Origin: Methanohalophilus mahii DSM 5219
Lineage (GTDB): Archaea; Halobacteriota; Methanosarcinia; Methanosarcinales; Methanosarcinaceae
DNA: 64,000 bases
Assembly (NCBI RefSeq): GCF_000025865.1
Contig: NC_014002.1
Span: 62,001-126,000 of the forward strand
Direction: 5' to 3'
Position numbers and translations under genes: made by a program. Below the pieces are notes generated by a model. That model did not search any database. It had not been told where the DNA came from and worked only from the letters and a program-made list of their open reading frames with translations. This document shows positions 1 to 64,000 of the stretch, piece by piece. The stretch's first letter is position 1, and the number at the start of each line of letters is the position of its first letter.

Positions 1-151
1 TTTTTGCCAGCATAAATATATGCCATATATGGGCATTTTTAAGTTCGCCAACAGATATTATGCTTTCATCCATATTTTGAAGAGTATTTTCAATCTCCTC
101 CATCATCGGCCCCATCATCTGCATCATCGGCTCCCAGATAGCAACCACCAT
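1..151 (-). CDS. Partial hypothetical ORF at window edge, downstream of trkH
   Basis: After the trkH stop the same minus-strand frame stays open to the window edge. The first ATG is at 151 and gives about 50 residues that begin MVVAIWEPMMQMMGPMMEEI and contain a Met-rich stretch followed by NTLQNMDESIISVGEL. There is no clear ribosome binding site and no ATG nearer to trkH. It could be the start of a small regulatory or coiled-coil protein co-transcribed with trkH, or simply chance readthrough of the downstream sequence. I do not recognise a family; the remainder lies outside the window. Confidence 0.3.
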   Translation of the reverse strand, partial: MVVAIWEPMMQMMGPMMEEIENTLQNMDESIISVGELKNAHIWHIFMLAK

Positions 152-202
152 GCAGGTCTGCCTGATGATACTTATCTGAAGTGATCTTTCTTCCCCGCTT
201 TT

Positions 203-1648
203 TCAATGTCTCCAGAAAGCAGGTGTCAGCAGAACCATTACTGTAAATACTTCAAGTCTGCCTATCCACATGTTTGCTGTAAGAACCAGCATCCCGAGGT
301 CGGGAAGAGTGCCGTAATTCGCCATGGGTCCCACAAGTCCAAGCCCGGGTCCGACATTCCCCAGGGTTGCGATTGAAGCACTGAGAGTGGTGACAAAATC
401 AACTCCCATCAGGGAAAGCAGTGTTGCACTTGCAATAAAGATCATGAAATATATGATCAAAAAAGAAACAATGGCATGCATAATCTCTTCGGGAATTCTT
501 CTATGATTGAACCGTATGGGCCTGATCGCTTTTGTGTGAATCGTTCTGAACAGTACATTATCTGCATATTTCATCAGAAGCAGCACACGTACTACTTTAA
601 TTCCGCCTGATGTGGAACCTGCACACCCGCCAATAAACATCAGCAAAAATAAGATAAAACGGGATGAGTCAGGCCACATGTTAAAATCGGTGGTAGCATA
701 ACCTGTGGTTGTCAGTATGGATACAACATGGAAGAGACTGTATCTGAAGGAATCAGCAATTGCATATACTTCACCTCTGGTGAGGGTATATGCCAGGACC
801 AGGGTTGCAATTAGAATGATTAAAAGATAGAACTTGAATTCTTCATCTTTTATCAGGCTTGTCTTATCAGAAAAGATGGTTTTGTAATGCAGAGCAATGT
901 TGGCTCCGCCAAGGATCATGAAAATTAAGAAGATACCTTCTACGGTGGTGTTATTAAAGGCTGCTATACTGTCTGAATATGTTGAAAAGCCGGCACATGA
1001 TATGGAGGTGAAGGTATGGGTTATGGCATCATAAGCGTTCAATCCTGCAAAGTAAAGTAAGATAAATTCGACAATTGACAGGCCTACATAAACAAACCAG
1101 AGCAGAGTTGCAGTTTCCCTAATCCTGGGGCGCAGCTGTTCTTCTTTTAAGCCAGGGACTTCTGCACGAAACATCTGCCGTCCTGCAACCCCAAGTTTTG
1201 GGAGTACTACTATAAATAAAAGAATGATACCCATTCCACCCACCCATTGGGTCATTGCTCTCCAGAACAGGAGGCTTTTACTATAACTTTCAATATCAGC
1301 AAGAGCAGTAGCTCCGGTTGCAGTTACTCCTGACATGGCTTCAAAAAGGGCATTAATCGGGGGTGTACCTTCAAAGATGTAGGGCATTGAGGAAAAGATT
1401 GCAGCGGTAAGCCAGCCCAGGGCTACAATCATGAAACCTTCTCTCATGTTCCATTCGCCCCTTTCCTCCGTTAGCATCAACGAAAATATAAATGCAATCA
1501 AGAGGGTGATTGTCAGGGAAAGGGAAAAAGGAAAGAGTGATTCACCGTAGTAAACTGCTACCATGAATGGGATTATCATTAAACCGCCAATTATCCACAG
1601 GATAGACCCGATGGCGCCAAGAACTATATTAATCCTTAATCCACTCAT
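203..1648 (-). CDS. trkH: TrkH-family potassium uptake channel subunit
   Basis: Predicted channel subunit of a Trk/Ktr potassium uptake system in the cytoplasmic membrane; at 481 residues it has the usual length. Four P-loop segments of the superfamily can be read: TATGATAL near residue 110, SCAGFSTYSD near 220, TTTGYATTD near 318 and TLGNVGPGLGL near 430. The long hydrophobic helices between them and the internal motif WVGGMGI are typical of TrkH. The ATG at 1648 is followed at once by a hydrophobic helix. A TrkA/KtrA-type NAD-binding partner would be expected but is not in the window; it may lie beyond the left edge. Family assignment is secure; coupling (K+/H+ or K+/Na+) cannot be read. 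Confidence 0.95.
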   Translation of the reverse strand: MSGLRINIVLGAIGSILWIIGGLMIIPFMVAVYYGESLFPFSLSLTITLLIAFIFSLMLTEERGEWNMREGFMIVALGWLTAAIFSSMPYIFEGTPPINALFEAMSGVTATGATALADIESYSKSLLFWRAMTQWVGGMGIILLFIVVLPKLGVAGRQMFRAEVPGLKEEQLRPRIRETATLLWFVYVGLSIVEFILLYFAGLNAYDAITHTFTSISCAGFSTYSDSIAAFNNTTVEGIFLIFMILGGANIALHYKTIFSDKTSLIKDEEFKFYLLIILIATLVLAYTLTRGEVYAIADSFRYSLFHVVSILTTTGYATTDFNMWPDSSRFILFLLMFIGGCAGSTSGGIKVVRVLLLMKYADNVLFRTIHTKAIRPIRFNHRRIPEEIMHAIVSFLIIYFMIFIASATLLSLMGVDFVTTLSASIATLGNVGPGLGLVGPMANYGTLPDLGMLVLTANMWIGRLEVFTVMVLLTPAFWRH

Positions 1649-1815
1649 GTTTGACAGTACACCTGGAATTTAGTCTTCCTCTATGTTAAGAATCATTGCC
1701 TATATAATAAACGCTGCAATGATTGTTTTGGTGGAGTGTCAACTATTCCTTCGGAGGTTTAGTTGGTGTTGGTTAGTTTTTAATAAAGAAAAACCAAACT
1801 TGTAATCAGATAAAA

Positions 1816-2058
1816 ATGACCTTCAATGATAGAATAACCATAAGTCACGAAATTTGCGAAGGCAAACCTGTAATCAAAGGGACCAGGATATCGGTAGATT
1901 TTATAATAGAACTTCTGGGAAATAACTGGACCCATGATGACATTCTGGAAAACTATCCTCAACTTGATAAAGAGGATATACTTGCAGCATTAAAATATGC
2001 TTCAGGCATACTTAAGAGTGAACATGTATATTCTATTCCTCCGAAGGCAACTTCTTGA
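1816..2058 (+). CDS. DUF433 family protein (putative antitoxin)
   Basis: An 80-residue DUF433 protein. The signature GKPVIKGTRISVDFIIELL lies near residues 19-37 and is followed by WTHDDILENYPQL, the helix-turn-helix-like part of the family. DUF433 proteins are commonly encoded directly before PIN-like DUF5615 proteins and are thought to be antitoxins. The next gene is exactly of that kind and overlaps this one by four bases, so the two are almost certainly translationally coupled. The ATG at 1816 follows an A-rich leader with no strong Shine-Dalgarno sequence. The function as an antitoxin is inferred from family and context only. Confidence 0.85.
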   Translation: MTFNDRITISHEICEGKPVIKGTRISVDFIIELLGNNWTHDDILENYPQLDKEDILAALKYASGILKSEHVYSIPPKATS

Positions 2059-2381
2059 AGTGTGATATTATATTTGTTGCAGACGAGAAAATACCAATGA
2101 AGTGTATACGTAAGTTGAGGGAGAAAGGCTGCAACGTAATATCTATTACAGAACAAGCAAAGGGCTGTGATGATAAGACTGTTCTGGATATTGCAAAACA
2201 ACGAAATGCAATCCTAATTACCTTTGACAAACAATTTGGGTATGTTATTCCTCTTCTGTCACCGGATTTTATTTTCGATACGCTCAAATGGGTTATTTTT
2301 GATTCAGGAATACTACTGCAGGGCAAATATATTGTTGTTAATGAATCCAAAGTTCGTTCCTTTCCAATAAGCAATGCGTAA
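2055..2381 (+). CDS. DUF5615 / Mut7-C-like PIN-domain protein (putative toxin)
   Basis: A 108-residue PIN-like protein of the DUF5615 type. The pattern FVADEKIPMKCIRKLREKG at the start and ILITFDKQFG near residue 70 carry the acidic residues that these nucleases use for metal binding. It starts with TTG inside the stop of the DUF433 gene (TTGA overlap), as expected of a toxin translated after its antitoxin. Known family members are predicted RNases of VapC-like toxin-antitoxin pairs, but direct biochemical evidence is sparse, so RNase activity is an inference. Stop codon is TAA. The gene appears intact. Confidence 0.8.
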   Translation: MKCDIIFVADEKIPMKCIRKLREKGCNVISITEQAKGCDDKTVLDIAKQRNAILITFDKQFGYVIPLLSPDFIFDTLKWVIFDSGILLQGKYIVVNESKVRSFPISNA

Positions 2382-2487
2382 TCGCATTAATTAAACTGCA
2401 CTTTAAGCAAAATCTAATAGACAATGTCAGCACATTTTCAATTTTTTGGGTTGCCAAGTGTTGGAATAGGAAGGTTTCGGTGCAATC

Positions 2488-3120
2488 TTAAACATGCAAT
2501 CCCAGCAATTCCAGTCCCTGTTCTATGAAAACTAAAGCAAAGATGAGATACAGGATTCCCAGACTTCGAAACAGATGAAGGTAATACTTGCTTTTCAAAA
2601 AATCTTTGCTTTTGCCTACAAACAGGGCAATCACAACTTTTGAACCTACAAGAAGAACATAGAATCCGATAACAAACATTATCTGTGCGAGCCTGTCAAC
2701 CTCAGAAGCCCTGAAGAGGATAGGTCCTCCGATTGCAATCCAGAACAGGTAGGGGTGTGGATTCAGGAAGTTTGCCAGTATACCTTTTTTCAGGGATTCC
2801 TTCTTCTGGTTAGTTATTTCGATACTGATATTTTTGGTCCTAAGAGAAGCAATACCCAGCTGCATCAGGTAGAGTGCTCCTGCAAGACTGATTAGGGCAA
2901 TTACTGAATTTTGCTGCTGGAAATGCATTAGTATGTAAATAACAGCTGATACTATCAGGAAGTCTGTTATCAGGGGAGAAATAGCAACCTTGAAGCCTTC
3001 TTTTGACCCGTGTTGCAGACTCTCGGAAATTGTTATGGCCATCAGGGGACCTGGAGATATGCCTGCAGCAAAACCGAGAAGGATCCCTGTTACCAGGAAT
3101 TCTGTAATTTCATACATCAT
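2488..3120 (-). CDS. LysE/RhtB family amino acid exporter
   Basis: A 210-residue inner-membrane protein with about six hydrophobic helices, the length and layout of LysE/RhtB exporters. The N-terminal motif GFAAGISPGPLMAI is the family hallmark, and FLNPHPYLFWI near residue 120 is the second conserved stretch. Members export amino acids or related small molecules; the substrate here cannot be deduced. It is transcribed away from the DUF5615 gene and has no clear operon partner, although the Ig-like gene behind it on the same strand starts about 550 bases upstream. Confidence 0.88.
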   Translation of the reverse strand: MMYEITEFLVTGILLGFAAGISPGPLMAITISESLQHGSKEGFKVAISPLITDFLIVSAVIYILMHFQQQNSVIALISLAGALYLMQLGIASLRTKNISIEITNQKKESLKKGILANFLNPHPYLFWIAIGGPILFRASEVDRLAQIMFVIGFYVLLVGSKVVIALFVGKSKDFLKSKYYLHLFRSLGILYLIFALVFIEQGLELLGLHV

Positions 3121-3166
3121 TCTCTCTTATCATTTTCTGAAGGAATCCATTTACAGGAGTGAAAAT

Positions 3167-3745
3167 TCAGTGCAGCTTGATAACTTCGGTCTGTTCTGCG
3201 ACTGTCACTTCAAATTCATCTGTGGGAATGGTTTTGGTAGAAAAGGTTTCTTCAAACCTGCCGTTCTCAACTTTTATGGTCCGGCTGGCGGCTACTGTAA
3301 GGTCCACCTTAGGCTACCCATCTGCAGCATTACCTTCAATCCGGATATCATATTTGCCTGAAGGTACATTGGATTCGCAGATTTCCGCCACACCGTCTGA
3401 AGCCCTTGCACGTCTGGTCATCCATAACAATATCTTTACCCTGACCTTCAGATCTTTCACGTTCTCGGCTCTCACTGTTAACTGATTGGGCCTTTCTGGT
3501 ACTTCTGTGTCAGGCATACGGCATTTGTATTTTCCACCCGCCACCGGCACGGTCCTGATAAAGGTCATTGCTATTTCTACTGATTCTGCAGAAGATGTCC
3601 CGCGTATGGTGACATTATCTCCGGCCCTGGGTTCTGGTGGAATGATCTCGAAGCCATTGTTCTCTGGAGCTTCCATAGTAATTAAAAATGCCTGGTAGTC
3701 CTTTATGTGTCTTTCTGATTGACTTTTATAGAATCGTATAATCAT
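3167..3745 (-). CDS. Ig-like domain protein with one in-frame TAG (pyrrolysine candidate or nonsense relic)
   Basis: The frame reads from 3745 (or a second ATG at 3676, MEAPENNGFEIIPPEPRAGD) to a TAG at 3314-3316, then continues without interruption for 48 codons to a TGA at 3167-3169. The part after the TAG (PKVDLTVAASRTIKVENGRF and on to TVAEQTEVIKL) reads as a natural continuation of the beta-sandwich. The domain resembles Ig-like modules seen in Methanosarcina surface proteins. Two readings are possible: pyrrolysine insertion, plausible because intact genes here avoid TAG, or a decayed gene, plausible because no signal peptide or membrane anchor is visible. The sequence does not decide between them. 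Confidence 0.5.
3314..3316 (-). other. In-frame TAG codon inside the Ig-like gene
   Basis: On the minus strand the codons around it read GAT GGG TAG CCT AAG, at a loop-like position between two predicted beta strands. Reading continues in frame for 48 codons. No dedicated downstream hairpin (PYLIS) was searched computationally. Confidence 0.6.
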
Positions 3746-3823
3746 TATTTTTGTAACAATTATGTTTATAATTATTTTGCAGGATGTGTGATGCAGGTTT
3801 GCTCTATCTGGATATTCATATAT

Positions 3824-4089
3824 CTAGGCAGCGTCGTGATGGGAGAAATGAACTAAAGTTACTGTTTCTTCGACTGTATTCACTCCAAAAATCAATACAA
3901 AACTGCTCATGACATGAACCCTATAATATCCGGCAAGATCATTACGTAGTGGCTTGTATCGTGTAGGATTATCAAGAATATCTGTAATTTTCTTTTCGAG
4001 AATGATCCTCAGTTGATTATCTTTCTTGGTCAGTTTTTTATTTCTTTCTGGCAGGCGGTGGATATGTATAGGGAGTAGCCCACTTTCAT
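3824..4089 (-). pseudogene. RelE-type toxin, single-base frameshift
   Basis: Starts with ATG at 4089, overlapping the stop of the preceding antitoxin gene. The first 19 codons (MKVGYSLYISTACQKEIKN) run into a TGA, but the next frame then gives KKLTKKDNQLRIILEKKI, LDNPTRYKPLRNDLAGYYRV and a C-terminal FSHHDAA, a normal RelE/ParE-type toxin. Restoring one A in the run at about 4034-4039 would join the two parts. The frame ends in TAG, where many relatives have a tyrosine and a few more residues. Either the toxin is dead, leaving orphan antitoxins, or the base is a sequencing slip in a homopolymer. Confidence 0.7.
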
Positions 4090-4376
4090 CACCTGAATAT
4101 ATCGGCTACATCTTTGACCTTTACAAGGGAACTTTTATCTTCGGATTTAATCTTATCAACGACCTCTTCTTTGACGGGCAATTCGTCAACGGGATGCCAG
4201 TCGATAGATTCGCAAAAGGAGGCATCAGATTCGGAGATGGTATTGTTGCGGATATAGATCTCGAGTATCTTGCGCTTTCGTATCCCTTCCTGCACGACCC
4301 TAGACCATCTGATCCATGAAAGTTCCTGTATCTTTTGATAGAATTCATCGTCAATAGGAATTGTTAGTGTAGCCAT
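4089..4376 (-). CDS. Putative antitoxin (RHH-like), second gene of TA operon
   Basis: A 95-residue protein beginning MATLTIPIDDEFYQKIQEL, an N-terminal strand and helices as in ribbon-helix-helix antitoxins, with WSRVVQEGIRKRKILEIYI next. The C-terminal half (VDELPVKEEVVDKIKSEDKS) is charged and probably the toxin-binding part. Start choice: the ATG at 4376 overlaps the TGA of the preceding gene by one base (TGATG), and its own stop overlaps the toxin ATG in the same way, so the three genes form one translationally coupled unit. Family assignment is by appearance; no catalytic residues are expected. Confidence 0.7.
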   Translation of the reverse strand: MATLTIPIDDEFYQKIQELSWIRWSRVVQEGIRKRKILEIYIRNNTISESDASFCESIDWHPVDELPVKEEVVDKIKSEDKSSLVKVKDVADIFR

Positions 4377-4531
4377 CAATTTCCACGGCTCCTTTCATAT
4401 TTCTCAAATTCTTCGAGCAGATGTATCTTCTTTTCGATACTTTCTTTTGCAACCTGGGTCCAGTTAATATCGGGTAGGTCATCAATTTCCTTTTTGAGCT
4501 CATCTGGTATGGCCACAGTATAACGCTTCAT
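4376..4531 (-). CDS. Small RHH-like antitoxin, first gene of TA operon
   Basis: A 51-residue protein: MKRYTVAIPDELKKEIDDL, then WTQVAKESIEKKIHLLEEF. The layout (short strand, then two helices containing W-T-Q-V-A) parallels that of the downstream antitoxin (W-S-R-V-V), so the two look like duplicated DNA-binding domains. It is the promoter-proximal gene and overlaps the next by one base. The ATG at 4531 sits close to the expected transcription start, so the message is probably leaderless or has a very short leader. Having two tandem antitoxins before one toxin is uncommon. Confidence 0.7.
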   Translation of the reverse strand: MKRYTVAIPDELKKEIDDLPDINWTQVAKESIEKKIHLLEEFEKYERSRGN

Positions 4532-4543
4532 AGAATCACCATT

Positions 4544-4572
4544 TGCATAATATTATGCATTTGCATATATAT
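4544..4572 (-). promoter_or_regulatory. Operator/promoter of the three-gene TA operon
   Basis: A perfect 16-base palindrome TGCATAATATTATGCA (4544-4559) is followed by a further TTTGCATATATAT half-site that contains a TATA-like box. The box lies about 30-35 bases before the ATG at 4531, so a protein bound to the palindrome would cover the start of transcription. This fits autorepression by the antitoxins. Confidence 0.6.
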
Positions 4573-4764
4573 TAGGATGGTGGGTGGTGTATAACAACAT
4601 CTGCATTATTGCAAGCAAAAAAACCACTTCCAATCTTTTCCCACAAAACCTCTTCAGGCGTGAAAATAACGCCTATATCGAAAAATTCGTCAGTGATCTA
4701 TATAAAACATCATCTTCTGCAAAAACATCTCAAATTTGCAATGTATGAAGGGTTTTATCTATTA

Positions 4765-4800
4765 AAGCAGAAGACTCCTTCCGTAAGGGAGGAGATGAAT
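4765..4800 (+). repeat. Left-end hairpin of the first TnpB element
   Basis: Stem CTCCTTCC / GGGAGGAG closed by a GTAA loop (4775-4794), preceded by AAAGCAGAAGA and followed by ATGAATGCG. The same layout precedes the second tnpB (59090-59127), so it marks the left end of this IS200/IS605-type element. Confidence 0.6.
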
Positions 4801-4857
4801 GCGTCAATGGTTGTTTAACACAATGTTTAAATGATATTAAAACTAATATATTTTTTG

Positions 4858-5970
4858 ATGTTAAGGGCTTACAAGTATAGAATGTATCCTGATGAAAATC
4901 AAATTGAAATGTTCCATAAACATTTTGGGGCATGTAGATACATCTATAATTGGGCGTTGGAAAATAAAATTAAATCTTATGAACAGGAAGGCAAATCGAT
5001 TTCCAGATTTGAACTGAATGGGAAAATTCGGATGTTGAAAAGGGAGTTTGAATGGTTGAAAGAAGTTAATTCTCAATCATTGCAAGGGGCAACTTTGAAT
5101 CTGGATAATGCGTTTACACGATTTTTCAGGGAGAAGAAGGGGTTTCCCAAATTTAAATCAAGGAAAAATCCAGTGCAATCATTTTCTGTTCCACAACATT
5201 ATCAAGTAGATTTTGAGAAAAATAAAGTCAAACTCCCAAAAATCGGATGGATTAAAACAAAATTACATAGAAATTTTGAAGGTGTATGTAAAACTGCAAC
5301 TGTTTCTAAAACGTCTACGGATAAGTATTTCATTAGTATTCTTGTGGATGGTGGTAAAGAATTACCTGTTAAACAAGAATTTGATATTGATACAACTATA
5401 GGAGTAGATGTGGGGATAAAAGATTTTGCCATTATGTCAAATGGTGATAAAATTGAAAATCCAAAACATCTTAAAAACACAATTGAAAGATTAAAGGTGC
5501 TGCAGCAACGGTTGTCCGGAAAGGAAAAGGGTTCTGCAAATAGACAAAAAGCAAAGTTAGCAGTAGCAAAACTTCATGAGAAGATTGCAAACCAAAGAAA
5601 CGATTTCCAACATAAATTATCACATAAGTTGATAAGCGAGAATCAAGCAATTGCATTGGAAACATTGAATGTTAATGGTATGCTTAAAAATCATTGTCTT
5701 GCACAAAGCATAAGTGATGCTTCATGGAGTTCATTCGTATCTAAATTAGAATATAAAGCAGAATGGTGTGGTAAAACTGTTTTGCGGATTGGACAATTTG
5801 AACCAAGTACGAAAATTTGTAATGTGTGTGGTTTTCATAACAAAAACATCACACTTTCAAACCGTAACTGGCAATGTCCTGATTGTGGTACAAAACACGA
5901 TAGAGATGTAAATGCTGCAATCAACATTAAGAAGTTTGCTTTAAATAAGCAGAATTTAATAGGTATTTGA
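4858..5970 (+). CDS. tnpB: TnpB RNA-guided nuclease (IS200/IS605 or IS1341 type)
   Basis: A 370-residue TnpB. After the N-terminal KYRMYPDENQ come the RuvC residues: Asp in GVDVGIKDF, Glu in ALETLNVNGM and the final Asp in HDRDVNAAINI, with the zinc-binding pairs CNVC and CPDC between the last two. All three acidic residues are present, so it may be active. TnpB proteins cut DNA under guidance of an RNA made from the right end of the element and help keep the element at its site. No tnpA transposase is present, so it belongs to the TnpB-only type. ATG at 4858 (MLRAYKYR) is preferred over an upstream start at 4831, as it matches the family N-terminus. Confidence 0.92.
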   Translation: MLRAYKYRMYPDENQIEMFHKHFGACRYIYNWALENKIKSYEQEGKSISRFELNGKIRMLKREFEWLKEVNSQSLQGATLNLDNAFTRFFREKKGFPKFKSRKNPVQSFSVPQHYQVDFEKNKVKLPKIGWIKTKLHRNFEGVCKTATVSKTSTDKYFISILVDGGKELPVKQEFDIDTTIGVDVGIKDFAIMSNGDKIENPKHLKNTIERLKVLQQRLSGKEKGSANRQKAKLAVAKLHEKIANQRNDFQHKLSHKLISENQAIALETLNVNGMLKNHCLAQSISDASWSSFVSKLEYKAEWCGKTVLRIGQFEPSTKICNVCGFHNKNITLSNRNWQCPDCGTKHDRDVNAAINIKKFALNKQNLIGI

Positions 5971-6066
5971 AGCACCGTAGGGACTATGGGAAGAGCCTGT
6001 GGACTTGTTTCCGTTGGGAAAAAGTATGAAGCAGGAAGCACCATGCGTAAGCGTGGTGTAGTTCAC
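5971..6066 (+). ncRNA. Candidate omega/reRNA scaffold and right end of the first TnpB element
   Basis: Directly after the tnpB stop. It ends in hairpin CACCATGC-GTAA-GCGTGGTG (6039-6058) and TAGTTCAC. By analogy with known TnpB systems, the 3' part of the tnpB message plus this right end would form the guide RNA scaffold, and the bases just after the end (ACTCACAAT from about 6067) would be the guide. The hairpin is seen directly; the RNA role is inferred from the family. Confidence 0.5.
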
Positions 6067-6138
6067 TCACAATAACTTTGCATGATGGCAAAACGGAAAG
6101 AGAGAAGACTCTTTATAGAGTAAAGGATAAGTGCTCAT

Positions 6139-7143
6139 ATGCTAGGTATATTTGAATTGATTGCTGTTGCTCTTTGTATTGTTTTTGTATTAGTTTTAAC
6201 TGTGAAGGTATGGAAAAACAGGACATATTCGGGCACTAAAAAGATTTTCCTGAGTCTTGCTGTGCTGCTTTTCATGACAGTTCTTGTTTATGGATTATTC
6301 TTTTTTGTACTGGTAGACAGCGACCAGGCTTCCTATTATACAACCGGTGGAAAGAATTTTGAAAATATAAATGATGAAAGGATACTGGAGAATGCAAAAG
6401 AGGCAGGTTACCAGATCCAGGGTCCTTTCTTTGTAAATGTCAGAGCTCAGGATTCAACAGGCATATATCCGGATGACCTTCCAGAACTTGAGAATCATCT
6501 GGGGACTGAATACATTTTGAAATTCAGCACCTACTACTATAATGCAGATACGATAATGGAAATTATGTTTATAGATGAGGATGTGACGACCATTACGTTC
6601 TTCAACTACAGTCGACCGGATCCTTACTTTTCTCCTTTTAAAGTAGAGCACCTGCCAGATGACAGGTGGATAATCGACAGGATGGTTGCAGTCTTTGGTT
6701 TTGATGAGCAAACAGCCAGGGGTCATCTGCAGGAAATGAAAGCAGAAATCGAAAATGAAAACCGCCCCAAAATGGAATTATCCAGGTCCATTGCACCTTC
6801 TTCCCTGTATGCTGACCTGCAAAATATGAGCACCAGTTCCAAATTTTCGCTGACCTACGGAGAAGGCAATACTGCCCTATTGTTTTATGAAGATGAGCGG
6901 CTTGCGGGTAAAATCAATTGCGTGGTCCCAAATCACAGAATAGTTCATGTGACAGATGAGGCAACCTATACGATTAAGGTGGACAAATTGGGTGGTGTGG
7001 ATCTTCATGTGGAACTTCCTGTCGGAGAAAGGATTCCTGAGGAAACATATACTGCGGGTTTCAAGAAGATGTTCAAAGATATTGGATTGCCTGAAGCAGC
7101 CGTGGATGAGTATGAGTTCAATTATTCATCTTCGGTGTGGTGA
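6139..7143 (+). CDS. Membrane-anchored protein of unknown function
   Basis: 334 residues. Two hydrophobic helices lie close together (about residues 5-24 and 35-58) and the rest is a soluble domain, probably outside or inside depending on topology. The soluble part has mixed alpha/beta character with motifs such as TEYILKFSTYYYNADTIMEI and FDEQTARGHLQEMKAEIENE. I recognise no family. ATG at 6139 follows a weak purine stretch and is immediately followed by the first membrane helix. It stands between the TnpB right end and a decayed epimerase, so it has no informative neighbours. Confidence 0.7.
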   Translation: MLGIFELIAVALCIVFVLVLTVKVWKNRTYSGTKKIFLSLAVLLFMTVLVYGLFFFVLVDSDQASYYTTGGKNFENINDERILENAKEAGYQIQGPFFVNVRAQDSTGIYPDDLPELENHLGTEYILKFSTYYYNADTIMEIMFIDEDVTTITFFNYSRPDPYFSPFKVEHLPDDRWIIDRMVAVFGFDEQTARGHLQEMKAEIENENRPKMELSRSIAPSSLYADLQNMSTSSKFSLTYGEGNTALLFYEDERLAGKINCVVPNHRIVHVTDEATYTIKVDKLGGVDLHVELPVGERIPEETYTAGFKKMFKDIGLPEAAVDEYEFNYSSSVW

Positions 7144-7665
7144 TATGGGCGGACATGATCTTCAATCCGGGTGTGTGCGGTCGAGGTTTTTTTGTCAGAC
7201 AACAGTGTTGCGCTCCCTCTATATATACAGTCTCCGCCAGGACCCTTCCAATACCTACTCTTGCGGCATTACAAATTCATGGAAACGGTCAAAGCAAGGC
7301 AGTTACCGGCTATTTTCAGGGATGGTAAGCAGACCTGCGATTTCATCTCAGTGCACGATATCGTGTATCTGGCGCAGTTGCTGGTTGAAAAGGAGGCAGC
7401 TATCGGCAAGATATTCAATGCCGGCACAAGCAAACAGATATCATTCAACCGATTGGCTTAAAGCATAGAAATAATCTTTGGCACTGATATACCCTTATAA
7501 TGCAGTGAGGCCTGGATCGATGGCATCAGCCACAGTGTGGCCGATATCAGTGATTCAGAGGGGAAGGAACTTTCCAAAAGTTTCCCTGTAGGATGGGTTG
7601 GTGGAATTTATAGGGAAATGAAAGAGCTTATTGGTGTAATTAAGAAAACCATATCTGCAATTTGA
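7144..7665 (+). pseudogene. Degraded NAD-dependent sugar epimerase, with unrelated tail
   Basis: Different frames carry successive pieces of an extended SDR epimerase: RQDPSNTYS, then FMETVKARQLPAIFRDGKQT and CDFISVHDIVYLAQLLVEKE, then KIFNAGTSKQISFNRLA. Family members have these in order in one frame (product Y-G-P-RQDP...GDGKQTRDFIHVDDIV...FNVGTG), so this is a frameshifted 3' remnant without the N-terminal nucleotide-binding part. From about 7510 to the TGA at 7663-7665 another frame is open (DISDSEGKELSKSFPVGWVG) and looks like the C-terminus of some other gene that I do not recognise. Confidence 0.65.
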
Positions 7666-7687
7666 TGAAATTGAATTTAAAAAACCA

Positions 7688-7745
7688 TTATATATTTATT
7701 AATCAATTCACATAAAACACAATTCATAAAAGGAAAACTTGGAGA
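7688..7745 (+). promoter_or_regulatory. Promoter and ribosome binding site of rubrerythrin
   Basis: An archaeal TATA box, TTATATATTTATT, lies at 7688-7700. A GGAG at 7741-7744 stands nine bases before ATG 7754, and this decides the start against the upstream in-frame TTG at 7739. Confidence 0.6.
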
Positions 7746-7753
7746 AATATAAT

Positions 7754-8338
7754 ATGAAAAAGACTGTAGAAAACCTGTCAAAGGCATTTGTAGGGGAAAG
7801 CCAGGCCCGAAACCGGTATACAATATATTCTAAGATTGCTAAAAAGGAAGGTTTCGAGCAAATAGCAGATATTTTCCTCCTCACTGCCGAGAACGAAAGA
7901 GAGCATGCTAAATGGAGTTTCCAGCTGATCAATGAACTAAAAAAACAAAGTGGAAAATCCTTCGACGATATTGAAATTGAGGCTGACGTCCCGAACGACT
8001 ACGGTACAACCGCTGAGAATCTAAAAGCCGCGATCAACGGTGAGGATTACGAAACCACCACCATGTATCCCGAATTTGCACAGGCTGCTGAAGATGAGGA
8101 CCTGCCTGAGGTCGCGGCAAGGCTCAGAGCAATCGGCAAGGCTGAAATGCATCACAAAGAACGCTTTGAAAAACTTCTCAGAGAAGTGGAAAATGGGACC
8201 GTATTCAAAAAGGAGAAAGAAGTCGAATGGGTCTGCCGCAAATGTGGCTATGTACACAAAGGACCCGAACCTCCCGAAGAATGTCCTTCATGCGATCATC
8301 CCTACAACTATTTCGAGATAAAGTGCGAAGAATATTAA
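7754..8338 (+). CDS. rbr: Rubrerythrin
   Basis: A 194-residue rubrerythrin, a cytoplasmic peroxide-reducing enzyme common in anaerobes. The ferritin-like four-helix domain shows the di-iron glutamates in GESQARNRYTIYSKIA and TAENEREHAKW, with a second set in YPEFAQAAEDEDLPEVAARL and AEMHHKERFEKLL. The C-terminal rubredoxin-like domain has CRKCGY and CPSCDHPY. The redox partner is not nearby. The start at 7754 (MKKTVENLSKAF) is set by the GGAG box. A hairpin terminator follows the gene. Confidence 0.95.
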   Translation: MKKTVENLSKAFVGESQARNRYTIYSKIAKKEGFEQIADIFLLTAENEREHAKWSFQLINELKKQSGKSFDDIEIEADVPNDYGTTAENLKAAINGEDYETTTMYPEFAQAAEDEDLPEVAARLRAIGKAEMHHKERFEKLLREVENGTVFKKEKEVEWVCRKCGYVHKGPEPPEECPSCDHPYNYFEIKCEEY

Positions 8339-8419
8339 GGTTATATCTGGAACAACAAATATTCATCCCCTCTGTTTTTGATAACCAAAATCACATTGGG
8401 AACTTCTTCTTATCCAGAA

Positions 8420-8464
8420 GGTTGTAAATGGCAATTTCGCCATTCTACAACCCCGGACTTTTTT
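8420..8464 (+). terminator. Hairpin terminator between rbr and the SIMPL gene
   Basis: Arms GGTTGTAaATGGC and GCCATTcTACAACC around AATTTC (8420-8452), then CCGGAC and a T-run (8459-8464). It sits between two convergent genes. Confidence 0.6.
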
Positions 8465-8495
8465 AGTGTCGGTTCTGAATACCTTCTCAAAAAAT

Positions 8496-9242
8496 TCACT
8501 GGATGATGTATGTAACCCGAACTGACATTGAAACCCTGGACTCTCCTGGTTCGATAGGTGTTGCCGGTTTTTCAGCAGCATCCATTGCCACACTTTCCTC
8601 ATAATATGTTCTTGGCGGTGTACCATCGGATATCGATGATGACTTTACGCCTACGATCTCCACACCCAGATTCTCAGCCAGTATTTCGGCTTTTGATGAT
8701 GCATCGGCCACAGCTTCGGTGATCAGGTCTTCATGCAATTCTTTCTGTTTTTCATCAGATACAGCAAAAGAAATTCCTCCAATCTGATTTGCTCCTGCAG
8801 ATGCAGACCTGTCAATCATCTCTCCGAGATTATCGAGGTTTGTAGTGGTTACCTGCACACTATTAGAAGCTGAATACCCTTCAATTGTTCGTGTCTTTTC
8901 TCCATAGTTGTATTCGGGCCTCACAGAAACATATGATGTACGAATATCTTCATCCTCCAGACCAAGACCTTTAAGTTCCTCGATAACCGCATTCATAATA
9001 ACTGCATTCTCCTGACTCGCTTCTTCTGCAGTGGGTGCCATGACCTCTGCACCAATGTTCAGAGTTGCAGTGTCGGGCACAACCATCATTTCTGCATTTC
9101 CATTCATCTGTAGGGTATTTTCTGAATTACTGTCAGATCCGCCGACCGATCCTGCATACAACGTCGCTGCCATCAGCACCAGAACTACTGAAAGTGCAAT
9201 TATGATGTAATATGACTTATCTTTATTATTTTCCTGAGCCAT
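8496..9242 (-). CDS. SIMPL (DUF541) domain protein, membrane-anchored
   Basis: 248 residues with one N-terminal helix (YYIIIALSVVLVLMAATLYA, about residues 11-30), then an extracytoplasmic SIMPL/DUF541 domain. Typical motifs are GNAEMMVVPDTATLNIGAEV, QENAVIMNAVIEELKGLGLE, IRTSYVSVRPEYNYGEKTRT and the end RVSMSVRVTYII. Members are periplasmic or surface proteins linked to oxidative stress in some bacteria; the biochemical role is unclear. It converges on the rubrerythrin gene with a terminator between. ATG at 9242 is preceded by AAAGGAG, a good ribosome binding site. Confidence 0.9.
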   Translation of the reverse strand: MAQENNKDKSYYIIIALSVVLVLMAATLYAGSVGGSDSNSENTLQMNGNAEMMVVPDTATLNIGAEVMAPTAEEASQENAVIMNAVIEELKGLGLEDEDIRTSYVSVRPEYNYGEKTRTIEGYSASNSVQVTTTNLDNLGEMIDRSASAGANQIGGISFAVSDEKQKELHEDLITEAVADASSKAEILAENLGVEIVGVKSSSISDGTPPRTYYEESVAMDAAEKPATPIEPGESRVSMSVRVTYIIQ

Positions 9243-9528
9243 TTTAACCTCTCCTTTATTCCATACAATAGATGTACCGCTAGGTATTAAAAAATTGTCT
9301 AAGGTTCGAATTCGTTCGAAGTTACATTAAAAGAGACAGGCAGAGAAAACTCCTTCTCTGTTCAGGTATTTTATACCCAACCCTTATGCGAAAGGACAGT
9401 CTACGACTTAATTGACATACTCTTCCGAACATTAGTTGTGGAAATCTGGCAGGTTGTTAACATGCTAAATTTGCAAAAAGAATATAAATTCATCTTTTTA
9501 TTCCCCCTGATGGGAAAGGGATTTTCTA
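9243..9528. other. Divergent intergenic region
   Basis: Holds the promoter regions of the divergent SIMPL gene and the polytopic membrane protein gene. An imperfect inverted sequence TTCGAATTCGTTCGAA lies near 9305-9320. GACTTAATTGACAT near 9406 faintly resembles a TnpB-element right end but is too short to call. Nothing else is supported. Confidence 0.4.
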
Positions 9529-10827
9529 ATGATGGATAACAGAGATGATCTGGTTCATATTCTACATGATACTCGTTTAAATACTGTTTTATCCTGGATT
9601 ATCGTATTGGTATTTATATTCCTGGCAACTGTGAATTTTTTTGAAGGGCGTTATACATGGACAATTCTGATTATCTTTATAGTAGTTGTCGTTCTTTTGC
9701 CAGGATTATTTTTTTGTAAGCCATCGGTAATGCCATCCTGGTTACTATTGCTTCTGGTACTGATCCCTATTGCTGGAAATACAACAGCCTATTATTTTTT
9801 CCTTACACGGATTCCTGTGTATATTTCAGTTGCTACGCTCTCACTTTTAATTGTAGCTGAGATAAACTGGTTCACGTCAGTGCGAATGAATCCAAAGTTT
9901 GCAATCTATCTTGTGATAGTTACTACACTTGCTGTCACCGGTATGTGGCATTTCATGAGATGGGTACTGGACGTAATGATTGGAACCACATTTCTCCTTG
10001 ATGGCCGGTCGGTGGATGTAATCAATACTGCAGTGATGTATGAATTCATTTATGCACTGATTGCTGGTATTGTTGCAGGTGTTTTGTTTGGATGGTATTT
10101 CAAAACCATGATGAAAAAAGGAACTTCCGACATCATATTTCCAGAGAGGATTATGGATGTATCTCAGGAATACACGTATTCAGAACCACCGAAGGTTATC
10201 AGGAAACTACTGGGGTTATCTGCCCGGAAACAAAAGAATATAACAAGGTTTTTGCAGGCATTTCTTGTAATATTATTCATATTTGGTGTTCTCTCAAGGG
10301 ACCTGCATATATTGCTACGTGCATTTTTAGCACTGATAATTACTTTTGTGCCTGCATTTATGAAACAGAGACACAATCTTTATCTTGATCCATCCCTAAC
10401 TTTGTGGATAACTATTGCAGTATTTCTTGATGCTATTGGTACATTTTGGCTATATGATAACATCGCCAGATGGGACAATCTGACCCATGCCGTATCTTCA
10501 AGTACTATTGCAGCTGCAGGATATGTAATTGTAAGGACTATTGATATTTATGATTCGGAAATTAATATCCCTCCAAGAACGATGTTTGTATTCATCCCCC
10601 TGTTCATCCTTTCAGTAGGTGTAATGTGGGAGATTCTGGAATTCATAACCGATGAATTGGCATTGATTATTGGAATAGATGCTTTTCTTGCACAGCATGG
10701 TATTCATGATACGATGGGTGATATGCTATTCAATTTGATAGGAGCAATTGTAGTGGCTTTATGGGGCACCTTCTATCTGAATAACCTGTCATATAAAATC
10801 GCAGAAATGTTTGAAACCAATAAATAA
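9529..10827 (+). CDS. Polytopic membrane protein with DUF2238/YjdF-like C-terminal half
   Basis: 432 residues with about ten or eleven hydrophobic helices. The second half contains WDNLTHAVSSSTIAAAGY, GVMWEILEFITDE and HGIHDTMGDMLFNLIGA. This combination of D-N-L-T-H, W-E-I-x-E and D-T-x-x-D-x-x-x-N is the signature of the DUF2238/YjdF membrane family, of unknown function. The first half is a separate hydrophobic block ending in a cytoplasmic loop (KTMMKKGTSDIIFPERIMD). ATG at 9529 follows GGGAAAGGG. No operon partner is visible. Confidence 0.8.
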   Translation: MMDNRDDLVHILHDTRLNTVLSWIIVLVFIFLATVNFFEGRYTWTILIIFIVVVVLLPGLFFCKPSVMPSWLLLLLVLIPIAGNTTAYYFFLTRIPVYISVATLSLLIVAEINWFTSVRMNPKFAIYLVIVTTLAVTGMWHFMRWVLDVMIGTTFLLDGRSVDVINTAVMYEFIYALIAGIVAGVLFGWYFKTMMKKGTSDIIFPERIMDVSQEYTYSEPPKVIRKLLGLSARKQKNITRFLQAFLVILFIFGVLSRDLHILLRAFLALIITFVPAFMKQRHNLYLDPSLTLWITIAVFLDAIGTFWLYDNIARWDNLTHAVSSSTIAAAGYVIVRTIDIYDSEINIPPRTMFVFIPLFILSVGVMWEILEFITDELALIIGIDAFLAQHGIHDTMGDMLFNLIGAIVVALWGTFYLNNLSYKIAEMFETNK

Positions 10828-10888
10828 TATAAGACAATCTTATGCAGGATAAGAACGGGCATTAACTGAAATAATATCATGTATTAGG

Positions 10889-10900
10889 TTAATATATTAA
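10889..10900 (+). promoter_or_regulatory. TATA-like box of small RNA copy 1
   Basis: TTAATATATTAA, 29 bases (centre to first G) before the GGGGCAG that begins the structured element. Sequence and distance match the boxes before copies 2 and 3. Confidence 0.5.
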
Positions 10901-10922
10901 GGAAACGAATATTAATTACATA

Positions 10923-11020
10923 GGGGCAGAATTAAAAGCAGCTTTCGTATCGTACCACCACCACCACTATACCACTGTCTGTTTTTTTCCAATATCCTGC
11001 CCCTCATAACTTCATTTTTT
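10923..11020 (+). ncRNA. Candidate small RNA of a three-copy family (copy 1)
   Basis: Starts GGGGCAG (10923-10929), which pairs with CTGCCCC at 10997-11003. Inside, AAAAGCAG can pair with CTGTTTTT, leaving the core CGTACCACCACCAC in the loop. A T-run (11015-11020) follows the closing stem. It shares the core, the CTGTTTTTTTCCAATATCCTGCCC-like 3' half and the upstream TATA-like box with copy 2. On the other strand the 3' end overlaps the stop of a decayed ATPase tail, so an alternative is a 3'-UTR element or a small mobile repeat. Confidence 0.5.
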
Positions 11021-11180
11021 GACGTTTGATCATATCTGCCAGACCAATCAGAATCACTCCTTCTTCCTCTGCAATCTCCCGCATCCGTGGAGTAAAGCCA
11101 GTCCGGCTTATCAGGGCGAAATGTCCTAGTTTTCAGGAAATTGAGTTCATCGGCCTGATTCATAAATTTACGAAATATGT
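11004..11180 (-). pseudogene. C-terminal relic of a DUF234-type archaeal ATPase
   Basis: On the minus strand, FALISRTGFTPRMREIAEEE, then GVILIGLADMIKRQKMKL and TGA (11004-11006), matches the C-terminal endonuclease-like part of archaeal AAA ATPases with DUF234 (typically ...SKSGFTEEL...NVLLxDLEDL). A preceding piece, MNQADELNFLKTRTF, lies in another frame. No ATPase domain remains. Confidence 0.5.
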
Positions 11181-11250
11181 TCATTATGATTGCGTTTCGT
11201 ATACTGGTAATATATGCGGTGGAAATATTTCATGAATCCGGAAAACATCA

Positions 11251-11302
11251 CTATCACTGATAGTTTTATGTAGGTATCACTGTAGAGTGATAGGTACGGA
11301 TG
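11251..11302 (+). promoter_or_regulatory. Orphan operator/promoter of TATCACT type with dead gene start
   Basis: CTATCACTGATAG (11251-11263), TTTTATG, then the near-palindrome TATCACTGTAGAGTGATA (11275-11292) and an ATG eight bases later (11300). Spacing and sequence match the live operator at 44740-44789, but the reading frame after this ATG closes after 16 codons. It is a relic of a lost toxin-antitoxin module. Confidence 0.6.
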
Positions 11303-11473
11303 GTGAACCACTCTTCTTTTACTAAAAGGGCTTCACGATTCTTCTCCTAACTGACACAAGTCCGCAGGCCTCCCAATTCACTGTCATATTTTCTGCAACA
11401 CTGACCGCTGGTGCAGTGTTCATTATAAGGGGGAAGGTGTGAAGTGTTCCAAATACGGAACATTAATAGACAT

Positions 11474-11827
11474 TCATTCAGAGCGGTCTAATTCAGTATC
11501 TCCTGCAATAATTTTATCCGCGTACTCGGAAGCCACAGGTAGTCTTACTAAATTCCCAGTATAGGTCATGTACATCAGGTAAACCCACAATATCAGACTT
11601 ATCAAACCTATCAGGGTAGATATCACTCCTCCTAGAACTGGGACCATTGAAAGTATGATATTCAGTACGAAAAGACCACCAAATACAACGATCGACTGTG
11701 CTGCATTAAATCTCACAGATTTGTTCTTTTTCTCGATTATAAGAAAAATTATGCCGGTTATAAGACCCAGCAGATAGGTCAAAACACCAGCTATATTTTC
11801 CTCTAGTCCAGTACTTGTTTCACTCAT
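11474..11827 (-). CDS. DUF4870 membrane protein
   Basis: A 117-residue DUF4870 (Tic20-like) protein. It reads ENIAGVLTYLLGLITGIIFL, then IEKKNKSVRFNAAQSIVVFG, then two further hydrophobic helices; the F-x-A-x-Q motif after the first helix is the family mark. Function is unknown. The ATG at 11827 (MSETSTGLEEN) overlaps the region just after the lipoprotein stop (11829-11831), so the two genes are coupled and the lipoprotein is translated first. Confidence 0.88.
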   Translation of the reverse strand: MSETSTGLEENIAGVLTYLLGLITGIIFLIIEKKNKSVRFNAAQSIVVFGGLFVLNIILSMVPVLGGVISTLIGLISLILWVYLMYMTYTGNLVRLPVASEYADKIIAGDTELDRSE

Positions 11828-11828
11828 T

Positions 11829-12617
11829 TTAATCAGCCCTTGTTTCAACGTATATTATGATTTCAGTCATGTCGTCATAATCAGAGCTGGGTTGGGTCCC
11901 AAGTTCTAAAGTTTTAGTATCTTTACTGGCTCTCACATATACCCCAACATCATCTTTTTCAGTTAATATTAGGGATTCAATAATATCCCATCCCTGTGCT
12001 TCTAGCTCATTTTCGTAGAATTCTTTGATATCTTCAGGGTTATCGCCAGTTAGATACTCCACCTGTTCCCGATCAATATCTGAATCGACTGTGAGTGAAC
12101 GATAATCTATCCGTACAGAGTCGGGATACCTGGGTACATCGGCAAAATCCTGGCCATCTACATCCGTGGTAGGCGGGGCATTAGATTCTTCTTCATCAAC
12201 TGATGGAGTTGTCTCATCATTGCTCATGTCAGCAATGTTAGCTGCATCTCTTGGACCGGTAATTATTGTAGCAGTCGTAGTACCATCATTAACAGCTGTA
12301 TTTATGGCCATAACTCTATCGTCTTTTTCAAGAGCAACTCCAATTTCATATCCTGCAAAATCTCCTTCCCAGTCAGCTATAACTTCCCAACCTTCACTTT
12401 CTGCCGTTTGTTGCAGGTCATTTAGAACCTGGGAAGAATCCTGTGTCTCTATTTCATACTGGGTCAACGAAATGTCATCTCCCAGATTAATACTTCTAGT
12501 TTCTTCATAGTCAGAGGGGATGTCATCAACACCCGAATCCCCGTTTGAACAACCACTTAATGCCATTGCTCCAATTATAATAACAAGAACCAATAGGTAT
12601 ATTTTGTTCGATGCCAT
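11829..12617 (-). CDS. Secreted lipoprotein with two related domains
   Basis: 262 residues. The start at 12617 gives a lipoprotein signal, MASNKIYLLVLVIIIGAMAL then SGC with the acceptor Cys at residue 23, and the region before it has TAGGAAA close to the ATG. Two similar alpha/beta segments follow, separated by an acidic linker: one around VLNDLQQTAESEGWEVIADW and one around IKEFYENELEAQGWDIIESL. Both have the form helix plus E-G/Q-G-W, seen in archaeal lipoproteins of unknown function. It is anchored on the outer face of the membrane and co-transcribed with the DUF4870 gene. Confidence 0.8.
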   Translation of the reverse strand: MASNKIYLLVLVIIIGAMALSGCSNGDSGVDDIPSDYEETRSINLGDDISLTQYEIETQDSSQVLNDLQQTAESEGWEVIADWEGDFAGYEIGVALEKDDRVMAINTAVNDGTTTATIITGPRDAANIADMSNDETTPSVDEEESNAPPTTDVDGQDFADVPRYPDSVRIDYRSLTVDSDIDREQVEYLTGDNPEDIKEFYENELEAQGWDIIESLILTEKDDVGVYVRASKDTKTLELGTQPSSDYDDMTEIIIYVETRAD

Positions 12618-12714
12618 TTTCCTACACCCCTTTTTATAATATAATTTTTTAGAGTATGGTCTAAAGATAAAATAGTAAACCACCTTTCGGTTAAATATAT
12701 GTAAATATATTTCA

Positions 12715-12888
12715 CTTAAATTTTTTGGGTGTAATGGTTGTGAAAATAATGCAGATATAATCGGTGCAATGAATATTGAAAACAAAACACGGGATTTCAA
12801 GTAATCCTGGAGTGTTAAAGGTGCTTGTCAGCCATCTGGATCAATGCTAATTGACATTCAAGCCCCTTTCCGTTACGGTGTAGTTGAT
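12715..12888 (+). pseudogene. 3' relic of a TnpB element (second type), including right end
   Basis: Reads GCNGCENNADIIGAMNIENK then TRDFK, close to the C-terminus of the tnpB at 59184-60335 (NNADLIGAMNIEHKTRDYR). It continues through AATTGACATTCAAGCCCC to a right-end hairpin and TAGTTGAT. Only about 170 bases remain. Confidence 0.75.
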
Positions 12889-12889
12889 T

Positions 12890-12950
12890 TGCAGCCAAAT
12901 TCAGTATTATAGGTATATTTGTTCACACATTATTAATATTACGTGAATGA
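12890..12950 (-). pseudogene. Relic of promoter and first codons of the HTH antitoxin gene
   Basis: On the minus strand the 26-base inverted repeat TTCAC...GTGAA (12922-12947) and GTGAACAAATATACC, then ATAATACTGAATTTG, match the promoter and first codons of the winged-helix gene at 42835 almost base for base. The start codon is now ATA and the copy is cut off by the TnpB right end. Confidence 0.6.
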
Positions 12951-12997
12951 AAATGGACATTCTACCCACATCCTGTACGTGTGATGAGAATCGCCGC

Positions 12998-13186
12998 TTA
13001 CTTGCTATAAGCAATCCTGTCCAGTTGTCTGGAAACCTCCGGCGTATAGTAAACCTCCCTGCAGGTATCACATACGTAGGCAGCCACTTCCACGACCACC
13101 CTTTCGCTGTCTGCTTTTTGGATTGCCACGTCGGTGTTTTTCCAGACCAGTTTTCCCTGGCAGAAACTGCAACTATCCGGTATCAT
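12998..13186 (-). CDS. YgiT-type zinc finger protein (antitoxin-like)
   Basis: 62 residues with two zinc-binding pairs, CSFCQG near the start and CDTC near residue 39, followed by REVYYTPEVSRQLDRIAY. The C-x-x-C...V-C-x-x-C-x-E-x-Y pattern is that of YgiT-type zinc finger proteins, which resemble the N-terminal domain of the MqsA antitoxin and are usually encoded beside a small DUF4258 toxin. No partner is seen on either side here, so the gene seems to be an orphan. Stop is TAA. Confidence 0.8.
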   Translation of the reverse strand: MIPDSCSFCQGKLVWKNTDVAIQKADSERVVVEVAAYVCDTCREVYYTPEVSRQLDRIAYSK

Positions 13187-13306
13187 ATTGTTCTATATCT
13201 CCTAAATTGTCCAAATAGTCTTTGTCTGGAAGGGATTTCTGGCTAATATACTAAAGATTGATTTCATATATTATTGGATACACAATAATTGTTGCGACAG
13301 TAAAAA

Positions 13307-13522
13307 GTGAGTTCCTCAAAAGACAGGCAAAACCAGTTAGTAGATGTAGGTGTCCTTAAATCCCTGATCAATAAATCCCGGCTTGTCGACTGGTATTACG
13401 GAGAGAGATCAGAGTATTTCATGGTCGTTTCCAGATCCGGGTTTACAGAACAGACCAGGAAATTTGCAGGAAAACACAATTTTGTGCTTTATACGCCTGA
13501 GGATCTGCAAGCGCAGGTCTGA
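13307..13522 (+). pseudogene. C-terminal fragment of a DUF234-type ATPase
   Basis: A 71-codon frame from GTG 13307. The part VGVLKSLINKSRLVDWYYGE, SEYFMVVSRSGFTEQTRKFA and NFVLYTPEDL is the end of a DUF234-type ATPase (the endonuclease-like tail). An in-frame TAA stands just before the GTG and there is no ATP-binding domain upstream. It is therefore a decayed gene end rather than a complete protein, though expression as a short protein cannot be excluded. Confidence 0.55.
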
Positions 13523-13550
13523 TGCTTTCTGCTATAACATATTGTGGAAG

Positions 13551-13572
13551 TTTATCGTCTGTATACGATAAA
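13551..13572. promoter_or_regulatory. Inverted repeat 1 of an orphan pair
   Basis: TTTATCG and CGATAAA, seven-base arms with an eight-base spacer TCTGTATA. See the matching second repeat 32 bases on. Confidence 0.5.
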
Positions 13573-13582
13573 TTCCAGTATA

Positions 13583-13604
13583 TTTGTCGAATATAATCGA
13601 CAAA
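13583..13604. promoter_or_regulatory. Inverted repeat 2 of an orphan pair
   Basis: TTTGTCG and CGACAAA with an eight-base spacer AATATAAT. Arm length and spacer length equal those of repeat 1, as for two binding sites of one dimeric regulator. Confidence 0.5.
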
Positions 13605-13624
13605 ATGTGGAGGTGTCATCTGTA

Positions 13625-14158
13625 TTATCTCACTCTACTGTACCATCGCATAGCCCCCACCATGCAGACCACAATCCCGAGAACCTCCGAGACAAAAACC
13701 ACAGACATGGCCGGCTCATAACAGTTGGAGAACACGTGCATCAGGTAATCCGGGAATCCTCCTGCAATCTCATCGGCAGGGAAACTCCACCCCAGAAGCG
13801 GCCAGAACAGTACTTCGGGAGTCTGCCACATCGAGTCTTCCAGTAAATGCAATACTGCTGCAACGGGCAGTATTAGTAAGAAGTCTGCTCGCCACTTCTG
13901 CCATATTAACACAATAATGAGGCCGACCAGTACCCAGAAAAGCAGGGTATGAGCAAAGATCCTGCCGCTTGCCAGGGAATCCGCCAGTAAAAACCGGCCC
14001 AGGGGTTTGTCGATCAGATCAGGCAGCAGTGCTGCGATCGCTACAAATCGATAATTAACTTTGCCCTGCAATTTAGGATACCATTGCTCTGTCAGATAGA
14101 ATGCAAGTATAGTTAACCCTATATGACCAAACACAAACATTGATGGTGGAATAATCAA
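13625..14158 (-). CDS. DUF457-like membrane-bound putative metal-dependent hydrolase
   Basis: 177 residues with four or five hydrophobic helices. The motifs GHIGLTILAF at the start, LLPDLIDKPLG near residue 47, HTLLFW near 70 and HLLEDSMWQTPEVLFWPLLG near 104 are those of DUF457/YdjM membrane proteins, whose His and Asp residues suggest metal binding. Function is not established. Its 5' end lies inside a 180-bp direct repeat whose second copy overlaps the 3' end of the large peptidase gene, so the two genes were probably once adjacent. Confidence 0.8.
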   Translation of the reverse strand: MIIPPSMFVFGHIGLTILAFYLTEQWYPKLQGKVNYRFVAIAALLPDLIDKPLGRFLLADSLASGRIFAHTLLFWVLVGLIIVLIWQKWRADFLLILPVAAVLHLLEDSMWQTPEVLFWPLLGWSFPADEIAGGFPDYLMHVFSNCYEPAMSVVFVSEVLGIVVCMVGAMRWYSRVR

Positions 14159-14300
14159 TGGATGTGTTTAAAATTACGGTTATTACCCGGTCTGCAAGTT
14201 AAGAGCAGGAAAATATCCTGCTCAATTTATCGATTGCTTTTCTGTCTCGTTATCATTGCCGCACCTGCAATCAGTGCTACAGCAAATATGGCAGTAAACT
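14121..14300. repeat. Direct repeat A (180 bp), carries start of DUF457 gene and a peptidase tail relic
   Basis: Nearly identical to 18856-19035. From ATATGACCAAACACAAACAT to AGTGCTACAGCAAATATGGC the two copies differ at only a few positions. Copy A holds the first codons of the DUF457-like gene and a dead copy of the C-terminal PGF-CTERM region of the large peptidase. Confidence 0.85.
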
Positions 14301-14673
14301 CGGGTATGTGGGCGTATTCTGTTTCAGGCAACCCTCGGTTATTGTACAGACTTTATGCATAAATCCGGTTTTTCCGAGACCATAGAGGGTATCTTCATTG
14401 GTGTAACATCATGTCCTCAGCACTACGTTAAGAATAATTTTAAACAGACGACCGACGGACGGGTTTTTTCAGGTGTGAAATTAATGAAGATTTTAGAATC
14501 TCGGTTATCTATCTCTAAAAATTGATCCCTCTATTCCCTTTGCAACCCGGAAAACACCGTCTTTGATTTCTCACTCCTGCCTGCCGTGCCTATTTCCTGC
14601 AATCATAACAAACAATCAATTGGACTGCTTTGAATGTAACTACTATCAAATAAATTATATAATAATCAAATCT
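14301..14673. other. Intergenic region upstream of the first peptidase
   Basis: No gene is recognised here. A TATA-like AAATTATATAAT lies at 14652-14663, about 20 bases before ATG 14674, and is probably the peptidase promoter. Confidence 0.4.
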
Positions 14674-17355
14674 ATGAATGATACTATGATCAAAAAAATT
14701 ATTTTATACTCTGTTATTACCATTCTCCTGCTAAATACAGCACTGGCCTCAGAAAACAATCCCGAAATAACCTCTGCACCCTTAAACCCCGACTTTATTG
14801 ATTACCAATCCAGCATGCAGAAATCGGATGAAAACACAATAATGTCCTCTTCTGCCAATACGCCATCCCTCGGTCTGATACCTTCTCCTGTTGATTTGAG
14901 TCATCTGGATCACCCGGGGCCTGGCAACAATCGCTTCTCTACAGCACAATCTCTTCCCGCCTCCTATGACCTGCGTGAACAAAACCGCGTGACACCGGTA
15001 AAGAACCAGGGAGAGGCCGGTTCATGCTGGACATTTGCCACCTATGCCTCCCTTGAATCCTGTACCTATGACAAAGGTCCCTATGATTTTTCCGAGAACC
15101 ACATGAAAAATACCCTTTCAAACGAAAGCCCCACCGGTTTTGATTTTGAGGAAGGGGGTACTTTAAATATGGCCACGGCCTACCTGGCACGCTGGAGCGG
15201 GCCTGTCAATGAAACCGATGACCCATACAGTGACAATTCCAGTTACAATGATTACACAAATCCCGATAAACCCGTAGCAAAACATGTCCAGGAGGTAATT
15301 TATCTGCCTGGCAGGGAAAGTGTTTCTGGCAATGATTATCTCAAGAAGGCTGTAATGGAGCACGGAGCACTTTTTACAATTTTTAAGGTTAATCACAGTG
15401 CTTTTGCCGATAATTCTACAACCTATTACAATAATGGATCTGAATATGGCAACCGTCATGGAGTGGCTCTTATAGGCTGGAACGACTCTTTCCCAAAGGA
15501 AGAATTTGTTAATGAGCCACCCGAGGATGGAGCATTTATAGTAAAAAACAGTTGGGGCACAGAATCAGGTGATTCGGGTTATCTCTATATTTCCTACTAT
15601 GAAGAAACTTTCAATGTGCAGGAAACAGCCATCTTCTCATCCGCTGCAAATGTAACCAATTATGACAACATCTATCAGTATGATCCTTTAGGTTACATAA
15701 ATTCATATGGTTTTTCTAATTCTACAACAGCTCACGGCGCCAATGTTTTCCAGTCCTCATCTGAAGAATACCTGGAAGCGGTCAGTTTCTATACCACAGA
15801 TACAAACGCGATTTGCAACGTGAGTATATATACAAACCTCTCCTCCACGGGCCCTGTAGGGGATAATCTGGTGGCACAAACCAATGAAACCTTTGCACAT
15901 GCAGGTTATCATACGGTGCCTCTTGACATTCCTGTAAATCTGGCAGAAGGACAAAATTTTTCGGTAATCGCCAAAATATCCAATCCCAGGTTCAAATATC
16001 CTCTGGCAATCGAATATCCCATGGCCAATTATTCAAGCAGAGCCTCTGCAAACCCAAACGAGAGTTTTATGAGTCCTGATGGCTCCAACTGGATGGATGT
16101 GGGTGAATTGAATGATGTAAACATCTGTATCAAAGCCTTTACCTCTCTGCCACCCTCCACCGTATCCAATCTCACAGCAACCACTGGTCCCTCCTGGATA
16201 AACTGGACCTGGTCCAACCCCGATGATAAGGATTTCAATCATACCGAGATTTATGTCAATAACACATTGATATTCAATACTTCTGACACATACTATAACC
16301 TCACAGGACTGGTCGACGGTACGAATCATTCCATTGGCCTTAAGACCGTGGATACAGACGGTTATGTGAACAGTACCTGGATAAACAATACTTCACAAAC
16401 CCTTGATATTGCCCCTGCAACCATAACAGATCTTCACGTAACTTCTTCCACATCTGATTTCTTAGCATGGGGCTGGACCAATCCTGCAAACCACGACTTT
16501 GATCACGTCGAGATCTATCTGGACAATGTTTTTCAGGCAAATACTTCTGAATCTGTATACAGGGTCTCCGATCTGAAATCCGGCCACGCCTATAAAATAG
16601 GTCTAAAAACCGTGGATAAAGCCGGCAATATCAATAATACCACAATAAATGATATAGCCTCAACAAAAAGCAAGCCTTCAGGCAATGTGATCAAAGGTAT
16701 GACCACCAGCCTGGAGAGCCGGGAGAATATTGTATCAAAATCCTCTCAGATTCAGAAAGTGGTTGCAGATGAAAATGTGCGTTATGATTTTAAGGATGAT
16801 TCGATATCTTCAATTGAGTTTAAAGGTACTGACAATTTTGGATATGTAAAAGTATTGGTTGAAAACCTGGACGACACCTCTTCTCTTGTCGATCAGGAGC
16901 CACCTGGCAAAATTTACCGCAATTTAAACATCTGGGTGGGAGATAACCGGTTTGACGGCGAAGGCATGACAGATACTGTAATTGGTTTTAAGGTAAGCAA
17001 GGACTGGCTATCTGCAAATGACACAAATCCGGATTCGGTCGTTCTGCTCCATTATACCAATGCATGGCAGATTCTGGAAACTGTACAGACAGAGGAAGAT
17101 GCAGATTATTTCTATTTCGAGGCGCATGCAGATGGTTTTTCCCCGTTTGCCATCTCGGCCGTGGATTCAACAACAGGCACAGATGAAATTTCAAGACCTG
17201 ATGATTCCGAACAGTCCGCTTCCGGTTCTGCAGAACCTGTTACTGATAGCCTTCCTGAAAACACAACAGAGCCTGCAGAAACAACTCCTGGTCCGGGTGT
17301 GCTTGCGGGAATGGGAATAATTTGTATACTTTATGTAATGAGAAAAAGGCTGTAA
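14674..17355 (+). CDS. Secreted C1A (papain-family) peptidase with Fn3-like and PGF-pre-PGF domains
   Basis: 893 residues from ATG 14674; an upstream in-frame ATG at 14563 would precede the probable promoter. A signal peptide (IILYSVITILLLNTALA) is followed by a propeptide-like part and the C1A domain: Cys118 in GEAGSCWTF, His262 in RHGVALIGW and Asn292 in KNSWG. Next come a lectin-like domain, two fibronectin-like modules (SNLTATTGPSWINWTW, TDLHVTSSTSDFLAWGW), a PGF-pre-PGF domain and a C-terminal helix with basic end (ILYVMRKRL) after an acidic/Thr-rich linker. The tail has P-G-P-G where PGF-CTERM proteins have P-G-F. Probably a surface-bound protease; a larger paralogue lies at 18967-22569. 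Confidence 0.9.
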   Translation: MNDTMIKKIILYSVITILLLNTALASENNPEITSAPLNPDFIDYQSSMQKSDENTIMSSSANTPSLGLIPSPVDLSHLDHPGPGNNRFSTAQSLPASYDLREQNRVTPVKNQGEAGSCWTFATYASLESCTYDKGPYDFSENHMKNTLSNESPTGFDFEEGGTLNMATAYLARWSGPVNETDDPYSDNSSYNDYTNPDKPVAKHVQEVIYLPGRESVSGNDYLKKAVMEHGALFTIFKVNHSAFADNSTTYYNNGSEYGNRHGVALIGWNDSFPKEEFVNEPPEDGAFIVKNSWGTESGDSGYLYISYYEETFNVQETAIFSSAANVTNYDNIYQYDPLGYINSYGFSNSTTAHGANVFQSSSEEYLEAVSFYTTDTNAICNVSIYTNLSSTGPVGDNLVAQTNETFAHAGYHTVPLDIPVNLAEGQNFSVIAKISNPRFKYPLAIEYPMANYSSRASANPNESFMSPDGSNWMDVGELNDVNICIKAFTSLPPSTVSNLTATTGPSWINWTWSNPDDKDFNHTEIYVNNTLIFNTSDTYYNLTGLVDGTNHSIGLKTVDTDGYVNSTWINNTSQTLDIAPATITDLHVTSSTSDFLAWGWTNPANHDFDHVEIYLDNVFQANTSESVYRVSDLKSGHAYKIGLKTVDKAGNINNTTINDIASTKSKPSGNVIKGMTTSLESRENIVSKSSQIQKVVADENVRYDFKDDSISSIEFKGTDNFGYVKVLVENLDDTSSLVDQEPPGKIYRNLNIWVGDNRFDGEGMTDTVIGFKVSKDWLSANDTNPDSVVLLHYTNAWQILETVQTEEDADYFYFEAHADGFSPFAISAVDSTTGTDEISRPDDSEQSASGSAEPVTDSLPENTTEPAETTPGPGVLAGMGIICILYVMRKRL

Positions 17356-17479
17356 TGATTGCGATTGATGAGGAGGGTAAGAAAGGTAATTGTTTTGGAT
17401 GTATGTTGGAAATATCTTACGGACTGGGGCTCCTGCTCTAAAAGTTGAAATGGCATTAAAGAAAACATTGTTTTAGAGG

Positions 17480-17764
17480 TTAGAGTACGAGCAGCCGATC
17501 AAGCCATCCATAACCTTTTCCGCGAAGCATAATTTCCAGAACATACACATTGTTGTTTTCCACATGGTAAATCGCTCTGTATTCACCAATTCGTAAACGA
17601 TAAAGGTCCCTTTTACCTTTTGTACCTTTCAACTTTTTGATATCGCCTTCAACGGGCAAATTTCCAAGGACTTTCAATCCTTCAACAATTTTTTCTTTTG
17701 TATGTGGATCAAGGGAATTCAGATACTTTACGGCTTCTTTATGTATGTTTACATTATACTTCAA
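17480..17764 (-). CDS. RelE/ParE-family toxin
   Basis: 94 residues: MKYNVNIHKEAVKYLNSLDP, then EKIVEGLKVLGNLP, then KKLKGTKGKRDLYRLRIGEY and RAIYHVENNNVYVLEIMLRG. The basic K-L-K-G...L-Y-R-L-R-I-G-E-Y-R block is the active-site region of RelE-type mRNA interferases. The gene follows its antitoxin by 12 bases. A second module with an unlike antitoxin is divergently encoded at 18299-18798. The C-terminal extension GYGWLDRLLVL is not typical but short. Confidence 0.88.
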   Translation of the reverse strand: MKYNVNIHKEAVKYLNSLDPHTKEKIVEGLKVLGNLPVEGDIKKLKGTKGKRDLYRLRIGEYRAIYHVENNNVYVLEIMLRGKGYGWLDRLLVL

Positions 17765-17776
17765 ATTAGATCAACC

Positions 17777-17980
17777 TTAAATTTCGTCAATTGAAACAAA
17801 CTGATCCTTTTCTTCCAAGCGCTTGTACATCCGATCCATAAATTCCTCCCTGTCAATCGAATCCATCATGCGTGTAAGGATCTCGCTATAGGTCTCCCCT
17901 TTATGACCATAATTTTTCAGCCTGTCTCTTATTGATTTTGTTGTGGGGATAGTCGTCGCCTGGTTAAAGTGTGTACTCAT
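17777..17980 (-). CDS. Antitoxin of the RelE-type module
   Basis: 67 residues: MSTHFNQATTIPTTKSIRDR, LKNYGHKGETYSEILTRMMD, and an acidic end EEFMDRMYKRLEEKDQFVSI. The pattern T-x-x-x-R-D-x-L-K-x-x-G-x-K-G-E-T-Y-x-E-I-L is that of a widespread family of small archaeal antitoxins encoded before RelE toxins. The first gene of the minus-strand operon. Confidence 0.8.
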   Translation of the reverse strand: MSTHFNQATTIPTTKSIRDRLKNYGHKGETYSEILTRMMDSIDREEFMDRMYKRLEEKDQFVSIDEI

Positions 17981-18298
17981 GTGTCCTAACTCCTATTATT
18001 CTATCCATATTTGTTTACGCCATTTGTACTATTTATGGCTAGAATACAATTATTATAAGTAACTTATATTATTTATATTTAGTTAATTCTATCTTATAAT
18101 TGCACATAATCCAAGATGTGGTCCTATCCTATCTATTATTAAAAAATGAATTCCTCGTGTGATACCTTTTAAAAACGGTGGTCTTCTTACTCTGTCTCGA
18201 TAAAAACCAATGGTTGGATATTTATATCTATAGATCCTTATATTCATCTATAGGCAAAGGTCACAACATCTCTTCAATCGGTGCAAAGGAGAATCAAA
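17981..18298. promoter_or_regulatory. Divergent promoter region of two TA modules
   Basis: An AT-rich spacer between the two divergent antitoxin genes. A perfect palindrome TATAAGT-A-ACTTATA lies at 18054-18068 next to the TATA-like ATAAATAATATAAG of the minus-strand operon. The plus-strand gene has a strong AAAGGAG before ATG 18299. Confidence 0.5.
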
Positions 18299-18529
18299 AT
18301 GTCAACTACTATCTGTGTGGATTTACAAACAAAAGAAAAACTTAGGAGTCTAAAAAAATATCCAAAAGAATCTTTTAATTCTGTACTCGAGAGATTAACC
18401 AGAATGGCAATCGACGAGGATGAACTAAGTGATGAAGCTATTCAAAACATTGAAGAAGCTTTGGAAGACATCAAAATGGGTAGGACCTATAGTGAATATG
18501 AGGTCAAGAAAGAGCTTGGTTTGTTATGA
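18299..18529 (+). CDS. Antitoxin of a RelBE-type module
   Basis: 76 residues: MSTTICVDLQTKEKLRSLKK, YPKESFNSVLERLTRMAIDE and an acidic region with SDEAIQNIEEALEDIKMGRT. The N-terminal strand-helix pattern suits a DNA-binding antitoxin, while the C-terminal IEEALEDIKMGRTYSEYEVK is a common toxin-binding tail. The ATG at 18299 is chosen over an upstream GTG because AAAGGAG stands seven bases before it. It overlaps the toxin start (ATGA). Confidence 0.82.
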   Translation: MSTTICVDLQTKEKLRSLKKYPKESFNSVLERLTRMAIDEDELSDEAIQNIEEALEDIKMGRTYSEYEVKKELGLL

Positions 18530-18798
18530 GTTACGACGTAATCTATACAAACAAATCACTAAAACAATTGAAAAAACTATCTAAGACTGTAAGTGAGAGC
18601 GTAATCAGTTCAATCGACAAAATAAAAGACGATCCATATTGTAACATAAAAAAATTGAAGGGGATAGGGAAACAACCTCTATATTCTCACCGTGTTGGGG
18701 AATATAGAGTCATCTTGACTATCGAAAACAATAGAATGCTAATATTTATTGTAGAAGTTGGGGATCGTAAAACAATCTATCGGAAATATCAATCTTGA
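18526..18798 (+). CDS. RelE-family toxin
   Basis: 90 residues: MSYDVIYTNKSLKQLKKLSK, then ISSIDKIKDDPYCNIKKLKG, then QPLYSHRVGEYRVILTIENN and EVGDRKTIYRKY. This is the standard RelE/YafQ fold pattern (L-x-K-L, K-K-L-K-G, Y-x-x-R-V-G-x-Y-R-V, V-G-x-R-x-x-x-Y). Predicted ribosome-dependent mRNA interferase. It overlaps the antitoxin gene by four bases, so the two are translationally coupled. Confidence 0.92.
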   Translation: MSYDVIYTNKSLKQLKKLSKTVSESVISSIDKIKDDPYCNIKKLKGIGKQPLYSHRVGEYRVILTIENNRMLIFIVEVGDRKTIYRKYQS

Positions 18799-18855
18799 GA
18801 TGATTCCCTGCGGGTTCTGACAACATTCGTTTCTAATCGATAAAATCTCATAAAA

Positions 18856-19035
18856 ATATGACCAAACACAAACATTGATGGTGGAATAATCAATGGATGT
18901 GTTTAAAATTACGGTTATTACCCGGTATGCAAGTTTAGAGCAGGAAAGTATCACCCCTGCTCAATTTTATCGATTGCTTTTCTGTCTTGTTATCATTGCC
19001 ACACCTGCAATCAGTGCTACAGCAAATATGGCTGT
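18856..19035. repeat. Direct repeat B (180 bp)
   Basis: Second copy of the repeat at 14121-14300, covering the last codons of the large peptidase gene and its downstream sequence. The DUF457 start codons present in copy A are present here too but lead nowhere. Confidence 0.85.
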
Positions 19036-22000
19036 AAAGCCAGGCATCTGAGCATTTTCTTCTGGTTGTGCGGGTTTTTCTTTGTCAGAGGGTTGTTCAT
19101 TTATTTCTTCAACTTCAGCAACAGGTTCTCCGGCAATGTTTCTGTACTCATCCCCGACAATGGAGAATATGGAAAAGCCGGCTGTTTCTGCAGTGAAATA
19201 AATATTTTCGTCATCTTCATCCACCTGATCACCTGGCAATTCCTCCCATTCTCCTTCATTATAATGCGCCAGACGGATCGTGGCTATGTCAATATTGTTT
19301 TCTTCGATCCAGTCCCTGCTGACACTAAATTCGATGGTTATATTATCTGAAAGAGGATTTTGACTGCCTGTGGCAATCTCCATTGTCCTGTAGGCCTTGC
19401 CTGCAGGTGCATCAATATCTGCGGGCAGTTCGTGCAGGAGACTGACCGTAGTCATGACATAGCCTTGATTTTGCTGCGTATTAAAAGCAATCCCGGTCAC
19501 AGGTGTTTGGTTGGCGGCAAATGTATAGCGTACTTGGGCATCGCGGCCTACGATCTGGGTGTCCGTGTCCCGGGAGATTATGTTTGAGGAGGAGACTGTG
19601 GAGGTCGGGGTCTGGATGCGCACATTATTGTCGCGGGAGGTTTGGGTTTCGGCCGGTTCTTGAGGTTTTTCTGCATTTCCTGTCAGGGGCAGATAATCCG
19701 TATTATTGCCATCCTCGGTGAGATTGTACGGTTGACAGAAGCCATTTCCTGTGGAATTTTCAACCTGGCTACAGCCTGTGCCATCGGGATTTGCCCAGAA
19801 ATTGCCTCCAAGATAGGATTCATTTATGATATTTCTGCCAGCGGTCTGTGTTATGTTCCATCTATTGGAAGATCCTGCCAGAATATGGATATTATTGCTG
19901 TTGTTGAAATAATTGTTATAGATCAAGTTATCGCCGGATTCAGTAAGATATATCCCAATTTTCCTACTGTCATTTATGGTGGAATTGGACAGGATGTTGT
20001 CCCGGGATCTGTCCAGATATATACCATAATGGTTTTGGACAGAGGTGTAATTTCGGATGCGGGTATCGGTGGTATTATACAGATATATCCCGTGTTTCTG
20101 GCCTCTGCTTTCAAAATCCTTTATAGTAATATTGGTGCAATCAACCAGATGTACAAGGGCTGCATTCGAATCAGAATCTATTACAGTATCGGATTTGCCA
20201 ACAAGACTGTAGATGGGTTTGCCATTCACGGTGTTACTGGTATCGACATAATTTGGGTTTGAATCCATACCAAACGTGTAGAATGAATTATCATTGATGG
20301 AATTATTTGCCAGATAGTTATCAACTGAATTTGATAACTGGAGGCCTGCCCTGTTTTTTTCGAAGGTACAATTGACGATTTGGTTGTTATTAGATGTATC
20401 AAGTACCATACCAAGACCGTTATCAGTAAAAGTGCAGTTGATTATGTTGCAATTATTTGCATAAAGAGTAAAAAAACCATAAAAACCGCCTGTAACCTCA
20501 ACATCCTGCAATGTAATATTATCTGCCCATATAAAGACTGCATTATTGTACACACTTTGCATCTCAAGATAGGAATGTGGTGACGTTATCCTGACGTCTT
20601 GCGGATTGCCTGTGGACGATCTGACAGTGAGATTATCCTTCCTGAAACTGACCCTCTCTGTATAATTGCCCGGTTCAATAATTATGGTATCTCCCTGTGA
20701 GGCTGCATCTACGGCTCCCTGGATCGTTTTGAAGTCCGCTCCCCCGCTGCTGTTGACGTAGATGGTGGAGTTGAGTACATGGATGAAAGTATCCCTGACA
20801 GTAATATTATTTCCAAATTCGTTTGATGTATTAAGAGAGACATTGTAGATCCCCGGACTTGTGTAGGAATATATTGGATTTTGCTGTGTTGATGTATTAT
20901 CATCCCCGAAATCCCATTTCCAGGAGTCGGGAGAATAGAGGCTCGCGTCATGGAATTGGACTGACTGGTTTACATGGACGTATCGCTTGTCAGCAACAAA
21001 ATCGGTTTCGGGTTGCCTGGATTCTGTGGTGAAAGCCTTGATGCAGACATTAATATCCGAAGCCGAGACGTCCGTCCAGTTGCTGCCATTGGAACTTAAG
21101 TAACTCTGGCCAGGCTCGGCATCGGCATTGTTGCTATATCTGTCTATGGCTTTTTCTATTGCAACAGGATAGGTGTATTCAGGCGTGGTGAATTTGATTA
21201 CGATGGAAAAATTCTGACCGCCACGCAGGGATACATTGTGGTCAAGATCTATGGTGTGATAGCCTGGCAGGGCAATACTACCATTCTTTACGGATACAGC
21301 AGACGAAGTATTGACAGGACCGTTATCAGGATCGAGATAAACTGAGATGTTGTAATAGGAGTTGGAGTCGACGGTATAGAAACTCACAGCCTCAAGTGTC
21401 TGGTTGGTTGTGGCAGTAAAGACATTTGCACCCAGGGCTGTGGTATTGTTGTACCCTGCATTTGAGCACCAGCCAAGGAAATCATACTGGTAGATCTGAT
21501 CATAATTGCTGACATTTTCTGCCGTTATAACAGTATTTGTGGTGTACGGGCTGTGTTCACTTCCGTTAATTTCACCATTATTGCCTATCGACGTATCATA
21601 ATAAGAGACGTAATAGTACCCATCATCTGCCCACTGATCCCCCCAGGAATTTTTGATGATGTAGGCACCGTCTGCAGGTGCAGCAGGGCTGAATTTTGTC
21701 CTGTTGAAATCGTCATCCCAGCCTGCCAGGGTTACCCCATGGGTCATCATTTTGTCTTCGTCATAGCAGTAATAGGTATTGTTCTCTGCATTGAAGTAGG
21801 CTGACTGATTATCATGGATGGCTACTGAAATTGCGCCATAATCCATTATCATCTGTTTGAAAAGATTATTTGTATGATTAATTTCGGGGAAAATAAATGC
21901 ATCCTGTACATGTTTTGCCACAACTGTATCAGCAGAAGATACAGGGGATAGTGAGTCGTAAGGGTCATCCGACTCAGTTACGGGGCCACTCCATCCTGCA

Positions 22001-22569
22001 AGGTATGCCAGTGTCATCAGCATATATCCCCCATCAGCATGTCCGTTGCGATCAAAACCGTGCGTGTAGGAGGATAAGAGCGTGTTTTTCACGTGTTGTT
22101 CGGAAAAGTCCCATTCTTCTGATTCCGTGTGCATCAGGTAGGATTCGAGAGGGCCATACGTTCCAAATACCCAGCAACTTCCTGCAAGCGCCTGGTCGCG
22201 TACCGGGGTAACACCATTTTCCTCTCGCAGATCATAGCGGGACGGATATGAGGACAATATGCCGTATCCGTTGGTTTTCGTGTTTACAGGAGAAAGATAC
22301 GAAAAGTCTATGGGAGAGGGTACAAGACCCGGGGGATGGAGGGAGGATTCTATAGATCTGTCTTGTTCTAATATGCTTTTTAACCCGTCTTCAGATGGAG
22401 ATATTGTATTTACAGAAACATGGTTTCTGTTCTGCTCCATCTCTTCTTGATACTGGACAAAATCAGGGTTTAAGGGTGCTATCTGGGGATCGAGCGTGTC
22501 ATTGTCCGCATGGGCGGGGATTGCGGCCAGAAATAGAATCAGGATTATCAGGAGTATTGGTTTTTGCAT
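18967..22569 (-). CDS. Secreted C1A peptidase with PKD, beta-helix and PGF-CTERM
   Basis: 1,200 residues. Signal peptide (LLIILILFLAAIPAHA); C1A domain with Cys132 in LAGSCWVF, His in MTHGVTLAGW and Asn in IKNSWGDQW; lectin-like domain; PKD domain around residues 520-600 (SWKWDFGDDNTST); a NosD-like right-handed beta-helix around 610-960 with repeats such as NNCNIINCTFTDNG; a PGF-pre-PGF domain; and PGFTAIFAVALIAGVAMI plus a basic end, a canonical PGF-CTERM sorting tail cut by an archaeosortase. It should be lipid-anchored at the cell surface. Beta-helices of this type often bind or process polysaccharide. Paralogue of the gene at 14674. Confidence 0.93.
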   Translation of the reverse strand: MQKPILLIILILFLAAIPAHADNDTLDPQIAPLNPDFVQYQEEMEQNRNHVSVNTISPSEDGLKSILEQDRSIESSLHPPGLVPSPIDFSYLSPVNTKTNGYGILSSYPSRYDLREENGVTPVRDQALAGSCWVFGTYGPLESYLMHTESEEWDFSEQHVKNTLLSSYTHGFDRNGHADGGYMLMTLAYLAGWSGPVTESDDPYDSLSPVSSADTVVAKHVQDAFIFPEINHTNNLFKQMIMDYGAISVAIHDNQSAYFNAENNTYYCYDEDKMMTHGVTLAGWDDDFNRTKFSPAAPADGAYIIKNSWGDQWADDGYYYVSYYDTSIGNNGEINGSEHSPYTTNTVITAENVSNYDQIYQYDFLGWCSNAGYNNTTALGANVFTATTNQTLEAVSFYTVDSNSYYNISVYLDPDNGPVNTSSAVSVKNGSIALPGYHTIDLDHNVSLRGGQNFSIVIKFTTPEYTYPVAIEKAIDRYSNNADAEPGQSYLSSNGSNWTDVSASDINVCIKAFTTESRQPETDFVADKRYVHVNQSVQFHDASLYSPDSWKWDFGDDNTSTQQNPIYSYTSPGIYNVSLNTSNEFGNNITVRDTFIHVLNSTIYVNSSGGADFKTIQGAVDAASQGDTIIIEPGNYTERVSFRKDNLTVRSSTGNPQDVRITSPHSYLEMQSVYNNAVFIWADNITLQDVEVTGGFYGFFTLYANNCNIINCTFTDNGLGMVLDTSNNNQIVNCTFEKNRAGLQLSNSVDNYLANNSINDNSFYTFGMDSNPNYVDTSNTVNGKPIYSLVGKSDTVIDSDSNAALVHLVDCTNITIKDFESRGQKHGIYLYNTTDTRIRNYTSVQNHYGIYLDRSRDNILSNSTINDSRKIGIYLTESGDNLIYNNYFNNSNNIHILAGSSNRWNITQTAGRNIINESYLGGNFWANPDGTGCSQVENSTGNGFCQPYNLTEDGNNTDYLPLTGNAEKPQEPAETQTSRDNNVRIQTPTSTVSSSNIISRDTDTQIVGRDAQVRYTFAANQTPVTGIAFNTQQNQGYVMTTVSLLHELPADIDAPAGKAYRTMEIATGSQNPLSDNITIEFSVSRDWIEENNIDIATIRLAHYNEGEWEELPGDQVDEDDENIYFTAETAGFSIFSIVGDEYRNIAGEPVAEVEEINEQPSDKEKPAQPEENAQMPGFTAIFAVALIAGVAMITRQKSNR

Positions 22570-22801
22570 GTTGTGTCTTCTATACAGTTCACTCTGTTAA
22601 TATATAATTGTATTAGAGATTATGGTTTGTGGGGAGAAGGAGGACGGTGGATATTTTGTTTAGTTTTGCAGGCAGGTGATCTCTGGAAGTTGCTGAGAAC
22701 CACCCAATTATTCCAAACATTATTTATACTGCAAAATAATATCAACCTTCAAATATTTAATTAGTTTCATCCGTCTTATTATTCCCTGAAGGAAGTGTAA
22801 A
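22570..22801. other. Divergent promoter region before the glycan locus
   Basis: Separates the large peptidase from the first sugar gene. GGAAGTG stands before ATG 22802, and AT-rich sequence with TATTTATACTG near 22722 may serve as promoter. No gene is seen. Confidence 0.4.
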
Positions 22802-23749
22802 ATGGCACAAAAAGATATACAGAAAATACTGGTAACAGGCGGTGCGGGGTTTATCGGCAGTCACTTGGTAGACCGTTTGGTGACTGATGGTTATGAAGTC
22901 ACTGTTTTTGATAATCTGAGTTCAGGGAATAAAAAATACATAGAATCAAATCTGGACAAATCAGATTTCACCTTTCTGGAAGGCGACCTGCTTGATGAGC
23001 CGGCGCTCAACAAAGCCTGCAATGGCATGGATATGGTTTACCATGTTGCTGCAAACCCGGATGTCCGGTTGGGTGCGGAAAATACAAAGGTGCATTTTGA
23101 CCAGAACATCCGGGCCACCTACAATTTGCTGGAGGCCATGCGCAAAAACGAGGTGAACAATCTTGCCTTCACATCAACCTCAACAGTCTACGGTGAAGCC
23201 ACAGTAATGCCGACCCCTGAAGACTACGGCCCACTTGTGCCGATTTCCCTCTACGGTGCCTCCAAACTGGCATGTGAGGCCCTGATTACGTCTTATTCCC
23301 ATACTTTTGACATGAATTGCTGGCTATTCCGCTTTGCCAATATCATAGGAAGCCGCAGTAACCACGGGATTATCTTTGATTTTATCAACAAACTTCGCGC
23401 CAATCCTCAATCTTTGGAGATTCTGGGAGACGGTAAGCAATCCAAATCCTATCTTCATGTTTCAGAATGTGTCAATGCCATCCTCTTTGCCGTGGAGGAT
23501 TCCAGAGATACAGTGAATATTTTCAATATCGGCTCAGAGGACACCATCAGTGCCACCAGGATCGGTGAAATTGTGGCTGAAGAAATGGGTCTGCAGGACG
23601 TTGAATTCACCTACACCGGTGGTTCACGTGGCTGGAAAGGTGATGTACCGAAAATGCAGCTTGGAGTGGATAAACTTATAAATCTGGGTTGGAAGCCAGA
23701 AATAGATTCAGGGGGAAGTGTAAGGCAAACGGTGCGAGAATTACTTTGA
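22802..23749 (+). CDS. NAD-dependent sugar epimerase/dehydratase (UDP-glucose 4-epimerase-like)
   Basis: 315 residues, extended short-chain dehydrogenase. The Rossmann motif GGAGFIGSH lies at residues 13-21, the catalytic Ser/Thr stretch is TSTSTVYGE and the Tyr-Lys pair is in LYGASK. Length and the C-terminal part (YTGGSRGWKGDVPKM) agree with archaeal UDP-glucose/galactose 4-epimerase-like proteins that provide sugar donors for surface glycans. The exact substrate is not readable. It opens the glycan locus and precedes manC by about 130 bases. Confidence 0.9.
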   Translation: MAQKDIQKILVTGGAGFIGSHLVDRLVTDGYEVTVFDNLSSGNKKYIESNLDKSDFTFLEGDLLDEPALNKACNGMDMVYHVAANPDVRLGAENTKVHFDQNIRATYNLLEAMRKNEVNNLAFTSTSTVYGEATVMPTPEDYGPLVPISLYGASKLACEALITSYSHTFDMNCWLFRFANIIGSRSNHGIIFDFINKLRANPQSLEILGDGKQSKSYLHVSECVNAILFAVEDSRDTVNIFNIGSEDTISATRIGEIVAEEMGLQDVEFTYTGGSRGWKGDVPKMQLGVDKLINLGWKPEIDSGGSVRQTVRELL

Positions 23750-23877
23750 ATGATTTGTCTCGATGCATAATATCAATGTTTATGTGTATAACATTTGCAA
23801 ATGATTCTTATTATATAACAAAAGATAGGGAACTATCCCTATCCCCTATTTCCCATCCAATAGTTTTGGTGAACAAC

Positions 23878-25248
23878 ATGAAATCCATCATTCTTGCAGG
23901 AGGCTCCGGTACACGTCTCTGGCCGCTCAGCAGAGAGCATTATCCGAAACAGTTCTTAAAAATCGGGGAATATTCCCTCTTCCAGCAGACTTTCCTGCGC
24001 TGCAGTGAAGTATCTGATGTATCGGAAATATTCGTGGTTACCAATGAGGACCAGAAATTCTATGTCATAGGCCAGATACAGGAATTGGGATACGATTACC
24101 CCAAAGAGAATGTACTCATCGAGCCTGAAGGCAAAAATACCCTGCCTGCGATCTGTTTCGGGATGAAGGAAATTCAGGAGAGGTTCGGGGAATCCAATGC
24201 AGGCATTTTCTCTTCTGATCATGTGCTGGATTCTCGGGCCATGCAAACCATTTCAGAGGCAAAATCCCTGGCATCCCGGGGTTATCTTTTAACTTTTGGT
24301 ATCAAACCGACCTCTCCAAATACAGGTTATGGCTACATTAAGCCTGCTGAGAATCTGGGTATCGGACAAAAAGTCTCCGAGTTCAGGGAAAAACCTGATG
24401 AAGAAACCGCTCGCCGGTATATTGAGGAAAGCTGTCTCTGGAACAGTGGCATGTTCCTTTTCAATACGGAAACTTTTTTCAGTGAACTGGCACAGTGTGC
24501 GCCTGACATCTACGAATCATTTGAACAGAATGAAGATATAAACCAGATTTATGCAGAGTTACCTTCCATATCTGTGGACTACGGTGTCATGGAAAAATCA
24601 CAGAAAGTGGCCGTAGTTCCCTTGCAATACAAGTGGAGTGACCTGGGCAATTTTGCCGCTCTCTATGATGAACTGGATAAGGATTCAGATGAGAATGTGG
24701 TGTATGACTGTGAACTTCTGCCCCTTGATTCTCGGCAGAATCTGGTACATTCCAGAAATGGGAAACTCGTCTCCTTGATCGATGTGAATGACATGATCGT
24801 CGTGGATACTCCGGATGCCCTGCTCATAAGTCCTAAAGAGAGCAGCCAGAAGGTCAAGCAGATTGTGAATCAACTCAAGGAAAAGAATGATCCACGTGCT
24901 AAGATCGGCCAGACTGTGTATCGGCCCTGGGGTTCCTATACAGTCCTTGAATCTTCCGATAATCATGTGATCAAGAAAATAGTGGTCATGCCAGAGCAAA
25001 AACTCAGTCTCCAATTGCATTATCACAGGAGTGAGCACTGGGTGGTTGTAACAGGCATGGCTGAAGTACATGTCAATGGCGACGATTATTTTGTCAGGCC
25101 TGGTGAAAGTACCTTTATTCGTGCAGGAGAAAGACACAGGCTGGGCAATCCTAGCAAAATCCCCCTGGAGATAATTGAAGTACAGCTGGGAGAATATGTG
25201 GCAGAGGATGATATCGTCAGGTTTGATGATGTGTATGGGCGGCAGTAA
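23878..25248 (+). CDS. manC: Mannose-1-phosphate guanylyltransferase / mannose-6-phosphate isomerase
   Basis: 456 residues. The N-terminal nucleotidyltransferase domain opens with [18 protein letters not shown], the GTP-binding signature, and has FREKP near residue 170. A C-terminal cupin of the type II phosphomannose isomerase class follows: [10 protein letters not shown], then [17 protein letters not shown]. It makes GDP-mannose from mannose-1-phosphate and GTP and perhaps also interconverts fructose-6-P and mannose-6-P. The next gene consumes GDP-mannose. ATG 23878 begins the conserved MKSIILAGG; the longer frame upstream is not conserved. Confidence 0.95.
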
Positions 25249-25307
25249 AATATATTTGTATAAAGTCCTATTTATCTAAAATTATAATATTACAAAGGAG
25301 TGAAATT

Positions 25308-26345
25308 TTGCCAAAAGTTGCTTTGGTTACCGGAATTACAGGCCAGGACGGGGCCTACCTTGCGGAATTTTTACTGGATAAAGGCTACATCGTGCATGGA
25401 ATAAAACGCAGATCTTCTTCATTCAACACCGCACGTATAGATCATCTTTACAAGGATCCGCATGAGAGGAATGTGAACTTCTTCATGCATTACGGGGACC
25501 TGACGGATTCCACCAATCTTATCCGGATCATTCAGGAAACCCAGCCGGATGAGATCTACAACCTTGCAGCCCAGAGTCATGTGCAGGTTTCCTTTGAGAC
25601 TCCCGAGTATACTGCAAACTCAGATGCAATAGGTTCCCTGAGGCTTCTGGAGGCTATCCGAATCCTTGGTATGGAGAAAAAGGTGAAATTCTATCAGGCG
25701 TCTACCAGTGAACTTTACGGTAAGGTCCAGGAAATTCCCCAGAGTGAGACCACTCCTTTCTATCCGCGAAGTCCCTATGCTGCAGCGAAGTTGTATGCAT
25801 ACTGGATTACGATAAATTACCGGGAAGCCTATGGAATGTATGCGTGTAACGGGATACTTTTCAATCATGAATCCCCTATAAGAGGAGAGACTTTTGTCAC
25901 AAGAAAGATCACAATGGCTGTAGCAAATATCAAGAAAGGTTTGCAGGAGAGGCTATATCTAGGTAATCTGGATGCCAAACGTGATTGGGGTTTTGCGGGA
26001 GATTATGTCAAAGCCATGTGGCTGATGCTGCAACAGGACGAACCAGAGGATTTCGTCATAGCAACAGGAGAGACCCATTCGGTCAGGGAATTTGTGGAAC
26101 TTGCCTTCAGAGAAGTCGGGATTGATATTGAGTGGAAAGGTGAAGGTGTGGATGAAGTCGGTGTGGATAGTGAAACCGGAAATGTATTGGTGGAGATTGA
26201 TCCAGCGTATTATAGACCGACCGAGGTGGAACTTTTGCTAGGGAATCCGAGCAAAGCCAGAGAGAAACTTGGCTGGAACTCAAATGTTGGTTTTGAGGAA
26301 CTTGTCAAAATGATGGTAAAAGGGGATATGGGAAAACTTCTTTGA
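25308..26345 (+). CDS. gmd: GDP-mannose 4,6-dehydratase
   Basis: 345 residues. [20 protein letters not shown] binds NADP, STSELYG carries the catalytic Thr and the Tyr-Lys pair is in [30 protein letters not shown] is highly characteristic of Gmd. It converts GDP-mannose to GDP-4-keto-6-deoxymannose, the substrate of Fcl at 32772. The start is TTG at 25308, supported by AAAGGAG at 25294-25300 and by the reading [10 protein letters not shown]; no ATG fits the conserved N-terminus. Confidence 0.95.
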
Positions 26346-26408
26346 GTTTGATTTTTTTGAGATGTATATGTCTGATACGCGGGCAGATTATTTTAGTAAA
26401 TTATAGTA

Positions 26409-27740
26409 ATGAGGTTTATAGTGCTCAAATCTGAAGGGTTTAAAAAGTATTTTTTTAATACTTCCTGGCTTTTTTTTGAACACATTGTTAGACTTGTAGT
26501 TGCACTTTTTGTTAGTGTCTATGTTGCTCGATATTTGGGTCCCGATCAATATGGTTTACTCAATTACTCAATAAGTTTTGTAGCACTTTTTTCAGCTATT
26601 GCTACCCTCGGTTTGGACCAAATTGTGATAAGGGAGCTTGTGAAAGATAGGAATAAAAGAGATTCACTTCTCGGGACAGCTTTTGTACTCAAAGTATCGG
26701 GTGCGGTTTTGGCCATAGCGATTTTGGCTGTTGGTGTCCAATTCACATCCAATGATTTATTTACTAACCTGCTTATATTCATCATAGCAGCCGGGACCTT
26801 ATTTCAATCTATGAATGTGGTGGATTTTTATTACCAGTCCAAAGTACAATCGAAATTTTCAGTACAGGTTAAGTTCTGGACAATCATGGGTATTTCCTTA
26901 TTGAAAGTATATTCGATTTACATTGGTGCTCCTCTTTTATGGTTTGCATTCCTTGTTTTGCTGGAAAATATCATTTTAGCTAGCGGTTTTTTCCTAATTT
27001 ATAATCTAAAAGGTCTGTCTATCTTTTCCTGGCACTTTGATTTGGATATGGCAAAGTCGCTACTCAAGAGTTCTTGGCCACTTATATTTTCAGGTATATT
27101 TATAGGTATATATATGAAAATTGATCAGGTAATGCTTAAAGAAATGGTAGATACTCAAGCTGTTGGATTATATGCAGCAGCTGTTAAATTGAGTGAAGCA
27201 TGGTATTTTGTTCCTACTGTAATTATGACCTCTTTTTATCCAGCAATAATTGAAGGGAAAAAAATATCAGATGAAATATATTATCAAAGATTGGAACTTC
27301 TGTATGGAACTGTTGTTTGGCTTGCTATTTTGATAGCCCTTCCTATTACTTTTTTGGGCGATTGGGTAATTCAGATACTTTATGGAATTGACTATGTCGG
27401 TGCTGCATCTGTATTAAAAATACATATATGGGCTGCTGTATTTGTATTTATTGGTGTGGCAAATTCTAAATGGTTGATAATAGAAAATCTTGAGAAATTT
27501 GCACTTTATAGAACTATGATTGGTGCACTATGTAATGTTGTACTGAACCTGATGCTCATACCGAAATATGGAATTGAGGGAGCTGCAACAGCAACGGTAA
27601 TTTCATATTTTATTGCTGCTTATTTGAGTATGTTATTCATTGGTCCCACTCAGAAAAACTTCTGGTTATCAACTAAATCTTTTAATTTGTATATTCTATT
27701 TAAAAACTTATTGAGGTTTCTAAATGAAAGAAAAATTTAA
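26409..27740 (+). CDS. Polysaccharide/lipid-linked oligosaccharide flippase (Wzx-like)
   Basis: 443 residues with 12-14 hydrophobic helices, the MOP-superfamily layout. The opening FNTSWLFFEHIVRLVVALFV, then RYLGPDQYGLLNYSISFV and SVYVARYLG, is typical of Wzx/RfbX-like flippases that move lipid-linked glycans across the membrane. The C-terminal KYGIEGAATATVISYF is the usual last conserved stretch. The 3' end overlaps the FkbM methyltransferase start by 17 bases. From here the DNA becomes clearly more AT-rich than in the preceding manC/gmd genes, a sign of separate ancestry. Confidence 0.92.
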   Translation: MRFIVLKSEGFKKYFFNTSWLFFEHIVRLVVALFVSVYVARYLGPDQYGLLNYSISFVALFSAIATLGLDQIVIRELVKDRNKRDSLLGTAFVLKVSGAVLAIAILAVGVQFTSNDLFTNLLIFIIAAGTLFQSMNVVDFYYQSKVQSKFSVQVKFWTIMGISLLKVYSIYIGAPLLWFAFLVLLENIILASGFFLIYNLKGLSIFSWHFDLDMAKSLLKSSWPLIFSGIFIGIYMKIDQVMLKEMVDTQAVGLYAAAVKLSEAWYFVPTVIMTSFYPAIIEGKKISDEIYYQRLELLYGTVVWLAILIALPITFLGDWVIQILYGIDYVGAASVLKIHIWAAVFVFIGVANSKWLIIENLEKFALYRTMIGALCNVVLNLMLIPKYGIEGAATATVISYFIAAYLSMLFIGPTQKNFWLSTKSFNLYILFKNLLRFLNERKI

Positions 27741-28464
27741 TGAATTAATTCCAAGTACAATACGCAAAAAAGTTATAAAAATTTATAACTATTATTGGGC
27801 TCACTATTCCAATGATTCATATTCCCAAGAAGGTGAGGATTTGATATTAAAGAAAATTTTTGGGGATAAAAAAAATGGTTTTTATATTGATGTAGGTGCG
27901 CATCATCCTCAGAGATTTTCAAATACATACTATTTTTACCGGCAGGGATGGAGAGGAATAAACATCGATGCTATGCCTGGAAGTATGTATGCGTTTAATA
28001 GGATAAGACCAGATGATCTAAATTTAGAAATTCCAATCTCCAACAAAAGAGATGTATTGACATATTATTCTTTTGAGGAACCAGCATTAAATGGTTTTTC
28101 TGTTAATTTGAATGTAGAAAGGGCTAAAAAAAATAAAATTATTTCTAAGACCAATATGGAAACAAAAACATTAGAGGAAGTATTGGATTTATGGTTCAAC
28201 AGTAGTGAAATTGACTTTTTGTCAATTGATGTTGAAGGTTTGGATTTTCAGGTTTTAAATTCTAACAATTGGACGAAATATAGGCCGAAAGTTGTTTTGG
28301 TAGAATCATTAAAAAAATCTATTGAAAATTGCTATAATGATGAAATGGCTTGCTACATGAAAAAGAATGGCTATATTATATTTGCAAAAACTTTCAATAC
28401 AGTTTTTTTTATGGAAACAAATTTTTTTAATCGGCGTTTAAATGTAGATAATGAGGGAGAATGA
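27724..28464 (+). CDS. FkbM-family methyltransferase
   Basis: 246 residues. SQEGEDLILKKIFGDKKNGF, then YIDVGAHHPQRFSNTYYFY is the SAM-binding opening of FkbM-type methyltransferases, and DFLSIDVEGLDFQVL carries the conserved acidic motif near residue 165. Members O-methylate sugars and other surface compounds. It is the second gene after the flippase and overlaps it, so its acceptor is most likely a sugar of the glycan made by this locus. Confidence 0.9.
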   Translation: MKEKFNELIPSTIRKKVIKIYNYYWAHYSNDSYSQEGEDLILKKIFGDKKNGFYIDVGAHHPQRFSNTYYFYRQGWRGINIDAMPGSMYAFNRIRPDDLNLEIPISNKRDVLTYYSFEEPALNGFSVNLNVERAKKNKIISKTNMETKTLEEVLDLWFNSSEIDFLSIDVEGLDFQVLNSNNWTKYRPKVVLVESLKKSIENCYNDEMACYMKKNGYIIFAKTFNTVFFMETNFFNRRLNVDNEGE

Positions 28465-28479
28465 TTTAGTTGATTTGAG

Positions 28480-28617
28480 GATGGAATTTGTGCAGATTTT
28501 ATTCATATTCATGGAATAAAAGGTGAAGCTTTTTCAAATCTTATATCTCAGTTTATTGCAGTTATTTTAGGGCCATTCTTTATAAGACAGACAAAGTTTC
28601 AATATACCCAAGTTTGA
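28480..28617 (+). pseudogene. C-terminal relic of a second flippase
   Basis: A 45-codon open stretch ending in TGA reads HGIKGEAFSNLISQFIAVIL and GPFFIRQTKFQYTQV, the last helix and tail of a Wzx-type flippase (compare YGIEGAATATVISYF in the intact gene). No upstream part remains. Confidence 0.55.
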
Positions 28618-28717
28618 CAGTATCAATAATTTCACGTCAATTTCTACGATTTCATCCTTTTTTGCCTTAAAATTAGTGTATTTATGGCATCAAAGTTAGC
28701 GTAAATATACCTTTTTG

Positions 28718-28939
28718 GGCTCTGTAGAAATTCTCATTTGAATAGCTACAGACATAGATGTATCGATAAAGTTTAAGTAATCGCTTGACAAAATATGTTC
28801 ATCACTTTTGTATTTTTATGATCAAAATCACATTAGGGACTTCTTCTTCTTATAAAAATAATGTATTAGTGGAAGTTAGAGGAAAGGGTTTCTACAGAGC
28901 CGTTTCAATAATTATTCAAAAGAGAATTCCTACAGAGCC
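28718..28939. mobile_element. MITE-like element with 26-bp terminal inverted repeats
   Basis: The left end GGCTCTGTAGAAATTCTC (28718 on) and the right end GAGAATTCCTACAGAGCC (to 28939) match as inverted repeats over 26 bases with three mismatches. A further inward end TTTCTACAGAGCC stops at 28901. No transposase lies within its 222 bases. The GGCTCTGTAGAAA end is of a kind seen on IS5-group elements. No target duplication is evident. Confidence 0.65.
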
Positions 28940-28983
28940 GGAATGACATAGATTTTAAATATTAGGCATATAATTATACAATT

Positions 28984-29775
28984 ATGACATTTTATGATAT
29001 ATCACCAATTGTTATTATTTCTCATAGAAGGTCTGGAACACATTGGTCAATTGATACAATTAGGAATAATTTGGTCGGTGTAGGGTCTGAATACTACAAT
29101 CTTGATAGGATACAAAAAAAAAACAAATACCATCTTTCTATAGATGAATTTATGGGCAATGTAGAAAAATGCAACGGTATACCTGTTTTAAAGTCACATA
29201 TGGCTTCTGACTTTACTCCTTTTTCAGGGGATGAAAAACAATTCGTTCAAGACTTGTTAGCGAATTCCAAAATAATTTATATATATAGGGATGGAAGGGA
29301 TGTACTGACTTCACTCTACTATTATATGGCAAAATTTGAGCCTAATTTGCCTTCATTTTCTCAGTTTTTAAAAATGAAAGAAAACTTCAATTCAACTTAT
29401 GTTAATTTAAACAGGGTTGAGTATTGGAATGAACATGTATCGGGTTGGACAAAAAACGATGACTTTGATGTATGTACCATCTCTTATGAAGATTTATTTT
29501 ATAGATATAATAAAACAGTACATATATTGGCAGATTTTCTTAATATTCCAATTGCTCCAGATGGTGTTCGTAAAGTGGATTTACAAAAACCAAATCTTAT
29601 TGAAAAAATTATGAACAAAATGAATGTATATTCTTTGCCTTCTTCAGCTATAGCCCCTCGCAAAGGAGTAGTTGGGGATTGGATGAATTGTTTTTCAGAA
29701 GAAGACTTGGATTTTTTCAATTCAATAGCAACAGAATTGATGGTCGAACTAAATTATTATAAACAGAATAGGTGA
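28984..29775 (+). CDS. Sulfotransferase (PAPS-dependent)
   Basis: 263 residues. SHRRSGTHWSIDTIRN near residue 14 is the 5'-phosphosulfate loop (R-S-G-T) and IIYIYRDGRDVLTSLYYY near residue 98 is the 3'-phosphate motif of cytosolic-type sulfotransferases. It should transfer sulfate from PAPS to a hydroxyl, here probably a sugar of the surface glycan. The ATG at 28984 begins the conserved strand (PIVIISHRRSG), with a TATA-like AAATATTAGGCATATAA about 30 bases before. It lies convergent with a broken FkbM gene. PAPS-forming enzymes are not in the window. Confidence 0.88.
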   Translation: MTFYDISPIVIISHRRSGTHWSIDTIRNNLVGVGSEYYNLDRIQKKNKYHLSIDEFMGNVEKCNGIPVLKSHMASDFTPFSGDEKQFVQDLLANSKIIYIYRDGRDVLTSLYYYMAKFEPNLPSFSQFLKMKENFNSTYVNLNRVEYWNEHVSGWTKNDDFDVCTISYEDLFYRYNKTVHILADFLNIPIAPDGVRKVDLQKPNLIEKIMNKMNVYSLPSSAIAPRKGVVGDWMNCFSEEDLDFFNSIATELMVELNYYKQNR

Positions 29776-30467
29776 TCATTCCGTTGTTCTTATAAATGCA
29801 AATTCTTGTTTGTTTTTTGAAATATAACTAATTTTGTATGAATAATAAATTAATTCATCAATGATGTCAGTAGTATTCTTAATGGTGAATGAATCAAATC
29901 GATGATGAAATTCTATTAATAATTGATGTGGGAATATTTTTTTTTCAAGCATATCGGGTATTACTTCATACTCAGATCCTTCAATATCCATTTTTAGAAT
30001 ATCGATTTTTTTATGATTTAATTCATCCATTATAGAGTCTATACTCTTTATTTTTACTTTAATGCTATATTTTGTATTATTTTTTTTAATTAAAGAGTGG
30101 GAAACATGAGATGGGTTTATGGGGGTGAAAAAATCCATATAACCATTTTTAGAACTAACTCCTATTGGATGCACTATAAAATTTTCTAATTTTCTATTTT
30201 TAGCATATTCGATTGCTCTTGGGGTGGGGTCAAATCCATGAATTGTTACATTCTTACGTGCAATGAGAGCTTCATCCCAAGAAACATCTTCTCCTATGCC
30301 CATAGAATAAATCACACTTTGACTATCGATATTTTCTGGACAAAACCCCATCCTCCGTAATCTGATCCTAGATATTCTATAGGATCTCCTGACATATATT
30401 TCGAATATTTCCGTAATTTAAGAATTTCATGTACTTTATATGTTGTTTTTTTGAGTGATTTCATCAT
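29776..30467 (-). pseudogene. FkbM-family methyltransferase, single-base frameshift
   Basis: The N-terminal 43 codons from ATG 30467 read MMKSLKKTTYKVHEILKLRK and YLGSDYGGW. The conserved continuation GFCPENIDSQSVIYSMGIGE lies in the next frame. Adding one T to the TTTT run near 30335-30345 (GGGGTTTTGTCC) joins them. The rest is intact: VTIHGFDPTPRAIEYAKNRK (SAM site) and IDILKMDIEGSEYEVI (FkbM motif). It is either a fresh loss of function or a homopolymer error. It follows the glycosyltransferase at 30474 by six bases on the same strand. Confidence 0.75.
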
Positions 30468-30473
30468 ATACGT

Positions 30474-31415
30474 TCACCATATATTGTGCAGTAAACATAA
30501 TTTATTTATGAAAATATGTTTTAATTTTTTTAAAACGTTGTTTTTATATATTTGACTGAATTCGTCCATAATACATTGGTTTACTTTAATTTCTTCTGGA
30601 AATTTAATTTTTTCTGGTGCTTTTGTGAGATCGTTTTGATACCGTTTACTCTTCCCACAATGTTGTCCTGAACCATCATGTCCAATATTTTGAACATAGG
30701 AATGACAAGGACATACTGAAAGTTTATCGTATTTAAAGTGGGCGTATGTAAAACGTATTGCCCATGAATCTATTTTTCCTTCCATCTGGGCGATGAGCAT
30801 GTCACTAAGATCTTCTCCTCCACGGTTGAACTTTTTCTGGGCAAATTTGTCTTTTTTGAACTCATTAAAATCTTCAACATTCCAATCAACCATGTCCCAT
30901 CTATTCTTCCATGTACCCCATCCCCAGGATGAATTCCTATAATTGAAATATATTTGCTCATTGTAATCTGCAGGAATTTTCATAATTGAAGGGGGGTGAT
31001 TGTAAGCACTTATTGACATTATCTCTTCTTTATTTTTGTAGAAATCGAGTGCTTTATTCATGTATTTCAAAAAGTATGGGGAGGTAAGCAGGTCATCTTC
31101 AAGGATTATGGCTTTTCCATAAGATGATATAACATCAGTCACGCCATTGATTATATTTTTAGAAAGGCCAAAGTTTTGTTGTCTTTCAACAATTGTGATT
31201 TTTCTAAATCCCGATATTGTTTTTATGTATTGCCTTACCTTTTGAACTTCGAGGACATCGTTTTTTGATTTAGCTTCATCGGAATAAATAAATAATTCAG
31301 TATTTTCGGCAAATAAGTTCTTTTGCAGGTTTTCGATTGTTCTTTTAGTATGTAAAGGGCGATTATATACAAATAATATTACAGGAGCAAGATTCGAGGC
31401 CATTATTATGCACAA
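30474..31415 (-). CDS. Glycosyltransferase (GT13/GNT-I-like, GT-A fold)
   Basis: 313 residues. VILFVYNRPLHTKRTIENLQ at the start, ELFIYSDEAKS next, and the D-x-D-like LEDDLLTSPYFLKYMNKALD near residue 105, then SWGWGTWKNRWDMVDW near 170. This is the pattern of GT-A enzymes related to N-acetylglucosaminyltransferase I often found in surface polysaccharide loci. Start may be the second ATG (31403, MASNLAPVIL). It appears to be transcribed before the frameshifted methyltransferase as one unit. Donor and acceptor are unknown. Confidence 0.82.
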   Translation of the reverse strand: MCIIMASNLAPVILFVYNRPLHTKRTIENLQKNLFAENTELFIYSDEAKSKNDVLEVQKVRQYIKTISGFRKITIVERQQNFGLSKNIINGVTDVISSYGKAIILEDDLLTSPYFLKYMNKALDFYKNKEEIMSISAYNHPPSIMKIPADYNEQIYFNYRNSSWGWGTWKNRWDMVDWNVEDFNEFKKDKFAQKKFNRGGEDLSDMLIAQMEGKIDSWAIRFTYAHFKYDKLSVCPCHSYVQNIGHDGSGQHCGKSKRYQNDLTKAPEKIKFPEEIKVNQCIMDEFSQIYKNNVLKKLKHIFINKLCLLHNIW

Positions 31416-31528
31416 ATTAAATTATTGCCTTATAAAACCTTCTTTTTGAATTACTTATAGGTTTCAACCCAAAAGTTATATACGATTTAGCTAGTCCTTC
31501 GATACTAATAATTATCTCGTGGAATACT

Positions 31529-32752
31529 ATGAACCCTCTTCTCATCAATACCTCAGACATTCATGGCGGTGCAGCCAGAGCAGCTTACAGATTACATCAG
31601 GGAATGCAACAGATTGGAATGAATTCTAAAATGTTGGTACAAAAGAAAAGTAGTGCCGATAATTCTGTAATTGGGCCAAAATTTAATTTTTGGAATAAAC
31701 TATCTGGTGTCCGTAATCTTGCAGATCGTTTTCCTCTTCAAATGTACAGGGGGTTCCAGAACACTCCCTGGAGTCCCCAGTGGCTTCCCAACAATATAGA
31801 TAAAAAAATCGACCGGATAGAGCCTGACATTGTACATTTGCATTGGATATGTGGAGGTTTTGTCCCCATTAGTCAAGTTGCTAAAATAAAGCAACCCATT
31901 GTATGGACCCTCCATGATATGTGGGCTTTTACAGGTGGCTGTCATTATAATGGCACCTGTGACAAATATAAGCAGGAATGTGGCGGTTGTCAGCAGTTGG
32001 GTTCCAATAGGGAAGATGATTTAAGCAGGTGGGTATGGAGACGCAAAAAGAAGTACTGGGAAGATTTGGATTTTACTGTTGTTACACCCAGTAACTGGCT
32101 TGCAGACTGTGCACGATCCAGTTCTTTGTTCGAAGATAAAAGAATAGAAGTGATTCCAAATGGTCTTGATCTTCAGAAATACAAACCAGTTGATAAAGAG
32201 GAGGCAAGAGAGGCTTTGAATCTTCCACAAGATAAGAATCTGGTTCTGTTTGGGGCAATGAATTCTACGAAAGATAAGAGGAAAGGGTTTCAATATCTTA
32301 AGGCTGCAATAAATATGCTTTCTGAAGATTTAGAATTTGAAGCGATTGTTTTTGGAAATTCCGGTAGTGATGATCAATTAGATATCCCGGTAAATTATCT
32401 GGGTAGAATCCCCGATAACATGTTGACCTCTGTCTACTCTGCAGCTGATATGTTTGTAGCTCCTTCTTTGCAAGACAATTTACCAAATACAGTAATGGAA
32501 GCTCTTGCATGTGGAACTCCTTCGGTGGCTTTTGATATCGGAGGAATGTCCGATATGATCGTGCATAAGGAAAATGGTTATTTAGCTAAACCGTTTGATA
32601 CAGAAGATATGGCAAAAGGTATGGAGTGGGTTGTTGCAAGCGATCAAAGAAAGCAAAAATTAAGTGAAGGTTCCAGGAAATATGTTGAAAACAAATTTGA
32701 ACTGGAACATATTGCCCGAAAATATACAAACTTATATTCTGAAATATGTTAA
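31529..32752 (+). CDS. Glycosyltransferase family 4
   Basis: 407 residues, GT-B fold. NTSDIHGGAARAAYRLHQGM is the N-terminal donor/acceptor loop, IVWTLHDMWAFTGGCHYNGT a well-known stretch of WcaI/WcaC-like enzymes, and EALACGTPSVAFDIGGMSDM holds the E-x7-E region that binds the nucleotide sugar. It retains the anomeric configuration by family rule. Followed by fcl after 19 bases, so these two form an operon. ATG at 31529 is placed at the first conserved strand. Confidence 0.92.
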   Translation: MNPLLINTSDIHGGAARAAYRLHQGMQQIGMNSKMLVQKKSSADNSVIGPKFNFWNKLSGVRNLADRFPLQMYRGFQNTPWSPQWLPNNIDKKIDRIEPDIVHLHWICGGFVPISQVAKIKQPIVWTLHDMWAFTGGCHYNGTCDKYKQECGGCQQLGSNREDDLSRWVWRRKKKYWEDLDFTVVTPSNWLADCARSSSLFEDKRIEVIPNGLDLQKYKPVDKEEAREALNLPQDKNLVLFGAMNSTKDKRKGFQYLKAAINMLSEDLEFEAIVFGNSGSDDQLDIPVNYLGRIPDNMLTSVYSAADMFVAPSLQDNLPNTVMEALACGTPSVAFDIGGMSDMIVHKENGYLAKPFDTEDMAKGMEWVVASDQRKQKLSEGSRKYVENKFELEHIARKYTNLYSEIC

Positions 32753-32771
32753 ACATACATGAGGATTATCA

Positions 32772-33704
32772 ATGGAGAAGACAGAAAAAATATACATAGC
32801 AGGCCACCGTGGCATGGTTGGTTCGGCAATAAAGCGAAACTTAGAATCAAAAGGCTACACAAACCTTATATGTCTCACCCACAGTGAACTTGATCTAACC
32901 GACCAGCAGGCAGTCAATGAATTCTTCGAATCAGAAAAACCTGAATACGTATTCTTGGCAGCCGCTAAAGTAGGTGGGATTCTGGCCAATAGTACGTATC
33001 CAGCTGAGTTCATATACGATAATTTGATGATTGAGGCAAATATTATCCATGCCGCACACATATATGGTGTAAAGAAACTTCTGTTCCTTGGCTCATCATG
33101 CATCTATCCCAAATTTGCCCCGCAACCCATGAAAGAGGAATACCTCCTGACAGGGGAACTTGAATCCACCAATGAGGCATATGCGGTTGCAAAAATTGCA
33201 GGGATACGCTTATGCAAACACTACAACCAGCAGTATGGGACAAACTTTATCTCGGTAATGCCTACAAACCTTTACGGGCCCAATGACAATTTTGATCTTG
33301 AAACGTCTCATGTTATGCCTGCCCTTATTCGCAAGTTCCATGAGGCAAAAATAAATAATGAGTCAAAAGTTACCATCTGGGGAAGCGGATCTCCCAAACG
33401 TGAATTCCTTCATGTGGATGATATGGCGGATGCCTGTATTTATCTGATGGAAAACTATGACTATGCGGATATTGGGGAATTTGTTAATATCGGTGTAGGA
33501 AAAGATCTTTCTATCAAGGAGCTAGCTGAACTGATTAAGGACGTAGTGGGTTATGAAGGTGATATCGTTTATGATTCCTCCAAACCCGATGGTACTCCTC
33601 GTAAATTGCTGGATGTGTCTAAATTAAATGGTTTGGGCTGGACATCCAGTATTGGGTTAAAAGAAGGTATTAAAGCAACCTACAGATGGTATGTAGGAAA
33701 TTGA
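32772..33704 (+). CDS. fcl: GDP-L-fucose synthase
   Basis: 310 residues. [20 protein letters not shown] is the NADP-binding start, [10 protein letters not shown] carries the catalytic Ser, and [11 protein letters not shown] the Tyr-Lys pair; [12 protein letters not shown] and the C-terminal [19 protein letters not shown] are diagnostic of Fcl/WcaG. It epimerises and reduces GDP-4-keto-6-deoxymannose, the Gmd product, to GDP-L-fucose. Compared with the surrounding glycosyltransferases its codons are less AT-rich, more like manC and gmd, which suggests a shared origin of the GDP-fucose genes. Confidence 0.95.
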
Positions 33705-33714
33705 GGAATATTTA

Positions 33715-34542
33715 ATGGGATATAATCCGTTGGTGTCGATTATTACTGTTTGCTATAACAGTGAAAAGAATATTAGAGACACTATAGAATCTGTTTTGAA
33801 TCAGTCATATGATAATATTGAATATGTCATTGTAGATGGTGGATCGACTGATAATACCATTAATATCATAAAAGAATATGAACCCAGTTTCAAAGAAAAA
33901 ATGCGATGGGTTTCGGAGCCTGATGAGGGGATTTATGATGCAATGAATAAAGGTATAGATTTAGCTAACGGGGAAATAATAGGAATCATCAATAGTGATG
34001 ACTGGTATGAGATTTGTGCTGTGGAAAAAGTAGTTGATAAATTTAAAGAAAGTGATGCTGATGTTGTGTATGGTGATTTGTACAAAGTAATTCCTGAAAC
34101 ATCTGAAAGATATATTCGTACTGGGGATTTATCTCATAAAAAGATAAGTAAAATTCGTTTAAATCACCCGACTTTATTTGTCAAAAAGGGAATATATGAT
34201 AAACTTGGGGTCTTTAATACAAATTATCCAGTTTCTGCAGATTTGGATCTTATAATTAGATTTTTATATCATGATGTATCGTTTGTTCGAGTGCCTGCTG
34301 CATTAGCTAATTTCAGGCTAGGTGGAATAAGTTCGGAAAAAAGTATCATTTTTCAATTACATAGGCTGTCACGAAAATACAAAATACTTCGAAATAATAA
34401 AGTTCCCTATCATGAAACAATTTATCTTATTTCCACCACTTTAATGTCCTCCTTGAGAGATTATTTTATATTGAAAGTGTTTGGGCGTAATTTTTTCAAT
34501 AGATTAAGAAATATTAGGTACAATATATTTAACCCGCCCTAA
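33715..34542 (+). CDS. Glycosyltransferase family 2
   Basis: 275 residues with a GT-A domain: PLVSIITVCYNSEKNIRDTI, then VIVDGGSTDNTINIIKEYEP and SEPDEGIYDAMNKGIDLANG, then the D-x-D-like GIINSDDWYE. This is the WcaA/WcaE-like type of GT2. The C-terminal part has amphipathic helices that may touch the membrane. It begins ten bases after fcl, completing the operon GT4-fcl-GT2. The paralogue at 36441 on the other strand has nearly the same motifs. Confidence 0.92.
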   Translation: MGYNPLVSIITVCYNSEKNIRDTIESVLNQSYDNIEYVIVDGGSTDNTINIIKEYEPSFKEKMRWVSEPDEGIYDAMNKGIDLANGEIIGIINSDDWYEICAVEKVVDKFKESDADVVYGDLYKVIPETSERYIRTGDLSHKKISKIRLNHPTLFVKKGIYDKLGVFNTNYPVSADLDLIIRFLYHDVSFVRVPAALANFRLGGISSEKSIIFQLHRLSRKYKILRNNKVPYHETIYLISTTLMSSLRDYFILKVFGRNFFNRLRNIRYNIFNPP

Positions 34543-34571
34543 TTATACAATAGTTAAAAAAATGCATGAAG

Positions 34572-35819
34572 TTATATCTTTTGATAGATTTCTTGTATCT
34601 GTTTAGATATATTCTCCCATTGATATTTTTGTGCATAAGTCAATATTTTCTCTGTATCCCATTCTTTATTCAAGGCAACTTCTATATTCCTGGCTAGTTC
34701 GTATGAATTACCGGGATTCACTAATAGACCATAATCTTCAGAAACTATTATTTCTTCGCTCCCACCATTGAATGTCGCAACAACGGGTTTACCGGTAGCA
34801 AGAGCTTCGATTTGAACAACTCCAAAACTTTCTCTCAAACTAGGTAGAACAAATACGTCACATGCATTCATCCAAAGAGGTATTTCATTGTGCGGTTTGC
34901 CGCCGAGTAGTTTTACATAATCCTGTATACCTGCTGCAGCGATTTGTTTTTTCAACTTTCTTTGTAATTTTCCCCATCCGATGATATAGCATTGTATGTC
35001 TTTTCTACTTCCAATAATTCTTTTAATGCTTTCAATTAGGTATTTATGTCCTTTTACTTCTACTAAATTGCCAACAGCCAAAATTATCTTTTTATCAAGA
35101 GGCAACCGAAGAAATTTCCTGCACTTTAAAGTGTCAATTGGATAAAATAAATTGGATCTATATCCATTTGGTATAACTGTAACCGGAACATTTGTATTCA
35201 ATTTTTTAATACAATCTGCGTTGCTGTTGCTCACTGTTATTATATGGTCTGCTGAATTCAAAACATATTCAATTTTATTTTTCCATTCATTATCTTTGAA
35301 TGGTAATAAATAAATGTCATAGCCATGTGCTGTCACCACAAACGGTACACCATACCTTTCTTTAAGTTTCGCACCCACGTAGCCAGCTGACCATGTGAAA
35401 TGGGCATGTACTAAATTGAAATTAATATTATTTTTATGAATTTTATTCTCAACGGCTTTTAGGTGTTTCTCTCCTATTTTTTTATATTGTGAATCTAGTG
35501 GGGCGTATAAAATTGGTGTTGGCCATACATTTACATTTGGTGGGGCGTCAACTAAATCGATTTTGTAATTAAGGTTAAATTGCTTTAAATAGGAAATATT
35601 TATATATTCACTAATTTTTGTTATAGGATTATACTCAACCAAAACTGAACATTTATTGAAATACTTAGATGTACTGTTAATTGATTCTTTTTGGAAATTA
35701 CTGTATGAATGAGCTATGAATAATATGTCGCTTTTTTCCAAACAGATCACCGGATATTGTATTGAAAAACGCAATGTAATAAAAAGCTTTTTTAGGTACG
35801 TATCTAATTTTCGAATCAT
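34572..35819 (-). CDS. Glycosyltransferase family 4
   Basis: Starts ambiguous: ATG 35819 (MIRKLDTYLKKLF) is taken, although the frame is open to 35906. The GT-B features are clear: NLVHAHFTWSAGYVGAKLKE, VPFVVTAHGYDIYLLP, NVPVTVIPNGYRSNLF (hinge), KIILAVGNLVEVKGHKYLIE and SLRESFGVVQIEALATGKPV with the E-x7-E motif. Converges on the GT2 at 33715. The upstream flank is a transposase relic, so the gene's 5' end and promoter may have been altered by that insertion. About 415 residues. Confidence 0.9.
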   Translation of the reverse strand: MIRKLDTYLKKLFITLRFSIQYPVICLEKSDILFIAHSYSNFQKESINSTSKYFNKCSVLVEYNPITKISEYINISYLKQFNLNYKIDLVDAPPNVNVWPTPILYAPLDSQYKKIGEKHLKAVENKIHKNNINFNLVHAHFTWSAGYVGAKLKERYGVPFVVTAHGYDIYLLPFKDNEWKNKIEYVLNSADHIITVSNSNADCIKKLNTNVPVTVIPNGYRSNLFYPIDTLKCRKFLRLPLDKKIILAVGNLVEVKGHKYLIESIKRIIGSRKDIQCYIIGWGKLQRKLKKQIAAAGIQDYVKLLGGKPHNEIPLWMNACDVFVLPSLRESFGVVQIEALATGKPVVATFNGGSEEIIVSEDYGLLVNPGNSYELARNIEVALNKEWDTEKILTYAQKYQWENISKQIQEIYQKI

Positions 35820-35906
35820 AATTCCTTGCGGTTTCCCTATAGATATATATGTTTTGAAAATGCCGGCGAATGTCATTCTCAACATACAGCTCCCGAAATC
35901 AGCCAA

Positions 35907-36430
35907 ACATATTCTTGAAACCGAAAGGCTCCTGTTCGAAAAGCTCTTCTGAATAATATTGATATCAAGATCAATGGTTCACCTACATGCAAGGGTGTTT
36001 TTCATCATGCAATCTGCATGGCAATTGGATACATGTTTGTGTAAGTTGTGAAGGATTTCCTTTGACCATACAGATAGCCTTGGGGAAAGAGCATGACAGA
36101 AACCACTTTGTTGAGGTAATGGAAAATATCAAGATCAAAACTGACAGAAGACCAAGAACCAGGCCATCGGAGATACTTGCTGATTCTGCTTATGATGAGA
36201 TAACCATCAGAAAATATCTCAGACGCAGAGCGATAAAAAGCAATATTCCTATCAATATCAGAAATAGGAAATATCCTAAAAGAGGAAGACCTACAAGACT
36301 TGGATATGAGTTGTATAGGAAAATAGCAAGTAGATATGAAAGGTTAAATGTGGTTTTCAAAGGACTAATCGAAATGGCGTGTTTTTTAATGTGTTGGAAA
36401 AGGTTTCAGGAGAAGTTTTGAAATAGGCTC
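35907..36430 (+). pseudogene. Transposase relic (IS5-like DDE domain)
   Basis: The clear part runs from about 35987 to 36421 and reads FPLTIQIALGKEHDRNHFVE, then EILADSAYDEITIRKYLRRR and FKGLIEMACFLMCWKRFQEK. The D-S-A-Y-D and the later E/Y region are those of IS5-group DDE transposases. The N-terminal half is missing or frame-shifted (bases 35950-36060). The sequence after the stop, TTTTGAAATAGGCTC, resembles an IS5-type end. Not functional. Confidence 0.7.
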
Positions 36431-36440
36431 ATCCATATAA

Positions 36441-37247
36441 TTAAGGTTTGTATATTCTTGGAAGATTGTATTTCACAATAACTGCAAGGCATATGGCTGT
36501 TCCAATAAAAAATCTGAGAGGATCATAGTTTGAAGATAATATTTTAAGGTCTTCTATTTTTGCTTTTTTCATCTCTATATGAGTTGCCCCCCCGCTCATA
36601 TAAAAAGCAATTGTTTCATTAAAATAAACAAAGTTTTCTTTGTATTGTTTTATGCATTTAACGATAAATTCATGGTCAGAAGACAGTTTTAAATAGGTAG
36701 AGAATTCCCCCAACTCATTAAACAATTTTTTTCTAACAAAGAGCGCTTGATGACAGATTCTTTTGTATAGTAGATTATTATAGTTTACTTCACTTCCTCG
36801 TATTCTTTTGTTTCCTCTGTCATCTTTAATTTCCACGTTACCATAAACTCCCATTACTCTTGGATTCAAAAAATGCGTAGCCACTCTATAAAGCACACTT
36901 TTATCATAAAGATAATCTCCAGAGTTCAAAAAATAAATAATTTCACCCTTGGACATTGCTATACCTTTGTTCATAGCATCATATATACCATCATCGGGTT
37001 CACTTACCCATTTAGTAATGCTGTCTTCATATTTTTTGATGGTTGCAATCGTGCCGTCAGTAGAGCCGCCATCAATAATTATATACTCTATATTCGTATA
37101 AGATTGGTTTAAAATACTTTCAATTGTTCTTTTCAGATATGTCTCACTATTTAGGCAGACTGTCACGATTGAAATTAAAGGAAGTCTCTCACATATAGTT
37201 CTGTTATTTTTTATTTGCATATTAGATTCTCTGAAAAATGTATACAC
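36441..37247 (-). CDS. Glycosyltransferase family 2
   Basis: 268 residues; a start at the second Met (MQIKNNRTICERLPL, near 37220) is equally possible. PLISIVTVCLNSETYLKRTI, IIIDGGSTDGTIATIKKYED, WVSEPDDGIYDAMNKGIAMS and the D-x-D region YFLNSGDYLYDKS place it in the WcaA/WcaE-like GT2 group. It is close to the GT2 at 33715 over the first 100 residues. It lies eleven bases after the large membrane protein gene (37258) and is read in the same direction. Confidence 0.9.
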   Translation of the reverse strand: MYTFFRESNMQIKNNRTICERLPLISIVTVCLNSETYLKRTIESILNQSYTNIEYIIIDGGSTDGTIATIKKYEDSITKWVSEPDDGIYDAMNKGIAMSKGEIIYFLNSGDYLYDKSVLYRVATHFLNPRVMGVYGNVEIKDDRGNKRIRGSEVNYNNLLYKRICHQALFVRKKLFNELGEFSTYLKLSSDHEFIVKCIKQYKENFVYFNETIAFYMSGGATHIEMKKAKIEDLKILSSNYDPLRFFIGTAICLAVIVKYNLPRIYKP

Positions 37248-37257
37248 CGACTAGTAT

Positions 37258-39273
37258 TTAGATATATTTTGATCTATACACTGATGCTAGGTTGTTGGAA
37301 TATATATTATTGCATTCTTCTGGTACAATGTTTAGTAAGAATTCCATCTCATAAATTTTTGTAGTTCCAAAGGTGCCTCTGCTGATTAAATATGGATTGT
37401 TTCGTGCATATTGTCTAATTAATATATTACTTGATATATCTTGGATATATACATTTTTTGGATATTTTATTAGTTGAATGCCAGATGTATTTATCCTTTC
37501 GACAGTAGATATTGGCCGCTTCTCTACTAGTGGGTCTACCATTAATTCTTTATCAGCCTGATGGTAATTGTTCCACTCTATCGATTTCAATTCTGAGTGA
37601 GTATATTCTGTCCTTTGGACACGATCTGCCTCATAAAGAGGATCTGCTCTATTTACATATGGTGTAGTAATCATAAAGAAAATTAATACTACTACAATAA
37701 GTGCAGCGAGTATCTTATTAGCATTATAAAATATTTCTTTATTTGTATTGCTTAAAGTGTATATGTAGTAAATTGATAAAGATGCAAACATTACTAAAAA
37801 AATTTCTAAGTGTGATATAAAACGGTGAGGTATGAATAGATAATTAAGTCCAATGAAAGTACCGGGGTATATTAAAAGAAATAATATTAATGCAACACAA
37901 ATATATGATAAGTAAATCTCCGATATAAAACGACGATTAAGAAGAATGAGTATACCTAAAATCGCTAATCCTATAAGCATACTATATCCAAAATTATATA
38001 GTAAGTTTGATAAAAAACTAAATTGTGAAAACATTTCTCCATAGTTTGTACTTACGGCTTGCCCTGAAGATAGATATTCATTAATCATATCTGAAATGGT
38101 AGTTTCCAAGCGACTAACCATTCCTGCAAAAAAAGTAGTTTTTTGCACGTATCCCATTGTTGACCAATAAAAAAGTATAACTATAAAGAAAAAAACCACT
38201 GTATTTAATTTTATAGATATATGGTTTTGTAAATTTATATTTGTATATAAATATGTATAAAGAATTTTTCCCATATATAATGAAAAAATAATTATTAAAA
38301 ATGCAGCTGTGGACAATTGATGTGTCAAAATTGAACAAACCATGAATAATAGTGAAAAAAAAGAATATATTGGTTTGTTTTTGTATTGAATCAAACAGTA
38401 CAAAGTTATTACTATGAAAATATGCACAAATGATCCTGTATTTATATTAGTTACTCCCCTTACAAATAGCATGTCTACAATATTAGCTAGTATAAAAGCT
38501 ATAAGCGCAATTTCTTCGTTGAAAATTTTTTTGGCTATTAGATATATAAATAAACTGGTAATTATCAAAAAAAGGAAAACAATTGTGAAGAAAAGCACCT
38601 CTTTAAAACCTATATCCATAATAATTCTACTTATAGATTCGTATATGTGCCATAATGGAGTATAAAAATACCTTGGAGCGTAAAATTCAGTGAGAAGTCC
38701 ATTAATGTTTCCATCGGCAATAATGTATTTTGTAGTTGAGATATGAGCGTGTGTATCATTGCCGGGTATTGTTGGGAATATATAATATCTTCCAAAACGA
38801 TACGATAATGAAAGCAAAAGCGTTTTTATCATAATAAATGATGTAAACATCCTATCGTTTGGTCTATACAATATTTCTACAAATAAAGTAAAATATGCAA
38901 TGGTGATAATATAAAAATAAATCGCTGGTCTATAGTATACTGTATTCCATAATATAATAATTGAAAGACAAAATAAGGTAAAATATATTATGTTATTAGC
39001 TAGAAAAAAAGTACTATACTTGTTTTCATCATTGTTTTCAGACTTCTCAATAGGGATGTCGAGTCTTTTTTTAAGCACGTAATATCCAAAAGGGCTTACT
39101 AAAAAAGCGAGCCCCAAGCCATACTGGCCAATACCTGCAAACAATGATAGATATATAATTATCAAACCAGTAAATATTGTTATTATAGAGAATATATTAT
39201 CCAGATTTGCAACAAAATTTCTGCCGATTTCTCTACAATATAGTTTGAGGTTGGTTGTATTCATGTTCACCAT
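37258..39273 (-). CDS. Large polytopic membrane protein, GT-C glycosyltransferase-like
   Basis: 671 residues, about 12-14 hydrophobic helices and a small soluble C-terminal domain after residue 560 (HSELKSIEWNNYHQADKELM). The first large loop has PTIPGNDTHAHISTTKYIIA followed by YAPRYFYTPLWHIYESISRI, where acidic and His residues stand as in GT-C glycosyltransferases that use lipid-linked donors. I infer a glycosyltransferase or polymerase-like role in the glycan locus, but no specific family is recognised. Very AT-rich and rich in Ile, Phe, Tyr and Asn. Confidence 0.7.
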   Translation of the reverse strand: MVNMNTTNLKLYCREIGRNFVANLDNIFSIITIFTGLIIIYLSLFAGIGQYGLGLAFLVSPFGYYVLKKRLDIPIEKSENNDENKYSTFFLANNIIYFTLFCLSIIILWNTVYYRPAIYFYIITIAYFTLFVEILYRPNDRMFTSFIMIKTLLLSLSYRFGRYYIFPTIPGNDTHAHISTTKYIIADGNINGLLTEFYAPRYFYTPLWHIYESISRIIMDIGFKEVLFFTIVFLFLIITSLFIYLIAKKIFNEEIALIAFILANIVDMLFVRGVTNINTGSFVHIFIVITLYCLIQYKNKPIYSFFSLLFMVCSILTHQLSTAAFLIIIFSLYMGKILYTYLYTNINLQNHISIKLNTVVFFFIVILFYWSTMGYVQKTTFFAGMVSRLETTISDMINEYLSSGQAVSTNYGEMFSQFSFLSNLLYNFGYSMLIGLAILGILILLNRRFISEIYLSYICVALILFLLIYPGTFIGLNYLFIPHRFISHLEIFLVMFASLSIYYIYTLSNTNKEIFYNANKILAALIVVVLIFFMITTPYVNRADPLYEADRVQRTEYTHSELKSIEWNNYHQADKELMVDPLVEKRPISTVERINTSGIQLIKYPKNVYIQDISSNILIRQYARNNPYLISRGTFGTTKIYEMEFLLNIVPEECNNIYSNNLASVYRSKYI

Positions 39274-39297
39274 TATTTCTTAAACTTATTTTATTTT

Positions 39298-40332
39298 TCA
39301 CTTTATTTTATATTTGCCAATGAAATTAACCATGAAGTCCGTGACATCTACTTTATCAGAAAGAAGAAGTTTTCTCTTTTTTTTACCTTCTTCCCACAAA
39401 TTATCTCTTTTAAGCAAACTTATAGCTTTATCTAAAGCATCTTTTTCACAGTTTTTAGGGTCGGAAAAAGTATAGGTCAGATTATATTTTTCTTCTTGTT
39501 CATCAAGATATCCGAGTCTGAGAGTATTTACATATATTGCATGGGTGCCTAAAATTGCACATTCTGATGCTGTGGTTGCCCCTTCTCCGATATAAAGTGT
39601 AGCATAATACAGCAGATCATGCAGTTTTTCAGGTGATACCGTGATCTTATATTTCTCAAACTCCGGCCCCAGATCACCTTCTGAGGTTATCAGCACACGT
39701 CCGTATTTTTCAAGTTCTTTTACAAACTCGATCTTGTTCTGGATGCCATGATGTCCCACATCATGACTGGCTTCCCAGGAAACAAATCTTAGGATTATGA
39801 ACGGCTCATCTTCCTTAAGGTCTAATTCTTCAAGTACTGTTGGGTTCGGAGTAAAGTAATTTGGATGTAGATAGGCAATTGCAAGGTAGCCGTTATAGCG
39901 GATATGTTTTTTTCCAAGATTTTTGTTGAAGCAGGAAGGAGTACAGATTACTGAAGCAAATGGAAAAGAAGAGTTGTTAATGAGTTTTGCATGTTCTGTA
40001 TTTGTGAATAATATAGATGTTTTTCTCATTAAGGTGGCTACATGAGTAATAAATGGATTTCCTTCTCCTATAAAAATATCAGGACTAAAAGATTGAGATT
40101 TTAGATAAAGTTTAATATCTCTATATATAAGTTCATATCCCATATTTAACAAGCCACTTTTGCAGGTGCTCAATGTGCAGTATTCTATGTCATATGCATC
40201 CAGTAAATTTTTTGCAACATCTTTGTTGCGAGATGTAACGAGAACATTATGTCCTCTTTCTTCCATTATATGAATGAAATTCTTGAAAAAATGAACATGG
40301 GCAGGGTGAATTATATCAACTACAATATTCAT
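39298..40332 (-). CDS. DUF354 family protein (putative GT-B glycosyltransferase)
   Basis: 344 residues from ATG 40332. MNIVVDIIHPAHVHFFKNFI, then EERGHNVLVTSRNKDVAKNL, is the DUF354 signature; the C-terminal half has LYYATLYIGEGATTASECAI, like the sugar-nucleotide site of UDP-GlcNAc 2-epimerase/GT-B proteins. Function is unproven; archaeal members sit in glycan loci. The ATG is chosen over a TTG at 40347 because GAGGAAT stands just before it. It follows the DPM-like GT2 with a four-base gap. Confidence 0.85.
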   Translation of the reverse strand: MNIVVDIIHPAHVHFFKNFIHIMEERGHNVLVTSRNKDVAKNLLDAYDIEYCTLSTCKSGLLNMGYELIYRDIKLYLKSQSFSPDIFIGEGNPFITHVATLMRKTSILFTNTEHAKLINNSSFPFASVICTPSCFNKNLGKKHIRYNGYLAIAYLHPNYFTPNPTVLEELDLKEDEPFIILRFVSWEASHDVGHHGIQNKIEFVKELEKYGRVLITSEGDLGPEFEKYKITVSPEKLHDLLYYATLYIGEGATTASECAILGTHAIYVNTLRLGYLDEQEEKYNLTYTFSDPKNCEKDALDKAISLLKRDNLWEEGKKKRKLLLSDKVDVTDFMVNFIGKYKIK

Positions 40333-40336
40333 TCTA

Positions 40337-41275
40337 TTATTCCTCAAGTTCGATTTTCTTCAACCTGTATAGCATTTCATCCTGTATTTTTCGATGGGTT
40401 TTCAACATATCAGCAACCAATGCGACAATAAATACAAGAATTGCTATCACAAACAAAAGGACTGTCAAAATTGCAGAAGGTAAATAAGGTCCCACAGCAC
40501 CTGTGTTGAAATAATTGACCAAAACCCTTCCACCAGTCACGAATCCGGCTAATAAAAAGATCCCTGCTATTGCAGAAAAGGTTTTCAATGGGTGAAAGTC
40601 TCTGTAACCTCTGGCAATTGTGGTTCCCGCACGTCTGGCGTAATTGAAAATATTAGAAATGAGTCTTGAAGATCCTTCTCTTTTTCTGAATTCAATTGGA
40701 ACTTCGGTATAAGCCATGTCGTAATACGATGCTTGTATAAGGGTTTCCTGCACATAAGTGTAATCTGCCATCACGTTGAGGCGGAGGGCACAATCTCTTG
40801 AGAATGCACGGAACCCGGATTGGCCATCAGATACCGGAAGACCTGAAACATGTCTTGTGATGAAAGTAGCCATTCTGTTGCCTATTTTCTTATGAAGAGG
40901 CATATATTCAATTTCACCCTTCGTTCTGGATCCCAGAACCAAATCTGCTTTGTTGTCCAGAACTGGCTGGATGAGCTTTGGAATTTCATTGCCGTTGTAT
41001 TGGCCATCACCGTCTGTATTGACAATAATATCCGCGCCCATTTCAAGGGCTGTTTGCAAACCAATTTTGAAAGTAGGGGCTAAACCTCTGTTTTTCTTAG
41101 AAATGACTATTCGATCTGCTCCTGCTTTTTTTGCTTCCTCGGCAGTATTGTCTGTGGACCCATCACTAACTACCAAGACTTCAACTTCGTCACAACAATC
41201 TCTGGGTATCTCTTTAATTACTGAAGCGATTGAGTCTTCTTCATTGTATGCAGGAATCATTACTACTAATTTCAT
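40337..41275 (-). CDS. GT2, dolichyl-phosphate mannosyltransferase-like (DPM1/DPG)
   Basis: 312 residues. The GT-A domain reads MKLVVMIPAYNEEDSIASVI, VLVVSDGSTDNTAEEAKKAG, GLAPTFKIGLQTALEMGADI and IIVNTDGDGQYNGNEIPKLI with the D-x-D motif D-G-D. SDGQSGFRAFSRDCALRL and PIEFRKREGSSRLI are typical of dolichyl-phosphate sugar synthases. Two C-terminal helices anchor it in the membrane. It probably charges dolichyl phosphate with a hexose for use by a GT-C enzyme such as the protein at 37258. First gene of the operon with the DUF354 gene. Confidence 0.93.
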   Translation of the reverse strand: MKLVVMIPAYNEEDSIASVIKEIPRDCCDEVEVLVVSDGSTDNTAEEAKKAGADRIVISKKNRGLAPTFKIGLQTALEMGADIIVNTDGDGQYNGNEIPKLIQPVLDNKADLVLGSRTKGEIEYMPLHKKIGNRMATFITRHVSGLPVSDGQSGFRAFSRDCALRLNVMADYTYVQETLIQASYYDMAYTEVPIEFRKREGSSRLISNIFNYARRAGTTIARGYRDFHPLKTFSAIAGIFLLAGFVTGGRVLVNYFNTGAVGPYLPSAILTVLLFVIAILVFIVALVADMLKTHRKIQDEMLYRLKKIELEE

Positions 41276-41732
41276 AAAAAGCCCCTTTGTAAAAAACCAT
41301 CATATGTCTTGTCTATTTTAATAAATTTGTTGTTTTGTAACAAAAAGCAGCCACTGTGGTCAGGAAATCACCGCTGTTGTATTAAATGGAACTATGTTAA
41401 TATATACCACCTTGTGAAATATTGTTTGGGGGATGGAATACATCCTATATAATTATTATGACATACATATCTGCAATAGTATAAAATTGCTTGGCTGGCC
41501 GAATTTTAATATCCGGGACGTTCTGAAATACATATATACACTAAAATATACTTTGCCGATATGCAAGTTCCTATTTAACGTTTGTGAGTGTTGTGAATTA
41601 TGAATTATATATAATAGTATTTATAATTAGGTGTTCCCTGCAAAATTTAAGTGTAACGGAGTTGGGATGGCTGGAGAAAGCCAGTTGTCGTGGGAGTGTG
41701 TCAGTGGAGATAAGAATATATCAATGGTTAGG
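41276..41732. other. Long intergenic region left of the TA island
   Basis: AT-rich, with several TATA-like stretches (ATATATACAC near 41535, TTATATATAATAG near 41604). I can support no gene. The right end leads into small RNA copy 2. Confidence 0.4.
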
Positions 41733-41744
41733 TTAATATATTAA
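41733..41744 (+). promoter_or_regulatory. TATA-like box of small RNA copy 2
   Basis: TTAATATATTAA in the context TTAGGTTAATATATTAA, shared with copy 1. The centre is 31 bases before GGGCAGG. Confidence 0.5.
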
Positions 41745-41769
41745 GAAAAACATAATGGTACATATAGTA

Positions 41770-41871
41770 GGGCAGGACTAAAAACGGATCCAAACTCGTA
41801 TCGTACCACCACCACTATACCACTGTCTGTTTTTTTCCAATATCCTGCCCGATCACTATTTTACTATTTTT
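41770..41871 (+). ncRNA. Candidate small RNA of a three-copy family (copy 2)
   Basis: GGGCAGGA at 41770 pairs perfectly with TCCTGCCC (41843-41850). Inside, AAAAACGG pairs with CTGTTTTT; copy 1 has AAAAGCAG at the same place, so pairing is kept while bases differ. Loop core CGTACCACCACCAC. Two T-rich stretches (ATTTTAC and CTATTTTTG) follow. No reading frame of note. Shares TATA-like box, core and 3' half with copy 1, over 50 of about 60 bases in the 3' part. Confidence 0.55.
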
Positions 41872-41940
41872 GCGTTTGCTTCCAGACCAATCAGTATCAT
41901 TCCTTCACTACTTGCATTTTCATTATTTTGGGAGTTGTGA
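41854..41940 (-). pseudogene. Relic of DUF234-type ATPase C-terminus
   Basis: On the minus strand EGMILIGLEANAKIVK, then TAG and TGA, parallels the end of the relic at 11004 (EGVILIGLADMIKRQ). Only about 25 codons remain. It faces the small RNA copy 2 exactly as the other relic faces copy 1. Confidence 0.4.
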
Positions 41941-41968
41941 GCCATTTTGTCGAAAGCTGTATATACTA

Positions 41969-41982
41969 TCTTACTTGTAAGA
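41969..41982 (+). promoter_or_regulatory. Operator of the MazEF-like pair
   Basis: Perfect inverted repeat TCTTAC-TT-GTAAGA directly after the TATA-like TGTATATAC (41958-41966), 15 bases before ATG 41998. Likely site of antitoxin autorepression. Confidence 0.5.
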
Positions 41983-41997
41983 CATATGGGGTATGTT

Positions 41998-42261
41998 ATG
42001 ACTTTGATTGATGTAAAAAGTGTGACTGTCAGTAAAAAGGGACAAATTACAATTCCCGGTGCATACAGAAATTCCGGTATGAAAATAGGTGAAAAGGCAG
42101 CCGTTTTCGTGTATGACGACCACATTGAGATTCGCCCTCTGTCTTTCCTTGAAGAAGGACTAAGTTGCGCTATAGCTTCTCAAAAATCCCTTTCGAAAGG
42201 ATGGGATACTCCTGAAGAAGATGCTGCCTGGGACCATTTGAAAGACTACCTGGGGAAGTAA
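41998..42261 (+). CDS. AbrB/MazE-like antitoxin
   Basis: 87 residues. VKSVTVSKKGQITIPGAYRN then SGMKIGEKAAVFVYDDHIEI is the swapped-hairpin AbrB domain. The C-terminal part DTPEEDAAWDHLKDYLGK is the typical tail that wraps the toxin. ATG 41998 follows an operator-like inverted repeat; no Shine-Dalgarno, so the message may be leaderless. Followed after three bases by the toxin gene. Confidence 0.88.
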   Translation: MTLIDVKSVTVSKKGQITIPGAYRNSGMKIGEKAAVFVYDDHIEIRPLSFLEEGLSCAIASQKSLSKGWDTPEEDAAWDHLKDYLGK

Positions 42262-42264
42262 TTG

Positions 42265-42588
42265 ATGGTCCATAAAGGAAACATAGTTATCATTCCTTTC
42301 CCTTTCACTGACAACAACAATACCAAACTCAGACCAGCGATTGCTGTTTCTGATCAGATGAGACAGGACGTAATACTGTGTCAGGTTACATTCAGGAAAC
42401 CTGCAGACAACTGTGCTGTATGGTTTTCAGATAGCGACCTGTCTGAAGGCGCACTTCGCCAGGGTAGCTGGATTCGGGTGAACAAAATATTCACAATGGA
42501 TTCCAGCAATATCCTTAAAATAATTGGAACTGTCCATATCAAAAAACAAAAAGAAATTCAGGATAAATTATTGAAACTTTTCCTGTAA
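42265..42588 (+). CDS. MazF-like (PemK family) mRNA interferase toxin
   Basis: 107 residues. HKGNIVIIPFPFTDNNNTKL, then RPAIAVSDQMRQDVILCQVT and GSWIRVNKIFTMDSSNILKI give the PemK/MazF barrel: the G-D/N-I-V...P-F-x-F-T-D stretch, R-P-A-I/V and the strand S-x-I-R. Predicted sequence-specific RNase. ATG 42265 is chosen over an adjoining TTG, with GGGGAAG before it. First of three TA-type pairs in the island. Confidence 0.88.
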   Translation: MVHKGNIVIIPFPFTDNNNTKLRPAIAVSDQMRQDVILCQVTFRKPADNCAVWFSDSDLSEGALRQGSWIRVNKIFTMDSSNILKIIGTVHIKKQKEIQDKLLKLFL

Positions 42589-42596
42589 ATATCTAT

Positions 42597-42700
42597 CTTC
42601 CAGACCAATCCGAATCACTCTTTTTCCTCTGCGATCTCATGCACCCGGGAAGTATAACCGCTCCGATACGCAAAATTATGGCACATGTTTGTGGCCGGAG
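42597..42700 (-). pseudogene. Relic of DUF234-type ATPase C-terminus
   Basis: The minus strand reads HNFAYRSGYTSRVHEIAEEK E then TGA, like FALISRTGFTPRMREIAEEE in the relic at 11004, but broken sooner. Over 80 bases the DNA matches that relic well (AGACCAATC.GAATCACTC). Confidence 0.4.
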
Positions 42701-42770
42701 ACAATTCATGAAGATTTTTCTGGAAAGCAGCGGCTATCACTGATAGGTTTATATAGGTATCACTATATCA
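42686..42770 (+). promoter_or_regulatory. Second copy of TATCACT-type operator, second half degenerate
   Basis: From TGTTTGTGGCCGGAGA to CACTATAT it matches the live copy at 44692-44775 almost base for base. CTATCACTGATAG is intact (42734-42746), as is the TATA-like TTTATATA, but the second palindrome is broken (TATCACTATATCATGG). It is followed by a different operator and gene. Confidence 0.6.
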
Positions 42771-42794
42771 TGGTAGGCAAAATGTCCAATTATA

Positions 42795-42820
42795 TTCACA
42801 TGTTATAAATAATATGTGAA
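42795..42820 (+). promoter_or_regulatory. Operator/promoter of the first HTH-nucleotidyltransferase module
   Basis: TTCACAT ... ATGTGAA, a 26-base inverted repeat that encloses the TATA-like TTATAAAT (42803-42810). The ATG at 42835 lies about 28 bases from the box, so transcription would start at or near the ATG. A mutated second copy exists at 12922-12947. Confidence 0.65.
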
Positions 42821-42834
42821 CAAATATACCCATA

Positions 42835-43752
42835 ATGCTGAATTTGACTACAATCGAAATATTCAAACACCTGACTCATCCAAAAACCGTATCTGAAATT
42901 TCAACACTTCTGAAACTGGACCATTCCACAATTTCCAAATCAATAAATTCACTCGTTGAATCAGGTTTAGTTGTAAGACGAAAACAAGGTCGTTACACCT
43001 ATGTAACTCGTTCTGAATCGCTGCATTCCAGATCATTGAAAGATATTCTCATCGAATATCCCCGTCTGCCACTAAACAATATCCTTACAAGTTCAGCACT
43101 AACTATATTGGCAGTCCTGAATAATTCATGTTCGATCAGTGATATTGCTACAAAAACCGGATTGAATAGAAAAACGGTGGCATATACTATTGGACAACTC
43201 GCAAAATATGGAATCGTCCTGCAAGAGAATAAGAAATACTTTTTTAGTAAACGGCATTCTTTAATCAGAAGCTTTGTTGATAACTATTGGAAATACAGGA
43301 CAAATAAAACCCTGAAAGAAATTTCTCCAAATGCGGTTTTGCTCTGGCAAAGGGGACCGGAAATTTTGTTCAAAATCGATAATGATTTTATTGATTCTGA
43401 TAAACCGGTGAAAAAAGAATCGATACATCCTACTGCAATGAATATATTTCCAAAATATGGTCTAAAGGTCATAAGTGATCTGGGGTATTATTTCTACAGT
43501 AAAAGAGATCTCAAAGCTGAAGATTATGTGATTCACACGCTCCTGATAGACCCATATAGTCCAATATACAATTCTTATGCATTGGCCCTTTACTCGAAAA
43601 CAGGATCAACAGAATTGGTAAAATTTGGTAAATTGTACGATATGGAAGATCATACCAAAACCCTTCAGGAATATTTACGAATAAAGGAAAAAAATAGTAG
43701 TTTCCTTCTTCCATGGAACGAATTCATTGATTTGATAAAAGACATACAATAA
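42835..43752 (+). CDS. Winged-helix antitoxin-like regulator
   Basis: 305 residues with two winged-helix domains: residues 1-60 (LTHPKTVSEISTLLKLDHST, then ISKSINSLVESGLVVRRKQG) and about 80-145 (NNSCSISDIATKTGLNRKTV, AYTIGQLAKYGIVL). The rest is a mixed domain ending LLPWNEFIDLIKDIQ. The downstream gene, 14 bases on, is a DUF6036-type nucleotidyltransferase; the pair resembles AbiEi/AbiEii-like or related HTH plus nucleotidyltransferase toxin-antitoxin systems. I infer that this is the antitoxin and binds the TTCACAT operator just upstream. Confidence 0.75.
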   Translation: MLNLTTIEIFKHLTHPKTVSEISTLLKLDHSTISKSINSLVESGLVVRRKQGRYTYVTRSESLHSRSLKDILIEYPRLPLNNILTSSALTILAVLNNSCSISDIATKTGLNRKTVAYTIGQLAKYGIVLQENKKYFFSKRHSLIRSFVDNYWKYRTNKTLKEISPNAVLLWQRGPEILFKIDNDFIDSDKPVKKESIHPTAMNIFPKYGLKVISDLGYYFYSKRDLKAEDYVIHTLLIDPYSPIYNSYALALYSKTGSTELVKFGKLYDMEDHTKTLQEYLRIKEKNSSFLLPWNEFIDLIKDIQ

Positions 43753-43766
43753 AGGAGTACATATAC

Positions 43767-44606
43767 ATGGTTTCAAAATCATTTGATAAACAATATTTAC
43801 AAAAAGAATTTGAAAAACTCAACGAGACCTTGAATGAACATGTAACACTCTATCTCATTGGTGGTGGCTCAATGAGTTTTCAGAAATATAAAGCTGCTAC
43901 CAAAGATATTGATGTCGTAGTCGGGTCTACCCATGAATTGGGCCATGTTGTAACAGCACTGAGGTCTATTAATTATGTTATTCCTGTAGTTCGTGGTCCC
44001 TACAAAAAAATGGAAGCAAATTCGATACTCGAAAATACTGACGGATTTCGATGGGATATCTTTGTTAATGTTATTTGTGGAGGACTTCGGCTGTCAGATG
44101 GCATGATAGAGCGTTCTATTCAACTCTTTAAAATGGAACATGTTTCTGTTTATATGATATGCCCGGAGGATATTTTTGTTTTCAAGTCGATAACAACAAG
44201 AGAAAGAGACCAGGAAGATATGTATTCATTATTTAGCAAGGGCCTGAACTTTGATATAATAGAAAAAGAATTTTTCTGGCAAAACAACCATAAACAAAAT
44301 GATTATGCCTGGATGGCATTCTTTTTTGATGGAGTGGAAGAGTTCTTCGATAAATACCATATAACTCATCCGATCATTGCAAGACTGCATGACATTGCAG
44401 AAGAAGATATGCTTATTGGTTTTGTTAAAGAAAGGTTGAGGACCGGCCCCAGGCAAATATCTGAAATTAGTGATGGGCTTGATCAAAACGATGTAGAGGT
44501 CATACTTGATAAACTTATTAAACAAGGGGTTGTGCTTAAAGACAAGTATGGAAAAATTTCATTGAAATCAGATGATGACTGCAATCAGAATACAGGATAT
44601 AGGTGA
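43767..44606 (+). CDS. DUF6036-like nucleotidyltransferase (putative toxin)
   Basis: 279 residues. LYLIGGGSMSFQKYKAATKD then IDVVVGS holds the nucleotidyltransferase core: G-G-G-S with the paired acidic residues of D-I-D. A C-terminal winged-helix-like part follows (RLRTGPRQISEISDGLDQND). AbiEii-type and related toxins add nucleotides to tRNA or proteins; the target here is unknown. AAAGGAG is placed well before ATG 43767. Only 14 bases separate it from the regulator, as in an operon. Confidence 0.78.
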   Translation: MVSKSFDKQYLQKEFEKLNETLNEHVTLYLIGGGSMSFQKYKAATKDIDVVVGSTHELGHVVTALRSINYVIPVVRGPYKKMEANSILENTDGFRWDIFVNVICGGLRLSDGMIERSIQLFKMEHVSVYMICPEDIFVFKSITTRERDQEDMYSLFSKGLNFDIIEKEFFWQNNHKQNDYAWMAFFFDGVEEFFDKYHITHPIIARLHDIAEEDMLIGFVKERLRTGPRQISEISDGLDQNDVEVILDKLIKQGVVLKDKYGKISLKSDDDCNQNTGYR

Positions 44607-44739
44607 AAATATTTAACTAACCATCTTTGAAACTGACATACTCTCACGACAATGGATTTCTCTACTCTGTCGCTTACTCATATGTCGATAATGTTTGTGG
44701 CCGGAGAAAATTCATGAAGGTTTCTCTGGAAAGCAGCGG

Positions 44740-44781
44740 CTATCACTGATAGATTTATATAGGTATCACTATATAGTGATA
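44740..44781 (+). promoter_or_regulatory. TATCACT-type operator/promoter of the second module
   Basis: CTATCACTGATAG (44740-44752), TATA-like TTTATATA (44754-44761), then a perfect 18-base palindrome TATCACTATATAGTGATA (44764-44781). ATG 44789 is about 31 bases from the box centre, so the message is nearly leaderless and the regulator would flank the TATA box on both sides. Related copies: 42686-42770 and 11251-11302. Confidence 0.7.
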
Positions 44782-44788
44782 GGTACAG

Positions 44789-45808
44789 ATGGGTGCAAAA
44801 ACTACCGATTGGAACAATGTGCAGTCTCATATCCGCAAATATCTTGATATTTCACCACAATCCCTCCATACCGACATCAATACTTTAAGTGAAAGTATTC
44901 CACTGGACTTTCCCATCTCTCCTGATCTAACAATAGAAGAAAATAACGCTATCTATTTCATTGAGATAAAATCTAAAGCCACAGTAGATGCTATTGCAAA
45001 ATTGAATCTACTGCGGGATTTCTGTTTAAAAACCAAATTTCCAAAAGAGATACAACTGGTTATTGCCGCGAAATCCTTTCCTGAAAGAGAAAAACTGCTT
45101 ATGGACCAACTGGACATCAGCATGGTAAAACTTCCCTGGTCCATTAAACTCACAACTGAAAAGCAGTCAAAATCCAGCAACCATCGAATTACTTCGGCCA
45201 AATCATGGAAAATAGTATCCCGTCTTTTAAAGGAAAAGAAGACTTCAATACGCCAGCTTGCAATTCTTGAAGATATATCGTATGGCTGGGCACATAAGAC
45301 AATACAGGCCCTTATTCAGCAGAACATTGCGAAAAAAGACTACAATCATGTGAGTATTTCTAATATTGATAAACTGCTAAACGGTGTTGCCTGGGAACGT
45401 CCTCTGACCAACCTTAAAATTTGTGAGATCCAGATTCCCTTCATTGAATCGATGGATACAGCAAGGAAAATCACCCGGGCATTTTCAATGCAGCACAATA
45501 TACCAGTAGGATTTACTTCCTATACGGCAGCGGCTTTGTATACCGGTTACGGCGTACGCAATGATGCAGTTTACCTGTATCTGGATGATGACTATATAGA
45601 TTATTTTAGAGAATTATTTGAATCTTCCTCACCAGATAGTATAAAGGCAATTATCTATAGGCCTGACAGGGATATTTTTCAGGACACTCTGGAAAAAGAG
45701 GGTGTCCGGATCGTATCTGCTTCCCAGACACTTCTGGATCTGGCAGGGATGGGCTATTCTGCAATGGATATCACAAAAGAAATGGTTGCAAAGTATGAGT
45801 TCTTATGA
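44789..45808 (+). CDS. AbiEi-like winged-helix antitoxin
   Basis: 339 residues. The N-terminal 130 residues look like a restriction-endonuclease-like or pseudo-nuclease fold (FIEIKSKATVDAIAKLNLLR, then QLVIAAKSFPEREKLLM). Then comes a winged helix (KIVSRLLKEKKTSIRQLAIL, SYGWAHKTIQALIQQNIAKK) and a C-terminal domain (FTSYTAAALYTGYGVRNDAV) as in AbiEi antitoxins. The next gene begins inside it. The start is ATG 44789, directly after the operator. The E-x-K in FIEIKSK is striking because it is the catalytic signature of PD-(D/E)XK nucleases. Confidence 0.72.
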   Translation: MGAKTTDWNNVQSHIRKYLDISPQSLHTDINTLSESIPLDFPISPDLTIEENNAIYFIEIKSKATVDAIAKLNLLRDFCLKTKFPKEIQLVIAAKSFPEREKLLMDQLDISMVKLPWSIKLTTEKQSKSSNHRITSAKSWKIVSRLLKEKKTSIRQLAILEDISYGWAHKTIQALIQQNIAKKDYNHVSISNIDKLLNGVAWERPLTNLKICEIQIPFIESMDTARKITRAFSMQHNIPVGFTSYTAAALYTGYGVRNDAVYLYLDDDYIDYFRELFESSSPDSIKAIIYRPDRDIFQDTLEKEGVRIVSASQTLLDLAGMGYSAMDITKEMVAKYEFL

Positions 45809-46541
45809 AAAGATGAGTGAAATAATTAATTTTTCACTGGATGAATTATATGCAATAACAAGATATCTCCATGAAAAAGAAGATGTAGATAACCCCACAA
45901 CTGTACTGATTGGAGGGTGGGCAGTAGACTCGTATAATTCCTGGTATGGCTCAGTAGATATCGATCTTATTACCAATAATAGTACACGAAACAGTCTAAA
46001 TTATTATCTGCGAAAGGAGCGTAATTTTGTACCATACAGACTGCCCGGACAACCCCGGAGTGTAAGGAAAGAAACAAGAGCAGGGTCTGTAATTATTGAT
46101 TTTGCAACAAGAGAAAAACCATTTCCTTTTGAAGGGACAGATGAGTATTTAGATTTCAGTATTCTTGACGGAAACACTGAATCCAGGGCAATCCGGGGTA
46201 ACATCGAAATGGCAGTACCCAACAGAGCAACGTTGATTGTTCTGAAATTAAAAGCGATATGGGATCGAAATAATAGAATATCCCACGGAAACAGTCATGA
46301 TATTGAATGGGAATCCGGGAAACTTGTCAAAGACTATGCAGATATTCTTGCATTAATTGACCCCAACAGTGGCGGGAAAGATGTTGAAATTTCTATCCTG
46401 GGTAAATTAATGAACACATATCCATTTCTAAAAGAATCTCTTGCATCAGTAGGTGAATCAGATGATGGAATAGAAAAATATGGCAGAATGTCAGAAAGCA
46501 CTGCTAAAAGGATTATTGGACAGATGTTGTCTTTGATCTGA
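45792..46541 (+). CDS. AbiEii-like nucleotidyltransferase (putative toxin)
   Basis: 249 residues from ATG 45792 (MSSYEKMSEIINFS), overlapping the antitoxin by 17 bases; GCAAAGTATGAG precedes it. VLIGGWAVDSYNSWYGSVDI then DLI gives the nucleotidyltransferase G-G-W and D-I-D motif; VIIDFATREKPFPFEG has the third acidic residue. Lys-rich helices follow (LIVLKLKAIWDRNNRI). The pairing with an AbiEi-like gene suggests a type IV toxin-antitoxin system active against phage, but target and cofactor cannot be read. Confidence 0.78.
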   Translation, partial: SMSSYEKMSEIINFSLDELYAITRYLHEKEDVDNPTTVLIGGWAVDSYNSWYGSVDIDLITNNSTRNSLNYYLRKERNFVPYRLPGQPRSVRKETRAGSVIIDFATREKPFPFEGTDEYLDFSILDGNTESRAIRGNIEMAVPNRATLIVLKLKAIWDRNNRISHGNSHDIEWESGKLVKDYADILALIDPNSGGKDVEISILGKLMNTYPFLKESLASVGESDDGIEKYGRMSESTAKRIIGQMLSLI

Positions 46542-46646
46542 TCTGTTTTTGAGTAATGCCGGGCAGACAAATCCCATTGCCCTGGAAACATCACACCTAA
46601 CACCAATAAAAAAAAGCATACCGGAAGTTCCCCCTCCCGGCATACA

Positions 46647-47591
46647 TTACTTCCTCTTAAACCTGGCAGCCAGCAAAAGCCCAATTACCACAAAAACGGC
46701 TCCAAAACCGGGCAGGAAACTTGACTCTTCCTCCTGCTCAGGGCCAACCGGGGTTTCATCCGTATCGCCATCAGGGACATCGGTTTGCTCCCGGTCACCT
46801 GGGGACACAGTGGCATCCCCATCGCCTGCAGCCGCAGTATCATCTTCCAGGGAAGTATCGGTAACTATTGTAGCAGAACCTGTACCTCCGCCTCCCGTGC
46901 CTGCGGTCACACCATCCTCTTGGTCATCTGCAGATTCTACAACCTGTATGAGAATACTCCGATTACTTGCAGCACCCCTCTCATCCTCGGCTGTCACATT
47001 GATCAGATGCATACCTTCAGCAAGACTGGCATAAAGGGATGTGCCATTGCCAATAATTCCGCTGACATTGGATCTCCATGCAACACTGAAAGAATGACTT
47101 TCCGGATCAGACACGTTTGCCGAGAACAGAATATCCTCATCCAGAGCATACACACCATCTTCCGTCGGAGAAATAATCTCAATCAGGGGCGGATCATTGA
47201 TCTGTCCGTCAAAATACTGGGTACTGCTTTGAACCAGGGTCCAGCCTCCATCCAGATCTGCAAAAATATCATACCTGAGATAATGCAAACCTTCCGTATC
47301 AGTAACAAACGGCATGGTATAATTCACCAGATTCTCTCCCTTTTCAAGCCCAAACTCATGGGTTGCATTTCCCACAAGTTTATTGTGCGGATTGTATATC
47401 ATCAGCTGTAGCTGTGCCGGTGTTTCCTGATTTGCATCAATCTCCAGATCAACCGTGATATTGTCTCCCGAGAAATAGGTATCATCTGAGGCCAGCGAAA
47501 ACGAAGGCGTCAGAAAAATCAAAATAAAAGAGGTTAATAGAAGCAGCCTCGCCGCTCTCAAAACCCCTTCTCTGTTAAAAATCATCTGCAT
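46647..47591 (-). CDS. Secreted Ig-like protein with PGF-CTERM tail
   Basis: 314 residues. Signal peptide (LLLLTSFILIFLTPSFSLAS), then two beta-sandwich domains (YFSGDNITVDLEIDANQETP and PPLIEIISPTEDGVYALDED), an acidic Gly/Asp/Thr linker likely to be glycosylated, and LPGFGAVFVVIGLLLAARFK: a PGF-CTERM sorting signal with basic end. ATG 47591 follows the stop of the giant gene by three bases, so the two are one operon. The partner lacks an anchor; this protein may hold it to the surface. Confidence 0.88.
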   Translation of the reverse strand: MQMIFNREGVLRAARLLLLTSFILIFLTPSFSLASDDTYFSGDNITVDLEIDANQETPAQLQLMIYNPHNKLVGNATHEFGLEKGENLVNYTMPFVTDTEGLHYLRYDIFADLDGGWTLVQSSTQYFDGQINDPPLIEIISPTEDGVYALDEDILFSANVSDPESHSFSVAWRSNVSGIIGNGTSLYASLAEGMHLINVTAEDERGAASNRSILIQVVESADDQEDGVTAGTGGGGTGSATIVTDTSLEDDTAAAGDGDATVSPGDREQTDVPDGDTDETPVGPEQEEESSFLPGFGAVFVVIGLLLAARFKRK

Positions 47592-47594
47592 GAT

Positions 47595-50500
47595 TTACTC
47601 ACCTCCTCGTCCCGGCCCAACCTGTGCAGCCTTCACAATCAGGTCAAACCCGTGTATATCCAGCAGATATTGCCCGGTCGCATCTCCATACGTAATCTCA
47701 TACCGATACACACCCGAGAGTACATTGGGCACCTCAAAATCAATTGTGGTATTAACGGCAATATATCCATTGTAATCCAGCCCCGGGCCCACCACGGTCA
47801 GGTTATCGGCACGGGTAACATTGACATTCATCACCACAGTCTCTCCCGTCTCATAGGCCTGTCTCTCTGTACTAATCCTGAGCCCGTTCACATCCCTCCT
47901 GTCATGGATGTAATCCGAGTTAATATACAGCGAGCGTCCCGAATCCTCGTCTCCTTCAGGTGAATCCAGATAAACACTGATAAACACCTTGTTATCGGTT
48001 TGAGGGGTCGGGATATCCACGGTAAAGGTAGTGGTACTGTTTTTATCCACCGTGAACTCGTGCACATCATCAAAATCAAAATACTTGACCCTGCTATAGA
48101 GTTCCAGAGGGTAATTTCCATTATTCTCCACCTGCATGGTAAGGGTTGCATTTTCTCCGGGCAGATAGGCTCTCTTGTCCAGCCAGGAGTTGACCGTCAC
48201 ATTGGCCCCTTCCAGATAGAACCTGCTTTCTGTCAGGTTATCTTCTTCAAGCCCGTAGTACAACGGATAATAACCTTCTGCAAGATCATCCGGTGCCTTA
48301 AAAGAGAACGAGAAGTTATGGCTGTCCTCCGAGGCAATCCAGGAAGTCAATGTATCCTCATAGACTCCCGGAACGTCCAGATACATATCCGCCATTGCAC
48401 CAATCGATCCCGTATTTGAGACCGTGAAGTTGTATTTGAGTATCTCACCCGGCTGCACGTTTTGCTTATTCAAAGAAGGTGCAACCGTAAATTCAGGTGC
48501 CTGTATTGTGAAAGTCGAATTTGCAATCTGGATAACCTCCTGGCTTTCAAGCAGTTGTGCCTGCAATGTGTAATTGCCTGGCGTCAGTTCTGGCAGGGAT
48601 ATATTGTGCCCGATACTGGTGTTTTCCAGTGCAGAGAGATTGACCTGCTCGGTGGATTCATAGAAATCCGTAATTATCTCAACAGTCCCGTTAAAAGCAA
48701 TCCCGGGTTGTTTATTGCTTAGATTTACCATGAAACTGAGATTACCTGAGACAACCTCCGCCTTTCCAAGTTCAAATCCTGTGGTCTGGCCCACCTGGAA
48801 AGCAACCTTTTCAAACTCAACCGGGATCTGGCCCGTTGCATCTGCACTCAAGTTATAATCTCCTGCAGCCAGATCAAAGGCCAGGACATCGTCCACACTC
48901 TGGTTTATACCCAGTATGTAGGATTTGTGCAGACTTGTCGTATCATTTACCGAAAACGATACATTGAAATCGGTTTTGTATTGCCCGGTATTGGTGACAT
49001 TAACCGGTATCTCCACCGTACCCGGTCTGTAGATAGTCTGGCATTGGGTATCTATATGCGCCCGTTCACCGAACTCCATGTCTTCTGTCAATCTGGTATC
49101 GATATCTCCTGTAAACTCAGCCACAACGGTAGTATTGTTAGCAATCGTCGTATTCAATGCCAGATACTGCGAAGTACCCGGCGCCAGGATTAAATCAAAC
49201 TCCTCCTCAATACTGAGATTTGTTACAGTGACACCCGTCTTGGCCGTTACATTGCCCGGATTGTTTGCAAAGAGTTCCACGGTGAAAGGATTACTGCTTA
49301 CAACCTCCGGTACATTCATACTGACCTCGATTTCAGGGTTTGCCACCACGATATCCCTGCTAACGCCAGCGTCTCCCACACGCACACGCAGGGTGTGGTC
49401 ACCCACAGGCAGATTGGAAACCGGGATCTCGAATTTGAGGCTATCCCCGGATTCAATAACCAGGTCTTCCCTTCCAATCTCATCTTTATTGATGGAAGAT
49501 ACAAGTTCGCTTTCAAACGTGGCGGGAGCATTGTTTGAGACACGGACTGTGGCGTTGATCGGCTCATCAGGTCTGTAATATTCCTTTGCCGTGGACAGGG
49601 CAACGGATACATCCCTTTCATAGACATCAACCGAAAGTTTGGCTTGATCGGTTATCTGTTTTAAATCGGTTACAGCCTCGACTTCAAAGGTCAGCTGCCC
49701 GCTCCTGTCTGGGATATAGGTATTCTGCCATGTGCCTTCAGTGGAGAAATCTGCAAACTGCACGGTTCTATCCATGACAAGTTGTCTTCCCTGCCCGCTC
49801 AGAGAAGTAATCCAGCCGTCGCCGTATTCTGCATATAGCAGTACATTTTCGCCAGCACTTTCTATTCCGATATCTGAGTCTTCCGGTATCAGATCTCCGG
49901 TGTATTCGTTCCAGGTTTGTCCATCGAAGATGTATAGCCAGTCTGCAACGGCATATAGTTTTTCACCTGCTGTGGCCAATCCATAAGTGGATCCCGTACT
50001 TTCTTCGGGACCTGAAGTTTCCTCAGTTGCAGGATTATAACTGTACAGCTCTGACCCACCAGTCTTGAGCACCCAGTAAATATCCTGATTGTATTCTAAT
50101 TCAAGGCCATTCCAATCAGTAATTCCCGTCTCGTAAGTTCGAACATTATCGGACATATAATTGTATTCATGGATCGTGCCGGACGAATTAATAACAGCAA
50201 CGATTTCTTCAAAGGCCGTGATGTCCTCTGGATCACTTATATCCGGGCTATTGATGCTCGCTGTGCTCAATCCATCAGAGATACTGTATACCGAGACGCC
50301 TCCGCCACCAAGGACCCATATATCCCCTTTGTGGTTTTCAATTAATGAAACGCTGGATTCGTTATAGTCACTGTTTGATTCATTGAATATCGAGATGTCT
50401 CCTGTATTTTTATCAATACCGATCAGATCGGCATCCGAGGCAATCCAGATATGGTCTGCCATGAACGTGACATCGCTTACTCCCAATTCAACCGGCACCT

Positions 50501-53500
50501 CCATTCTATTCCAGACCTGTGACGCAATATCGTAAATATAGACCGATTTGCCATCGGCACTTACAATAACATCACTATCTCCTGTTATCGTTCCATCTGG
50601 ACTGAAAGTGTCAGGAATGGGCACCTCAGACACATCTCCAATCTCTGATGCGGTTTTATCAGAGGTAAATAATCCATTCCAATAGTCGCAGAACCAGAGG
50701 GCAGAGTTGCCAACGCCTAAATCAGACATCTGCAACCAGTTATCAAATATTGTGGAAACATTCAGGGTGCTTTCACTGGAATCGTATCTGTAAAGGTCGC
50801 TGTATGAAACGAAATAAACAATTCCGTCAAATACACCCGCTGCATCCACACCGGAAACGCTCTCTCCTGTCCCAAATTCATATTCTGTACCAATCGCGCC
50901 GCCAGAAACATCCCTGCTGCTTATTCCGGCATCTGTTATGAAATACACATTATTTCCATCTGAAACCGCGGAATACACATTGTCTGAAAGCAGACCGTCT
51001 GAACTATCATAAGTGGACCAGATGCCATCAGACAGGCTGTGACAACTGGAGGAGTCATTTGTGTAATCATAATCGACAAAAAGCACTTCATCTGGCAGTA
51101 CGAGAATGTCAGTTACTTCGCCTAAGGGACTGTTTTCGCTGGTATAGTATGTTACACTTCCATCAAAACCATAGGCTGCCAATCCTTCCCATCCATTTGG
51201 CATGTAGATTACCTGTTCGGAGCTGTCAACAGCAAAAAGACTGCTTCCTCCCTCCTGATGTCCTTCATCCTCTTGCTTTTCGACAACTAACACTTCATCC
51301 AGCATATCTGAAACAGGATCGTAGTTGTAAACCGTATTATCACTCAATATCCAGAGAAGGTTTCCATCTACATCAAGTCCTGATATTTCCATTGCTGCCA
51401 GCTCGGAGTTCTCAACAGGTTGCATTTCTGCAAAACCGGTTTCCGTGTAAAGCCCGCCGCTGGTTCCTATAAACAATGTATCCCCGAATCTCTCAAAGCC
51501 GGTTGCAGGGTACTTGCTCTCCAGAGTAAATTCCCCGGACGAGCCCATATCCTCCTGCAGGTATGCCTTGATGTATGCATCTCCCTGGGGCAATGTACCG
51601 CTGTGGTTCAAACGCACCTCATAGTCGATGGTATCGCCCTCGAGATATTTTGTATTCGCAGTCTCGATATGTGGCTCAATGTTTATCCCTTCTATTGCTA
51701 ACGATTGCGAAGTGGAATTACTCAAACCACTGGCTTGATCCTTAACTTCCACAAACAAAACGTAAGGGCCTGACATAATACCTTCAGGGATACTGAACGT
51801 CAAATTCACAGAACCGCTGGATGCATTGTGCTCCTCTGGAGGAGATGTGGCGATCGTGTTATCCTGCCCGTCAAAAAGGCTCATTGTAAAACTGCCATTC
51901 TCAATATTTGAGATATTGGCAGTTACCCCTATTGAGCCACCCTGGAGATATTCAGCATCATCCAGAGTCATTTCAAAACTTGCGTCCGGGATATAGACCG
52001 ACACTGTCTTGCTATCTGTTGAGTCCAATTGATCTGTCAGTTCAAAGATGAAGGTATACGTGCCGCTGTCAATAGTGGATGGTACTTCCAGTTCTAACAA
52101 TTCAGTTTCCCCGGGAGCAATTGCAGATACCTGTCCGCTGGAACCTTCGATAAGAGTGTATCCATCATAGATGCTAAGATCATAATTTCCCGACAGAGCA
52201 ATAGTTCCTGTATTCGAAACACTTGCTGTGAGGTTTTGTCCGGGTTTTACAGTTTGGGGTTGCAGTTCAAGACTGTATTCCAGACCTGATACCGGGATCG
52301 ATTTTGAAAATGTCAGGACACCTCCGCTATTTGCTTCTTCACAGTTAACAAATAAACCAAACGTTGCTGTGGGCAGGTTTTCGGGAAGGGTGTATGTAAG
52401 CACCGATTGCTCCCCCACATCAACTGCCGCCTGCTGGGTTCCAAGATCATTGTTACCCAAACGAACTGTTACATTGGACCGGGTATCAATGGCCCCTGTA
52501 TTATCAATGGTAAGATCTAAAGTATCCCCTGCAGCATACTCTTTCTTTGCTACATCGAAATCAAGACCCAGGCCTTCTATCTTCGGATTATAATACTTAT
52601 CAGACCTAACATTATAACTGCTATTTTCATAACTGAGATGCAGCGAGTAGGCCCCGGACGAAAGGGATGGGTCCAGAGGCAATTCTACAACTTTTACCTC
52701 ACCTGCTCCTATCGTTACATTTTCTGCTGTCAGGACAGTTTTCTCATAACCACGCGTCAGTTGTGCTTCCAGATTAACGGTTATCTCAATTCCCGAATTA
52801 TTAAGTTTTACAGGAATATACATATCCGCCTCAAGTTCTTCCTCCTCCATGGACATATCAAGATCCAGACCCTGGACATGTACAGGGATCAATTGGCGGG
52901 TTGTCCGGTCAGTGCCCAGATTTTGAAGATTGAGCCTGAAGTTGTAGTCTCCTGAACTTATCATGGGGACAGGGATCTCGTGAGAGAGGGTTTCATTGGC
53001 TGCTATATCAATTTCATCTTTATCTGAGTGACCTAAGAAATAGTAGGAATAACTCATACTGGTATCGGCAGGACCTTCATTTGTAATACTAAAGGTCAGG
53101 TTGTTCCCTGCTACTATATTTGCCTGCAATGTAGGCATAAGTTTTGAGTCTCCGCCTGTGTATGAGATGGAACTTGTCTTTAGGGGACTATTCTGTTTGG
53201 AACTTCCATTGGCACGAAGTTCTACCATAATAGAACCTGCAGAGACATCCGATTCTACGGGTATCGTGTATTCGATATTTTTCCTCTCTCCCGCCTCAAA
53301 CAAAATACTGCTCTGGTTCTGGAATCCCATATCCGAAGATATGTCAACTATTAACTCTGCAGCCGCATCTCCATTGTTTACATATACGGTAAGAGTTTCT
53401 TCTGTATCCCTGACCAGGGTTGTTGAGGAAAGATGGGTCCAGAGAGTTGGAGAATATACAAAACTGCTTTCCTTTTTATCCACTACCTCTGCGTCTTCCA

Positions 53501-56500
53501 GAAGTTTGAACGTGGTCTTATGCACGCCGGTGGCAACCCTGTCAAAGGGTATCGATACATTGAGGTTCTTTGTGGTTTCCGATTCAATATCAAAGGTTGT
53601 TGTATCGGAATAGTTTATATCGCCATCCGGATTTATGTAACTGGTTTCAAGCACGAGATCACTGAAATTAGTTATCTCCATATTTTCAATATCTATGCTG
53701 AAATTGTTTGTTTCATAAAAACTGAAATCAGGTTCCTGTGCTACTATTAAATTCAGTACCCTGTCCTTGGCAAGAATATACTGGGAATTGGTTCCTATCA
53801 ATTTGCCATTGTTTGTAACTTCCACCACAAAATTATAACTACCCTTGTTTTGAGGACTGAATTCAATACTGCCGTTGTAAACAGACGTTGCAGTTATGTT
53901 TGAAGTTGTGGTTTCCCGTTTGACCAGATTGGATTTTGAGTCATAGATTTTCACATCTATAGATGCATTGGGAATGTCGCCCGTACTCCTCATTATCGTG
54001 TAATTTAAGGTATTATTGCTTTTTGTCTTGAAGATATCTCCCGAGTCAAATTCAATATCCAGTTTGGGAGAGAAGCAATACAAACCAAGAGTTGCAGACC
54101 CTATCTTGTTTCCATCGGTATCATAGAGCCTGGACCATAACCTATCAAATGTACGTACATTTTCAAGTTTATGATTAAAAGATGTGCTACCCTGGGCTGG
54201 CACTTCAAGTGTTTTTTCGAGATTGTACCATGAACGGTCTTTGGCAATACCATAGGCAAGATCATATTCAATCCAGCCGTGATGCGGGAAACAGTAGTTT
54301 AAAGTGACATTTTGATCAGTATCCCCGTTATTCCAAACCGTTACTGTAAAAACGGCGTCACTTCCGTAAGCAAAACGGTCATTGGTTGATCTTATACTGT
54401 AGGTGATATCAGGAGTTGTACTGTATCCCTGGTCAGAGGCAACATATTTTCCAATCGCCATCTTCCTGGCATCATATTCGGTGTATGCCGTGTCGCTTTC
54501 ATTTACAAGAATATAATCCAGGTTCCAGACGCCAAGCGTGCTCCCGGTTTTTGGTTTATAGGAGAAATTGATCTGTTTGCTTGCGCCGGGTTCAAGTTCG
54601 GGATCCAGATCTATTGTGTTTTCAACCTCGGTATTGCCAAGAGGATCGGTAAACTTGAAAATTACCTGTGTGGCTGCAAAATCACCTTTATTGGTTATGT
54701 TTACCGGCGTATCAATACTATCTGTTTCAAGCATTGCTTCTACATTGGCCGGATTTTCTGCCCATGCCAGTACGTCACGTACAAGGAGTTCGCCCTGCAG
54801 GGTCGAGGCACCGTCAAAATAGGCCCAGTCATCATATACCGATGTTGCAATTACAGTTCCGTTATAATAATCATATGCAAGCATTGCGGGCATACTATTC
54901 TTGTTGCGTTTCAAAATAATTGTAGTGTTTTCAGGGTAGGACGTGAAATAACCGTCTATGTTTACAGTCAGAGTAGGTTTTGGCTGGCCTGAAACCGCAG
55001 GATGGTATGTACCGATACTTGCTGCATTGTACAGACAGCTCTGGTCTTCCTGCCATCCCGCTCCTCCCAGGGCACGTGTACCATTGTGAGGAAGGATACT
55101 GTATTCATAACCGTGTTGCTGGGCCATTACAAATACGGTTCCTCCGGTCGCAGCATATTCTTCTAATTTGTTTTGTATCTGGGTCGATGAATCCAGGCCG
55201 TATAAGGAGCCTGAAGGCAGGAATAGTATAGGGGTGTCATGGACAAGTTGCTGGGTATCGGCGACTGCAAAATCCTGCACACGTGTCAGTTTTACAGGTA
55301 TGCCTCTGTTTTCCACCATGGCCTGGGCGGATGCATAGAAACCCTTCTGGAGCATTAACACGTCTGGTGCGAGTTCGAGTTCTTCCTTAATAGCCGTATA
55401 ATTGTTTACAATTGTGCTATAGACATCTGCCTGGGAATTGCTGAGTTCATAGAGTTTATTTAATTCTGCAGTGTCCGTGTAATTACTTACATTTGCCCTC
55501 TCAAGTTGTCCAAGTCTATACTCGTTGAGGTACACGGGGTTGGTATAGCCTTTTTTGTAGGCATTGCGTATCTGTAGACTTGTTACATCGGTATTGCGAA
55601 GTTTGGAACTTGCTACACTGAATGTATCATCCGGATGGTCCCCTCCGGGACTTGAAGGTTCTATAGGATCATCTTCGGGTTCTGGAAGGTCATCAAGTTC
55701 AATTTCATCTTCCAGTTCAATTTCGTCAGGTTTCTCTTCATCTCCGGGAAAATCGTCTTCGTCTTCCTTTTCCTCTTCGTCTACTTCATCTTCCTTGTCT
55801 TCCTTCTCCTCTTTCTCCTTGTCCAGGTCAATCTCTTCCTCTTCTTCGACCTTTTCCTTCTTCTCTTCAAGTTCCTTCTTTTTCTCTTTCAGTTCTTCTC
55901 TCTTCTGTTCAAGTTCTTCCTTTTTGATCTGCTCCTTCTTTTCCTTTATTTCTTCCTGGGTTTGTCTATATTCCTTTACGGATTTTTCATAATCGGCTTT
56001 TGCATCATAAACATCAATAACTGTTTTTCCAAGTTCTGTTACACGGTCTGCGGTAAAAGCTGTCACAACAACCAGTCCTGCGGTTGTAGCTGCCGTTACG
56101 CCAGCAGCAGCTGTGGGAACCACTGTTGTTACAACATAGCCTGCCGCATTGACCGCACCTGTTACTGCCGTTTTTGCAACACGTGCAACTGTGGATCCTG
56201 TTCCTGTTACCGCTTCTCCCACGGTGCTGATTACACCCGTGGCAACTCCGGCAACTTTACCTCCAGTATCGGCGATAACCTTTGCAGTGCCTTTCGCAAC
56301 ACTACCAACTGCCGAGACACCTGCTTCCAGCCCTGTTTTGAGAGTATCAAGCCAGCCCCATCCCTTGCCATTTGGCCCGTAATAGGAAGATGCACCTGTC
56401 TGGGGGTCAAAAACAATAAAAACACTTCCTGTAAAATTTCCTGCCACCACCTCATCACGGGGTATTATTACAGTGTATCCCGAATCCACAGCGTTTTCTA

Positions 56501-58376
56501 CAATGGTTTTGTCATTTTTGGAGATATTGAGGTTTGATCCGGCATTGTCCCAGTTTGAACTATTAAGGGTTAATATGGGTATACCGTTTTCTCCTGCTAT
56601 TTTTATTATCTCGGAAGTGGAATAGGCCGTGACATTGTAACTGAGGGAAAGCATACTTTTTTCCATGGATGAGGCAGTCATGCCCCGGCTAAAGAGAAAA
56701 GCATATGATTTGGCAGAATCCCCGTCTTTTGCAGTCGGGTTGATTATATCCCGCACTATATCCGTGTAAACCCCGTTCATATGTACACTGCGGGTATCGT
56801 TTGTTTCGGTGACATTAAATTGAGTTCCAACAAGCATTACCGAAGGATGTCTGGTATATGTCACATCTGTGGATGCGGCTGCAATGGAGTTGTATAACCG
56901 GTATTTACCCCAAAAGGTAAGCGCCTGTAAATTCAACAGTTCTCCATACAATTCGTCCTTTGTAACATCGAAATACTCTAAATCCAGCAGTTCACTGGTT
57001 ACTTCATATCTTTCCACCCTTTCAGACATATGAGCAGTTGAAACCGGTTGTAAGGCAAGCCCAATTACAAAATAGGCACCTGTTTGAAGGGTGCGTGTGT
57101 AAGCATCAATCTGTCCGCCGGGTGCGATGAAACCAATCTCCAGTTCCTGTTCTGATCCCAGCGTGCTGGGTTGTCCTGCGGCTATTAGTGCTCCGTCCAC
57201 CTGCAGAAGAGCGGACATATTGATATCAAGCGCGTTGACTTCACTTAAATTATCAGAACTATTGAGCAGATCGCTGTCTTTTTCTGTGCTTGGCTCATAA
57301 AAAACTGAAATCCGTTTTCCTGCAAGTTCTGTTGTATTCAGGGTAACATTGATGCCTGCAAGTTTGATATCCAGTTTATGATTAAAACTGTCGGGCAGAT
57401 TGGGATATTCTCCATGAACCCCTACAACCTTATAGGGAAGTTGTTCCGGGAGGGTGTAGTAATCGGTGTGAGGAATTATTTCTTTAGCACCAAAAATTTC
57501 ACTGTTGCTTTTATTTGCATATTCCTCATTGAGAAGAGTGCTGAAATTGTTACTCATCAAAGTAAAGGAGCTGTCTATACCGGAAACATTTATACTGGTT
57601 ACTTCATCACCGGAAGTTTCGATATTATCGTCCAGCATAGAATTGTAGTTCTCTGAATCCCGGGCAAGAGCCATGAGATCTACACCCGGGGTATAATTAT
57701 ATTGTTTGAATGACGGATCAAATTCCACCCATTGTCCATCGACATAGGCTTCCACCCAGACATGATCAAATTGTATGCCCCCTGACACCGCCTGGGCAGA
57801 TATTCCGTTTTTGCGGAGCATATCCACAATAACACTTTCATTCTCCACCCCGAAATAATTCATTGCCTGGTTGTTATCGAGCTCGATTGTTCCGTACACA
57901 TATCGGGCAGGTATATCAGAGGCTCTCAGAAGGCTTATTGTAAGTGATGCTAAATCCGCATCATTACCTTCTCGATCCTGATAGGTAAGATGGGCTCCCT
58001 TTAAAGAACCAAAATATGGTATATATTCAAAATAATTATGAACAAAAGAATATATGAGTCCCGGATCATATTGATTTTTTTCTGCTGAATCGAGAATATC
58101 AATACTTGCGTCTGCGGCAAAACGCAAATCCAAATCCGATTCAGAAGGCGGATTGTTCTGGGATTCATAGGACGGTGTGATATAGGATGAGGAAAGGGGT
58201 GCTGCATCATAATCTATTGATCGGTGCATTAACTTCAATTTCGGGTTTTCATCTGTTTTTTCCAATGGATCAAAATGTGTTTCATTGTCAACCACAGAAG
58301 GCGCTGCACCCGCAAAAGAAGCGGTTATCATTATGCATATAAGTATTATGCTTATTATTTTAGTTGTATCTTTCAT
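47595..58376 (-). CDS. Giant secreted transglutaminase-like/CARDB surface protein (3,593 aa)
   Basis: Signal peptide MKDTTKIISIILICIMITAS then FAGAA. A transglutaminase-like domain spans about residues 90-235: GNDADLASL, SLLRASDIPARYVYG, FDHVWVEAYVDGQWVEFDPS. His and Asp are kept, but the position of the usual Cys is Asp. An Ala/Gly-rich hydrophobic stretch (675-780), a Lys/Glu coiled coil (795-905), many CARDB/Ig-like repeats and a propeller-like part (about 2290-2865, repeats such as LWILSDNTVYNYDPVSDML) follow. The end (VKAAQVGPGRGGE) lacks a sorting tail. Start ATG 58376 is chosen for the signal peptide; the frame opens ten codons earlier. Confidence 0.88.
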   Translation of the reverse strand: MKDTTKIISIILICIMITASFAGAAPSVVDNETHFDPLEKTDENPKLKLMHRSIDYDAAPLSSSYITPSYESQNNPPSESDLDLRFAADASIDILDSAEKNQYDPGLIYSFVHNYFEYIPYFGSLKGAHLTYQDREGNDADLASLTISLLRASDIPARYVYGTIELDNNQAMNYFGVENESVIVDMLRKNGISAQAVSGGIQFDHVWVEAYVDGQWVEFDPSFKQYNYTPGVDLMALARDSENYNSMLDDNIETSGDEVTSINVSGIDSSFTLMSNNFSTLLNEEYANKSNSEIFGAKEIIPHTDYYTLPEQLPYKVVGVHGEYPNLPDSFNHKLDIKLAGINVTLNTTELAGKRISVFYEPSTEKDSDLLNSSDNLSEVNALDINMSALLQVDGALIAAGQPSTLGSEQELEIGFIAPGGQIDAYTRTLQTGAYFVIGLALQPVSTAHMSERVERYEVTSELLDLEYFDVTKDELYGELLNLQALTFWGKYRLYNSIAAASTDVTYTRHPSVMLVGTQFNVTETNDTRSVHMNGVYTDIVRDIINPTAKDGDSAKSYAFLFSRGMTASSMEKSMLSLSYNVTAYSTSEIIKIAGENGIPILTLNSSNWDNAGSNLNISKNDKTIVENAVDSGYTVIIPRDEVVAGNFTGSVFIVFDPQTGASSYYGPNGKGWGWLDTLKTGLEAGVSAVGSVAKGTAKVIADTGGKVAGVATGVISTVGEAVTGTGSTVARVAKTAVTGAVNAAGYVVTTVVPTAAAGVTAATTAGLVVVTAFTADRVTELGKTVIDVYDAKADYEKSVKEYRQTQEEIKEKKEQIKKEELEQKREELKEKKKELEEKKEKVEEEEEIDLDKEKEEKEDKEDEVDEEEKEDEDDFPGDEEKPDEIELEDEIELDDLPEPEDDPIEPSSPGGDHPDDTFSVASSKLRNTDVTSLQIRNAYKKGYTNPVYLNEYRLGQLERANVSNYTDTAELNKLYELSNSQADVYSTIVNNYTAIKEELELAPDVLMLQKGFYASAQAMVENRGIPVKLTRVQDFAVADTQQLVHDTPILFLPSGSLYGLDSSTQIQNKLEEYAATGGTVFVMAQQHGYEYSILPHNGTRALGGAGWQEDQSCLYNAASIGTYHPAVSGQPKPTLTVNIDGYFTSYPENTTIILKRNKNSMPAMLAYDYYNGTVIATSVYDDWAYFDGASTLQGELLVRDVLAWAENPANVEAMLETDSIDTPVNITNKGDFAATQVIFKFTDPLGNTEVENTIDLDPELEPGASKQINFSYKPKTGSTLGVWNLDYILVNESDTAYTEYDARKMAIGKYVASDQGYSTTPDITYSIRSTNDRFAYGSDAVFTVTVWNNGDTDQNVTLNYCFPHHGWIEYDLAYGIAKDRSWYNLEKTLEVPAQGSTSFNHKLENVRTFDRLWSRLYDTDGNKIGSATLGLYCFSPKLDIEFDSGDIFKTKSNNTLNYTIMRSTGDIPNASIDVKIYDSKSNLVKRETTTSNITATSVYNGSIEFSPQNKGSYNFVVEVTNNGKLIGTNSQYILAKDRVLNLIVAQEPDFSFYETNNFSIDIENMEITNFSDLVLETSYINPDGDINYSDTTTFDIESETTKNLNVSIPFDRVATGVHKTTFKLLEDAEVVDKKESSFVYSPTLWTHLSSTTLVRDTEETLTVYVNNGDAAAELIVDISSDMGFQNQSSILFEAGERKNIEYTIPVESDVSAGSIMVELRANGSSKQNSPLKTSSISYTGGDSKLMPTLQANIVAGNNLTFSITNEGPADTSMSYSYYFLGHSDKDEIDIAANETLSHEIPVPMISSGDYNFRLNLQNLGTDRTTRQLIPVHVQGLDLDMSMEEEELEADMYIPVKLNNSGIEITVNLEAQLTRGYEKTVLTAENVTIGAGEVKVVELPLDPSLSSGAYSLHLSYENSSYNVRSDKYYNPKIEGLGLDFDVAKKEYAAGDTLDLTIDNTGAIDTRSNVTVRLGNNDLGTQQAAVDVGEQSVLTYTLPENLPTATFGLFVNCEEANSGGVLTFSKSIPVSGLEYSLELQPQTVKPGQNLTASVSNTGTIALSGNYDLSIYDGYTLIEGSSGQVSAIAPGETELLELEVPSTIDSGTYTFIFELTDQLDSTDSKTVSVYIPDASFEMTLDDAEYLQGGSIGVTANISNIENGSFTMSLFDGQDNTIATSPPEEHNASSGSVNLTFSIPEGIMSGPYVLFVEVKDQASGLSNSTSQSLAIEGINIEPHIETANTKYLEGDTIDYEVRLNHSGTLPQGDAYIKAYLQEDMGSSGEFTLESKYPATGFERFGDTLFIGTSGGLYTETGFAEMQPVENSELAAMEISGLDVDGNLLWILSDNTVYNYDPVSDMLDEVLVVEKQEDEGHQEGGSSLFAVDSSEQVIYMPNGWEGLAAYGFDGSVTYYTSENSPLGEVTDILVLPDEVLFVDYDYTNDSSSCHSLSDGIWSTYDSSDGLLSDNVYSAVSDGNNVYFITDAGISSRDVSGGAIGTEYEFGTGESVSGVDAAGVFDGIVYFVSYSDLYRYDSSESTLNVSTIFDNWLQMSDLGVGNSALWFCDYWNGLFTSDKTASEIGDVSEVPIPDTFSPDGTITGDSDVIVSADGKSVYIYDIASQVWNRMEVPVELGVSDVTFMADHIWIASDADLIGIDKNTGDISIFNESNSDYNESSVSLIENHKGDIWVLGGGGVSVYSISDGLSTASINSPDISDPEDITAFEEIVAVINSSGTIHEYNYMSDNVRTYETGITDWNGLELEYNQDIYWVLKTGGSELYSYNPATEETSGPEESTGSTYGLATAGEKLYAVADWLYIFDGQTWNEYTGDLIPEDSDIGIESAGENVLLYAEYGDGWITSLSGQGRQLVMDRTVQFADFSTEGTWQNTYIPDRSGQLTFEVEAVTDLKQITDQAKLSVDVYERDVSVALSTAKEYYRPDEPINATVRVSNNAPATFESELVSSINKDEIGREDLVIESGDSLKFEIPVSNLPVGDHTLRVRVGDAGVSRDIVVANPEIEVSMNVPEVVSSNPFTVELFANNPGNVTAKTGVTVTNLSIEEEFDLILAPGTSQYLALNTTIANNTTVVAEFTGDIDTRLTEDMEFGERAHIDTQCQTIYRPGTVEIPVNVTNTGQYKTDFNVSFSVNDTTSLHKSYILGINQSVDDVLAFDLAAGDYNLSADATGQIPVEFEKVAFQVGQTTGFELGKAEVVSGNLSFMVNLSNKQPGIAFNGTVEIITDFYESTEQVNLSALENTSIGHNISLPELTPGNYTLQAQLLESQEVIQIANSTFTIQAPEFTVAPSLNKQNVQPGEILKYNFTVSNTGSIGAMADMYLDVPGVYEDTLTSWIASEDSHNFSFSFKAPDDLAEGYYPLYYGLEEDNLTESRFYLEGANVTVNSWLDKRAYLPGENATLTMQVENNGNYPLELYSRVKYFDFDDVHEFTVDKNSTTTFTVDIPTPQTDNKVFISVYLDSPEGDEDSGRSLYINSDYIHDRRDVNGLRISTERQAYETGETVVMNVNVTRADNLTVVGPGLDYNGYIAVNTTIDFEVPNVLSGVYRYEITYGDATGQYLLDIHGFDLIVKAAQVGPGRGGE

Positions 58377-58914
58377 ATTTCCACCTGCCCAATCTGACAG
58401 ATACAAAAATAATTTAGTTTAAACTATGGTTTTTAATTATGTGTTATGAGGTGAATTAATATTCTCAATAAATATTAAAATTAAGGATAATATTGTATTT
58501 AAATATAATGAGTGAAATAAAATCTGGTAAAATGAATATTAATAATTATATAAATAAAGGGATACAAACTTTGCTTTCCTCTGCTCATTTTTGATCTGCA
58601 CAATCTCTTCTTCAACTCTTAGGGCAGGAGTTTCTTTCTGTAAGAAGGTTAGTTGATTATGAGTGTGAGAGCGGTCTTTTTGGCAAAATCCGTGTATTTG
58701 GATACAGATCTCTATTTTTGTATCGGATCTGGTGTGGATTTTTCGTATATATCGCAATACCCAGGGCTGTTTTTCACAAAAACCGGCTTCATTTTGTATA
58801 TACGGCGCAAATTATAATATGGGAGTAATTATTATATACTTCCCTGTCATATCCCATTTGTTTGATAATTGTAAATTCCGATGGGCGTATTGACGCTTAT
58901 CAAGGGGTGTATAC
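58377..58914. other. Intergenic region upstream of the giant gene
   Basis: AT-rich promoter region of the giant gene (58390-58560). A TnpB-element-end-like repeat lies at 58610-58655 (listed separately). A TATA-like ATTATATACTTCC near 58830 may serve the small zinc-ribbon gene. Confidence 0.4.
58610..58655 (+). repeat. Solitary TnpB-element end (left end fused to right-end-like sequence)
   Basis: TTCAACTCTTAGGGCAGGAGT matches the left end TTCAACTCATAAAGCAGGAGT at 59080. It is followed at once by CTGTAAGAAGGTTAGTTGA, like the right-end CCGTAAGGGAGGGGTAGTTGA. It appears to be a deletion product with no coding part. Confidence 0.5.
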
Positions 58915-59061
58915 ATGACTCTGATTGAGAAAGAATGTCCGCTATGCGGAAATACGTTTGAAGTTGAGGAAAGACTGGCTGACAAAGAGCTGTACTGTAC
59001 GCTGGGATGCTGCCTGAAGGCAGATGGAAATCGGCCGGAAAGGTTAGTATTGCAAGTTTAA
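58915..59061 (+). CDS. Small zinc-ribbon-like protein (48 aa)
   Basis: MTLIEKECPLCGNTFEVEER then LADKELYCTLGCCLKADGNR, PERLVLQV, TAA. Two Cys pairs (C8-x-x-C11, and C28 with C32/C33) suit a zinc ribbon. AAGGGG stands six bases before the ATG and the codons look like those of neighbouring genes. It is independent of the TnpB element that starts at 59080. No family is recognised; a regulator or a small RNA- or protein-binding factor is possible. Confidence 0.55.
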   Translation: MTLIEKECPLCGNTFEVEERLADKELYCTLGCCLKADGNRPERLVLQV

Positions 59062-59079
59062 CGAGCGTTTGTGGAAAAA

Positions 59080-59127
59080 TTCAACTCATAAAGCAGGAGT
59101 CCCCTTCCGTGAGGTAGGGGAGGAATG
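59080..59127 (+). repeat. Left end of the second TnpB element
   Basis: TTCAACTCATAAAGCAGGAGT, then hairpin CCCCTTCC-GTGA-GGTAGGGG (59101-59120) and AGGAATGCG. The same opening occurs at 60625 and 58610. Confidence 0.65.
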
Positions 59128-59183
59128 CGCCTGATATTTCACAAAAGTAATTTTTTATAATAAGTAAGTGAACATACTATTGT

Positions 59184-60335
59184 ATGTTTCTCACTAAAAC
59201 AGTTATCTTGAAAATAGCAAATCCTGATAATGATTTAGTGGAAACTATGAAGAAATATTCTGATGGAATGAACTATGCTTCTGAAGTTCTTTTTGATAAA
59301 GGTAAACCAATTCCAGCGATGAAATTACAGCAGGAAGTTTACCCATATCTTCGTGAAACATTAAAATTGAAATCCCAGATGAGTTGTAACATTCCAAGAC
59401 AGGTGGCAGGGTGTTACAAAACATTAAAAAAACAGAAAAAGGCAAAATGGCAAAAAGTAGAATTTTCGCCATCATCCATGACTTTTTCTTACAAAAGGGA
59501 TTTTGTGATTGATGAAGACACGGTCAAAATAACTACTATCAACGGAAGAAAAGCATATTCCATTTTGAATTATGACTACGCTAAACAGTATTTTGAGGGC
59601 TCATGGAAATACCAGGCATCCAAAGTTGTAAAACATAAAGACGGAGATTATTATTTCCATTTATCTCTTGAAAAGGAAGCTCCTGACAAAGAAATAACAG
59701 ACGCTTCTACTTTCATGGGTATAGATGTAGGTATGAACTATCTTGCTGTTGCTTCCACTACCGACAGGAAATGTAGTTTTTTTGCTGGTGGTGAAATTAA
59801 GAATCTTCGCAACCAATACAAATCAATGCGAAAGCGTTTACAATCGAAGGGAACTTTATCTGCAAAACGAATGTTGAAATACATTTCAGGTAAAGAGAAA
59901 CGTCTTATGCGAGATGTAAACCATACAATCTCAAAAGAAATTGTGAAATTCGCAGTTAAAAACAAAGTATCAGTAATAGGTCTGGAAGATTTAACAGGAA
60001 TACGTGATTCCACTCTTTCCAAAGTTTCCAAAAAGAGAAGACATAACCACAGTAGTTGGGCTTTCCGGCAATTACAAACATTCATTGAATACAAAGCAAA
60101 AGAAGTAGGCATAATCACTCATTATGTTGACCCATCCTATACTTCTCAAACTTGTATTCGATGCAATCATATCTCTAAGAATAACCGTAACAGATTGTCT
60201 TTTAGATGTGAAAAATGTGATTATGCGAATAATGCAGACCTAATCGGTGCAATGAATATTGAACACAAAACACGGGATTACAGGTATATCCTGGAATCTC
60301 AGGGGTGCTTGTCAGCCACCCAGACGAATGCTTAA
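59184..60335 (+). CDS. tnpB: TnpB RNA-guided nuclease (IS200/IS605 or IS1341 type), second subfamily
   Basis: 383 residues. RuvC residues: Asp in FMGIDVGMNYLAVAS, Glu in VIGLEDLTGIRD, final Asp in NNADLIGAMNI; zinc pairs CIRC and CEKC. All key residues are present. It is only distantly related to the tnpB at 4858. No tnpA. The left end hairpin (59101) and the right end (60348) are similar to each other and share a GTAA/GTGA loop. A 3' relic of the same subfamily lies at 12715-12888. Confidence 0.93.
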   Translation: MFLTKTVILKIANPDNDLVETMKKYSDGMNYASEVLFDKGKPIPAMKLQQEVYPYLRETLKLKSQMSCNIPRQVAGCYKTLKKQKKAKWQKVEFSPSSMTFSYKRDFVIDEDTVKITTINGRKAYSILNYDYAKQYFEGSWKYQASKVVKHKDGDYYFHLSLEKEAPDKEITDASTFMGIDVGMNYLAVASTTDRKCSFFAGGEIKNLRNQYKSMRKRLQSKGTLSAKRMLKYISGKEKRLMRDVNHTISKEIVKFAVKNKVSVIGLEDLTGIRDSTLSKVSKKRRHNHSSWAFRQLQTFIEYKAKEVGIITHYVDPSYTSQTCIRCNHISKNNRNRLSFRCEKCDYANNADLIGAMNIEHKTRDYRYILESQGCLSATQTNA

Positions 60336-60375
60336 TTGACATTCAAGCCCCTTCCGTAAGGGAGGGGTAGTTGAC
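60336..60375 (+). ncRNA. Right end and candidate omega/reRNA scaffold of the second TnpB element
   Basis: After the tnpB stop: TTGACATTCAAG, hairpin CCCCTTCC-GTAA-GGGAGGGG (60348-60367) and TAGTTGAC (60368-60375). The bases that follow (TAGAGGCCCAGG) would be the guide if this end is used as in known TnpB systems. Confidence 0.5.
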
Positions 60376-60498
60376 TAGAGGCCCAGGTTCCTATTGCTAC
60401 AAACGAGGTTTTACTTTTTGTGCAGGCTATCCTGTGTATAAGTATATTTTTACTAATATCCATCAAAATTTGATGTATAGTATACATCATGATTACAT

Positions 60499-60510
60499 TA
60501 ATATAATAAG
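60499..60510 (+). promoter_or_regulatory. TATA-like box of small RNA copy 3
   Basis: TTAATATAATAAGG, followed by AAAAAATAATC, 31 bases (centre to G) before GGGCAGG. It resembles the boxes of copies 1 and 2 including the AAGGAAA that follows. Confidence 0.45.
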
Positions 60511-60533
60511 GAAAAAATAATCTTCTATTGTGG

Positions 60534-60615
60534 CGGGCAGGGTCTGACTCAGTTTCGTACCACCACCACACAACGACCTGTTTTTTAGGATACCTGCCCG
60601 TCCAGGATATTTTTT
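60534..60615 (+). ncRNA. Candidate small RNA of a three-copy family (copy 3, diverged)
   Basis: CGGGCAGG (60534-60541) pairs with CCTGCCCG (60593-60600). The loop core TTTCGTACCACCACCAC and a CTGTTTTTT stretch are kept, but the sequence between is different and shorter than in the other copies. TATTTTTTG (60609-60616) follows as a T-run. Unlike copies 1 and 2 it has no ATPase relic next to it, so the element does not depend on that gene. Confidence 0.5.
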
Positions 60616-60624
60616 GTAGTTTCA

Positions 60625-60676
60625 TTCAACTCATAGAGCAGGAGTCTCCTTCCGTTTACGGTGGGAGAGGAATGTG
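60625..60676 (+). repeat. Orphan TnpB-element left end
   Basis: TTCAACTCATAGAGCAGGAGT and hairpin CTCC-TTCCGTTTACGGTG-GGAG, then AGGAATGTG. It closely matches 59080-59127, but no tnpB follows. Confidence 0.6.
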
Positions 60677-60772
60677 TTCATCAATCTTGCAGACCGCTTC
60701 TGCAGCAACAACAGGGTAAATGCAACACTGGCAAAAAAGTAAAAAAAGAACCCTGGCAAATTACCAAAGTTT

Positions 60773-63700
60773 TTAGTTTTCTCGCTTCTTAAAGACCAGC
60801 ACAAGTATTGCAATTAATGCCAATACTCCTATTCCGATGAACAGACTCTGACTACTGTCTTCTTCATCGGATTTTGGAACATCGTCAGTGGTCTGTTCGG
60901 ATGAATCGGATGTTGTATCTTCCTGCACAGTACCACTGTCACTTTCAGGTTCCGGAGTTACGATCTCTTCATCATCCATCGTCACAGATCCGTTTTGAAG
61001 CATCTGTAACTTGAGATAGGCAGGAATACCGTCATCAGATTTGGAACCTGAATCATACTTATAGTCTGCAGTTACTGCAAAGGGTGAGAATCCTGGAATA
61101 TCCCTGACAATGAAGTAGGAATAAGTGCCGTCATTTCTGAGAAGTTCAGGCTCATAGGATTGCCAGCCAGAAGTACTCTTATGCTTCAGATAGACTGTAT
61201 CAATAAGAAGCGAGCCACCATCCACATTATTCATGACCTTGAACTCAATACTCCTGTTCTTGCTTCCATCATTAACAAGACTCTCATTATTGAAACTGAT
61301 GTCCATGTACTGATACACTGAACCTTTCGAAAAATCAATCTCAGATTCATTGAGTGCAGAAGTATTCAGTACTTCGATCTTGATCTGAATATCATCGGTT
61401 TCATTGCTCGTATTGAAGGATACGAAATCTATACTACATTCCACTCCTGTTTTCTTGGAAGTCTGGTTGCTGGTATTGAAACGTACATGCGATTCATTAC
61501 CGGATGTATTGACCTGTGGGATTGTATTGATTATCTGATCGATATCATCTGCATCATTGGCCGATGACTTTGTTACAGTCCATTGCCAGGAGAAAACATC
61601 CGTCCTTCCAAGACTTTCATTGCTGACATGTGCCGAGACATTGTACACATCCATGAAGAAATCGTCCTGATTAATGTACTGGCTGGTATTCACATTGCAA
61701 TAAGACATGTGTGCAGAGTCATCGGTATTATTGTTGTACAGTGTAACTCCGGTACCATTCAACGGTGTACCGTCAATGAACCATTCATAACTGGAATACA
61801 GTGTACTGTTTATATTGAAATTCCTCTCCTCTCCATATGTTGTAAGAAGTTCTGTTTTATTTGGAGATACTGTATATGCTGGTTCATAGGCAGCCCTGAT
61901 ATTGAGATATTTGGTAGAGGTGCCATTTGTATTATTCACGGTCAGGTTTACAGTGAAGTTGCCTGCACCAAATACATGTGAAGGACCCTGGTTGGTGGAA
62001 GTATTGCCATCACCAAAATCCCAGTTCCAGGTATCAACCAGACCTGAGGAATTATCGGTAAACTCCACACTCAAAGGTTGTGTGCCACGGGTTACATTGG
62101 CCGAGAAATCAGCGATAGGCAGGATTGATACATCGATTACAACATCACCAGTACTGTTCATGTTTCCTGCAGCATCACCAAAGGTACAGTTGTAGGTTAT
62201 GGAGCTGACAAGTGTACCTGAATCGCTTGCTGGTATGGAGATGTTGTGTGTATAATTTCCAGAATCTTCCTTCATCTGGTATTCTTCACCATCCACTGTG
62301 ATATTGTACATTTCAACTCCGATGTTATCGGTGGCGTTGATTTTGATGGTGATATTGTCTCCAGTATTGGCTGATTGCACTTTGTCGGACCAGTTGTAGG
62401 ATGGTTTAATGTTATCTGAAACATTTATCGTCTTGTCACCGCTTGTATTGTAATTACCTGCATCGTCATAGAAAGTTGCATTGAAGACAATGTCCTCCAC
62501 TGAATCCATTGGAACATTTAGGGTATAGTTGTACCAGTTATCGTTCTTTGTGAGTTCAGAAGTATCGTTAGTTGAAATGTTGAACTCTGTACTGGTAATT
62601 CCAATGTTATCAGAGACATTGAAACCAATCACAGTAGTCTGGCCTGTATTGACATCTTCCTCATAAACGATATACTGGATCACAGGAGCGATGTTATCTG
62701 AAACATTTATCGTCTTGTCACCGCTTGCATTGTAATTACCTGCATCATCATAGAAGGTAGCGTTGAATACAATATCTTCCACTGAATCAATTGGGACATT
62801 CAGGGTATAGTTGTACCAGTTTCCATTTTCGTTAAGTTCTGCAGTATCGTTAGTTGAAATGTTGAACTCTGTACTAGTAATTTCAATGTTATCTGTTACA
62901 TTGAAACTAATCACAGTAGTCTGGCCTGTATTGACATCTTCCTCATAAACGATATACTGGATCACAGGAGGAATGTTATCGGAGACATTGATGGTTTTGT
63001 CACCACTTGCATTCAAGTTACCTGCATCGTCATAGAAGGTAGCGTTGAAGACGATGTCCTCCACTGAATCCACTGGGACATTCAGGGTATAGTTGTACCA
63101 GTTATCGTTCTTTGTGAGTTCAGCAGTATCGTTAGTTGAAATGTTGAACTCTGTACTAGTAATTCCAATGTTATCTGTTACATTGAAACCAATCTCTATA
63201 GTATCACCTGTATTGACGTTTACAGGATGTTCTACAGCATTGATCTCAGGAGAATTACTATCAAATTTGAATACATTGGATACAGAATGGTTGATATTAC
63301 TGGCGTTGTCGGTAGCTCTGATATGTAAATACCAGTCTCCATCGACATCCTCCTTACTCAAAATAGCGTCATTGGTAAACCCTTGCCAGCTACCGGCAGA
63401 TTCTTCTGTTTGGGTCCAGGAATACTCAAGTTTTTCAATACCTGAAAGTGCATCACTTGCACTTACTGTTGTGCTGTGAATGTTAGAATAAGTATTGTTG
63501 CCATTGGTTCCAAAAATAACGATTGCATCAGTAGTATCTATTTTGGAAACATGAACCACACTTATGTTCTCATTACCCGCAGCATCCTGTGCATATACCG
63601 TGTATGACCCATTGCTTGTTACAGTAAAATCATAGGGAGAAGAAATCTCGTTACCATTTGTTGCGAAATGGCTTGCTTCATAATCTCCGCTATCCCATTT

Positions 63701-64000
63701 TACCTTTGCAATTTCATTATCGTCATTGAGACTTACATCAATTAGTGCACTGGAATTCTGCCATTGGGTGAAATTGCCGGAAATTTCTATTTCAGGAGGG
63801 AGTGAATCCATGATTACTGAACAGTTTACGCTACTGTTGGAATTGCCGACAGCATCTGTTGCATTGATGTTCAGATCATACTGGCCGTCAATTGTAACAT
63901 CAGCAATAACAGAATTGTTGGTCCAATAGTCATTGTTATTGCTTAAAATGGCCTCATCGATTGTGTTATTTATGCTGGAGACATTGACAACTACCGAGGA
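60773..64000 (-). CDS. Surface protein with tandem repeats, PKD and PGF-pre-PGF domain (5' end outside window)
   Basis: At least 1,075 residues are visible; the frame is open to the right edge, so the ATG at 63811 is internal. Ig/cadherin-like modules come first, then tandem modules of 94 residues (TINVSDNI, VIQYIVYEEDVNTGQTTVI, STEFNISTNDTAEL, WYNYTLNVPIDSVEDIVFN), a PKD domain (WNWDFGDGNTST), a PGF-pre-PGF domain (SIEFKVMNNVDGGSLLIDTV) and a C-terminal helix with basic end (LFIGIGVLALIAILVLVFKK) after an acidic Ser/Thr linker. Most likely a cell-surface adhesin or envelope protein. No P-G-F is present before the helix. Confidence 0.88.
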   Translation of the reverse strand, partial: SSVVVNVSSINNTIDEAILSNNNDYWTNNSVIADVTIDGQYDLNINATDAVGNSNSSVNCSVIMDSLPPEIEISGNFTQWQNSSALIDVSLNDDNEIAKVKWDSGDYEASHFATNGNEISSPYDFTVTSNGSYTVYAQDAAGNENISVVHVSKIDTTDAIVIFGTNGNNTYSNIHSTTVSASDALSGIEKLEYSWTQTEESAGSWQGFTNDAILSKEDVDGDWYLHIRATDNASNINHSVSNVFKFDSNSPEINAVEHPVNVNTGDTIEIGFNVTDNIGITSTEFNISTNDTAELTKNDNWYNYTLNVPVDSVEDIVFNATFYDDAGNLNASGDKTINVSDNIPPVIQYIVYEEDVNTGQTTVISFNVTDNIEITSTEFNISTNDTAELNENGNWYNYTLNVPIDSVEDIVFNATFYDDAGNYNASGDKTINVSDNIAPVIQYIVYEEDVNTGQTTVIGFNVSDNIGITSTEFNISTNDTSELTKNDNWYNYTLNVPMDSVEDIVFNATFYDDAGNYNTSGDKTINVSDNIKPSYNWSDKVQSANTGDNITIKINATDNIGVEMYNITVDGEEYQMKEDSGNYTHNISIPASDSGTLVSSITYNCTFGDAAGNMNSTGDVVIDVSILPIADFSANVTRGTQPLSVEFTDNSSGLVDTWNWDFGDGNTSTNQGPSHVFGAGNFTVNLTVNNTNGTSTKYLNIRAAYEPAYTVSPNKTELLTTYGEERNFNINSTLYSSYEWFIDGTPLNGTGVTLYNNNTDDSAHMSYCNVNTSQYINQDDFFMDVYNVSAHVSNESLGRTDVFSWQWTVTKSSANDADDIDQIINTIPQVNTSGNESHVRFNTSNQTSKKTGVECSIDFVSFNTSNETDDIQIKIEVLNTSALNESEIDFSKGSVYQYMDISFNNESLVNDGSKNRSIEFKVMNNVDGGSLLIDTVYLKHKSTSGWQSYEPELLRNDGTYSYFIVRDIPGFSPFAVTADYKYDSGSKSDDGIPAYLKLQMLQNGSVTMDDEEIVTPEPESDSGTVQEDTTSDSSEQTTDDVPKSDEEDSSQSLFIGIGVLALIAILVLVFKKREN
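62412..63230 (-). repeat. Tandem repeats of 282 bp inside the surface protein gene
   Basis: Starts of successive units at 62412, 62694 and 62976 are exactly 282 bases (94 codons) apart, and the units are nearly identical in DNA (for example CATTTATCGTCTTGTCACCG). The strong DNA identity points to recent duplication or gene conversion. Confidence 0.85.

Follow-up and report, generated by a model that had tools for sequence, protein, structure and literature searches.

Putative small RNAs of Methanohalophilus mahii and related Methanosarcinales carry a loop complementary to surface-protein ribosome-binding sites

The 64-kb window analysed here, from the genome of Methanohalophilus mahii DSM 5219 (a single contig of 2,012,424 bases, 2.01 Mb), contains three copies of a short element, termed A RNA, whose coordinates and covariance-model scores are shown in Table 1. 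All three copies display the core CGTACCACCACCAC without mismatch and on the + strand, against a chance expectation of 0.15 in the window (two mismatches or fewer allowed), and none of 100 shuffles reached three. The order of parts reported in the first-pass annotation, comprising TATA-like boxes, GGGCAG(G)/CCTGCCC arms and CTGTTTTTT, was confirmed in the window, but the T-run that had been placed directly after CCTGCCC lies instead ~5-20 bases beyond the 3' arm. The stem described there is present and covaries, but forms the outer of two helices in the RNA. Similarly, the three window copies are real but do not represent the whole family, as exact CGTACCACCACCAC cores occur at five places in the genome, on one strand only, and three further relatives (C1:1426746, 1556901 and 1562807) bring the total to at least eight members. 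Five own-genome copies fold with z-scores of -3.3 to -5.4. Copy 3, at 60.5 kb, is the most degenerate, presenting no inner helix and a score of 25.8 bits versus ~53 bits for copies 1 and 2.

Table 1. Copies of the putative A RNA and associated elements in the 64-kb window.
Feature	Position	Strand	Stem, loop or basis	Covariance-model match
TATA-like promoter box TTAATATATTAA, copy 1	10889..10900	+	shares the family's TATA-like octamer ~31-37 nt 5' of the stem	
A RNA copy 1	10922..11004	+	stem arms 10922-10929/10997-11004; core loop 10951-10964	10924-11002; 53.4 bits, E 1.1e-8
TATA-like promoter box TTAATATATTAA, copy 2	41733..41744	+	sequence, family promoter scan	
A RNA copy 2	41770..41850	+	stem GGGCAGGA/TCCTGCCC, 41770-41777 with 41843-41850; loop 41802-41815	41770-41850; 52.9 bits, E 1.4e-8
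TATA-like promoter box TTAATATAATAA, copy 3	60498..60509	+	sequence	
A RNA copy 3	60532..60602	+	outer stem GGCGGGCAGG/CCTGCCCGTC; core loop 60556-60569	60535-60599; 25.8 bits, E 0.0074
T-rich tract 3' of copy 3, possible transcript end	60608..60616	+	sequence	

The window copies share 190-430 bp of flank among themselves and with copies in two relatives, and are lineage-specific duplicates within a stretch that holds IS605-type genes. Two TnpB genes of this type are found in the window, at 59184-60335 and 4831-5970, the former ending ~160 bp 5' of the copy 3 promoter box. A segment of ~73 bp located just 3' of copy 1 (11033-11105) resembles, at 81%, the segment 42594-42665 that stands behind a PemK/MazF-like toxin gene (42.3-42.6 kb); the two are likely shuffled remnants.

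A pattern search of 186 Methanosarcinales genomes with CGTACCACCACCAC identified the core in 19 genomes from four genera, while the reversed-sequence control produced one match. Core-bearing taxa in the named scan comprise Methanohalophilus, Methanococcoides, Methanomethylovorans and one Methanosarcinaceae bin. The first-pass annotation had proposed a covariance-model search of the order and a comparison with Rfam as checks. The model, built without window-type copies, recovered window copies 1 and 2 and revealed A RNA in 59 of the 186 genomes, spanning seven genera confined to one family, with stem pairing retained, while no Rfam family was identified at the elements under either gathering or relaxed thresholds. 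A RNA is a predicted structured RNA family, undescribed and without an Rfam counterpart. No model match was obtained among the genomes searched of genus g13, nor was an orthologue found there 5' of glyS; from gene content, we take g13 to be Methanosarcina and g10 to be Methanolobus. A 14-base scan of viral contigs yielded at least 80 loci, and none of the 80 listed matched the model. The ancestral site, present in five genera, is flanked by a dUTPase/ADH-synthase pair on one side and glyS-hef on the other, with A RNA divergent from glyS and sometimes in 2-4 tandem copies spaced ~190-360 bp apart. In G091, a transposase-like gene (L081, 5390-6331) is located between tandem copies. Copies outside the ancestral site have unrelated neighbours (DUF5611/radical SAM, PAS kinase, TnpB).

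Alignment of 49 distinct sequences revealed an outer stem with 97% of cells paired and double changes at 8 of 9 pairs, and a weaker inner stem (75%). Over the whole structure, 15 of 17 pairs display double changes and covariation is 0.406 versus 0.187 for shuffled alignments, with none of 500 shuffles as good and slid controls likewise far below the real value, in an alignment that was fitted to the covariance model and therefore favours the structure. RNAalifold recovered an identical outer stem from the same alignment. Outer stems differ considerably across the family (GCAAGACC/GGTCTTGC, GAGCAAGGTC/GACCTTGCTC and the GGGCAGGA/TCCTGCCC type), and one paralogue presents a wholly different 17-bp stem, AATAGGTGAATAAAGTT/AACTTTATTCACCTATT, with the same loop. 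The loop UAUCGUACCACC is almost invariant, the number of ACC units being variable; a second Methanococcoides copy displays the loop UAUUGUACCACC, which fits the GGUGGUACAAUAUG form of target. Every one of the 50 copies has a TATA-like octamer upstream (6 or more of 8 positions), located at 26-36 nt in 43 of them (median 31), whereas 3 of the 50 have one in place on the antisense strand, in a scan that broke score ties in favour of positions near 31. The 40 nt 3' of the stem contain 47% T on average. A coding role for the element was rejected, since 5-base insertions beside the loop mean that the surrounding reading frames are not kept.

Read as its reverse complement, the A RNA loop gives GGUGGUAC(G/A)A. 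In genera with A RNA this sequence stands directly 5' of the AUG in many genes for exported surface proteins, the majority of which are PEF-CTERM (archaeosortase) substrates. Pairing of the loop with Shine-Dalgarno-like GGUGG leaders, anticipated in the first-pass annotation, is in agreement with this exact, predicted complementarity to ribosome-binding sites in sister genera. With A and B RNA sites left out of the count, the pattern GGTGGTACRAN{0,5}ATG gave ~46 sites among 22 A RNA-bearing genomes versus 17 in the reversed control, whereas 11 genomes without A RNA presented 5 sites and 5 control sites. Forty sites were read: 16 precede proteins with signal peptides, as judged by eye, 6 precede a CxxC protein and 3 other genes, while 3 are codon coincidences in subtilases and 12 are without a real gene. 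Many target proteins end in PEF...RR/K tails, and the one tested is a PEF-CTERM protein by TIGR03024 (38.5 bits).

In a motif-independent test, homologues of this TIGR03024-positive protein were collected by protein sequence. GGTGGTAC was found before the start codon in 16 of 23 homologues from A RNA genomes, the other 7 lacking it, versus 0 of 8 from genomes without A RNA (p 8e-4), a significance inflated by kinship, since shared ancestry links the target genes, and likewise the genera that bear the RNA, so that the counts are not independent. The corresponding loop-leader duplex energies are -17.6 and -11.9 kcal/mol, respectively, and the background occurrence of GGTGGTAC is 1 of 200 other genes. 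The same leader recurs before several unrelated surface-protein families. In many targets an A occupies the position at which the common A RNA loop would require G, leaving 8 continuous pairs. A GGTGGTACGATATGGAACTTG start site precedes a small CxxC protein encoded directly behind a PEF-CTERM gene (L210, L211), and the GGTGGTAC start site is observed in a CxxC...C...C family of 48-53 residues (L168, L175, L210, L211, L277, L280, L286, L289, L292 and L305). The GGTGATAC control in A RNA genomes identified few real start sites, none recognised as PEF-CTERM. In the M. mahii genome itself, neither a PEF-CTERM protein above the cut-off nor a convincing surface-protein leader with the exact motif was found; one short conserved gene, also present in G106, displays GTGGTGGTACACATG at its start. 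The PEF-CTERM genes of g13 (L401, L407, L410, L413) have a different leader, CTGGAAAG(T/C)AGGGGTA(G/T)ATT-ATG, at which a further sRNA or other regulator may act. Two g10 PEF-CTERM genes without the motif (L394, L409) present CCGTAC...GTACGG(A/G)GGGGGTAAA 5' of the start codon; this hairpin adjoins the Shine-Dalgarno sequence and may exert cis control.

A search with the loop reverse complement, GGTGGTACGA, which also returned antisense matches on A RNAs, revealed two kinds of intergenic site: true start sites and candidate B RNAs, small RNA-like units whose own TATA box lies on the other strand. The latter expose GGUGGUACGA, to which the A RNA loop is exactly complementary (L183, L185, L186, L189, L190, L192-L196, L198, L200, L202-L208, L215, L218), and fall into several Methanolobus families, a single G091 family and three Methanohalophilus paralogues, whose longest common block is GGTGGTACGA. 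In some Methanolobus copies the motif lies between CCATAT and ATATGG arms, and in G091 it forms the loop of a stable hairpin; two Methanolobus B RNAs folded in isolation displayed no significant folding. Since the loci were found through the motif, its presence is no independent evidence, unlike the architecture and promoters of the units, which are. Candidate B RNAs may be decoys. An operator-like palindrome of TCATNATNATGA type, located just 5' of the TATA box, is found upstream of A RNAs of Methanococcoides and Methanohalophilus (L005, L007-L017, L020, L088), of B RNAs of Methanolobus and G091 (L185-L198, L218) and of some target PEF-CTERM genes (L216, L229/L297), which suggests one common transcription factor. 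A metal (Fur-like) regulon was rejected: the palindrome recurs, but its sites identify no such regulon.

The reading that we favour, at a probability of roughly two in three, is that A RNA is a trans-acting sRNA that masks the ribosome-binding sites of surface-protein mRNAs and represses their translation, with candidate B RNAs as decoys. From these sequence features we infer that A RNA genes would be transcribed from their own TATA promoters into ~75-95-nt sRNAs ending near the T-rich tract, in which the covarying outer stem and the weaker inner stem would present the near-fixed loop UAUCGUACCACC(ACC)n. This loop is predicted to pair with GGUGGUAC(G/A)A-N(0-5)-AUG of exported surface-protein mRNAs, mainly encoding PEF-CTERM sorted proteins together with the small CxxC protein, whose gene, in the cases seen, stands close to or behind one for such a sorted protein. 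Pairing would cover both the GGUGGU Shine-Dalgarno sequence and the start codon; because the loop matches these sites letter for letter, A RNA probably switches translation off. Candidate B RNAs exposing GGUGGUACGA would probably titrate A RNA as decoys, and in M. mahii the multiplied copies probably act likewise on other leaders or on two B-like RNAs. Overall, the sRNA reading put forward in the first-pass annotation appears to be supported. A wider envelope-control circuit, in which sibling A RNAs repress an archaeosortase-substrate regulon, B RNAs mimicking the GGUGGUACGAUAUGG start site soak up A RNA and one factor drives all, is proposed tentatively, with the balance against it; as A RNAs, B RNAs and some targets share the TCATNATNATGA-type operator, the regulator, its decoy and its target would be under joint control of a single transcription factor.

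Alternatively, A RNA may be a genuine structured sRNA whose loop binds a protein or acts on B RNAs alone, the leader match merely reflecting the ribosome-binding-site style of the clade. This explanation, which we consider unlikely, is consistent with an invariant loop portion (UAUCG) that reaches past the 8 bases matched by most targets and agrees more closely with the B RNAs (GGUGGUACGAUAU), and with the presence of B-like RNAs but not of PEF-CTERM leaders in the M. mahii genome; it accounts poorly for GGTGGTAC, which seldom precedes other genes of these genomes and is found repeatedly at surface-protein genes of unrelated families. The main alternative in the first-pass annotation had been a MITE-like repeat. 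Such a short, mobile inverted repeat would have spread in an IS-rich region and have no RNA function, and the lineage-specific window copies with their shared flanks and proximity to TnpB genes speak for it. Ancestral synteny of one copy (glyS/ADH synthase) across five genera, together with covariation in the form of double-sided stem changes, nevertheless makes it very unlikely, and the loop remained fixed while the stems diverged, the TATA box is at a fixed distance and a 600-bp search around the three window copies reported no short direct repeats. A role in cis, as a leader or attenuator acting on the downstream gene (a riboswitch-like element, for example), agrees with the ancestral copy adjoining glyS in every syntenic genome but is hardly credible for an element that is divergent from glyS, lies on the other strand with its own TATA box, has unrelated neighbours elsewhere and occurs in tandem copies.

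In its proposed mode of action as a repressor of surface-protein translation, A RNA resembles the bacterial envelope sRNAs OmrA/B, MicA and RybB, in which a conserved seed covers the start sites of many surface-protein mRNAs and for some of which decoys exist. Those RNAs are Hfq-dependent and their seed is commonly at the 5' end; the likeness concerns mode of action alone, homology not being claimed. Among archaeal sRNAs, Methanosarcina mazei sRNA162 masks a ribosome-binding site inside an operon through a single-stranded region (PMC3510493) and is, like A RNA, an intergenic sRNA of the same order with a region that pairs with ribosome-binding sites. By description the two are set apart, sRNA162 acting through a linker on a transcription-factor target (PMC3510493), in contrast with the stem-closed fixed loop of A RNA. 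M. mazei sRNA154 and sRNA41 also display anti-ribosome-binding-site sequences in loops or single-stranded regions, sRNA41 masking several sites of polycistronic mRNAs (PMC5867862). Their described targets belong to nitrogen and acetyl-CoA metabolism, whereas those predicted for A RNA are surface proteins, and they are not described as multicopy (PMC5867862), while A RNA is. The Methanosarcina genomes searched, representing the genus of sRNA162, sRNA154 and sRNA41, are without an A RNA match. Many carriers of A and B RNAs belong to Methanolobus; in one species of this genus, Methanolobus psychrophilus, nine conserved cold-induced sRNAs share a promoter-upstream motif (PMC5378194), as the B RNAs do, and the cold-induced sRNAs may include A or B RNAs.

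Targets are known for few archaeal sRNAs, and the ones cited above control nitrogen or energy metabolism in Methanosarcina. On the simplest reading of the sequences, what would be new in comparison with the Methanosarcina sRNAs that mask ribosome-binding sites is the surface-protein regulon and the possible decoys. If the proposed role of A RNA is correct, it would constitute a clade-wide, multicopy sRNA family with a coherent regulon of sorted surface proteins that can be read from sequence, accompanied by apparent decoy RNAs, and RNA control of the archaeal cell surface would become directly testable.
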